Made by a program: the position numbers and the translations under genes
The notes under the pieces: model-generated
What the model was told of the DNA's origin: nothing
Databases searched by the model: none
The model's input: only the letters and a program-made list of their open reading frames with translations
In this document: positions 1-44,355 of the stretch, one piece after another
How positions within the stretch are numbered: position 1 is the stretch's first letter
Layout of the letters: each line of letters starts with the position of its first letter
NCBI GenBank assembly: GCA_905235605.1
Contig: CAJOMF010000007.1
Coordinates: forward strand, 1 to 44,355
DNA length: 44,355 nucleotides
Reading direction: 5' to 3'
Origin: an uncultured bacterium
GTDB taxonomy: Bacteria > UBP6 > UBA1177

Positions 1-1
1 C

Positions 2-181
2 TTGGGCTGCAAAAACGGTTCTTTCAAGGTCGAAGAAACTGGTTTGCAGAAAGTGAACGGCTCAAAGAATTACCTTCGTGAAGGTTATGTCTTTGACGGA
101 GTTTTGTATCAGGTTTTCGGTGGCACACTGCATAAATCGGCAATAAAAACTGAAGAAATTGAAGAAGACGGGTGGTTTTAG
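2..181 (+). CDS. C-terminal fragment of a protein truncated by the window edge
   Basis: Open frame from base 2 to TAG at 179-181 (LGCKNGSFKVEETGLQKVNGSKNYLREGYVFDGVLYQVFGG...EEDGWF*), followed by an RBS-like aaaggaggt and the next CDS on the same strand. Confidence 0.6.
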   Translation: MGCKNGSFKVEETGLQKVNGSKNYLREGYVFDGVLYQVFGGTLHKSAIKTEEIEEDGWF

Positions 182-200
182 ACTATAAAGGAGGTATAAA

Positions 201-719
201 ATGAAAAAAATTTTGATGCTTATGATCGTGTTTTCGATGTTTCTGACTGTTTCCTGCAACAAAAAGATGATCAAGGGGACTAACATCGAGGAAACGCCGG
301 ATTCAAAGGAGATCCTGACTGTTTTCGGCTATTATCTCAAAGGTTTCAAAGAGCAGAATCCCGAAATTTTTCTTGAGTATGTTTCGAAAGAGTATTACGA
401 CACGAACGGAACAGACGAGGCTGATGACGACATAGACTACGACAAACTTATCGAGATCCTCAATTCCGATGCGTATCACAGCCTTGAAAAGGTGAGCATG
501 ACCACCATAATCAAGGATCTTTTCTTCAATGATGCCGAGGACAAGGCGGAGTTGATTTATTTTTATGAAGTTCGCTTCAAGATGAAGAGTTCCGTTCCTC
601 CGACAGAGGAAAACGCCTTTATTCAGCATGACGGAATGACAAACCAGAAACTTTCAGAAAACAATAAAATGAAATTTGTCAAAGAAGACGGCAAGTGGAA
701 AATAGTGAGCGGCCTTTAG
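201..719 (+). CDS. Putative lipoprotein of unknown function
   Basis: Lipoprotein signal peptide MKKILMLMIVFSMFLTVSC; RBS aggaggt upstream; 172 aa. Confidence 0.75.
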   Translation: MKKILMLMIVFSMFLTVSCNKKMIKGTNIEETPDSKEILTVFGYYLKGFKEQNPEIFLEYVSKEYYDTNGTDEADDDIDYDKLIEILNSDAYHSLEKVSMTTIIKDLFFNDAEDKAELIYFYEVRFKMKSSVPPTEENAFIQHDGMTNQKLSENNKMKFVKEDGKWKIVSGL

Positions 720-1636
720 ACAAAAACTTTATTTCCGAATATTATTCCGAGAATCAAAACAAGCGGAAAAACTGAAAAAACAAAGGGAAAAAAACGACCT
801 CCGGGCAGATTTGTTTCTTTCTGCAGCAGAACTGCCGAGCCGACTGCTGTTGAACAGGTTACTGTCAGCAGGATAAGATCTGCGATATTCAATTGTTTCT
901 GCAAAAAGTCGAACATGACAATCGTGGAGAAGAATCCTGCACACAAAGCCACTCCCAAAGCTTTGAGATCGCGTTTGACAATAGTTTTGATCTCAGGTGC
1001 AAAGCATATCGAAAAAGCAATTATCACGGCTGTAAAATAGACGAGTGAAAGAAAAACATGGTTTTTGAAGACAGTGTGGATTTTGAAAACCGCCCGAGTC
1101 CTCGGAGCGACGCCGAAAAACTGGATTCCGGCAAGGAACATGCTTCCGTAGAAACCTGCAATGATGTTTAAGATCGTTTTGGCGACACTTCTCGAAATGA
1201 AGTAGCTTAAAGCGACAAAAGCGATGAACAGGGCGATCATCTCAAAGAAAAACTGGCTGTCTTTCTCACTGAACCAGTAAAAAGTGGCTATATCGAAAAT
1301 TATTTTTGAAAAGTCACCGCGCAGATACTGCAACCTGAGGTTTTCATCTGAAATCCATGCATGGATAAGCGGAACGTATATCACAGGACTCAGCAGAGCC
1401 AGATATGGTATTCTGCCGGCTTTGAGACCGAGGATGTATCTTGCGCAGAGTGCGAAGTAGAAGAATACGAACGTGAACCACGCACAGTGGTGGGTCGCAA
1501 CGAAATATGAAAAGAAGGGTTTTTTAGCAAATATTGCCGTTTCAAGGTAAACTCTTGAAAATATTACTGAAAATAGAAAGACGAAAAGAAAGGTTTCAAT
1601 GATTTTTGCGTATTTTTTATCTTTTAAAAAGAGCAA
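716..1636 (-). CDS. Polytopic membrane protein, unknown function; last gene of the VTC/TolC/HlyD operon
   Basis: 306 aa with many hydrophobic segments; starts 8 bp after the DUF4956 gene stop. Confidence 0.7.
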   Translation of the reverse strand: MLFLKDKKYAKIIETFLFVFLFSVIFSRVYLETAIFAKKPFFSYFVATHHCAWFTFVFFYFALCARYILGLKAGRIPYLALLSPVIYVPLIHAWISDENLRLQYLRGDFSKIIFDIATFYWFSEKDSQFFFEMIALFIAFVALSYFISRSVAKTILNIIAGFYGSMFLAGIQFFGVAPRTRAVFKIHTVFKNHVFLSLVYFTAVIIAFSICFAPEIKTIVKRDLKALGVALCAGFFSTIVMFDFLQKQLNIADLILLTVTCSTAVGSAVLLQKETNLPGGRFFPFVFSVFPLVLILGIIFGNKVFV

Positions 1637-1644
1637 AATATCTC

Positions 1645-2355
1645 CTAAAGTTCAACCGTCGTTTCCTGAAGCAGCAGAGATACGTTGTTCATTGCCGGAA
1701 TGTCGGCTTTAAGCTCTTCTATAAGCTCTTCGGCGGTTTTTTTCGGTTTCATTTTGATGTGGTAGGCGTATTCGAGCCTTTCTCCGACTGCAATTTCCTT
1801 CAGTGTGATGAGTGCAAAGACTTTGCAGTATTTGTTGAGTACGGCTGTCATTTTCTGAATGTCGAGCTCGTCAGGAGAGATGTTGAAACGGAGTATTCCG
1901 TCAAAGTAGGAGGCTTTGCTTACCTGCGAGAAATAGAGGACGAAAGCGGCGATATCAAAAAGCATGATCCCGACAAAAGCCATGAAGTATGCTCCGATTC
2001 CGCACGTTATGCCGGCAGCGAGGGCCGCAAAAAGGAAGATTATGTCGCGCGGATCCTTGAGGTTCGTTCTGAAACGGATGATCGAAAGGGCGCCCAAAGT
2101 GCCGATACCGATAGCGACGCTGTCACCTATAGCGTGGATGACCATTGCCGTGACGATAGATGAAAGCATGACTGCCTGAACGAAGTTGCGGGAGTAGGAA
2201 AGTCCCCGGAAGGTTTTTACATAGGTGAGTCCGATCGATACCGAAAGAATGAATGCCAGTGCGGCTGAAAAAATAACTCTCAGCGACGAGAGCGAGGATG
2301 AGGCTAAGTTTGCAGTTAAAAAATCAGTCATATATCTCTCCGTAGTTGGAAACAT
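1645..2355 (-). CDS. DUF4956 domain-containing membrane protein
   Basis: TM segments plus the characteristic ...GTLGALSIIRFRTNLKDPRDIIFLFAALAAGITCGIGAY... block; overlaps the VTC gene. Confidence 0.85.
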   Translation of the reverse strand: MFPTTERYMTDFLTANLASSSLSSLRVIFSAALAFILSVSIGLTYVKTFRGLSYSRNFVQAVMLSSIVTAMVIHAIGDSVAIGIGTLGALSIIRFRTNLKDPRDIIFLFAALAAGITCGIGAYFMAFVGIMLFDIAAFVLYFSQVSKASYFDGILRFNISPDELDIQKMTAVLNKYCKVFALITLKEIAVGERLEYAYHIKMKPKKTAEELIEELKADIPAMNNVSLLLQETTVEL

Positions 2356-3145
2356 TGTACCATTTGTTGTCGGGTTTCTGATTGCGCAGGACTCTGAGTA
2401 TTCCGTATCTGAATTTCGAAAAAGCCATCTTTTTCAAGTCAAAACGCTGGACGAGGTCCACCATCCAGAGCGGAAGGTTGGAGACCTGCCCTTTGAGTTC
2501 GAGAACGCACTGCGCTTGCGGGCCGAAGATCGACGTGGTGTCGTAGCTCTCCATCCTTTTTGGATCGGGTTTTACGTTGAAATCATGTTCTTCGCAGCAC
2601 TGAAGGTTCGCGTCGAAAGTGACCCGTGCGTATTCGTCGGTTTCGCTTATCCACGCCATCCTGTCGTATTGGGTGAGGACCTGCGGCTGCGCGTTGTATG
2701 AAAGGGCGAGCGACTGGAAAAGATCCATGTTTTTCGCATCGTTTCCCTTGAGACCGAGTTCTGCGGCCGCTTTTGTCATGTAAAATATCTTCTCGATCTC
2801 CTCAGATTTTACTTTCACTCTGTATTTCTGCTTGTTTTCGCCGAATTTGCACTTCACTTCCCAAAAATATGGCGGGACAGGATCTTCGCCGTAAGAACGT
2901 ATCCTCATGTTGAAGCGGTTTTCCTTCTTTTCGAGCCTGTTGTTGAGAAAAGTGTGGAAAGGTGTGTCGAAATAAAGGTTGTTTATCCTGTAGAATTTTG
3001 TCGGCGACATTTCGGAGTATTTGTCGAGGTAGCAGTAGATTTTTACGAATTCGGAAATAGGTTTTATCAAGTCGCGCGGAATCAGGTATTTGTATTCGAA
3101 GCGCTGCAGTACAGAAGGTATGTCGATTTGGTTTACAGCAGACAT
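2324..3145 (-). CDS. VTC domain / polyphosphate polymerase-like protein
   Basis: TTM/VTC-like pattern: FEYKYLI, NMRIRSYG, FWEVKCKF..KQKYRVKV, YDRMAWIS..RVTFD, VLELKG, KMAFSKFRYGIL. Confidence 0.88.
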   Translation of the reverse strand: MSAVNQIDIPSVLQRFEYKYLIPRDLIKPISEFVKIYCYLDKYSEMSPTKFYRINNLYFDTPFHTFLNNRLEKKENRFNMRIRSYGEDPVPPYFWEVKCKFGENKQKYRVKVKSEEIEKIFYMTKAAAELGLKGNDAKNMDLFQSLALSYNAQPQVLTQYDRMAWISETDEYARVTFDANLQCCEEHDFNVKPDPKRMESYDTTSIFGPQAQCVLELKGQVSNLPLWMVDLVQRFDLKKMAFSKFRYGILRVLRNQKPDNKWYNVSNYGEIYD

Positions 3146-4383
3146 TACTCAGCCTTTGTTCCGTATAGCGAGTTTTTGCCCGATTCTTCCTCGAAAACTC
3201 CGGTGAGGCGGCAGAGATCGATGTATACCGCATATATTTCGGCTTCGAGTTCAGCCGTTTTGATCTCCTGTTTCACCATTCTTTCCTTGAGTTTGAGTAT
3301 TATTATCGGATTGACACCTTCGAGCGAGGAATACTTGGCGAGAATCCCGCTTTCCGCCTCTTTTTCTCTCTTTTCGACCATGAGTTCATACTGCCTGATC
3401 TTTCTTCTGAGCATAAGGATATCGCTGTTCAGCGCCGCTTCGGCGAGGCGTTTTTCGGCATAGAAGTCGGAATCGTCACCGATAGATTTCAGCCGTTTTT
3501 TGAGGATGGAATTCTGATTGCTTTTGAAGCCGGGAATCGATATCGCAAAGCCTATCGAGAATCCGCGCGAAGGCCTGTCGTTGCGGTTACCTGTATCGAA
3601 TTCCAACGCGATATATTTGAGCCAGTCGCGGTCTTTTGCCTCTTCAAGCGCGATCTCGCTCTGTGCAATGAGCATCTTTTGTCTGTGAAGGTCGTCGAGC
3701 GCCTTTGAATCGGCATTTTCGGGGTCGAGCGAATCGATGAATTCCTTTATTTCTCTGACTGAAATTATTCTTTCACGGTCGAATGCCGGAACTTTGTTTC
3801 TTCCTGCCGCCTGAACATCGAGGATGACAGAGTCGATTTCCGATTCAAGTTCTGTCTTTTGCATCTCGATGTCGGTGATTTTGTCCTCGATTTCCAGAAT
3901 ATCGACATCGGTCGTTTTTTCAGAAAGAGAGGCCATTTTTTCAGTGACTTTCTTTTTATCTTCAAGGATTTCCTTCAGCGAATCGAGAAGGGAAAGCGCC
4001 TTTTTGTTTTTGATGTATGTAAGCACCGAGTTGAATTTTTCAAAAACAACTTCCGAAAGGGCGAGTTTAGACTGCGCTTTCAGAATGTTTTTTGAATTTT
4101 CTCTAAGTTCTTTCGAGCGTTTGGTTTCGCCGAAACCTCTGAAATAAAGCCTGAGAGCGTAACTCTGCTCAAGAATGTCGAAATTTCCCGTTTCGCTTCG
4201 GAATTCAAGAGCTTTGACAACGGGAGTGTCGCCGCCTTTTTCAAAAGCGCTGCCGAGCTCACGCCCCGATTTGACTCTAGGATCGTCAGCCGCAGAACTG
4301 ATGTATTCCGAAATCGTCATCTCTTCGCAAAAAACAGTGAACGGAAGAAAGAAGATGAGGAAAAACGGCAAAATTTTTTTCAT
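3145..4383 (-). CDS. TolC-like outer membrane efflux protein
   Basis: Signal peptide followed by long heptad-rich helices typical of the OEP/TolC family; start and stop overlap the neighbouring genes. Confidence 0.75.
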   Translation of the reverse strand: MKKILPFFLIFFLPFTVFCEEMTISEYISSAADDPRVKSGRELGSAFEKGGDTPVVKALEFRSETGNFDILEQSYALRLYFRGFGETKRSKELRENSKNILKAQSKLALSEVVFEKFNSVLTYIKNKKALSLLDSLKEILEDKKKVTEKMASLSEKTTDVDILEIEDKITDIEMQKTELESEIDSVILDVQAAGRNKVPAFDRERIISVREIKEFIDSLDPENADSKALDDLHRQKMLIAQSEIALEEAKDRDWLKYIALEFDTGNRNDRPSRGFSIGFAISIPGFKSNQNSILKKRLKSIGDDSDFYAEKRLAEAALNSDILMLRRKIRQYELMVEKREKEAESGILAKYSSLEGVNPIIILKLKERMVKQEIKTAELEAEIYAVYIDLCRLTGVFEEESGKNSLYGTKAE

Positions 4384-6395
4384 ATTCTGCCTAAATTCAT
4401 GAATTTTGAGTTTTCTTTCTGACCAAGGTCAAAAAATATGAAAAACTCTCCGTCTGTGTTGACTGCGATCCCTTCAGGTTTGAGTGAGGTAAAATTTCTG
4501 ATAAGCGAACTTCTGCCGTTTTCAAACTTGAAAAATCCGCCGCATTTTTCGTTTGTACATGAAGCAGTGAAGAAAAATTCGTCTTTCGATATCATGTGAA
4601 TATCTGATATCCTTAAATTTTCAGGTAAATCTTCAATAAATATGACCTGAACTCGGTTTTCCGAAATTTTGTTTTCCGAAAAGATTTTTCTGTAGTCTGA
4701 AATCTCGAAAATCACACCTTTTTCTTCAAAAAGCGGATCTTTGAAAGCTATGAAAAGTGAATCTTCGAGAACGAACATTCCTTCGGCATCGATTGATTTT
4801 TCATAGATTCCTTTTTTAAGAAAATCTGCCGCGGAACCTTCAGATTTTTCGGCGAAATCTTTGAGTATTTCATAAAAATCGACCGAATTTTTAAGTTCCG
4901 CTTTTCCCTGCGTCAAAACAAAGGAGGCAAGAATGCGCCTTTCGGGTTTAAGTTTTCCTTTTTTGGAATAACTCATGGACGACATGACGAGATAAGAAGA
5001 TTCAGATTCTTTTGCAATTGATTCAATGTCGTTGATTTTATTGAGATTTTCTATTTTTATACTTTTTGCCGAACCGTCTTTGCCGACTTCAAAAAGAAGA
5101 GGCTGCTTTTTTTCGGTTTCATCCGAAACGACGATGAAACTGCCGGTTTCTTCAACAAAAACTGCGCCTGAAGCCTCGATTTTAAGCGGTTCATCCGAAA
5201 CGATTTCGATTAAACCCTTATCTCCCTCGCCATTTTGGAGAGGGTTTGGGGTGAGGTCTTTTGATTTATTCAGTTTTTTTTTATAAGGCTCTTTGGCGGA
5301 GAGCTCCGAACGCGGGTAGGAAAAAAGCAGTTTGGCTATGTTGTCCCAGATGTTTTTGCCGTATGCGATGTTGACTTTTTCACCGAGGATAAAACCGTTG
5401 TTTTCGGGAATTTTGACAACGATCTCTCTTCCCCAGAGCGGGAGATTCTGGTTTTTCAGAAGCCTTGACGGAAGCGGTATTATTCTTCCTCCTAGACCTG
5501 TAACGACGCCCGATACCGGAGTTTTGTTGTTTGTAGAAGTTATCGTGACCGTTTCGCCGATTTTTATCGCCGAGAAGTGCGATTCAGGGATGTAGCCTTT
5601 GACGAAAGAGGGTTCGTTGTTGATTATCGACATGACCGGAGAGTATGCCGCGACTTTTTCACCGCCTTTCAAAAAGACTCTTTCACCGTTGCCGTTTTTG
5701 TTGAAAACGCTGCCGATGATTCCTGAAAACGGAGCGTAAAGTGCCATGTCGGCATTCTTTTTTTCAAGTGATTCAAGCTCTTCAGTGAGTTTCTGAGTCT
5801 CGATTTTTTCCGGCGTGTAGTCTTCTGAAAGCATCCGTTTGTACATTCTGTTGGTTTCGGCAAACTCTTTTCTGCGCTCTTCTTTTGCGGATTTCAGTGC
5901 TTCGATCTGGATCTCGATCGGATTTTTCGCCGAATCGTCATGTTTTATCCTGACGCTTTTGAGCCCGCCTGCAAGCTCTCTATTGATTTTGATCTGGTTT
6001 TCGAGGGTTTTTATCTGCGAATCGAGTTCACTTATAACGGCGCGTTCCTGTGCCTTGTTCTGAAGGATCTTTGATTGGATCTCGGCTTTGCTCATTCCTT
6101 TTTTTGCTTCGAGCTGAAGAAGCTGCGTGCGGATCGTGGCGATTCGGAAGGAAAGATCCTGACTTTCAAATTCCGCGAGTTTCTGACCCTGCGAAACAGT
6201 GTCACCTTCCATAACGAGAACTTTTTTGATGCTTACAGGGATTTCAGTGTTGATCGTCGTTTCGTTCGATTCGGCAAAACCCTGAAAATTCGTTGTTTCC
6301 TGACCTGAATATACGAGGATCCCAACCACGGCGGCAATCAAAAGTGTAATAAAAACAAGCAATAAGCCTATGCCGTGGATCCTGTTGCTATGCAA
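4380..6395 (-). CDS. HlyD/RND-type periplasmic adaptor fused to a C-terminal DUF3616-like beta-propeller
   Basis: N-terminal TM, lipoyl-like PVSIKKVLVMEGDTVSQGQKLAEFES, coiled coil, second half-motif LYAPFSGIIGSVFNKNG; C-terminal half with IEASGAVFVEETGSFIVVSD, IDAEGMFVLEDSLFIAFKDPLFEEKGVIFEI and LKPEGIAVNTDGEFFIFFD. Confidence 0.8.
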   Translation of the reverse strand: MHSNRIHGIGLLLVFITLLIAAVVGILVYSGQETTNFQGFAESNETTINTEIPVSIKKVLVMEGDTVSQGQKLAEFESQDLSFRIATIRTQLLQLEAKKGMSKAEIQSKILQNKAQERAVISELDSQIKTLENQIKINRELAGGLKSVRIKHDDSAKNPIEIQIEALKSAKEERRKEFAETNRMYKRMLSEDYTPEKIETQKLTEELESLEKKNADMALYAPFSGIIGSVFNKNGNGERVFLKGGEKVAAYSPVMSIINNEPSFVKGYIPESHFSAIKIGETVTITSTNNKTPVSGVVTGLGGRIIPLPSRLLKNQNLPLWGREIVVKIPENNGFILGEKVNIAYGKNIWDNIAKLLFSYPRSELSAKEPYKKKLNKSKDLTPNPLQNGEGDKGLIEIVSDEPLKIEASGAVFVEETGSFIVVSDETEKKQPLLFEVGKDGSAKSIKIENLNKINDIESIAKESESSYLVMSSMSYSKKGKLKPERRILASFVLTQGKAELKNSVDFYEILKDFAEKSEGSAADFLKKGIYEKSIDAEGMFVLEDSLFIAFKDPLFEEKGVIFEISDYRKIFSENKISENRVQVIFIEDLPENLRISDIHMISKDEFFFTASCTNEKCGGFFKFENGRSSLIRNFTSLKPEGIAVNTDGEFFIFFDLGQKENSKFMNLGRI
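5215..5258 (-). repeat. REP-like imperfect palindrome inside the adaptor coding sequence
   Basis: Minus strand reads acctcaccccaaaccctctccaaaatggcgagggagataaggg, with stem ccctctcc / ggcgaggg around loop aaaat; translated as LTPNPLQNGEGDKG. Confidence 0.7.
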
Positions 6396-6471
6396 AGCAC
6401 TACCTCAAAGTAAAAAACAACGACGAAAGATTATACTGAAAAAAATCTTTTTATAAACTTTTTTTAAAGGG

Positions 6472-8241
6472 TTAAAGTTCAAATTCTTTAAAGAAATACT
6501 GCGAATTTTCGGCTTTGATACCGACTGAAATCGTTTCAACTGCGGGATCAAGATTGATTTTGACAGTTTCGTGCATGAGGTAGGGAATGTCGTAAAGTTT
6601 TTCACCGTCAAAAATGCGGAGAGCCGATCCTTCAAGGTCAGGCGTGAAGTTGAATGAAACGGTTTTTACTCCTTCGTTTTCTTCAACTTCCGGCTCGATT
6701 TCGGCAGCAGAAGGTTCGACCGGATCGCGCCAGAAAACGGTCATCGGGTCGCCAAGCATGACGATCGATTTTTTGGTCCATGTCCAGCTGTCCTTGTTTA
6801 CGACCGGAACATTGATGTTCACCATTTGTATCGGCGGATTGAATGTGTCGCTCTGCGGCATGTTGAAATGAGCGTAAAGATAGCTTTCTCCGATCACGGA
6901 GTAGGGGAACGCGAACATGTTTTTCATCATTTCGTCTATGAACTGGCTTCCGCCCGCGATGCCCAGACCTGTTGTCGTGTTGCCGAGGTAGACTATTGCG
7001 CCGCCTTTCGGAGCGTTCATCAGGTTTTCACCGGCTGAATCACCGTTTTTGTATCCGAACTGTCCTGCCTCACATGCGCAGCTCAAAAAGAACGGAAGGG
7101 TTTCGTTTTCAAGGTTGTAAGCCATAGTTCTGCTAAAATCGCGGTCAGGATCAGTCCCCTGTTCGCAGGTGAGAAGCCATGGTGCGCCGTGTCCGCTGTG
7201 GACGATGAGGTTCATTCCCTCTTCGATAGCCGCTTTTTCGCTGTCGTTGTCAAGGTATTGTGCCGTATTTCCGCCGGGGAAAGGAGTCGATTGAGTATAA
7301 AGTTTCTTTATTGAATAGTTCATCGGGATCTGGCTTATGGTTTTCCCTTCGGTTTCGAAGTAGTATCCAGCGTTTACTTTTATCCCGGAAAGTTCAGTCG
7401 CAATGTTTGCAAGAAGAAGTGATTTCGTTGTGTGAGCCGCGTTGAAAGCGGTATGGTGTTTTACGAGTTTTGAAAAATACAGTTCCGCTTCTTCAACTGT
7501 AGAAACTGAGATCCTTCCGACTGCGACATTTGCAATGAGAGCGGGAACATCTTCATCTTCGGCGTATACTCCGTTGCCGTTGAGATCCCAGTTGCTGAAG
7601 TCGGCGTAGTAAAGATCGCTGTAAAAATCGTCGGTGTAGTCGGCGATCCCGAGCGGGAGTTCGAAGTGGTCGTGAACTTCTCTCGAAGGAATTTCTTCAA
7701 TATCGCCGCCTAAAACAAGATATCTGAGCCCTTCGATTGCCTTGACGTAGTCTTTTATCGCCTTCTGCGTGTCGTTCATCGGATCATCGTCGTCGCATAC
7801 AGCATTTTCGCAGATATTTTCAACGGTTACGACTTTTGTATTTATTCCTGTTACTGTGTGGAAAACGGCAAATTTTTTGAAAACATCGGCAAATTCTTCT
7901 CTTGTTACGATCAAAGCATCGGTTTTTGTCTCAAAATCGTGACTCGGTTCCGCAACGGTTGTTGTTTCTTTTTCCGGATCTTCGCTGTTTTCGTCAGGAT
8001 CAGTGGTCGGGTTTTCGTTCTGATCTTCCTGATTTTCTCCGCTGTCAGGATTTTCATCGGACGGTTCTGTATCCGTTCCGTTATCAGGATTGTCTGAAAC
8101 ATCGTCGTCATCGGACGAAGCCTCTGCCGGATCGTCCGTTTCATTGTTGTTTTTAACGATTCTGGCAGAGTTTTCACCGCATGAAACGATAAAAATGAAA
8201 GCTGAAATTGTGCATAAAACCAAAAGCAATTTTTTCAACAT
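6472..8241 (-). CDS. Lipoprotein with peptidase C25 (gingipain-like) domain
   Basis: Lipobox ...FIVSC; acidic linker; YLVLGGDIEEIPSR, LIVHSGHGAPW (His) and PFFLSCACEAGQFG (Cys) catalytic-type motifs. Confidence 0.8.
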   Translation of the reverse strand: MLKKLLLVLCTISAFIFIVSCGENSARIVKNNNETDDPAEASSDDDDVSDNPDNGTDTEPSDENPDSGENQEDQNENPTTDPDENSEDPEKETTTVAEPSHDFETKTDALIVTREEFADVFKKFAVFHTVTGINTKVVTVENICENAVCDDDDPMNDTQKAIKDYVKAIEGLRYLVLGGDIEEIPSREVHDHFELPLGIADYTDDFYSDLYYADFSNWDLNGNGVYAEDEDVPALIANVAVGRISVSTVEEAELYFSKLVKHHTAFNAAHTTKSLLLANIATELSGIKVNAGYYFETEGKTISQIPMNYSIKKLYTQSTPFPGGNTAQYLDNDSEKAAIEEGMNLIVHSGHGAPWLLTCEQGTDPDRDFSRTMAYNLENETLPFFLSCACEAGQFGYKNGDSAGENLMNAPKGGAIVYLGNTTTGLGIAGGSQFIDEMMKNMFAFPYSVIGESYLYAHFNMPQSDTFNPPIQMVNINVPVVNKDSWTWTKKSIVMLGDPMTVFWRDPVEPSAAEIEPEVEENEGVKTVSFNFTPDLEGSALRIFDGEKLYDIPYLMHETVKINLDPAVETISVGIKAENSQYFFKEFEL

Positions 8242-8349
8242 TGTAATTCCTCCAAAACAAAAAAACGGCGGGCATTATAGTCGTTTTTTTTGCTGCCGCA
8301 ACTCTTTTTTGATATCTTGATATGCCGATATTCTGAATATCCGGGAAAA

Positions 8350-10242
8350 TTAGAACTCGAAAACGAGGCCGAATTCGAAGTTGTTTTTCATTTTGTTGGA
8401 GAGGTCGAAGCTCTTGTCACGCCAGAAATCGTTGATTTTTTCAAATTTGTAGCCGACGAAAAGGCAGGTGTTGACGACACCGTTTTCCTTCATTTTTTTT
8501 GATGAAGAAGAATCCATCCAGTTTAGCGAGAGCATGAGACCGACTGTTCCGTGAAGTCCGAATGTGCCTCCGTTTTCGGTAGTGTGACCTCCGTCGCGTA
8601 CCCACCACGGATAGTAGTCGATCCCGCCTGCGATGTAGGGATAGAGCGGAAAATCGTAGACAGGGCGCAGTTTGAGTTCGGCTTTGAGCGGAAGAAAGTG
8701 CATTGTCGTTCTGTCTGAGCTTTTTGTGCCGTCGGAGCGCATCGCTCTGCCTTTGAATCTGGTGTAACCGATGCCGCCGATAAAGGTTATCCGGATGTAT
8801 TCAGTCGGTATCGCAAGACCGAAAGTGAACGAAGGAAGCCAGCGGAGCTGCGATCCTGCGACATCCTTGAACGGGGTGCCGTTTATTTCGCTGTCGATCT
8901 GCGGATAGTAGAGAAGGTTCGTGAAACTTGCTTCGCCGTGGATCGCATTTCCTCTTGTCTTTGCCGAAAGATCCTGGAACGGTACGGCGAGAAGCAGGAC
9001 GAAAAAGAGTGCCAAAAGCGCTTTTCTGCCCGATTTAACGGTGAAAAACGCAACTAAAACCAACCATGAAATCATGAGTATCCTTCCTAAAACTGTTGTA
9101 AAAAACCAAGCTGTTACGACAAACGGCATGAGCATAGTTCTCGAAGCCGCGCGCAGTATCGGAGAACTTTTGATTGTTTCAGCCGGATAGCTGCCGTATT
9201 TGTAGTATGCTGCAATAAATTTTCTGCCGAGACTGAAGTTTGCAAGGACCGAGTCGCGGAATTGGCGCAGAAGGGCTACGCTCGGGTGGAAGTAGCTGCC
9301 GAAACCAGCCGTTGCAACAAAGCAGAAGCCGCCGTCATCCTTGCCTCCCTGTGATTTGTAGTTGCTCCAGAAACCGTATGTCGTGACGGCAGAAGCATCG
9401 ACAGAAATCGAAGCGGTGTCGTCGCTGTTGCCTGCCAAATCTTCAGCGGTTACTTCGACGGTGTAGGCTCTGCTGCTCGATCCTTCGTCGTTGTTTATGA
9501 ACTCGTAACCGTTCTTTCCTTTAACGGTGAATTCCCAGATCTGATTGTAACTGCTTGAATCTACTGTTGAATCGTATTCGAGAGTCGTCTGGGTTTCGGT
9601 ATCGTCTCCGCTTTTGAAAATTCCGGTGACTTTCGCATGGTAGGCGCCGATCTTTTCTTTTGATGAACCGTCTTCGGTGCTCGGCGGAGTGACTCTGATG
9701 AGCATCTGCTTGTTGCCGCCTTCGACTTCTATCGCTGAAGGTGCTTTCGGAGGCTTGTTGTCAAAAACGACTTTTATGGTCTTTTCGGCATATTCCGGAA
9801 CTGAAGATGTGCTGTCATCATCGTCATCGTCATTTTCTTCATCATCGTCGTCGTTTTTGTTCGACGAAGTGTCGAGTTCGATCCTGACTCTTATGCTGTA
9901 AGTTCCGTCGGCAACCGATTTGTCGTCTGAATCTTCAAGCGAACGGACATTTTTTATTGCATTGTAAAGTTCTTCGCCGGAAAGTGAGAGCGAATTGTCG
10001 ATGCTCAGGAATCCGCTGTCGGTTGAGGTAAAGTCAAAAGTTTTTGTTTCACCGTCTATTTCCGCCTGTAAATAGGCTTTTTTTACAAGATTCGGTTTCG
10101 GCAGGTCGTAGTAAAATTTGAGCGACCCTTCGAAATTCATGTTTGAGTGCCCCGGCTCTGTTTCAACATTCGTGATGTAGCTGTCGGCAAAAAGCATGGA
10201 ACAGCACAGAGTGAGTAGAAAAAACGTAATTTTTTTAGTCAT
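8350..10242 (-). CDS. CFI-box-CTERM-type protein fused to an outer-membrane beta-barrel-like domain
   Basis: Start MTKKITFFLLTLCCSMLFADS at 10242; CFVATAGFGSYFHPSVALLRQFRDSVLANFSLGRKFIAAYYKYGS... motif; C-terminal alternating strands ending in aromatic F (FGLVFEF). Confidence 0.75.
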   Translation of the reverse strand: MTKKITFFLLTLCCSMLFADSYITNVETEPGHSNMNFEGSLKFYYDLPKPNLVKKAYLQAEIDGETKTFDFTSTDSGFLSIDNSLSLSGEELYNAIKNVRSLEDSDDKSVADGTYSIRVRIELDTSSNKNDDDDEENDDDDDDSTSSVPEYAEKTIKVVFDNKPPKAPSAIEVEGGNKQMLIRVTPPSTEDGSSKEKIGAYHAKVTGIFKSGDDTETQTTLEYDSTVDSSSYNQIWEFTVKGKNGYEFINNDEGSSSRAYTVEVTAEDLAGNSDDTASISVDASAVTTYGFWSNYKSQGGKDDGGFCFVATAGFGSYFHPSVALLRQFRDSVLANFSLGRKFIAAYYKYGSYPAETIKSSPILRAASRTMLMPFVVTAWFFTTVLGRILMISWLVLVAFFTVKSGRKALLALFFVLLLAVPFQDLSAKTRGNAIHGEASFTNLLYYPQIDSEINGTPFKDVAGSQLRWLPSFTFGLAIPTEYIRITFIGGIGYTRFKGRAMRSDGTKSSDRTTMHFLPLKAELKLRPVYDFPLYPYIAGGIDYYPWWVRDGGHTTENGGTFGLHGTVGLMLSLNWMDSSSSKKMKENGVVNTCLFVGYKFEKINDFWRDKSFDLSNKMKNNFEFGLVFEF

Positions 10243-11257
10243 TTGTATCCCCGAATATTGTTTCAGCAATTCTTATTGCGTTGTATGCGGCACCTTTTCT
10301 GACGTTGTCGGCAACGACCCATGCGGAAAGATAGTTTTTGTGCTCGCGGCCTTTTCTCAGCCTGCCGATGAAGACTTCGTTCCTGCCCGAAGAATCGATG
10401 AGGGTCGGGTAGAGCAGCTGTTCGATGTCATCCATGAGGATCATCTCTTCGTTTTCTTTGATTCTGCGGTGGATCTCGTTGATGCTGCACTCTTTTTCAA
10501 GTTCGAACCAGACCGTTTCGGCGTGTGAATAGAAGGTGGGAACGCGGACTGTCGTGACGTCGATGTCAAGATTCGGCATAGAGAGGATCTTGCGCGATTC
10601 GTTTATCATTTTGACCTCTTCTTCACAGTAGCCGTCTTCGTAGAAAGGACCGATCTGCGGAATGAGGTTGAAAGCGATTCTCTGCAAAAAGACTTCGGGT
10701 TTGACTTCGTGGAAAGAAAAGAGCGCCGAAATCTGCGAACGGAGCTCTTCAATACCTTTTTTGCCGGCGCCGCTGACACTCTGGTAGGTGCTGACGACCA
10801 TTTTTCTGATCCCGAAAAGCTCTTCAACGATTTGGATGAAAGGGACAAGCTGGATCGTCGAGCAGTTCGGATTTGCAATGATTTTCGATTTCGTGGTTTT
10901 GAGGATTTCTCCGTTTACTTCGGGAACGACAAGCGGAATATCGTCATCCATCCTGAACGCCGAGCTGTTGTCAACAACTATCGCGCCTGCATTGACGAAG
11001 TGTTTCGCGTAATCGAGAGCGACCCCGGCACCTGCACTGAAAAGAGCCAGATCGACCGGATGCTTTTCTATTTCCTTTTCATTCAGCGGGATAACGTCGA
11101 TTTCTTTATTTTTGTAAGTCACCGTGAGACCGAGCGAATTGTCGCTTGCAAAAGGGTAAAGTTTATTGATCGGAAAATTTCTCTCTTCAAGAATCGTAAT
11201 AAATTCAAGGCCGACAAGACCGGTCGCACCGACTATCGCAACATTCAAAGGTTTCAT
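10235..11257 (-). CDS. asd: Aspartate-semialdehyde dehydrogenase
   Basis: MKPLNVAIVGATGLVGLEFITILEERNFP, IVVDNSSAFRMDDDIPLVVPEVN, IIANPNCSTIQLV; MKPLN start preferred to the ORF-track start. Confidence 0.93.
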   Translation of the reverse strand: MKPLNVAIVGATGLVGLEFITILEERNFPINKLYPFASDNSLGLTVTYKNKEIDVIPLNEKEIEKHPVDLALFSAGAGVALDYAKHFVNAGAIVVDNSSAFRMDDDIPLVVPEVNGEILKTTKSKIIANPNCSTIQLVPFIQIVEELFGIRKMVVSTYQSVSGAGKKGIEELRSQISALFSFHEVKPEVFLQRIAFNLIPQIGPFYEDGYCEEEVKMINESRKILSMPNLDIDVTTVRVPTFYSHAETVWFELEKECSINEIHRRIKENEEMILMDDIEQLLYPTLIDSSGRNEVFIGRLRKGREHKNYLSAWVVADNVRKGAAYNAIRIAETIFGDTND

Positions 11258-11471
11258 TTTTCCTCCAAAGCAAAAAAACCGATAATACAAGCAATTAGCG
11301 TTCCATTGAAATAGTTCAACAGAATCAACACCTTTTATAATAAGAAAAAAATGACAAAAAGACAAATTGACACATTGGCAGTCCCGTATACGGCGTCCAA
11401 AATATCAGCGTCTAAAAATATCTGATGAGAGCGGCTGAGAGGTGTGAAATGAATTTCAGGTGCAGGATGGT

Positions 11472-13829
11472 TTACTTTGAACGGCGGAAGGTTCTGCGTT
11501 CCATTTCTCTGAGGAACTTTTCCGAATAGTGCTTTCTGTTGATGACTTTTTTCTTGGTGAAGGTCTTTTTGTCAGTCAGGGTCAGCGTCGGATCGCCCTG
11601 AATCATCATGCCGAGCCACCATGTATCGACATAAGACTTGTCAAAGCCGTAGCTTTTATAGTTCGCCCACAGATCGTTCGCCCAGATCCGGTATGCAGCT
11701 CCCCAGGATTCGCCGTTGACGAGAGCCTCGTACATCGCCTCGGGGTTGAACATTCCGCCGACCTTCGTGCTGCCGACGGTTGCCAGCCCGTTTTTCCCTT
11801 TGAGATAGGTGTCGGCAAGGTTTCCGTCCTCTTCGGTATATTTTGATGCGGAGCAGTTGAACAGGTTGTAGAAACTGCCGTTGAAATCAGCCTCCCTGAT
11901 TGCTTCGATAGTGAGAATGTTCGCCGGATTCGGTGAATAGTTGTCGTTGAAGTAGAGCTCATGCGGATCGCTGTGGATCCACTGGTAGACAAATTCGGCT
12001 CCACCTTTGTCGAAATAGTCGAGGTAGGTTGTTTTCGTCGTGTTTTCACGGCTTTCCAGACGGTCGTAGTTGTCGCCGTAGATCGACTCCATGCCCCATG
12101 TGCTGCCGTTGAAGCCGAAGGCGTTCTCTATGATTTCTCCGTTCTCCTCATAAGAATTCCAGTCGTCGTCGATGAACGAGAAGAAGTTCCTCGGCTCGAA
12201 GAATGAGCCGTTTTCGCGGTATTCGTGCGTTCTCAGGAGATATTCGCTGATCTCTTCGGCACTTCCTGTAAGCCTCGAGGTAAAGATTTCAAGCGAAAGA
12301 TCGGCCGGGTAATCGTCGAAAATCCCGTTTGAATCGGCATCCTTCCACTCTCCGTCAAGATCCATAAGGTAGTATTCGCACGGGAACGATTCATAAGTCA
12401 TGGTGCCTGTTCCGTCGTAATCACTCTCCTGTTCGTAATAAGCCGACGGCATTCTGCCGATGAGGAGCGCACCTTTGAGTGCATAATCGGTATAGCTTTG
12501 CTTCAGCATTTCCTTTAAAAATCCTGCGCCGCCCGCATGCCACCAGCGCACAAACGGCTTGTAACCCGCTTTTTCGAGGTCAAGGGTGTAGACTGAAAGC
12601 GCTTCTTCAAGACCGTTCTTCATGCTTGGATCGGCGACAATGAGGAAATCATGCTCGGGAACCTCAGAAACCTCAGTGTTCGTATCAAAAACCCAGATAT
12701 CGCTTTTTACGCTGTTGCCTTCGTCGTCAAGGGCCTCGACCTGCCAGTAGTAGGTTGTATTGGCGGAAAGCGCGGATTCCGGTTTCCACGAAGTTGCCGC
12801 AAGCCCTTCGGCGACTTTCTCGTCAGGAGTGCTTTTCGTCCCGAAGAAAACAGTGTAGGTAACCTTTCCGCCGTCAGGATCAGTGCTTGCATCCCACGAA
12901 AGAGTCAGGTCTGCAGGCTGGTTTTCCGCACCGTTTTCCGGCTTCGGATTCAAAACAGCTGTCGGAAGCAGATCCAGTTCTTCGGGTTTGCATGCCCTCT
13001 CTTTCATAGAACTGCTGTTTATATCGTAGCAGGTGCAGAGGTCGATCATCCTGCCGCCCATGAGATCCTCGACGCTCTTTTCGTCAAACGAAAGGTAAAC
13101 ATTCATCATAAATCCGAAGTTTTCGTCAAGCAGCCAGCCCTCTTCGTTCATAAAGAGCTTCAGCAGATTCTTCCCGCTGTCGGAGGCAACCGCTTTCGGG
13201 CATGAGCGGAATAGAGTTTCTGAAACATAAACCTGCTCGAAAAGGTAGATATAAAAATATTTCGAGCCGATTTCATCCACATTGTTCTGAAACATCCAGT
13301 CGAATGAGGAGTAGGGTGCCATTATCGAAGCGGAGTAATAGGTGTTGCCTGTATATTCGCTGTTTGCAGTGACATAGAGATAGCCCTGATAATCGGCGGC
13401 AAAGGCGCTGCGGTTGTCTTTAAAGGGGTAGTTCCGACCTTTTTCGTCAATCATCGAGCCTGATATAAAATAGGGATATTCGTCATCGGCAAGATCGTAA
13501 CTGTCCGGCATGCTCTGAAGTAGCGGCGCTGCGATTTTCAATGCAAAGCCCTTGTTGGGCTCAAGAAACGAGTCGTCGAGACCTGAAACGATCTCGTCGA
13601 ACAACGAAGCGTCCTGCCTTGTATCGCCGTCGTTGTCGCTGACTTCACCGTCGTCAGAATCATCCGATATATCGGCGTCGGTATCACCGTCGTTGTCCGC
13701 ATCATCCGATATATCGCTGTCGGTTGAAGTGTCCGTGTCTACCGAATCCTTGTTTTTGCCCGATCCGCCGCAGGCGCACACAAATAAAAGCGCCAGAGCA
13801 AGGATAACTGATGTAATTCTTTTTTTCAT
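11472..13829 (-). CDS. Lipoprotein with FN3-like domain and divergent C25-like peptidase domain
   Basis: Lipobox LLFVCAC; acidic D/S linker; LSWDASTDPDGGKVTYTVFFG..TTYYWQVEALD (FN3); HDFLIVADPSM, GALLIGRMP, QWIHSDPHELYF and LFNCSASKYTE at C25-like His/Cys positions. Confidence 0.7.
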   Translation of the reverse strand: MKKRITSVILALALLFVCACGGSGKNKDSVDTDTSTDSDISDDADNDGDTDADISDDSDDGEVSDNDGDTRQDASLFDEIVSGLDDSFLEPNKGFALKIAAPLLQSMPDSYDLADDEYPYFISGSMIDEKGRNYPFKDNRSAFAADYQGYLYVTANSEYTGNTYYSASIMAPYSSFDWMFQNNVDEIGSKYFYIYLFEQVYVSETLFRSCPKAVASDSGKNLLKLFMNEEGWLLDENFGFMMNVYLSFDEKSVEDLMGGRMIDLCTCYDINSSSMKERACKPEELDLLPTAVLNPKPENGAENQPADLTLSWDASTDPDGGKVTYTVFFGTKSTPDEKVAEGLAATSWKPESALSANTTYYWQVEALDDEGNSVKSDIWVFDTNTEVSEVPEHDFLIVADPSMKNGLEEALSVYTLDLEKAGYKPFVRWWHAGGAGFLKEMLKQSYTDYALKGALLIGRMPSAYYEQESDYDGTGTMTYESFPCEYYLMDLDGEWKDADSNGIFDDYPADLSLEIFTSRLTGSAEEISEYLLRTHEYRENGSFFEPRNFFSFIDDDWNSYEENGEIIENAFGFNGSTWGMESIYGDNYDRLESRENTTKTTYLDYFDKGGAEFVYQWIHSDPHELYFNDNYSPNPANILTIEAIREADFNGSFYNLFNCSASKYTEEDGNLADTYLKGKNGLATVGSTKVGGMFNPEAMYEALVNGESWGAAYRIWANDLWANYKSYGFDKSYVDTWWLGMMIQGDPTLTLTDKKTFTKKKVINRKHYSEKFLREMERRTFRRSK

Positions 13830-14035
13830 TTTGTAGCTCCATCTTATTCCTCTTAAAAGACCTCGGATGTAGTAGGAGCAGGAAGCTGTGTCAAGCGGAA
13901 AATTGAAAATATTGCGGGAAAAAGCTGCTTCGGAGATGTTGTACCGGTCAGGAAAAATTTAAGTGGACAATTTACTGTTCTTGGTGTAAAAAGCCGCGTT
14001 TTGATTGTTTGTAACGTTTTTTACAGGAGAGAAAA

Positions 14036-14431
14036 ATGAGCGAAAAAATCAGAGTTCTTATTGCGAAGCCCGGTCTTGACGGTCATGACAGAGGTGCAAA
14101 ATTCGTTGCGAGAGCGCTTCGTGATGCCGGAATGGAAGTAATTTATACAGGTTTGAGACAGACTCCGGAAGCAATCGCCAATGCAGCAATTCAGGAAGAC
14201 GTTGACGCTGTCGGTCTTTCGATTTTGAGCGGCGCGCACAATACGCTTCTTCCGAAAGTTGCGGAACTTTTGAAAGAAAAGAACGCTCCGGACATCCTTG
14301 TTTTCGGCGGCGGCGTTATCCCTGAAAGCGACATTCCTTTCCTCAAAGAAAACGGCATAAAAGCAGTTTTCACCCCCGGAACCACTTCCGAACAGATCGT
14401 AACATTCCTTACCGACAATATCAAAAAATAG
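14036..14431 (+). CDS. Stand-alone cobalamin (B12)-binding protein, methylmalonyl-CoA mutase C-terminal subunit type
   Basis: [40 protein letters not shown] (DxHxxG motif), [28 protein letters not shown] caggaga. Confidence 0.93.
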
Positions 14432-14472
14432 TTGCCGGACGCGGTTAAACCAAAATGTCGGGACACAATAAA

Positions 14473-14500
14473 TTGACATAATGTCTTGATGTGGTAATCT
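14473..14500 (+). promoter_or_regulatory. Candidate sigma70-type promoter for hpf
   Basis: TTGACA (14473-14478), 16-nt spacer, TAATCT (14495-14500); CDS begins at 14531. Confidence 0.65.
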
Positions 14501-14530
14501 CGTTCGTTTGTTTTTTTTATGGAGGGTTTT

Positions 14531-14833
14531 ATGAATATCAATTTTGCTTTCAGAGGATTTGAAGAAAACAGTGACGGTCTTAAAGATTATGTAACCAAAA
14601 AACTCGCAAAAATCGACAAGTTTGTTTCGGCAAACACCGTTGTCGAAGTTGTTTTTCAGAAAGACAAAAATATGAAGATGACGGAAATCAAGCTGAACAG
14701 CAACGGCGAAGAGTTCCTGGCCAGCGATTCCGATGACAAGGAATTCCAGACTTCTATTGATCTTTGCATCGACAAACTGGTAAAGCAGGCTGCAAGATCG
14801 AAAGACAAAAAAGTTGATTCAAGAAGATCTTAA
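14531..14833 (+). CDS. hpf: Ribosome hibernation promoting factor / RaiA family (short form)
   Basis: MNINFAFRGFEENSDGLKDYVTKKLAKIDKFV..VVEVVFQKDK..MTEIKL; RBS ggaggg before ATG at 14531. Confidence 0.85.
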   Translation: MNINFAFRGFEENSDGLKDYVTKKLAKIDKFVSANTVVEVVFQKDKNMKMTEIKLNSNGEEFLASDSDDKEFQTSIDLCIDKLVKQAARSKDKKVDSRRS

Positions 14834-14842
14834 GGATAGCGC

Positions 14843-14919
<77 letters not shown>

Positions 14920-14926
14920 TTTGATT

Positions 14927-15805
14927 ATGAAAAAATATTCTTTGTTTATTTCGGCAGCATTTCTTTTTTTCTGCAGCAATTTGTGCTCCGATGTGTTTTT
15001 GACGACTTATGAGGAAATAAAGTCCGCTTACGATCTCTCCGGCTACACTTGGACGAGCGAGAAGGTTCCCAGGATTTTTGTGAAAAAGATCCCCGAAGAG
15101 ATCAAAAAAATAGAGGGTGCCGAGCGGAGGCACTTTTTTATCCAGCTGCTCCTGCCGCTGGTTCTGCTCGAAAATGAAAAAATCACGGCTGAACACGATA
15201 TGATCGTTCCGATCGCGGCAAAAAAAGAGTGGAATGCCGAAGATGTGAAAATTATCAGCGGGATTGCCGAAAAATATAATATCATTGACGAAGGTCAGGA
15301 TATTTCTGCGATAACGGAAGATGAAAAGGAGAAGATCCGCTATTTTCTCGACCACAAGATAAGACCGGTACCTCCGGCGATCGCGATAGGGCAGGCCGCT
15401 CTTGAATCCGGCTGGGGAACGAGCCGCTTCGTTTTTGAAGGAAACAACCTTTTCGGGCATGTTTCTCCCGATCCTTCAAAAGGGATAAAACCGAAAAACT
15501 GGAGCGGGAACCAGCGCCACATCAGGATTTTCGATTCTATCCAGGATTCGATTTCGGCCTACATGCTCAATCTGAACCGCAACCGTGCCTACAACAAGTT
15601 CCGCTGGTACAGACGGACACACCCGAACAACCTTTCGAAAATGGCGGAAGGTTTCGACAAATACGCCATCATCAAAGAGGCTTATGTCGGAAGGCTGCAG
15701 AGCGTGATGTTCAAATTCGGAGTCCACAAGATCAACAACGCAAAACTCGATTCGGGCGAAAGTGCAAATGTCATCGAAAAAGTTTCCCAACCGTACATCA
15801 ACTGA
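14927..15805 (+). CDS. Secreted Bax-like glucosaminidase-domain protein
   Basis: Signal peptide MKKYSLFISAAFLFFCSNLCS; PPAIAIGQAALESGWGTSRFVFEGNNLFG and HIRIFDSIQDSISAYMLNLNRNRAYNKFR. Confidence 0.88.
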   Translation: MKKYSLFISAAFLFFCSNLCSDVFLTTYEEIKSAYDLSGYTWTSEKVPRIFVKKIPEEIKKIEGAERRHFFIQLLLPLVLLENEKITAEHDMIVPIAAKKEWNAEDVKIISGIAEKYNIIDEGQDISAITEDEKEKIRYFLDHKIRPVPPAIAIGQAALESGWGTSRFVFEGNNLFGHVSPDPSKGIKPKNWSGNQRHIRIFDSIQDSISAYMLNLNRNRAYNKFRWYRRTHPNNLSKMAEGFDKYAIIKEAYVGRLQSVMFKFGVHKINNAKLDSGESANVIEKVSQPYIN

Positions 15806-16994
15806 CACACAGGACGATTTCCTGCAGCAGCTTTACCAGCGCCGCGGCGGGATAAAGCTCGGTCTCGGCCGCGTTGCAGATGCGTTTCCGGAGATTTTTG
15901 AAAAGAATATCCCCGTTTACCATGTTGCGGGGACGAACGGAAAGGGGACGGCGGTCTATTCGCTCGACCACATTCTGCGCTGCAACGGGCTCAAAACCGG
16001 GAGATTCGTATCCCCGCATCTTCTCAGATACAACGAGCGCATTTCGGTCAACGGAGTCGATATTGCAGACTGTGAAGTGCGTGAAATCTATGGATATCTT
16101 GAAAAAAAGATAAATAATTTCGATGAGTTGTCTTTTTTTGAAATAACATTTCTTCTTGCTTGGAAATATTTCGAACTGAAAGGCTGCGACCGTGCTGTTT
16201 TTGAAGTCGGTCTCGGAGGAAGGCTGGATGCGACCAACGTGATCGAAGGGTCGAAAACAGACATCATCACTTCGATCGGGCTTGATCACACCCATATTTT
16301 AGGTGACACACTTGAAAAAATCGCGCTCGAAAAGCTCGGTATCGTGAAAACCGGTGACAAAGTTCTGATAGGCGGCAGTGCAGACAGCTCTTTTGACAGA
16401 TGGATGGCGGAAGTCGCTCTTTCAAAAGGGGCAAAAAGCGTTGATGACGATTCTTTAAATCTGGATATCACTTTTCCGCTTAGCTGCATGAGCCCGGAGC
16501 AGAAAAAAAATGTTCGTCTTGCGGTCAAAGCGGCTCTGATGAGCGAAGAAAAAGGCTTGAAAATCCCTGATTTCAGCGCAATGAGGCTTCCGGCGAGGTT
16601 TGATTTTATCGAACCAGATATTGTTACCGATGTCGCCCACAATCCGCCTGCAATAGAATCTCTTGCAAAAACGGTTAAAGAGCGGCTCGGCAAAGTTGTT
16701 GTTCTCTACGGCGCAATGAAAGATAAGGATGTTGCAAAAGTTCTTGATATTATTGGTGAAATAACGGACTCGATATTCGCCCTTAACCTTGAAGCCGATA
16801 ATGACCGAGGTGCAAAAGTAGGAGATATTCTCGAACGTGCAGGTTCAACTGTTGCAAACAAAATAAGGTATGCAGAAACCGATGAAAAAACGATCGAAGA
16901 GGCGCTTTCTTTTGCCCGCAAAAACGGAAAAACACTTCTTGTAACGGGAAGTTTTCATACCGTCGAAAAATTTATGAATTACAGAAAAAAATAA
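15762..16994 (+). CDS. folC: Bifunctional folylpolyglutamate synthase / dihydrofolate synthase
   Basis: YHVAGTNGKGTAVYSLDHIL, GRFVSPHLLRYNERISVNG, FEVGLGGRLDATNVI, TSIGLDHTHILGDTLEKIALEKLGIVK, VTDVAHNPPAIESL. Confidence 0.93.
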   Translation: MQMSSKKFPNRTSTDTQDDFLQQLYQRRGGIKLGLGRVADAFPEIFEKNIPVYHVAGTNGKGTAVYSLDHILRCNGLKTGRFVSPHLLRYNERISVNGVDIADCEVREIYGYLEKKINNFDELSFFEITFLLAWKYFELKGCDRAVFEVGLGGRLDATNVIEGSKTDIITSIGLDHTHILGDTLEKIALEKLGIVKTGDKVLIGGSADSSFDRWMAEVALSKGAKSVDDDSLNLDITFPLSCMSPEQKKNVRLAVKAALMSEEKGLKIPDFSAMRLPARFDFIEPDIVTDVAHNPPAIESLAKTVKERLGKVVVLYGAMKDKDVAKVLDIIGEITDSIFALNLEADNDRGAKVGDILERAGSTVANKIRYAETDEKTIEEALSFARKNGKTLLVTGSFHTVEKFMNYRKK

Positions 16995-16995
16995 G

Positions 16996-17847
16996 TTATT
17001 TCGCCAAAAATTCGATTTGGTCTTTGTCGACTTTCGGGTTGATTATCATAAAAAACAGCCGCTTTGTGTCGTCCGATGCGACGAGAACTACTTTGTCGCT
17101 TTTTTTAATGCCGATATTGGTGAAAAGAAGGATCTTTTCGGTGTGGCTGAGGGAATTCATGACTGTTTCCGGAACAAATTCGGTGTATGTCCTCGTGAAA
17201 AGTTCCTTGAAAGTCGAAAGCGATTTTAACGGAAAGCGGCTTGTCAGGGATTCTTCCTTAAAAATCACGGATTCACCGTTTTCAAGTTCGAGTGTGTAGA
17301 GCTGCTCGGAAATTTCTTTCAGCTTTTTTTTGGTCGTCATGATTTTGACGGCTTTGTCTGAAAAGAGTTCGTTGTTCGGCTCAAGCTGCAGGAGAACTGC
17401 AGTGAATCTGTCGATATCGAAAAGAAAGTGTTTTGCTGCTATTCTTTTGAAAGTCGACGCCGGAATATGGATGAAATCAATGCTGAAGCCCGGAAAAATC
17501 TTAACGATTGTTTCTCTGATCTGACCTGTCAGGGCGGAATTTATAAAGCCGATAACGATCTCTTTCGTCTCTTTTTTGAATGAAACCGGGAGTGCCAGCA
17601 GTCTTGTTATGACATCTGGCGTAAAAAATCTTGCGAAAAAGTCGTCGGACATATATCCCTTTTTCTCTTCATACATAACGGGATAGCCCTCTTTTTCATA
17701 GAATTTCGCCAGTTTCTTTTCATCGATCATTCCCTTTGAAATGGCAAACCAGATAGGGTCTACGTTTTTTTTCATTTTCAGGATTTTGTTTGCGTTTTCC
17801 GAAGAAATAACTCCGTCCTGAACCATTTTCAGCATCAGATTTCTCAT
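16996..17847 (-). CDS. MshEN (GspE N-terminal)-like domain protein without an ATPase domain
   Basis: MLKMVQDGVISSENANKIL..IWFAISKGMIDEKKLAKFYEKEGYP..FTPDVITRLLALPVSFKKETKEIVIGFINS; start moved to MRNLM. Confidence 0.6.
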   Translation of the reverse strand: MRNLMLKMVQDGVISSENANKILKMKKNVDPIWFAISKGMIDEKKLAKFYEKEGYPVMYEEKKGYMSDDFFARFFTPDVITRLLALPVSFKKETKEIVIGFINSALTGQIRETIVKIFPGFSIDFIHIPASTFKRIAAKHFLFDIDRFTAVLLQLEPNNELFSDKAVKIMTTKKKLKEISEQLYTLELENGESVIFKEESLTSRFPLKSLSTFKELFTRTYTEFVPETVMNSLSHTEKILLFTNIGIKKSDKVVLVASDDTKRLFFMIINPKVDKDQIEFLAK

Positions 17848-17860
17848 ATTGAAATCTCCG

Positions 17861-18646
17861 TTAAATAGTAGCAATTACAGGAACTTTTCTTTTGTATTTC
17901 ATTGAATTTATCCGACATACTACGAATCTGACGAGTTTTTCGTCAACTCCTTCGCGGATGATTTCTTCTTCACTCATTCCGAGGTCGGAGACCGCGTGGA
18001 TTACCGGGTCCATCTGGATGTAGGAGTATCCGATCTCGCCTTCATCGGTCTGGCCTTCGAAAAGGTCTGCGCTCGGTGCTTTTTCAATTACGCTTGCCGG
18101 AAGCCCGAGATAGCGGGCAAATTCGAAAATATCGGCTTTGTAAAGGCTGCCGATCGGATTTATCGCCGATGCACCGTCGCCGAACATCGTGAAGTAGCCG
18201 AGTTCGATCTCGCTTTTGTTGCCTGTGCCCAAAACTATCGCGCCGTTTGCCGCCGAGAAGTCGAAAAGGGTCATCATCCTCGTTCTCGCCATGATGTTGC
18301 CGAGACGTCCTTTCCGTGAGAAGTCGGGATTGGTCATGTTGTTTGCCGCAAATGTGTCAACAACTGCCGAAATTTCGATTTTCATGCTGTTTATTCCGGT
18401 ATTTTCAACGACTTTGAGAGCGTCTTCAATGCTTTTTACGCTTGATGTTTTGTAGGGCATGAGTATTCCGGTTACGTTTTCTTTTCCCAATGCTCTTGCC
18501 GCGAGAGCTGCTACAAGTGCGCTGTCAAGCCCGCCGGAAAGCCCCAGAACCGCTTTTTTGAGCCCTGTTTTTCCGATTTCTGAAACTAAAAACGAGGTGA
18601 GTTTTTTCTCAAGTTCTGCAAAATCCAGTTTTGGAAGTGTTATCAT
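17861..18646 (-). CDS. nadE: NH3-dependent NAD+ synthetase
   Basis: AVLGLSGGLDSALVAALAARALG (PP-loop SGGxDS), GTGNKSEIELGYFTMFGDGASAINPIGSLYK, PSADLFEGQTDEGEIGYSY. Confidence 0.95.
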   Translation of the reverse strand: MITLPKLDFAELEKKLTSFLVSEIGKTGLKKAVLGLSGGLDSALVAALAARALGKENVTGILMPYKTSSVKSIEDALKVVENTGINSMKIEISAVVDTFAANNMTNPDFSRKGRLGNIMARTRMMTLFDFSAANGAIVLGTGNKSEIELGYFTMFGDGASAINPIGSLYKADIFEFARYLGLPASVIEKAPSADLFEGQTDEGEIGYSYIQMDPVIHAVSDLGMSEEEIIREGVDEKLVRFVVCRINSMKYKRKVPVIATI

Positions 18647-19134
18647 GCGTTTCCTCTCATTTTTAATTGATTTAATAATGATTTTCGTATGTTGAGCGAA
18701 TTAGAAAAATAGTCTGAAAGAAGATTTTCCTTTTTTTCGTCGCTTGAAAAACCTGAAACGGTGCAGTAGTCGCTCTCTATCGAATCAAGTGCTTTCGAGT
18801 CGAAGTCGTTCATAAGCGCGCTGCGGCACTTTCTGATGAATTCAAGTTCCGATTCGTCCGGCATCGTGAAGGAATGGGCGAGTTCGGCAAGCCACGAAGC
18901 GGCAATAAAATTGCGCGGATTTTTGCGGAGCGGAGCTGTCTCTTCAAGCGAAATAAAATCGTCAAGAAAATAGGTGTTGTTTTTTCTGCTGAGGACTACT
19001 TCACAGTTTTCAAAAAGGGAAAAATTGTCTTTTTTCGAGAAAAAGCGGAAAGTTTCGCCTTCTTTTGAAATCGTGTGGAAAAATCCGTTTCCGTGAGATT
19101 TTTTGTAGGTTATCGTTCCCTGTACAATATACAT
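18643..19134 (-). CDS. Short protein with possible RecO-like OB-fold N-terminus
   Basis: 163 aa, MYIVQGTITYKKSHGNGFFHTISKEGETFRFFSKK start then helical region; overlaps flanking genes; similarity weak by eye. Confidence 0.4.
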   Translation of the reverse strand: MYIVQGTITYKKSHGNGFFHTISKEGETFRFFSKKDNFSLFENCEVVLSRKNNTYFLDDFISLEETAPLRKNPRNFIAASWLAELAHSFTMPDESELEFIRKCRSALMNDFDSKALDSIESDYCTVSGFSSDEKKENLLSDYFSNSLNIRKSLLNQLKMRGNA

Positions 19135-19973
19135 CAGTTCACCGATTCGATCTGCTGCTTCTTTTCAGGTTTCCTTCGCTCGATATCAGTCGTTATGCCC
19201 AGCTGTTTCGCAAGGTCGACACATTCGCTCAAAAACGGGATCGCGACTTCTTTTGTGTTGATCGCCTGAACTTCGAGGCATCTGCGCAGATAAGTCTGAC
19301 CCAGCTCTTCATTTTTCAGCATGTACATTTTGAGGGCACCGCGGTAGAGAGCCTCTACGTCGAACGGAAAATATTCAAGAGCTTTCTTGTAATTTTCAGC
19401 AGCAAGTTCGTTCAGATTCTGCTCGTCATACATGATCCCGAGCTGTTTGTAAGCTTCGGAATGCGTTCCGCGCATCTTGATCGCCGCATCGAAATGCTGT
19501 TTTGCCAGATCGTAGCGTTTCTGCATCCTGTAGACAATGCCGATGTTCGTTTCGGCATAGTGCGGACGCGGATACATTGTGTCTGCAAGGACTGCCTGGA
19601 ACTCTTCGAGAGCCTTGTCGAACTGCCTCTGCTCAAGGTAAAGCGCGCCCAGGTTGTTGCGTGCGTCGGTAAACTTTTTGTCGATTTTCAGAGCCTGTTT
19701 GAAGTTTTCCTCAGCCTTTGGCCCGTCATGTTCGATCATGAAAACGAGACCTAACGTGTTGTAATACTGCGGAAGGTCGGGTGCTGCCTCGATAGCCAGC
19801 ATGATTTCGCGCCTTGCTTTGATATAGTCGCCCTGATTCAGTGCCGCAAGACCGAGTTGGTAGTGACCGTCGCTTTTTCTTTCATCGCTTACTGTTTTAG
19901 TGTCTGCCGAAGAGCATGAAACAACGATTTGCAAAATGAAGAAAAATAAGAGTAATGTTTTGATTTTATTCAA
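19134..19973 (-). CDS. TPR-repeat lipoprotein (PilF/PilW-like)
   Basis: Lipobox QIVVSC; repeated TPR pattern (HYQLGLAALNQGDYIKARREIMLAIEAAPD, YYNTLGLVFMIEHDGPKAEENFKQALKID, ARNNLGALYLEQRQFDKALEEFQAVL). Confidence 0.85.
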   Translation of the reverse strand: MNKIKTLLLFFFILQIVVSCSSADTKTVSDERKSDGHYQLGLAALNQGDYIKARREIMLAIEAAPDLPQYYNTLGLVFMIEHDGPKAEENFKQALKIDKKFTDARNNLGALYLEQRQFDKALEEFQAVLADTMYPRPHYAETNIGIVYRMQKRYDLAKQHFDAAIKMRGTHSEAYKQLGIMYDEQNLNELAAENYKKALEYFPFDVEALYRGALKMYMLKNEELGQTYLRRCLEVQAINTKEVAIPFLSECVDLAKQLGITTDIERRKPEKKQQIESVN

Positions 19974-19993
19974 GTGTCCCTCTTTTTTGAGAG

Positions 19994-21907
19994 TTATTTA
20001 TTCTCTTCCTTTTTGTCGGCTTTTTTGTTTTTGTCTTCTTTTCCGGATCTGCCCCATTCCCAGCCGAATTCAACGTCAGCACCTAAATCCCACGATGAAA
20101 CATAGTGACCTTCGAGGTTGTCATGCGGACGCGGGTTCTTTGCATTCCAGAAAGTCCAGTGTTTGCCGGCATAGCCGTTGATGTAGAGGAACGGAAGGAT
20201 CTGCAGTCTGACGACGCCTCTGAAAAGCGAACTTACGTGGCTGTCTGAGAAAAGTTCTTTCGCGCTTCCGAAGCCGCGTTTGTAGTATGAAAGCATCATC
20301 TTCAGGATCCAGAGATCGGGCAGTTCAAGGTGAGCGAAGAGCGATGAGGAGTCGGGAAGTTTTTCGTAACCGACTGAAAGAGCGATCCACGTTTTGAAAC
20401 TGTAGCTGAGTTCTCCGTAGAAAGAACCTACGAACTTATCGTCGGAATCGTTCATAAGGTGCCAGTATTTCGAACGTCCGTCAGGCTGGAAATCTTTTGC
20501 TCCGAAGATGTTCGTCATCATTTCTATACGTTCGATATCGTAGAAAGTATCGAAGAAAGAGGGGATGTAAGAGTCATGGTGGGCTCTTCCTTCAAGCTGG
20601 ATTCTGATCGCATGCTGATTTTTCTGGTCAAGGTTGAATCTTCCCAGAAGACCGAAAGTAAAGCCGCCTTTTACGAAATCTTTCTTGAACCACGAATAGT
20701 CGGCGAAAGTCTTGATATCGACTTTTTCGTTTTTGAAGAGCTTAATTTCGAAGTCGATGCCCTGCATATAAAGGAATTCGTCATCTTCAATGACAGGACG
20801 GCCTTTGGAATCGACTGCTATCCTCGGAACTCTGCTGTCGTTTCCGTTGAGATAGTCATCTGCATCGTAGTCGTAGTATTTTTCATAACGCAGTTTGGTC
20901 GGAGCATTTCTGTCGGCAACAAAGGAGTATCCGAACGAAGCGCTTCTTGCATGGTAGTTTCCGATCGCGGAGAAAGGTTTCAGGAAAACGAGACCGCCGA
21001 AGATGTTTCCTCTTGCGACATCGCCCAAAAGCACTTCAAAGCCGCCGTAATCGAAATACCAGTTGAGTTTTGCCGACATGGTTGAAAATGTCGAGTCGTG
21101 GTTCGGGATGTAACGTTTGAGGATCGTTCCGTGACCGATCGTCTGCGCGAAGTTGCTGCCGATCGAAAGGTAGAGGTTGTCTTCGGAAGTTCCGATCTGG
21201 AAGTATCTCAGGATCTTGAGGTAATCCTGCCACTCATCCCAGTCTTCCTTTCTGAAGCGGACACTGTGGTCGTTGTTGTTTATGTCGGTGTTGACGAGTC
21301 TGACATTGAGCGGAACGTGTAATCCGAAGATGAGGTCAAGTTCCTTTTCGCTGACCGGCTCTTTTATGAGTTTGTCAAAGTGCATCGAAAATTTCGGAGT
21401 GATAACGAGGTAAAGAGCGTCGTCCATCAATTTTACACCGGCTGCGAGACCTGCGCTGTTGTAGGGGGATATGATCTCGTTTGCGCCGATATTTGCAACT
21501 TCGCCTTTCCAGAAAGTTTTTTCAATATCTCTTATTTTTCTGTCTTTGCTGTCATCTTTCTTTGCGGCTGCATCTTCTGCAGGTTTTTCCGCAGCCGGTT
21601 TGGGGTCTTCAGGAGACGTCTCAGGGGAGGTCTCTGCAGGCTGCTGTTCTGCGGTTTTGGGTTCTTCCGCTGCTACGGGCTGCTGTTCAGGAGACGTCTC
21701 AGGGGAGGTCTCTGCAGGCTGCTGCTCTGCGGTTTTGGGTTCTTCCGCTGCTGCGGGCTGTTGCTCAGGAGATGTCTCAGGGGAGGTCTCTGCAGGCTGC
21801 TGTTCAGCGGTTTTGGGTTCTTCCGCTGGTGCAGTTTCCTGTGCAAAAAGAGTTCCGAAGAGTAATGCAAACAAAGTCAAAAAGGTCAAAATCTTCAAAT
21901 TTTTCAT
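19994..21907 (-). CDS. Predicted outer-membrane beta-barrel protein with N-terminal Pro/Glu repeat linker
   Basis: Signal peptide MKNLKILTFLTLFALLFGTLFA; EEPKTAEQQPAETSPETSPEQQPAAA repeats; long C-terminal region rich in alternating beta strands. Confidence 0.7.
   Translation of the reverse strand: MKNLKILTFLTLFALLFGTLFAQETAPAEEPKTAEQQPAETSPETSPEQQPAAAEEPKTAEQQPAETSPETSPEQQPVAAEEPKTAEQQPAETSPETSPEDPKPAAEKPAEDAAAKKDDSKDRKIRDIEKTFWKGEVANIGANEIISPYNSAGLAAGVKLMDDALYLVITPKFSMHFDKLIKEPVSEKELDLIFGLHVPLNVRLVNTDINNNDHSVRFRKEDWDEWQDYLKILRYFQIGTSEDNLYLSIGSNFAQTIGHGTILKRYIPNHDSTFSTMSAKLNWYFDYGGFEVLLGDVARGNIFGGLVFLKPFSAIGNYHARSASFGYSFVADRNAPTKLRYEKYYDYDADDYLNGNDSRVPRIAVDSKGRPVIEDDEFLYMQGIDFEIKLFKNEKVDIKTFADYSWFKKDFVKGGFTFGLLGRFNLDQKNQHAIRIQLEGRAHHDSYIPSFFDTFYDIERIEMMTNIFGAKDFQPDGRSKYWHLMNDSDDKFVGSFYGELSYSFKTWIALSVGYEKLPDSSSLFAHLELPDLWILKMMLSYYKRGFGSAKELFSDSHVSSLFRGVVRLQILPFLYINGYAGKHWTFWNAKNPRPHDNLEGHYVSSWDLGADVEFGWEWGRSGKEDKNKKADKKEENK
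21611..21832 (-). repeat. 78-bp tandem repeat, about 2.8 copies, encoding a 26-aa linker unit
   Basis: aggaga(c/t)gtctcaggggaggtctctgcaggctgctg starts at 21611, 21689 and 21767, exactly 78 bp apart. Confidence 0.92.
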
Positions 21908-22035
21908 GCTCTTCTCCGCTTGTAATAAAGCTCATAACAAAAAAAACGCCTAAAATATATTGATATACCGTAAAAATGCAAACTTAGCAGAGCTTTTTTT
22001 GAGGGTAAAAAGCGATTTTTTGAAAAAAAGTCAGA

Positions 22036-23292
22036 TTAAAGGTCTGTCGGGGAGCAGATGAAGCCTTTTATTGCGGTCGCAGCGGCTGTCGCGGGGCTTG
22101 CAAGGTATATCCCGGACTGGTTACAGCCCATTCTGCCTTTGAAGTTGCGGTTTGCGGTGCTGACTGTGATCTCACCCGGTGCCATGATGCCTTCGTGTGC
22201 ACCTAAGCACGGTCCGCAGCCGGGGTTGAGGATGATCCCGCCTGCTTCGACGAAAATTTTGAAAAGTCCTTCTTCCATTGCCTTGAGGTAGATGTCCGAG
22301 CTTGCCGGAAGGACGAGAAGCCTCGTTTCTTTCGCGATGTGACGACCTTTGAGGATTTCAGCGGCGATCCTGAGGTCTTCGATCCTGCCGTTCGTGCATG
22401 TTCCGATCAGCACCTGATCGACTTTGACATCGTGCATGCTGCTGACTTTGCTGACGTTATCTACCGTGTGCGGCATTGCGACCATCGGTTCGATCTGCGA
22501 AACGTCGATCTCAAGAGTTTCTGCGTATTCGGCATCTGCATCGGGATAGATCGGAGTGTAGGCGTCACGCGGGATCCCGTGTTTTTCGAGGAAGCTGAAA
22601 ACTTTTTCGTCTGGCGCCATGTATCCGTTTTTCGCGCCTATCTCGACTGACATATTGGTGAAGACAAGTCTGTCTGCAAGTTCGATGTTTTCAATGTAAT
22701 CGCCTGAAAATTCTACGCTTTTATAAAGTGCGCCGTCAACTTTGATGAGCCCTGCGATGTGAAGGAGAACGTCTTTCGAGGAAACGTAGGGTTTCGGTTT
22801 TCCCTTGAGGACTATCTTCATCGATTCGGGAACTTTGAGCCAGATCTCTCCCGTCGCCCAGATGCCCGCCGATTCGCTTCTGCCGATGCCGGTCGAGAAT
22901 GCGCCGAGTGCGCCGTAAGTCACAGTGTGGGAGTCGCTGCCGACGATGAATTTGCCGGGAAGGGCGAAACCTTCTTCGACCGTTACCTGATGGCATATCC
23001 CGCGGCCGCAGTCGTAGAAATTTTTTATTCCCTGTTCCTTGACGAATTGTCTCACAGTCTGGTGGTTCGTTGCAGCCTTTTCGTTTGCAGCAGGTACGAT
23101 GTGGTCAAGAATTATCAGGATCTGATTCGGATCATCGACCTTTTTTCCGCCCATTTTCTTGAAGGTCGAATAGATCGCCGCGCTGTTGTCATGCGTAAGA
23201 ACGTGGTCGGGTCTGATAGTTAAAATCGTTCCGGGAACGACCGGTCTTCCCGCCATTTTTGAAAAAATCTTCTCAGCAAAAGTCTGTCCCAT
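22036..23292 (-). CDS. leuC: 3-isopropylmalate dehydratase / homoaconitase large subunit family
   Basis: MGQTFAEKIFSKMAG, HDNSAAIYSTFKKMG, IVGSDSHTVTYGALGAFSTGIGRSE, LIGTCTNGRIEDL, NPGCGPCLGAHEG, IYLASPATAAATAI. Confidence 0.9.
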   Translation of the reverse strand: MGQTFAEKIFSKMAGRPVVPGTILTIRPDHVLTHDNSAAIYSTFKKMGGKKVDDPNQILIILDHIVPAANEKAATNHQTVRQFVKEQGIKNFYDCGRGICHQVTVEEGFALPGKFIVGSDSHTVTYGALGAFSTGIGRSESAGIWATGEIWLKVPESMKIVLKGKPKPYVSSKDVLLHIAGLIKVDGALYKSVEFSGDYIENIELADRLVFTNMSVEIGAKNGYMAPDEKVFSFLEKHGIPRDAYTPIYPDADAEYAETLEIDVSQIEPMVAMPHTVDNVSKVSSMHDVKVDQVLIGTCTNGRIEDLRIAAEILKGRHIAKETRLLVLPASSDIYLKAMEEGLFKIFVEAGGIILNPGCGPCLGAHEGIMAPGEITVSTANRNFKGRMGCNQSGIYLASPATAAATAIKGFICSPTDL

Positions 23293-23377
23293 TTTTCACC
23301 TCGTAATTGAACAAAAACCTAAAAATCGGCGGATTTTGGCACTTTTTAAGAATAACTCAACTTTTTATGTGATTTAA

Positions 23378-24316
23378 TTATATGCAGGATTGACCGTTCC
23401 AGTTGAACCCTTCTTTGCATTTGAAGCGGCATTCGTTAGCGTATTCGCTGTGGCATTCGACAGTGCCGTCACTAACTTTCAATTCTCCGCAGTCGCAGAA
23501 GTAGCATTTTCCGGTCGTTGCTTCAAAAGTATAGCCGTTGCTGCAGCCTGAAACAGTGTTCGGAAGGGGCTGACCATTGTAGGTGTAGGGCTGTGCAAGT
23601 TCTACCTGTGCACCGTTTTTTATGCGGTAAAGCGTGCCCGATCCGCAGCACGGTTTTGCTGAATCAGTGAATGTTCCGCTTTCCGGATTATGTTCGTTGA
23701 AACACTGTTCTATAGCTGTTTTTCCGTTTTTGTCGATGAATGTCGTTCCGGCATCTGTTTCTTCAAGGTATGCTCCCGGTATTATCCTTCCGCATTCGAC
23801 GCATTTGTCGTTTTTGGGAGCAGTTCCTTCGGGACAGGGGACCTGTGTGGTGCCATGCGGCTCTTCGGGCATAACTACGAGAGTCGTTTCTGCCGGTTCT
23901 TCATTGTAAACAGGTTCGGTAGAGTAATTTTCAAAATCCGGGTTACCATAGATCACGATCATGCATCCGGCTGGATTCCACTCAGCATTTTCAGGAAGTT
24001 CCTCGCAGTGGTGTTCGACTGTAACTCCCTCGTCGTCAATTACTTCCTTTTCATAGTAGTCATAGTCACTGGTTTCGTCCTCATCCGGCAGAGTGTATCC
24101 GTCATATTCCGGAGCGGTATCACCATCAACAGGAGCCGTATCGTTGTTGTCGGGAACGGTGTCGCCTTCATCCGGTGAGGGAACGGTGTCGGCATCGTCA
24201 TCATTCTGAGTTTCCTGCGGTTCTGAGGATTCCGGCGTCGTGATCCTCATTCCCTCGTCGCATGAAACAACACAAAACAGTGCGGAAACTGCAAGAATCG
24301 CAAAGATTTTTTTCAT
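23378..24316 (-). CDS. Cysteine-rich lipoprotein with acidic linker
   Basis: MKKIFAILAVSALFCVVSC lipobox; DDDADTVPSPDEGDTVPDNNDTAP linker; many paired cysteines in C-terminal part. Confidence 0.75.
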   Translation of the reverse strand: MKKIFAILAVSALFCVVSCDEGMRITTPESSEPQETQNDDDADTVPSPDEGDTVPDNNDTAPVDGDTAPEYDGYTLPDEDETSDYDYYEKEVIDDEGVTVEHHCEELPENAEWNPAGCMIVIYGNPDFENYSTEPVYNEEPAETTLVVMPEEPHGTTQVPCPEGTAPKNDKCVECGRIIPGAYLEETDAGTTFIDKNGKTAIEQCFNEHNPESGTFTDSAKPCCGSGTLYRIKNGAQVELAQPYTYNGQPLPNTVSGCSNGYTFEATTGKCYFCDCGELKVSDGTVECHSEYANECRFKCKEGFNWNGQSCI

Positions 24317-24416
24317 AGCGCTGCCTCCAAAGGTGATAAGTTGCAAATACCAAAAAACAACAAATTATAAGGAAAAACAGAAAAATGGCAACATAATAAA
24401 AAACAGGACACACGCC

Positions 24417-24519
24417 CTTGTCATCTTGAACGAATGTGAAAGATTTCTGAGATTCTTCGCTTACGCTCAGAATGACGGAAAACGCTCAGAATGACGGGAA
24501 AGGCTCAGAATGACGTGCA
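24417..24519. repeat. Intergenic repeat: inverted repeat plus three 19-bp tandem units
   Basis: gtcatcttgaacg (from 24419) is inverted relative to cgctcagaatgac; cgctcagaatgac-type units at 24464, 24483 and 24502 (19-bp period). Confidence 0.85.
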
Positions 24520-24523
24520 GATG

Positions 24524-25768
24524 CTAATCTGAAGTCTTCTTGTTTTTGATTTTTTCCCAATATTCCTTGATTTTTGCTTCGTAGCCGATGTTTTTCATTT
24601 TGTAGAATTGCGGCGGCTCGACATCTCCGGGGAAGTAGCGCTGGTCGACCCAGTGGTTTTCGTAGTCGTGCGGATATTTGTAGTTTCCTTTTTCTTCGCC
24701 GGGAGCGAAAGAGGAGTCGTTGATTAGGTGATTCGGGATTTCAAGTGTCGGATTTTCCTTGAAATAATCTTCGGCGGCGTGAAGTCCCAAATAACTTGCG
24801 TTGCTTTTGGGAGCGGTCGCAAGATAGTTCACGATGTGCGCTAAAATTATCTTTCCTTCGGGGTAGCCCACAGCCTGGAATGCATGGAGCGCCGCAACTG
24901 CGAGCTCAAGAGCCCTCGGATCGGCGTTGCCGACGTCTTCGGAAGCAAAAATTATCATTCTGCGAAGCAAAAACAGCGGATTGTCGCCCGATTCGATCAT
25001 TTTGACGAGGTAGTAAAGCGCGGCGTCCGGGTCGCTTCCGCGGAGACTTTTGATGAAAGCCGAGATCGTGCGGTAGTGGAAATCGCCTGTTTTATCGTAC
25101 TGGTTCGGATTTTCCACGAGTTCCATCACGTTTTCGCGGGTGATTTTTCCTCCTCCGCTCAGATGGAACGCGCTTTCCATGATGGAAACTGCGATCCTTA
25201 CGTCGCCAGAAGCCTCTTTCGCAATGATTTCAAGGAGTTCTTCATCGATTTCGGCTTTGAGATAGTCGACCGCGCGGTGCAAAACCGTGATTATGTCGGA
25301 GACTGAAATTTTTGAAAAACGGACGCTTCTGGCGCGTGAAAGCAGGGCGTTGTTGACGTAAAACGACGGATTTTCGGTAGTCGCGCCGATAAAAATAACA
25401 CCTTCGTTTTCTATCATCGGAAGAAAAATATCCTGCTGCGCCTTGTTGAATCGGTGGATCTCGTCGATAAAAACTATCTGCTTGTCGACGAAAACCGACT
25501 CTCTGTCTTTGTAAAGGATCTTCTTTATGTCGGCCGAACTGTCCGTAACTGCTGAGAATTTATAGAGTTTCGCTCCATAAAGCCCTGCGGCTATCCTTGC
25601 GACGGTCGTTTTTCCCGTTCCTGGCGGGCCGTAGAAGACCATTGACGGCAGAAAACCCGATTTCAGGAACGATTTCAAAAGTTTGATGACATTCTGCTGT
25701 CCTACGACCTCATCGAATGTTTCGGGTCTGAGCACCGAATACAGGGGAATGTAAGCTGAATCGTTCAT
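24524..25768 (-). CDS. rarA: Replication-associated recombination protein A (MgsA/RarA AAA+ ATPase)
   Basis: [85 protein letters not shown]. Confidence 0.95.
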
Positions 25769-27426
25769 TTCTTTTTTTCGGGAACAGTTCCGTCTGGATT
25801 GAGGCCGCGTGCCTTGTAGTCGGCTTTGATCTTAGCCTCTTTAACATCTTCCGTAGTCATGAATAAATCTTTAAATTTCTGCGGTACGAAGACGGTCGAA
25901 TCGTTTTTGAGGACTGCGAAAATCGTGTCGGGAAAGCCTTTTTCGTGGTCTGAAATCCGTGAGTTGTCCGATATGAAAAGTGAATAAGAGAGCATCCGTG
26001 CCCTGACGGGATCCTCCTCGTCGATAACGAAGGCTGCCAGGTTGTTTTCAACTTGGGTTGCCGTTCTCCAATCGACCGGAGTATCGTATTTCCTGAACAT
26101 CGTCTTCTTGATCGGATCAAAGAAGTAGGTTTTGTCGGGATAATCCTTTTTGAGCTGGATGAGATAAGCGTTTTTTGCGTCGTATTCCTTAATGGAATCG
26201 AGATCTTTCCTTATTTTTTCGCTAAGTTCTTCCATTCTTGCCATTATCACGTTCTCGTTGCGCCGCGTGATGACGAAGTAACCCTCTTCGGGCAAGAGTT
26301 TTATCGCGCCGCGTATTTTGTCTGTGACAGAGAAAGGATCGTCGATCGAAACCGACCAGCGGACGTATTCTTTCGGGAGTTTCCATATTCCGTGGCGGTC
26401 GCCGAGATAGATGAGATAGTTGAATTTTACTTTCGGCAGCTTTTCCTTGAGCTGCTTCATGAAAAGCGCTTCTCTGAAAAAGTTTACGTCGATGCTGATA
26501 TTCGGGCTCAGGATTTTTACGCTTCTTTTCTCATCGTTGAGCTCGATTTTTTTCGGGTCGGCGTACGGAACAAAGGCTTTTGCGTTCTCGAATTTCGGAG
26601 CTTCGTCGATTGTCGAGTGGATTTTGATGTAAGCTAAAATGTTGAGCAGAAGCGCCTTTTTCTCGTTTTCGGAAATCGAAGACGGCTTCGAAAGAGCCTC
26701 TTTCAGCATTTTTGCGAAAGTTTTGTCCGCCAGTTTGTATATCTGATCAGCGATATCCTCTACAGAAGATGCCGAGTCGGTCTTTTCCTTCGTCAGAGTG
26801 TCGAGAAGTCTTTTCCTGTTCTGAATTTCGGAAGGTGACAGCATAGGATTGTCGAAAAGATAATTCAAAACAACTTCCGCTTTTGCATAAGCCGTTGATT
26901 TTCTTTTGTAATTACGATACTGCCGGTCCCAGAATCCCGAAATTTCGCCAGATGCCAGGTTGTAGTAAGAAATTTCCGACATTTTTCTGCCGGTCTCAAG
27001 GAGTTCATAAAGCGCCGGAAACGAAGATAGATTCTGCTCTTCCTTAAGCGTTTCGCCGGTTTCTGAGTGTGTCTCGTTTATGAGCTTGGCGACGTTCAGC
27101 ATTTCGTTGACTTCGTTTTCAGACTGCCGGATCATCGCGTGGAAGTCCTTGTTCCAGAAGTCGGAACCAAGGTTTGTTGCCCTTATCACAAGTTTGCTTT
27201 CTTCAAAAACCGTGTAGGTAAGAGGTGTTTCCACGAAAAAATCCTTGTAGTAATCGGAATACTGCTTTGCTGCGGCAAAACGGTCATATTCTTTGTCACC
27301 TGTCCATTTGATCATAAAATAGAGAAAAAATCCGCCGACAACGATAAGCAGGATCAAGTAGCGCCATTGGGAGTTGTTTCTGCCGGCGGCAAGTTCCGAG
27401 GCGCGGACTTTTCTTTTGGGAGACAT
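25765..27426 (-). CDS. Membrane-anchored protein with divergent ApbE-like fold
   Basis: N-terminal TM (YLILLIVVGGFFLYFMI) followed by ApbE-like ordered blocks: NEVNEMLNVAKLINETHS, FPALYELLETGRKMSEISYYNLASGEISGFW, NYLIYLGDRHGIW..VRWSVSIDDPF, TYFFDPIKKT, ATQVENNLAAFVIDEEDPVRARMLSYSLFI. Confidence 0.5.
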   Translation of the reverse strand: MSPKRKVRASELAAGRNNSQWRYLILLIVVGGFFLYFMIKWTGDKEYDRFAAAKQYSDYYKDFFVETPLTYTVFEESKLVIRATNLGSDFWNKDFHAMIRQSENEVNEMLNVAKLINETHSETGETLKEEQNLSSFPALYELLETGRKMSEISYYNLASGEISGFWDRQYRNYKRKSTAYAKAEVVLNYLFDNPMLSPSEIQNRKRLLDTLTKEKTDSASSVEDIADQIYKLADKTFAKMLKEALSKPSSISENEKKALLLNILAYIKIHSTIDEAPKFENAKAFVPYADPKKIELNDEKRSVKILSPNISIDVNFFREALFMKQLKEKLPKVKFNYLIYLGDRHGIWKLPKEYVRWSVSIDDPFSVTDKIRGAIKLLPEEGYFVITRRNENVIMARMEELSEKIRKDLDSIKEYDAKNAYLIQLKKDYPDKTYFFDPIKKTMFRKYDTPVDWRTATQVENNLAAFVIDEEDPVRARMLSYSLFISDNSRISDHEKGFPDTIFAVLKNDSTVFVPQKFKDLFMTTEDVKEAKIKADYKARGLNPDGTVPEKKK

Positions 27427-27665
27427 TATTTGTTCTCTTCGATGATTTCCAAAACGACTTTCTGATTCTGACGGCTTGCAACTGCGCTGATGAGAGTGCG
27501 GAGAGCGTTTGCTGTTCTGCCGCTTTTACCGATGACTTTGCCGACATCTTCCGGAGCGACCCTGAGTTCGATGATAGCAGTGTTTTTTCCCTCGATGTAG
27601 CTTACTTCGACTGCTTCTGGAACATCAACCAGCTTTTTTGTAATGAATTCAACAAATTCTTTCAT
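27426..27665 (-). CDS. khpA: KH-domain RNA-binding protein (KhpA/YlqC family)
   Basis: MKEFVEFITKKLVDVPEAVEVSYIEGKNTAIIELRVAPEDVGKVIGKSGRTANALRTLISAVA (GxxG motif); RBS ggagg upstream. Confidence 0.92.
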   Translation of the reverse strand: MKEFVEFITKKLVDVPEAVEVSYIEGKNTAIIELRVAPEDVGKVIGKSGRTANALRTLISAVASRQNQKVVLEIIEENK

Positions 27666-27782
27666 GAGATCCTCCAAAGGTTGAATAGGTGTAAAACTCA
27701 AACGTAAAATGACCCAAAACTTCTATCAAATTTAATGTTTTTCATAAAAAACGCAATTTTTCTTAATTTTTAAGCACATTTA

Positions 27783-29315
27783 TCAGTATTGTCCTGTTCC
27801 GGGCTTGTATTCCGCCGCATCCCACTTAAAGTTGTCGATAAGAACAAGCGAATCATATACGTGATCGTAGAGATCCCAGATAGCGAGTCTTACGGTTATT
27901 ACTTCTCCGCCGACAACGTTTCCGCGTGTCGTGAGCCAGCCCGTTCCGCCGTTTGACGCAAAACCGGTTCCCTGCAGTTCTTCAGTTCCTTTACATGATT
28001 CCTGGGTTGCAGGATAACTGCTTACAGGGGAACATTGTGTGAAAAGCCCTGATGGAGCCAGATTTATACCGACAGGGTTGCCTGCAGCATCCATAGCCAG
28101 ATTTTTGTCGGCAGGATTCTGCAGAGTCGGATCACTGCTTGTATAGTCCGAATCAAGCAGTGCGATGAAAAAGTCATTATATTTGCTGCAAATATAGTTT
28201 GGATACTCTTTGGTGATAAAGTATATGTTGAAGCTGAACGATTTTGCAGTTTTGGGAGTTCTTATCCTCATTCGGAGCATTACAGCATCGTTTACAGAAC
28301 CGCTTGTTCCTGACGACGAGCATGAACTTGCTGAGGGAAAGCTGCCGCCGTTTGCTGCAACCCAGTCTGCCGGTGCCCCGGATGTTGTCCCACCGCTGTA
28401 ATCAGGATTTGTAATAGGATTCCCGAGCTTGCTTGAAGTCAAAGCAAGCATTAAATTGCCTTCTTTCGGTTTGATAACGTTTCCGAAAGCCGAAAGAAGT
28501 CCATTACTGCCTGCGTGCGCAGTACCGCTGCCGGTTGGAAACGATATTGTGGCGTCAATAAGTCCCCATTCGTTGGAATCCTCGGTCGTCGTTTTGCAGA
28601 TTCCTATTGCCTTTGCATAATCGAAAGGATTGGTGGAAGATTCTGAAACACCGGATTCGCAGTCTGTCTCAATTACCTCGTATTCGCACATGTCGGAAGG
28701 ACTGTTTGCATCCCAAGCTTCTTTCGGAAAAGGGCATTGATCGGTCGTTTCGCAGCAGTCGTAGCATGAGCCGACACCGTCGCCGTCGAAATCTGTTCCG
28801 TCGTCAACAACGCCGTTGCAGTCGTTGTCTATTCCGTCATGGCAGAGTTCTTCGCCGACCTCGCTGACCGGAAGGACTTCGCCTTCGCATTTTCCCCAGG
28901 TTCCGTCTTCCCTGCATGTTCTTACAGCAGCTCTGCACGGACCGACATTTTCAGTCGCCGGATCGCCCTGATATTCGCAGGTCTGTTTTTTGCCTGGAGT
29001 GCAGCTTCCGGTTATCGGGTCGTCGTCTCCGTCCTGTTTGCCCGGAGTGCTGCTGTCATCGGTATCGGTCTCGCTTCCGTCGCTGCTGCTGTCAGTATCG
29101 CCGTTGTCACCTCCGCCGTTATTGCCGCCGTTAGAGCCGTCGGTGCAGATTTTCTTTTCGGGATCGCATGTCAGGCCGAGAGGGCAGTCAAGAGTCGACT
29201 CGCAGATTTGACTGTTTCCGCTGCCGGATGAACCGCCATCCTCATCGTCTTCGCCGCAGGAAATAAGACAACATACTGAAATCATTAACATTAGCGAAAA
29301 TTTAAACAGTTTCAT
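27783..29315 (-). CDS. Lipoprotein with MopE-like DGIDNDCNG motif and choice-of-anchor-L-like C-terminal domain (paralog A)
   Basis: Lipobox SVCCLISC; DGIDNDCNGVVDDGTDFDGDG; FNIYFITKEYPNYICSKYNDFFIALLD; GTGWLTTRGNVVGGEVITVRLAIWDLYDHVYDSLVLIDNFKW. Confidence 0.8.
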   Translation of the reverse strand: MKLFKFSLMLMISVCCLISCGEDDEDGGSSGSGNSQICESTLDCPLGLTCDPEKKICTDGSNGGNNGGGDNGDTDSSSDGSETDTDDSSTPGKQDGDDDPITGSCTPGKKQTCEYQGDPATENVGPCRAAVRTCREDGTWGKCEGEVLPVSEVGEELCHDGIDNDCNGVVDDGTDFDGDGVGSCYDCCETTDQCPFPKEAWDANSPSDMCEYEVIETDCESGVSESSTNPFDYAKAIGICKTTTEDSNEWGLIDATISFPTGSGTAHAGSNGLLSAFGNVIKPKEGNLMLALTSSKLGNPITNPDYSGGTTSGAPADWVAANGGSFPSASSCSSSGTSGSVNDAVMLRMRIRTPKTAKSFSFNIYFITKEYPNYICSKYNDFFIALLDSDYTSSDPTLQNPADKNLAMDAAGNPVGINLAPSGLFTQCSPVSSYPATQESCKGTEELQGTGFASNGGTGWLTTRGNVVGGEVITVRLAIWDLYDHVYDSLVLIDNFKWDAAEYKPGTGQY

Positions 29316-29421
29316 TTTATCCTCCTATCCTCCAATAAGGAAACAAAATTATATGATTATAATTTGATGATAAAAAATAATCAAGGGATTTATTTCGGTT
29401 TTTTCGGAAAGTTAAGTCGGT

Positions 29422-31122
29422 TTAATATTGACCGGTCCCCGCTTTTGCAGGCTGCGGAAGCCATTTGAAGCCGTCGAGAAGAACGGTCGAATCCCATGAA
29501 TGGTCGGGACCGTATCCTACAGTTCCCTGTTCCCAAATCGCCAGTCTTAAGGTGATTGTTTCGCCCGGAACGACGTTTCCGCGGGTCGTCAGCCAGCCAG
29601 TGCCGCCGTTTTTCGGGGAAAAAGCATCAAAACCCGTTCCGTCAATAAGTGATCCGTCGGTGCAGTAAGATGAAAAATCATAGCTGCTGTTCTGATAACA
29701 TGCCGTGAAAAGACCTTCAGGAGCAAGGTCTACGCCGACGAAGTTGCCGTTATAATCTTTTGCAAGGTTTTTATCGTAAGGATTCTGGAATTCATCGTTC
29801 GGATACTGAGTGTTATGCTCCGAATCAAGCAGAGCGATGAAGAAATCGTTGTAGTTGCTTGAAGAGCATACTGTACTCGGATATTCAACCGAGAAAAAGA
29901 AAAGGTTGAACTGGAAAGCACGTGCATTCATCGGAGCTTTCACTTTGAGGGTAAGCATGATCGGATCCTGAACATGCGGGATCTCTTTGCCTGCACACTG
30001 ATCTGTGAGACCGTCTTCAACAGTTGTTCCGCCGCATGTCGGTGACTTCGGAATCGCGCAGTTCGGCATCATGTTTATCCAGTCTGCCGGGATCGTGCTT
30101 GCAGTTTTCATGTCTCCGGCATCCAATGTGGCCACAGTGGCGTTTTTCGTCGGTTTGTTCCAGGGACCGGTGGAAAGGATAGCCATTTTAGAGCCTTCGA
30201 GCGCAACGATGTTGTTTCCGAATTTCGGTTCGGCTGCAAATGTTTTGTAGTTTGCATCGTAATACGGCAGAGGAAGGCTTGTCCTGTTGGATCCGTTGAT
30301 TTTTTCGGTTACCGGATCACCGGCAAGTGAAAGTGTCGCTGAAACAAGCTGATCGCCGCATATTCCCATTGCGTGGGCGAGTTTTACCGCATTGCCGGGG
30401 TAGTCTTCAAGGGCGAGAGGATCATCTTCTCCGTCACATGAAGTCGATTCATCGATTTCGCCGTTGCAGTTGTTGTCAACTCCGTCTCCCTGCATTTCAT
30501 AAGCACCCGGATATATCGTTGCAGGATCGAATCCGTTGCAGTCGCTGGCAATTTCGCAGCAGTCGGAACACGCGCCGTAGCCGTCGCCGTCGAAATCGGC
30601 TCCGTTGTCGACTGTGCCGTCGCAGTCGTTGTCTATTCCGTCATTGCAGAGCTCGTCACCGAATTCGGTAACAGGAAGAACTTCGCCTTCACATTTTCCC
30701 CATGCACCGTCTTCTTTGCAGGTCCTTATTCCGGCTCTGCACGGGCCGACATTTTCAGTGGCCGGATCGCCCTGATAAGGACAGGTCTGCTTTTTGCCGG
30801 GAGTGCATGGTCCTGTTATAGGATCGTCGTCTCCGTCCTGTTTGCCGGGATTGTCACTGGCGGTATCAGAATCGTCACCGGTGTCTGAAACTTGACCGGA
30901 ATCTCCAGAGTCGCTGTAATCTCCGGAATCTCCTGAATCACCGGAACCGCCGCCCTGCGTACATGTCCCGGTGGATTTGTCGCATGAGTAACCTATCTGA
31001 CAGTCAAGGTTGGATGAGCAGGTTTTGCCCTGAGCACTTCCGTTGTCGTCTTCATCACCAGAGCATGAAACAAAAATCAGAACAAAAATCGACAAAATTG
31101 AAAGAAGGTAAAATTTTTTCAT
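29422..31122 (-). CDS. Lipoprotein with MopE-like motifs and choice-of-anchor-L-like C-terminal domain (paralog B)
   Basis: Lipobox LIFVSC; two acidic motifs (DGIDNDCDGTVDNGADFDGDGYG and DGVDNNCNGEIDE); FQFNLFFFSVEYPSTVCSSSNYNDFFIALLDS; C-terminus shared with paralog A (GTGQY). Confidence 0.8.
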   Translation of the reverse strand: MKKFYLLSILSIFVLIFVSCSGDEDDNGSAQGKTCSSNLDCQIGYSCDKSTGTCTQGGGSGDSGDSGDYSDSGDSGQVSDTGDDSDTASDNPGKQDGDDDPITGPCTPGKKQTCPYQGDPATENVGPCRAGIRTCKEDGAWGKCEGEVLPVTEFGDELCNDGIDNDCDGTVDNGADFDGDGYGACSDCCEIASDCNGFDPATIYPGAYEMQGDGVDNNCNGEIDESTSCDGEDDPLALEDYPGNAVKLAHAMGICGDQLVSATLSLAGDPVTEKINGSNRTSLPLPYYDANYKTFAAEPKFGNNIVALEGSKMAILSTGPWNKPTKNATVATLDAGDMKTASTIPADWINMMPNCAIPKSPTCGGTTVEDGLTDQCAGKEIPHVQDPIMLTLKVKAPMNARAFQFNLFFFSVEYPSTVCSSSNYNDFFIALLDSEHNTQYPNDEFQNPYDKNLAKDYNGNFVGVDLAPEGLFTACYQNSSYDFSSYCTDGSLIDGTGFDAFSPKNGGTGWLTTRGNVVPGETITLRLAIWEQGTVGYGPDHSWDSTVLLDGFKWLPQPAKAGTGQY

Positions 31123-31245
31123 GTGAAACTCCAAAATCAACACAATAAAACAAAAAATTCTAAGCAGAAAAGAAAAAAAATCAAATGCTTTTTTTTTATC
31201 GAAAAGATGCTATATTGCCCCGGATTTTTGTTTCGGGGGTATTCA

Positions 31246-32217
31246 ATGGAAAAAAATTCTCTGATTTTCGTTGCAGGTCACAAAGGGCTTGTCGGCAGCG
31301 CACTTGTCCGCGAGCTCAGGTCGAAGGGTTACAACAACCTTATAATGAAGACTTCTTCTGAGCTTGATCTTACAAATCAGGTCGAAACGGAAAAGTTCTT
31401 TGCGGAAACCAAACCGGAATATGTTTTTCTGGCGGCTGCGCGCGTCGGCGGAATAGGTGCCAACAACAGTTTCCGTGCAGACATGATCTACAATAATCTT
31501 ATGATCGAATCGAATGTGATCAGCAATTCCTACAAATTCGGCGTGAAAAAGCTCCTTTTCCTGGGTTCGAGCTGCATTTATCCGAAATTTGCGCCGCAGC
31601 CGATGAGCGAAAACGCGCTTCTCACTGGCGAGCTGGAGTACACCAACGAGCCTTATGCGATCGCCAAGATCGCCGGGCTCAAAATGTGTGAATCCTACAA
31701 TATACAGTACGGAACGAACTTTGTTTCTGTCATGCCGACCAATCTTTACGGAGAAAACGACTCGTTCGATCTTGAAAACGGTCATGTCCTGCCTGTGATG
31801 ATAAGGAAATTCCATGAAGCGAAAGTCCACGGGCGCGATTATGTCGAACTTTGGGGAACTGGCAGGCCGCGCAGAGAGTTCCTTTACAGCGGAGACCTTG
31901 CAGAGGCGGTCGTTAAAATCATGGAGGAAGTCTCTTTCTCCGATCTCACCAGAGGGATGAATGAGATCCGCAACACTCATATCAATATCGGAACGGGCGA
32001 AGATATCACGATTTACGAGCTTGCCTACATCATCAAAGACATCGTCAGCTACGACGGAGACATCGTCTGGGATTCCTCAAAACCCGACGGAACGCCGCAG
32101 AAACTTCTCGACATTTCGAAAATAAAAAGTTTCGGCTGGAAACCGAAGACAAGACTTACCGACGGGATCGAGCATGTTTACCGCTGGTATGTCAAAAATA
32201 AAGGAAATCAGGAGTAA
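31246..32217 (+). CDS. fcl: GDP-L-fucose synthase
   Basis: IFVAGHKGLVGSALVREL, VFLAAARVGGIGANN, FLGSSCIYPKFAPQPM, EPYAIAKIAGLKMCESYN, VMPTNLYGENDSF. Confidence 0.93.
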   Translation: MEKNSLIFVAGHKGLVGSALVRELRSKGYNNLIMKTSSELDLTNQVETEKFFAETKPEYVFLAAARVGGIGANNSFRADMIYNNLMIESNVISNSYKFGVKKLLFLGSSCIYPKFAPQPMSENALLTGELEYTNEPYAIAKIAGLKMCESYNIQYGTNFVSVMPTNLYGENDSFDLENGHVLPVMIRKFHEAKVHGRDYVELWGTGRPRREFLYSGDLAEAVVKIMEEVSFSDLTRGMNEIRNTHINIGTGEDITIYELAYIIKDIVSYDGDIVWDSSKPDGTPQKLLDISKIKSFGWKPKTRLTDGIEHVYRWYVKNKGNQE

Positions 32218-32222
32218 TATCG

Positions 32223-33128
32223 ATGCTTCTCTATGCAGACAAACTCTTTTCTAAAGAGTGGTTCAAAAGTTTGTACCTGATTATTCAGGGCGCGCTTATC
32301 GCCGCTTTCGGTTACAACTTTTTTCTTATTCCTTATAAAATAATTCCCGGCGGACTGATGGGTCTCAGCAGTGTTTTCTACCACCTGGTCGGTATTCCGG
32401 TCGGCCTTCTCACGATAATTATGAATATCCCGCTCATCCTTCTCGGAATGAAGATCCTCGGCAACCGTTTCGGCTACAAAACGATACTCGGAATGTCGCT
32501 CCTTTCGCTTTTCAACGACGGAATGAACTATTTCTGGCACGATGTTACTCTGACTGACGACATTTTTTTGAGCTGCATAATCGGCGGAACTTTGGTCGGA
32601 GCGGGGGTTGCATCTATTTTCAAGGCGAAGGCGACTACCGGCGGCACAGACATCATCGCCCAGCTTTTTCATGTCAAGTTTAAGTTTTCTACGGGTAAAG
32701 TCGTTCTTTTCACAAACATAATTTTCCTTTCGCTCGGTGCTTTGTCGATCCACTTGAAAAATCCCGAAACTACAGAGTTTTTCAAAATGATAGTTTACGC
32801 GATAGTCGCGCAGTTCACCACGGCGAAGGTGATGGATGCCATCCTCGAGGGGACTTCGTATTACAAAGGGATCTTCATCATTTCGAACAAATACGACGAG
32901 GTCAAGGAAAAACTGCTCACTCAGCTTAGACGCGGCGGGACGATGATCCACGGACAGGGGATGTTCAAGGACGACGAGCGCAAAATCATCTTCACCGCGG
33001 TCAGCAGACGCGAATCTGCGTTCCTTAAAGAGTACATCAAATCGATAGATCCGCAGGCTTTCATCATCATTTTTCAGACAAACGAAATTTACGGACAGGG
33101 GTTCCTGCCGGTAAAGGATATTGAATAG
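32223..33128 (+). CDS. YitT family membrane protein with DUF2179-like C-terminal domain
   Basis: Multiple TM; GALIAAFGYNFFLIPYKIIPGGLMGLSSVFYHLVGIPVGLLTIIMNIPLI, KATTGGTDIIAQLF, GTSYYKGIFIISNKYDEV..RGGTMIHGQGMF. Confidence 0.9.
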   Translation: MLLYADKLFSKEWFKSLYLIIQGALIAAFGYNFFLIPYKIIPGGLMGLSSVFYHLVGIPVGLLTIIMNIPLILLGMKILGNRFGYKTILGMSLLSLFNDGMNYFWHDVTLTDDIFLSCIIGGTLVGAGVASIFKAKATTGGTDIIAQLFHVKFKFSTGKVVLFTNIIFLSLGALSIHLKNPETTEFFKMIVYAIVAQFTTAKVMDAILEGTSYYKGIFIISNKYDEVKEKLLTQLRRGGTMIHGQGMFKDDERKIIFTAVSRRESAFLKEYIKSIDPQAFIIIFQTNEIYGQGFLPVKDIE

Positions 33129-33143
33129 CGGCGCAAATTGCCG

Positions 33144-33175
33144 GGATTCCGTGATTCCGTAATCCCGTTATCCCG
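33144..33175. repeat. Four tandem degenerate 8-bp units between convergent genes
   Basis: ggattccg / tgattccg / taatcccg / ttatcccg, uninterrupted. Confidence 0.75.
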
Positions 33176-33178
33176 ATA

Positions 33179-34039
33179 TTATTTTGCGGCGGCTAAGAAT
33201 CCCTTGATTTCCTCAAGGTGTTTTGTCGCAACGGCGCGTCCTTCGTCGTAAACGCGCCTGAGTTCGTTTTTGTTCTTTTCAGTTCTGCTGATTCCGAGCG
33301 GTTTTTCGGGACAGATGATGAATGCGGCTCCGGCTTTTTCGCGTGAAAAGATGTGTTCTCTTTCTTTGTTGTAAACCTCGTGGCGGACAGTCAGAGCCTT
33401 TATAAGTGTCGGATATCTGCGGAGCAGGATCTTCATCAGCGGCAGAAATTTTATCGGCTGTTTTGTGAAATCGCGCGGCTGGGTGAGGACGACGACATTT
33501 TTCGTAAAGCCGATACTTTCAAAATATTCCAGCGGGATCGAATCGGTCGAACCGCCGTCGATAAGTTTTTTCCCGTCGATTTCAACAGGTCTTGAAACGC
33601 CGGGCATCGAAGCTGAAGCACGCATCCAGAGCGTATCTGCCTCGCGGCAGTCCACCAGTTTTTTGTAGTGCGTGATTCCTGTGTCTGCATCGGTGGCGAC
33701 AACATAAAATTCCATCGGATTATTTATGTAGGTTTCATAATCAAAGGGATCGAGCTTGTTCGGGATCTGATTGTAGCAGAAGTCGGCGTTGTAAAGATCT
33801 CCCGAAGTAAAAAGCGAGTGAAAGCTGCAGTAGCGCCTGTCTCCGGCGTATTTCAGGTTGTAGCGGATCGCCCGTCCGATCTGTTTTGACTTTAAGTTGC
33901 AGCCGAAAATGGCTCCTGCCGACACTCCGATCGCGCCGTCAAAAGTAATGTTGTTTTCCATTAGCACGTCAAGCACGCCGGAAGTGAACATCCCCCTCAT
34001 CGCGCCGCCTTCAAGAACGATTCCCGTTTTTTCTGTCAT
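33179..34039 (-). CDS. Patatin-like phospholipase family protein
   Basis: GIVLEGGAMRGMFTSGVLDVLMENNI, GVSAGAIFG (GxSxG), LIDGGSTDSIPL (DGG). Confidence 0.92.
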   Translation of the reverse strand: MTEKTGIVLEGGAMRGMFTSGVLDVLMENNITFDGAIGVSAGAIFGCNLKSKQIGRAIRYNLKYAGDRRYCSFHSLFTSGDLYNADFCYNQIPNKLDPFDYETYINNPMEFYVVATDADTGITHYKKLVDCREADTLWMRASASMPGVSRPVEIDGKKLIDGGSTDSIPLEYFESIGFTKNVVVLTQPRDFTKQPIKFLPLMKILLRRYPTLIKALTVRHEVYNKEREHIFSREKAGAAFIICPEKPLGISRTEKNKNELRRVYDEGRAVATKHLEEIKGFLAAAK

Positions 34040-34179
34040 GAATGCCTCCTTAAGCAGACAAAGAGCTGTTTTTTAACATAAGTTTACAGAAATTCAAGAT
34101 GTTTGAAAAAAATCATCTCTGCGGTTGACTTGTTGAAAGTGGTGTTTATTTACTTCCCTGTTTTATTGTTTGCGAGGTT

Positions 34180-36558
34180 ATGATGAGTATCGAAAATTTT
34201 GATCTGACAGAGATTCCGGCAACTTTACCGCTGTTTATTCTGAATGACAATGTTCTTTTTCCTTTGATGATCCTGGGGATCAGCCGTTCTACCGGCCCGG
34301 CGTTCGAAAATATGCTCAGGGCGGCAGCTTCTACCGGAAACTATGTCGTGGTGGCAGCAAGAAAGCACGAAAAGCCTGAAGTACCCTCAAACGATCCGCA
34401 TCTGACGGCCGAAGACATTTATCCGGTGGCGACTATCGCAGCTGTCGCACGTGAGAGATCGGGAGAAGGCGCAGGCGGCACTGCGATCATCAAAGGCCTG
34501 AAGAAAGTAAGGATAAAATCGACATATTTTGAACCGAAATTCCAGGCCGCTTTCGCAAAAGTCGAAGTCGTCGAGGAAGAGACATATCTTCAGGAGAACG
34601 ACAGACTGCTTGTCAGAACTGCTGTCGCCGAAACCAGAAGAATGATAGATATTCTGGTCTCAATGAACCGCGTTCCTGCAGGAATGTTCAAGGATTTCAA
34701 GAATATAACTGATCCTGCCAGACTTGCTGAATTTGTGGCTTCCAACTTTATGAGAAGTGTCGCGGAGATGCAGAAAGTTCTTGAGGAAAACTCTCCGATG
34801 AAAAAACTGGAGATGGCGCAGAAGGTTCTCGAGGATGCTATCGCTTTCTCGCAGGTTCAGAACGATATAAAGCGCAAAACGATGGAACGGCTCGACAAAG
34901 GGCAGAAGGATATGATCCTGCGTGAGCAGATAAAGCAGATCCAGAACGAACTCGGAGAGGGAGATCCTTTTTCCGCAAGTATCCGGGATTACGAGAAAAA
35001 ACTTGAAGAAGGTCTGCTGCCGGATCATGCGGTTCCGGAGGTGAAAAAGCAGATCGAACGCCTTAAAAGCATGAGTCCGTTTTCGCAGGATTCTTCGATG
35101 CTTTCTTCGTGGATAGATTCTGTTTTCGATCTTCCGTGGAAAATTTCGACCGAGGACAACAAGGACATAAACGAAGCTGAAAGAGTGCTTCAGGCCGATC
35201 ACTACGGTCTTGAAGACGTCAAAGAGAGGATCCTTGAGTTCCTTGCAGTACGTCAGATAAAGGGCGACCAGAATTCGAAATCTCCGATCCTCTGCTTCGT
35301 GGGGCCTCCCGGAGTCGGCAAAACTTCGCTCGGAAAGTCGATTGCACGCGCTTTGAAGCGCAAATTCTACCGCTTAAGTCTCGGAGGCCTGCACGATGAG
35401 GCCGAGATCCGCGGTCACAGGCGGACTTACGTCGGCGCGATGCAGGGAAAGATTTTGAAAGGGCTCACGACCTGCAAGTCGAACAATCCGGTTTTCATGC
35501 TCGACGAAATAGACAAACTGGGAAAAGATTTCCGCGGAGATCCTTCGTCGGCGCTTCTCGAAGTGCTTGATCCGGAGCAGAATTTCTCGTTTCTGGATAA
35601 CTACATCGGGATCCCGTTCGACCTCAGCAAAGTCTTTTTCATCGCGACGGCGAACTGGGAGGACACGATCCCCGAACCGCTCAAAGACAGGATGGAAGTC
35701 ATCAGACTTTCTGGCTATACAGACTTGGAACGTATTGAAATTGCTAAGAAATATCTGATTCCGCGTCAGCTTGAAAACAACGGCCTCACACCGAAGGAGA
35801 TCCAGTTCACGAAAGAGGCTCTTCTTTTTATTTCGAGGAGATACACCCGTGAAGCCGGTGTCAGGAACCTTGAAAGATGCATTGGTTCGATCTGCCGCAA
35901 AACGGCGACTCTCAAAGTCCAGAAAAAGGATTTTGCGAAAAAAATCACCCCGAAAGTGGTCGAACAGTATCTCAAACTTCCGCCTTTTTCGGAGCACGAT
36001 TTCGACGAAGAAAAGAGGGCAGGTGTCATCACAGGGCTTGCGTGGACGCAGTACGGCGGCGCGACTCTGAAAATCGAAGCAAATTCAATGAAGGGCGGCG
36101 GAAACCTGCTTCTCACCGGAAAACTGGGCGAAGTCATGCAGGAATCAGCCCGCATCGCACTTTCATTCATCCGCAGCAACGCGGCAAAATTCGGTCTTGG
36201 AGCTGATTTCACGATAAGCGACAAGGACATCCATATCCATTTCCCGGCGGGAGCGACCCCGAAAGACGGTCCGAGCGCCGGAATAGCCATAACTTCGGCA
36301 CTTCTCAGCCTCTTTTTGAACAAGGCGATAGACCCGAAGATAGCGATGACAGGCGAGATCAGCCTCACCGGTGAAGTGCTTCCGATCGGCGGGCTCAAGG
36401 AAAAACTTCTCGCGGCAAAACGCAACGAAGTGACCAAAGTCCTGATCCCGGAGCAGAACCGCGCCCTTTACGAAAGCATCGAAGACGAGATAAAATCAGG
36501 GATAGACGTCGTTTTCGTCAGGGAATACAACGACGTTTTCAAAGTTTTGTTCGGATAG
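34180..36558 (+). CDS. lon: ATP-dependent protease Lon
   Basis: LAPF-type N-terminus, FVGPPGVGKTSLGKSIARALKRKFYRLSLGGLHDEAEIRGHRRTYVGAMQGKIL, PKDGPSAGIAITSALLSL catalytic Ser motif, GEVLPIGGLKEKLLAAKR. Confidence 0.97.
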   Translation: MMSIENFDLTEIPATLPLFILNDNVLFPLMILGISRSTGPAFENMLRAAASTGNYVVVAARKHEKPEVPSNDPHLTAEDIYPVATIAAVARERSGEGAGGTAIIKGLKKVRIKSTYFEPKFQAAFAKVEVVEEETYLQENDRLLVRTAVAETRRMIDILVSMNRVPAGMFKDFKNITDPARLAEFVASNFMRSVAEMQKVLEENSPMKKLEMAQKVLEDAIAFSQVQNDIKRKTMERLDKGQKDMILREQIKQIQNELGEGDPFSASIRDYEKKLEEGLLPDHAVPEVKKQIERLKSMSPFSQDSSMLSSWIDSVFDLPWKISTEDNKDINEAERVLQADHYGLEDVKERILEFLAVRQIKGDQNSKSPILCFVGPPGVGKTSLGKSIARALKRKFYRLSLGGLHDEAEIRGHRRTYVGAMQGKILKGLTTCKSNNPVFMLDEIDKLGKDFRGDPSSALLEVLDPEQNFSFLDNYIGIPFDLSKVFFIATANWEDTIPEPLKDRMEVIRLSGYTDLERIEIAKKYLIPRQLENNGLTPKEIQFTKEALLFISRRYTREAGVRNLERCIGSICRKTATLKVQKKDFAKKITPKVVEQYLKLPPFSEHDFDEEKRAGVITGLAWTQYGGATLKIEANSMKGGGNLLLTGKLGEVMQESARIALSFIRSNAAKFGLGADFTISDKDIHIHFPAGATPKDGPSAGIAITSALLSLFLNKAIDPKIAMTGEISLTGEVLPIGGLKEKLLAAKRNEVTKVLIPEQNRALYESIEDEIKSGIDVVFVREYNDVFKVLFG

Positions 36559-36580
36559 AGCGGCATCATCCCTATAATAC

Positions 36581-36608
36581 TTGAGAAAAAGTCTGATTTT
36601 CATATTAT
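36581..36608 (+). promoter_or_regulatory. Candidate sigma70-type promoter upstream of the helicase gene
   Basis: TTGAGA (36581-36586), 16-nt spacer, TATTAT (36603-36608); RBS ggaggt and TTG start at 36650. Confidence 0.55.
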
Positions 36609-36649
36609 GCGCCGTTTTTGGCTTTTGAATTTTCTCCTGGAGGTGTTTT

Positions 36650-39061
36650 TTGTCTTCGTTTTGGCTGGCAATTTGTTTTATGGCGCTATTCGTATATTTT
36701 CTTTTCAAAATCAAAAATTTTTTTCTAAGTCGTGATTCTTACAGGGAAAAACCTCGGAAGAAAAAACCTGATTATGCAAAAAATCCACGTCTGAAGATTC
36801 AAAGGGATTCTCTGATCGTAAAAATCAATCAGGAAATGTCCAAACTGCCGGATAAATACATAAATCTGACAGATGATAAGAAAATCCTGAGTCCGCTTAA
36901 AAAATATGCTGATAAGATCGTTTCTGAATTTTGTGAAGCCGGCTATACTTTGGAAAAATGTCTTCAGCGACACAACGAACATTTCATAAAAAGACACATT
37001 TCGGATGCTGTTTTTGATGATATAGGCGGCAGGGGTTTGAGCGAAGAGCAGAGACGGGCGGTTCTGTGCGATGCGAAATCGTCTCTGGTTCTTGCCGGTG
37101 CAGGTTCAGGAAAAACATTTACGATATGCGGTAAAGTCAAATATCTGCTGGAGAAAAATTTCGCGAAGGAAAACGAGATCCTTCTGCTTTCGTATTCTCA
37201 CGATTCGGCCAAGGATCTGGAAAAGAAAGTCTCTAAAATAGCGCATGCTTTGACGGTTAAAACTTTTCATTCGCTCGGATATAAAATTCTTACAGAGGCT
37301 TTAGGCGAAAAGAAGACGACAGACAATCAGTTAGACAACCATATCACAAAATATTTTGATGAAGTTCTTGTGAAAAGCAGCCGCCAGGCTGTAAAACTTA
37401 TTAATTATCTGGCCAATTATTTTGATCTGCCTGAGGTCAATAACAGGAACATTGCAAATAAAAAAAGAGGGTTCAGGTCAAAAAATTTTGAGACAATGAA
37501 AAATGCTCTGCGGGAGCTTTCACAGGAACCTGACAAAAATATGACCATGCAGAAGGAGTATGTGAAAAGCGCTGAAGAGCTTGTCATAGCAAACTTTCTG
37601 TCGCTTAACGGCATAAAATACGAGTATGAAAGACCTTATGAAATTCAGACTGCAACAATTGAAAAACGGCAGTATCTTCCCGATTTCTATCTTCCTGATT
37701 ACGGGATTTATATAGAGCATTACGGTATAAATAAAGAAGGAAAAACACCGCAGTATTCAAGAGAGGTAAGCAGAAAATATATTGAAGGGATCGAGTGGAA
37801 AAGAAAACTACATGCGGAAAACGGCACAGTCTGCATAGAAACTTATTCCTATGAATTTGAAGATGAAACGCTTTGCGAAAATCTGGAACGCAATCTGAAA
37901 GCTGTCGGAGTAAAATTCCGCCCGTTGCCGGATAAGGAAATCTTCAATATTCTCCACTCCATATATGGAGGAAGAAGTTTTAAAAAATTCCATAAGGTCA
38001 TACGGACATTTTTGGCTTTATATAAGTCAAACTATCGTCCTGACGAGAACGGTTTCAAGATTCTCTCGCAAAAATGTGTGTGTAAAACTGCGATAGAAAG
38101 AAAAAGAGTACAGATATTTTTGGAAATAGCTGAAAAAATATATAGATACTATGTTTCGAATTTGGAGAAATCGGGCAAAATCGATTTCGACGATATGATT
38201 CTCAGGGCTTCAGACTGTTTGGACGGATTGGAAGGTTTCCGTTATAAATACATAATTGTTGACGAGTTTCAGGATATTTCGCAAAGCAGGAATAAGCTGC
38301 TTCAAAAACTGATAAGACACGGAAATTCAAAACTTTTTGCAGTCGGAGACGACTGGCAGGCGATATACAGGTTTGCAGGAAGCGATGTCGGGATTATCAA
38401 CGGTTTTGACAATATTTTTGAAGATCCTCAAACTAATCTTATTTCGACGACTTACAGAAATTCTGCAGAACTCCAGCAGGTAGCAGAGAAATTTATTACG
38501 CAAAACCCGCTTCAGAAAAGGAAAAACATTCATTCTGACAAACATCAGGAAAATCCGATAAGGATCGTTTACCACGATAAAAACCGCGCGGATGCGTTGA
38601 CGGCTGCGCTGGCGGATATTGCTTCGCTTCAGACTGAAAGTAATTCCAAGGTTCAAGTTATGCTCCTCGGCAGAAATAAACGAGATGTTAACGCTTTGGA
38701 GGAAGATCCAAGGTTTCCGCCTGTAAATGGCAAAGATAAGAAAGAAAAATTCGTAAAACACAGAGATTTTCCGAATATTGAGATGCGGTATTACACGGTA
38801 CACAGCTCAAAAGGGCTTGAAGAGGATTATGTCATTTTATTGAACGGTGACGATGATTACAGCGGATTCCCGAATAAAATGGAGGAAGATCCGATAATTG
38901 CAACGCTTCTGGGCGGTAATGACGACTATCCTTTCGCGGAAGAACGAAGGTTGTTTTATGTCGCGATAACACGGACAAAACTGATAACTTACATTCTTGC
39001 AGATCAGAATGCACCGTCGGAATTTGTTACTGAAATTGAAAACGAATGCGCGGTTTTGTAG
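36650..39061 (+). CDS. UvrD/Rep-like SF1 helicase with N-terminal TM segment and embedded nuclease-like domain
   Basis: TTG start; TM WLAICFMALFVYFLF; SSLVLAGAGSGKTFTICGKV (Walker A), YIIVDEFQDISQSR (Walker B), VGDDWQAIYRFAGSD, TVHSSKGLEEDYVILL; insert YLPDFYLPDYGIYIEHYGINKEG..EWKRKLHAENGTVCIETYSYEF. Confidence 0.9.
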   Translation: MSSFWLAICFMALFVYFLFKIKNFFLSRDSYREKPRKKKPDYAKNPRLKIQRDSLIVKINQEMSKLPDKYINLTDDKKILSPLKKYADKIVSEFCEAGYTLEKCLQRHNEHFIKRHISDAVFDDIGGRGLSEEQRRAVLCDAKSSLVLAGAGSGKTFTICGKVKYLLEKNFAKENEILLLSYSHDSAKDLEKKVSKIAHALTVKTFHSLGYKILTEALGEKKTTDNQLDNHITKYFDEVLVKSSRQAVKLINYLANYFDLPEVNNRNIANKKRGFRSKNFETMKNALRELSQEPDKNMTMQKEYVKSAEELVIANFLSLNGIKYEYERPYEIQTATIEKRQYLPDFYLPDYGIYIEHYGINKEGKTPQYSREVSRKYIEGIEWKRKLHAENGTVCIETYSYEFEDETLCENLERNLKAVGVKFRPLPDKEIFNILHSIYGGRSFKKFHKVIRTFLALYKSNYRPDENGFKILSQKCVCKTAIERKRVQIFLEIAEKIYRYYVSNLEKSGKIDFDDMILRASDCLDGLEGFRYKYIIVDEFQDISQSRNKLLQKLIRHGNSKLFAVGDDWQAIYRFAGSDVGIINGFDNIFEDPQTNLISTTYRNSAELQQVAEKFITQNPLQKRKNIHSDKHQENPIRIVYHDKNRADALTAALADIASLQTESNSKVQVMLLGRNKRDVNALEEDPRFPPVNGKDKKEKFVKHRDFPNIEMRYYTVHSSKGLEEDYVILLNGDDDYSGFPNKMEEDPIIATLLGGNDDYPFAEERRLFYVAITRTKLITYILADQNAPSEFVTEIENECAVL

Positions 39062-39096
39062 AATAGGTCAAAGTGCTGAAAAAATAAGAAAAGTGA

Positions 39097-39126
39097 TTGA
39101 CAATCTCCACATAATTACTATATATA
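39097..39126 (+). promoter_or_regulatory. Candidate sigma70-type promoter for the panD gene cluster
   Basis: TTGACA at 39097-39102 with TATATA 16 or 18 nt downstream; panD start at 39163. Confidence 0.6.
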
Positions 39127-39162
39127 CAGCCGTTTTTTTGCTGAGTAAGTTCTGAGGATATC

Positions 39163-39510
39163 ATGTTCGGTAAGTTTTTGAAGTCGAAAATTCATCGTGC
39201 AACGGTTACGGGAGCCGATATAAACTATCAGGGAAGTATCACGATAGACAGAGAACTGATGCGTTGTGCTGATCTGCAACCATTTGAATTTGTTGATATT
39301 TGGGATGTTACGAACGGTGCGAGGGTAGAGACTTACGTCATCGAAGGCGAAGCGGGTTCCGGCTGCATCTGCATCAACGGTGCCGCGGCTCACCTTGTCA
39401 CAAAAGGCGATCTCGTGATCATCGCTGCGCACAGATATGTTTCGGAAGGCGAAGCAGTTCCCGAACCGAAGATCGTTTTCGTCGATTCCCAAAACAAGCC
39501 TGTTCATTAG
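39163..39510 (+). CDS. panD: Aspartate 1-decarboxylase precursor
   Basis: [27 protein letters not shown] (self-cleavage GS), [31 protein letters not shown]. Confidence 0.96.
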
Positions 39511-39518
39511 AGGTTTTC

Positions 39519-39875
39519 ATGGAAAAGAAACAAAGAGTTTTCGGCAGAGCGCCGGTCTCGCTTAAAATATCCCTTTCGGAAGATACAGACGATATCAGCA
39601 TAAAATTCGACACGGCGAACCTCAGTGAAGGCGGCATTTTCGTCAAATCGTCGCTGCTTTGGGAGCCTGGGCAGGTTTTCAGGCTTTCGTTCACGCTTCC
39701 GGGAACGGAAAAGGAGATAAACGTGAAGGGCGTAGTTGCCAGAAGTGACGATAAATACTCGATTTTTACCGAAAACGATTCTTCTATTCCGGGGATGGGG
39801 ATAAAATTTATCGATCTGAGCGACGAAGACAGAAAAATCATAAAAGATTTTATTTCTCAACTGGATTCCAAGTAA
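39519..39875 (+). CDS. PilZ-domain protein
   Basis: RVFGRAPVSLKISL..TANLSEGGIFVKSSLLWEPGQVFRLSFTLPGTEKEINVKGVVAR; start reset to 39519 (the ORF-track start runs through panD). Confidence 0.78.
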   Translation: MEKKQRVFGRAPVSLKISLSEDTDDISIKFDTANLSEGGIFVKSSLLWEPGQVFRLSFTLPGTEKEINVKGVVARSDDKYSIFTENDSSIPGMGIKFIDLSDEDRKIIKDFISQLDSK

Positions 39876-39893
39876 CCGTTTTTATCCGAACAG

Positions 39894-40400
39894 GTGAAAA
39901 TGCAGGAAAATAACAGTAAAAAAGAGTATCTTAACAGCCGGCGCAAACACTTTCTGTGGGGAACTTTTGCTCTTGTTATGTTTGGTGCGATCCTTTATTC
40001 TGCAAATGTCGTGAGCGATTATGCCGAAAAAAACGATCTTGAAAATTTGGATGAGGCAAAAGACTATTTTGTTGAAATATTCAAAAAGGATATTGCGATA
40101 TTTCCTGACGGAGAGACTGCAGAAGACGAGAAAAGTGATGCAGAAAAAGAGGAAAAGTCGATAAATCTTCTCAAAGTTCCGCTTCTTTTAAACTGTTCGG
40201 TGGAAGATGGCAAAGCTATCGTAAAAGAGCCTTTCGAAGTTGCCAAAAACAAAGTGACAAATGCTGTCTTTGAACTTGGTAATCACGGTAATACGCTGTA
40301 TTCATTGGATTTTTCTTCAAAGGAAAATAATGTTTTCTGCCGCGGGACAATGAAGGAAGGCGAGAAAAAAATATTTGTTTACTACTGTGAAAAGATATGA
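39894..40400 (+). CDS. Hypothetical protein with one N-terminal TM
   Basis: 168 aa, HFLWGTFALVMFGAILYSANVV TM segment, overlaps the downstream CDF gene. Confidence 0.65.
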   Translation: MKMQENNSKKEYLNSRRKHFLWGTFALVMFGAILYSANVVSDYAEKNDLENLDEAKDYFVEIFKKDIAIFPDGETAEDEKSDAEKEEKSINLLKVPLLLNCSVEDGKAIVKEPFEVAKNKVTNAVFELGNHGNTLYSLDFSSKENNVFCRGTMKEGEKKIFVYYCEKI

Positions 40401-41296
40401 CAACTGACGGAATTTCAACGGAAAAAAAGATAAAACGCGTTACGGCGGTCGGGCTTTCTGCCAATTTTTTTCTGACGGTTTTCAAAATTCTGGCAGGTTA
40501 TTTCGGAAACAGCCAGACGGTCATCGCAGACGGTATCCACAGCCTCAGCGATTCAGTCACTGACATCGCGGTAATCGTCGGTTCCTCATTCTGGAGCGCT
40601 CCGCCTGACGAAAGTCATCCGCACGGTCACAAGAGGATCGAGACTTTTATCACTGTGATTATCGGACTCGCGCTTTTCTTTGTTGCTTACGGGATAGGGC
40701 ACAACGCGGTCAGGACTTTCAACGATCCCGATGAGGCACCTTCATATATTGCTTTAATCGCAGCTTTGATTTCCATCATCGTGAAAGAGGCTTTGTATCA
40801 GTACACATACTATTTCGGAAAAAATCTGAAATCTCTGGCTGTCGTCGCAAACGCATGGCATCACAGAAGCGATGCGATAAGTTCGGTCCCTGCGGCTCTG
40901 GCGGTAATAATTTCAATGAAATTCCCTGATTATCCCTACATTGACAACATCGGCGCTCTGATAGTTTCACTCTTTATCGTCTGGACGGCGTTCAAAATTT
41001 CGTGGTCTTCGGTTCTTGAACTTACCGACGCCGGAGCTGATAAAGCTGCATGCGAATCGATAGAATGCGCCGCAAAAGGGGTAGACGGGGTAAAAAGCAT
41101 ACACAAGTGCAGAACAAGAAAATACGGAAGCGGGATCCAGGTCGATCTTCACATTCAGGTCGATCCCGAAATCTCTGTCCGCGAAGGTCACGCGATAGGG
41201 CACAAAGTCGAGGACGAACTTTTCAAAAACCACGATGTCATCGATGTTATCGTCCATGTCGAGCCTTTCGGAGAGGACGGATCAGAAAACGATTAG
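40397..41296 (+). CDS. Cation diffusion facilitator family transporter
   Basis: [62 protein letters not shown]. Confidence 0.93.
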
Positions 41297-41307
41297 GAGG
41301 GATTTTT

Positions 41308-41856
41308 ATGTTTGAAGGAACAACCATCATCTGCGTAAGAGACAAGTCGTCGGTGATAATCGCCGGAGACGGTCAGGTCACTTTCGGAAATACGGTGCTT
41401 AAAGGCAACGCCCACAAAGTGAGAAGGCTTGCCGAAGGCAGGATCATTGCCGGTTTCGCCGGTTCGACGGCTGACGCGGTAACTCTTTTCGAAATTTTTG
41501 AGGAAAAACTCAAAAAATATAACTACCAGCTCAAAAAATCGGCAGTCGAGCTCAGCAAGGCTTGGCGCAAAGACCGCGTTCTGGGCAAACTCGAGGCGCT
41601 TCTCCTTGTTGCCGATGCAGACGATACGCTTCTTATTTCAGGCAGCGGAGATGTGCTTGAGCCTGAAAAAAACATTATTGCGATCGGTTCGGGCGGAAAC
41701 TATGCCTACGCGGCGGCTGTTGCTCTGAGCGAAAACACGAAACTTCCGGCTCACGATATCGCGCTGAAATCACTTAAAATCGCAGCAGATATCTGCATTT
41801 ATACCAATTCGAACTTCTCTTTTGAAGAGATCAGGACAGACGGAGAAAAGAAATGA
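41308..41856 (+). CDS. hslV: ATP-dependent protease subunit HslV
   Basis: [61 protein letters not shown] ggaggg; start reset to 41308. Confidence 0.95.
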
Positions 41857-43253
41857 GCAAATATTCTGTTGAAGAATTGACTCCGAAACGGGTCGTTGAA
41901 GAACTCAACCGCTTCATAATCGGACAGGAAGATGCGAAAAAAGCGGTCGCGGTCGCACTCAGGAACCGCTGGAGACGCTCGAAAATAGAGGATGAATTCT
42001 TAAAAAAAGAGATAACCCCTAGAAATATCCTCATGTCGGGACCGACCGGAGTGGGGAAGACCGAGATCGCAAGAAGACTTGCCGAAATTTCGAATGCGCC
42101 GTTTTTAAAGGTCGAAGCGACAAAATTCACCGAAGTCGGATACGTCGGACGTGATGTCGAATCGATGATAAAAGACCTCGTGAAGAGGGCTGTGAATGAG
42201 AAAAAGGCGATTGAAACCGAAATCGTCTATCAGAAAGCGGAGGAGATCGCGAAAGAGCAGATCCTCGACCTTCTGAATGTTCCGAATCCGGAAAAACTTC
42301 CCAAAGATTCCGAGGATTTTGAGGAAAAATACAAAAGACAGACCGATTACCGCAAAAAAATGCTTGAAAAACTCGAGGCAGGGAAACTTGACGACAAAAA
42401 GGTGAAAATTCCGGTGCGTCATTCCCCGATGCCGGTACCTGTCCTGGAAGTCATCGGTTCTTCCGAAAATATGCCCGAAGATCTCGACAACATGATCAAG
42501 GAGATGATGAGCAGCATTTTTCCGCCGAATGCAGGCAGGAACGAAAACGGAAAAAAGGAAAAAACGGTGAGTGTTGCCGAAGCATTCAACAATATTGTCC
42601 AGACCGAAGCTGAAAAGATGATCGACCGCGACAAAATAATCCGTGAGGCGCTTGAATGGGTCGAAAATGACGGTATCATCTTCATCGACGAGATCGACAA
42701 GATCATAGCAAGCGGTTCTTCCCACGGTCCCGATGTTTCGCGTGAAGGCGTTCAGCGCGACATTCTGCCGATAGTTGAGGGATGTACTGTCAATACAAAA
42801 TACGGACCTGTACGTACAGATCACATACTTTTCATTGCGGCAGGCGCATTCCACATGAATTCTCCCGAAGATCTCATTCCAGAACTTCAGGGGCGTTTCC
42901 CGATCAAGGCGCAGCTTCGTTCGCTCACGAAAAACGATTTCGTCAAGATCCTTTCGGAAACTGAAAATTCGCTTCCCGTGCAGTATGCAGAGCTTATGAA
43001 GTCCGAAAAAGTGACGCTCAACTTCACTACGTCCGGGATCGAAGAGATCGCTTCCATCGCGTTTGAAGAGAACAGCACGACGCAGGATATCGGCGCAAGA
43101 CGTCTGCAGTCGGTCATGGAGATCCTGCTCGAGGACATTTCCTTCAACGCTTCAGAAAAGAGCGGCTCGAAGATCAAGATCGACAAGGCTTACGTCAACA
43201 AATGGTATAAGTCCGCGAAAGAAAACGAAAAATTAGCCAACTACATAATTTAG
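41853..43253 (+). CDS. hslU: ATP-dependent protease ATPase subunit HslU
   Basis: [88 protein letters not shown]. Confidence 0.97.
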
Positions 43254-43260
43254 GAGCAAC

Positions 43261-43521
43261 ATGAACTATCAATATGCGACAAGCGGGACCTGTTCCGAAC
43301 TCATTCTTTTCGATATTGACGAAAACACAGTCGTAACTAACATAAAATTCATCGGCGGCTGCAACGGAAACCTGAAGGCAATTTCAAAACTCGTTGACGG
43401 ATGGACGGCAGACCAGATCGCCGCTAAACTTCTCGGCAACGAATGCGGTTTCAAAGGAACTTCGTGCGCCGACCAGCTTGCAAAAGCAGTCCTCGAAGCG
43501 GCAGGAAAACTTAATAAATAA
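43261..43521 (+). CDS. TSCPD domain-containing protein
   Basis: 86 aa, YATSGTCSELILFDIDENTVVTNIKFIGGCNGNLKAISKLVDG..CGFKGTSCADQLAKAV. Confidence 0.88.
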   Translation: MNYQYATSGTCSELILFDIDENTVVTNIKFIGGCNGNLKAISKLVDGWTADQIAAKLLGNECGFKGTSCADQLAKAVLEAAGKLNK

Positions 43522-44190
43522 TCAGCTGAAATAAGGCGTTCGCCTTGCTAAAGTGAGCCCGTTCACGCTTACGGCTCCGTTTTTCTTCAAAAGTTTCGCA
43601 ATCTCTTCGATCGTTGAAGCGGTCGTGCAGACATCATCCACGATCAGAAATTTTTCTCCTTTTACGCTTCTGGTGAGGGTAAAGGCATCTTTCAGATTTT
43701 CCCTCCTTTCTTCGTAGTCAAGTCCTGCCTGATGCGCGGTTTTGCGGATTTTCTTCAATAATTTCGGGTCAAATTTCAAACCGTGCCTTCGGGCGAGCCT
43801 GTCTGCGAAAATCTCAGCCTGATTGAAAGAGCGCAGAAGTTTGTCCCAGAATCTCATCGGCGGAAAGATGACAGTCCTTCCTTCTACAAGTTCGAGAGGT
43901 GCGTTTTCGGCAAGATAGCGGCCTAAAATTTCGGCGATGCTTTTCACTTTTCCGTATTTCATTTCTGATATCAGTTTTGAAATGCTTCCGCTGTAGATGA
44001 AAAGAGAAAAAATTTTGTCAAAATGTAACTTTTTTCCTTTGCATGAAAAACATTCAGGCTCATTCGGATTGAGCGTGAAGTTCCCGCATTTCGGGCATCT
44101 TCTTTCACAGATTAGTGCAAATTTTGCACATTCCTTACATAAAAAATATTGATTTTCAGCAATGCCGCCGCAGATAAGACATGAGTTCAT
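43522..44190 (-). CDS. ComF family phosphoribosyltransferase
   Basis: N-terminal Cys clusters (CLICGG, CKECA, CPKCG, CFSC); FNQAEIFADRLARRHGL; FLIVDDVCTTASTIEEIAKLLKKNGA PRPP motif. Confidence 0.93.
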   Translation of the reverse strand: MNSCLICGGIAENQYFLCKECAKFALICERRCPKCGNFTLNPNEPECFSCKGKKLHFDKIFSLFIYSGSISKLISEMKYGKVKSIAEILGRYLAENAPLELVEGRTVIFPPMRFWDKLLRSFNQAEIFADRLARRHGLKFDPKLLKKIRKTAHQAGLDYEERRENLKDAFTLTRSVKGEKFLIVDDVCTTASTIEEIAKLLKKNGAVSVNGLTLARRTPYFS

Positions 44191-44355
44191 TGTTAATCAA
44201 CAAATAAAAATCTGCAAACTTTAAAATAAAATTATCCAAAGTCAAAAAAATATATTTTGGTTCAGTCACATTTTGTGTGGGATAAAAGATTTTGTTCATG
44301 TCCGTGCCTGCTCATATCAATAAGTTTTAAGAAAAAGTATTCGTCGTCATTATAG

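Follow-up and report, generated by a model that had tools for sequence, protein, structure and literature searches.

A VTC and DUF4956 operon linked to a HlyD/OEP channel, a candidate machine for the synthesis and secretion of a phosphate polymer

The operon and its proteins

The window (the whole 44,355-nucleotide stretch of DNA that was analysed, taken from a gut bacterium with a rumen-type assembly) holds an operon of five minus-strand genes, HlyD, OEP, VTC, DUF4956 and MEM5, in the list of open reading frames (Table 1). Neighbouring genes overlap by 4, 1 and 32 bp in that order, and an 8-bp gap separates DUF4956 from MEM5. The initial annotation described five minus-strand genes that overlap or lie within 8 bp of each other, and a check of the reading frames found this to be exact. 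A chance arrangement of reading frames is excluded because the operon is kept in 12 of 12 loci of the same genus, together with a convergent lipoprotein gene; at one of these loci, L026, the contig is 3.5 kb long and breaks off within the OEP gene, so HlyD is not visible there. The genes upstream of HlyD vary among the genus loci, and therefore the conserved unit begins at HlyD. A promoter-like site lies about 35 bp before its start. The C25 peptidase-like gene 76 bp upstream was rejected as a member of the operon. It is found in only part of the genus loci, and several have other genes at that spot.

Table 1. Genes and other features of the window
Feature	Position	Strand	Evidence or remark
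Convergent lipoprotein gene	201..719		accompanies the operon in the genus loci
MEM5, 8-TM protein without known family	716..1636	-	in 12/12 genus loci
DUF4956 membrane protein, 236 aa, 4 TM and C-terminal cytosolic-type domain	1645..2355	-	PF16316; alignment; TM count
VTC-domain polyphosphate-polymerase-like protein, TTM fold, 273 aa	2324..3145	-	PF09359; Vtc4 profile match
Outer-membrane efflux factor OEP, TolC/VceC-type, 412 aa	3145..4383	-	orthologue profile against VceC/MtrE
HlyD/EmrA-type membrane-fusion (adaptor) protein, 671 aa	4380..6395	-	Pfam HlyD_D23/HlyD_3; propeller by AlphaFold2 and PDB fold search
Promoter-like site TTTATA-16-TATAAT	6430..6457	-	consensus scan, 10/12 matches, weak evidence
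C25 gingipain-type peptidase-like lipoprotein with acidic linker	6472..8241	-	PF01364, E=3.9e-49
CFI-box-CTERM domain, then MXAN_2562-type outer-membrane beta-barrel domain	8350..10269	-
tRNA gene	14843..14916	+	sole Rfam match in the window
Two adjacent large proteins matching a MopE-type Cu-binding motif	27783..31143	-	PF11617; protein at 29422..31143 exceeds the cut-off, its neighbour is just below

The gene identities first proposed hold, since the VTC, DUF4956 and HlyD domains exceed curated Pfam cut-offs. The VTC protein matches PF09359 with E=1.1e-43. A profile built from 24 VTC proteins of many families matches yeast Vtc4 (3g3q) with E=4.9e-25. In the alignment K200, R264, R266, K281, K294 and R361 of Vtc4 correspond to K19, R81, R83, K98, K107 and R162 of the window protein, and R373, E426, K428, S457 and K458 correspond to R174, E216, K218, S243 and K244. 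All 11 of these tunnel residues, including K244 and E216, are invariant in the 24 sequences. The tunnel had been described as intact, and every mapped position is indeed kept relative to Vtc4; loss on alignment was not seen. TTM hydrolases and cyclases are reported to have four glutamates in place of the basic residues that guide the chain as it grows in Vtc4 (PMC4641920). Three of these four acidic-patch positions, those other than Glu-90, were mapped: R15 and K218 are basic, and E17 is acidic where Vtc4 has T198. Since the tunnel residues are kept and R15 and K218 are basic, with E17 the exception, the active site looks polymerase-like by sequence, with one bacterial peculiarity.

The HlyD protein exceeds the Pfam cut-off for both HlyD_D23 and HlyD_3. 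AlphaFold2 models residues 405-655 or so as a C-terminal beta-propeller, mostly at pLDDT 80-95; the adaptor region, with 12 close sequences, is modelled poorly, so only the propeller is reliable. A PDB fold search matches this region to solved beta-propellers. The gene had been read as a HlyD-propeller fusion, and the evidence agrees with that reading. The nearest named Pfam family is the Phytase-like PF13449, a weak match in the window (E=0.034) that exceeds the cut-off in the orthologue at L072. Homologous propellers are fused to VTC-linked HlyDs at L030 of the same family, at L165, L166 and L168 in the phylum of genome G314 and at L072 in the phylum of G055. The HlyD of L031 has no propeller, and the fusion is therefore probably both old and optional. 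A stand-alone protein weakly like the propeller (E=0.0034) is encoded at L092:4727-5773 (+), near a VTC locus without an adjacent HlyD.

The OEP assignment comes from orthologues. PF02321 (OEP) stays under the cut-off on the window protein (E=0.013). A cross-phylum profile of nine orthologues matches VceC (1yc9) over nearly its full length with E=1.4e-12, and also MtrE, and the L072 orthologue matches Pfam OEP with E=3.4e-25. The gene once called TolC-like thus encodes an outer-membrane factor.

Hydropathy predicts a single N-terminal TM segment in HlyD, only a signal peptide in OEP, nothing in VTC, four segments in DUF4956 and eight in MEM5. DUF4956 matches PF16316 (E=3.3e-11) and has weak Pfam similarity to MgtC. 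Its alignment has G88, R96, D104, G115 and G119 invariant and R94 and D101 nearly so, and its profile has no significant match in the PDB (best E=0.33). It is the sole polytopic protein common to the linked operons by hydropathy, where L076 and L080 have DUF4956 with no TM call at the threshold used. MEM5 has no Pfam or NCBIfam match, its AlphaFold2 model (pLDDT 49) is too poor for a fold search, and it occurs only in the window's genus, being absent from L030, L031 and all other loci scanned. The five-gene unit of the initial annotation therefore stands for the recurring HlyD/OEP/VTC/DUF4956 core, and MEM5 falls outside it. There is no ABC, MFS or RND pump in the cassette, and none is among the five window genes. 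Because of this, DUF4956 is on gene content the most likely inner-membrane partner if HlyD and OEP transport anything. L143 also has, further on, an OEP/HlyD set distinct from the cassette, with an ABC-2-type permease that was identified by eye.

A different account of these proteins is that VTC is a TTM phosphohydrolase or another triphosphate enzyme, that DUF4956 is a regulator like MgtC and that HlyD and OEP form an ordinary exporter whose pump is encoded elsewhere. TTM folds have diverse activities, and the MgtC similarity, weak as it is, points the same way. E17 also belongs to the acidic patch of the TTM hydrolases (PMC4641920). However, the polymerase-type equivalent of K458 and the two basic replacements are kept, and HlyD and OEP adjoin VTC and DUF4956 in several phyla with no pump gene in the cassette. 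We consider this account unlikely.

Distribution and inheritance of the cassette

Two other genera of the family carry HlyD-OEP-VTC-DUF4956 without MEM5. The order is GHG-GHG-PPDK-HlyD-OEP-VTC-DUF4956-LTD in G016 and HlyD-OEP-VTC-DUF4956-CotH in G018, where GHG is our own label for a recurring lipoprotein family. The window's phylum has VTC in 15 of 28 genomes, the G055 phylum in 94 of 195 and the G314 phylum in 136 of 168; in a broad sample, 46 of 386 genomes have it. A search of plasmids gave two distant matches only. The neighbourhoods around VTC were scanned with locally built HMMs, and OEP was counted unless the contig ends. VTC+DUF4956+HlyD(+OEP) occurs in four families of the G055 phylum (L072, L076, L077, L079-L082), in L134 (G260), L135 (G411) and L141-L143, and in 13 of 20 loci of the G314 phylum (L165-L174, L181, L182, L184); these loci were partly hand-picked, so the proportions are not frequency estimates. 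Since G260 and G411 did not turn up in the matches for the other phyla searched, at least five phyla have the cassette, at least four of them beyond the window's own. A survey of relatives had been suggested as a check on the link between VTC+DUF4956 and TolC/HlyD, and the link is present both inside the family and across several other phyla.

It could be argued that HlyD/OEP and VTC/DUF4956 have nothing to do with each other in function, and that chance or loosely shared regulation has placed them side by side. Genes for HlyD and OEP are common, and many diderm VTC+DUF4956 loci lack them, which means that the exporter is not obligatory. Many of these loci carry CotH. However, the linkage spans at least five phyla, with three different gene orders (HlyD-OEP-VTC-DUF4956, VTC-DUF4956-HlyD-OEP and DUF4956-HlyD-OEP-VTC) and holds throughout the genus. 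In the partly hand-picked loci, 29 HlyD matches lie within 4 kb of VTC (686 kb) and 6 lie further out (768 kb). Coincidental linkage is largely refuted by the neighbourhood survey, and we regard it as very improbable.

The trees fit a cassette that was inherited as a unit, with long branches limiting the detail. On a VTC tree of 75 rows the label "HlyD-linked" takes 3 changes, compared to 14.8 when shuffled, and none of 500 shuffles was as low. The window VTC groups with L135 and L141-L143 in a starred clade. The VTC-linked HlyDs of several phyla fall largely together when compared with a small set of other HlyDs, but they are not strictly one clade.

The cassette often has secreted neighbours in other phyla, namely CotH, LTD and PPDK-like proteins. 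CotH is in the same cluster at L031, L072, L134, L135 and L165. Predicted lipoproteins with a PPDK_N ATP-grasp domain lie beside the cassette in three phyla (L030:4615-6555, L082:7193-9142, L168:13385-15475), and it was unexpected to find this ATP-dependent phosphotransferase fold in proteins that are apparently secreted. The GHG lipoproteins contain cysteines, have no Pfam match over the cut-off and adjoin the cassette at L030:2514-4628, L079:13292-14455, L081:6630-7730, L082:5090-6175 and L168:15430-16641.

It is also worth considering what else the family has for polyphosphate metabolism. Searches of ten of its genomes found no PPK1, PPK2 or Ppx/GppA, although they did give matches in control genomes. 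With no classical polyphosphate enzyme found, VTC is the only candidate polyphosphate synthase found in the family. This does not prove that VTC replaces PPK, because the family members without VTC (G015 and G017) lack PPK1, PPK2 and Ppx/GppA too.

A phosphate polymer or a modified surface

We tentatively favour the cassette as a machine that makes and secretes a phosphate polymer, either polyphosphate or a close relative, and rate this somewhat short of an even chance. In this scenario VTC would build up an anionic phosphoanhydride chain in the cytosol, using ATP. DUF4956 would be a channel that feeds the chain through the inner membrane, in parallel to the TM domain of the yeast VTC complex. 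From there the dedicated HlyD adaptor and an OEP channel would take it across the outer envelope, and the propeller would lie in the periplasm. The Vtc4-type tunnel, the two basic replacements in the acidic patch, the recurrence in at least five phyla, the clustering of VTC and of HlyD, the position of DUF4956 as sole shared polytopic protein and the lack of PPK in the family all count for this scenario. Counted against it are E17 as one hydrolase-type residue, the resemblance of DUF4956 to MgtC as much as to a channel, the loci without HlyD and OEP, and the lack of PPK in family members without VTC. Deletion of the polymerase-like gene of S. intermedius, for which no aggregation effect was reported (PMC12345266), also counts against it.

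The recurrence of CotH, LTD and PPDK-like lipoproteins beside the cassette suggests that the polymer is used at the cell surface, perhaps as a phosphate donor or matrix. It also opens the chief rival scenario, in which the cassette serves to modify or construct the cell surface and no free polyphosphate is secreted. A phosphate polymer or high-energy phosphate from VTC and DUF4956 would feed secreted enzymes, CotH kinases and PPDK-like ATP-grasp lipoproteins, that phosphorylate surface proteins or an exopolysaccharide, and HlyD and OEP would export a different molecule or act as a scaffold for the assembly. Mutants of S. intermedius in the DUF4956-like and CotH genes had altered Pel levels and aggregation (PMC12345266), in line with such a role. 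However, the window operon has no CotH, LTD or PPDK gene, CotH is absent from the genus loci as well, and the CotH in the window's own genome is unlinked to the operon. Among the families scanned, no polysaccharide synthase is common to the linked operons, with Pel genes checked by eye at a few loci. This scenario is possible, if doubtful.

The secretion scenario has a stronger form. Chain growth by VTC, not an ATPase or proton pump, would drive polyphosphate through DUF4956 and the HlyD-propeller/OEP channel to the cell surface, which would be a new class of trans-envelope secretion. We think this form rather doubtful. If it is true, synthesis-driven polyphosphate at the surface may be a matrix or a phosphate donor for secreted kinases.

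Relation to known systems

The cassette is like the yeast VTC complex (Vtc4 with Vtc1/2/3) in its TTM catalytic domain, its tunnel residues and its pairing of an enzyme with a membrane partner. By analogy, we propose that synthesis may be coupled to translocation. Unlike in yeast, no SPX and no DUF202-type TM domain is found in the five proteins (Pfam/NCBIfam), the membrane partner is DUF4956, HlyD and OEP are added, and export would be outward and not into a vacuole. The pairing of a HlyD/EmrA-type adaptor with a VceC/TolC-type factor in one operon is like tripartite systems such as EmrAB-TolC and type I secretion. Unlike these, the cassette has no ABC, MFS or RND inner-membrane pump, and in some lineages its adaptor bears a propeller.

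There is also a precedent in the Gram-positives. VTC, DUF4956 and CotH are known to accompany Gram-positive Pel loci as an accessory set (PMC7112168, PMC12345266), SIR_1592-1594 in S. intermedius (PMC12345266). The likeness is that VTC adjoins DUF4956 and that G018 and other phyla have CotH as well; the difference is that ours is a diderm version with HlyD and OEP, and that the window operon lacks CotH. The arrangement of DUF4956, polyphosphate polymerase and CotH was stated as not found outside Pel loci (PMC12345266). Our survey bears on this statement, since the triad and HlyD/OEP occur together in several lineages and no Pel genes were noticed by eye in the neighbourhoods of L030, L072, L082 and L165. 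The triad is already known, but the version with an envelope channel is apparently undescribed: we found no description of it in the open papers searched, a set that leaves out preprints and most subscription journals. Nor did we find in the literature any biochemical characterisation of bacterial VTC and DUF4956, though both are widespread. Their conserved pairing with an envelope channel in diderms offers a concrete hypothesis about what they do, and a testable route to polyphosphate at the bacterial surface.
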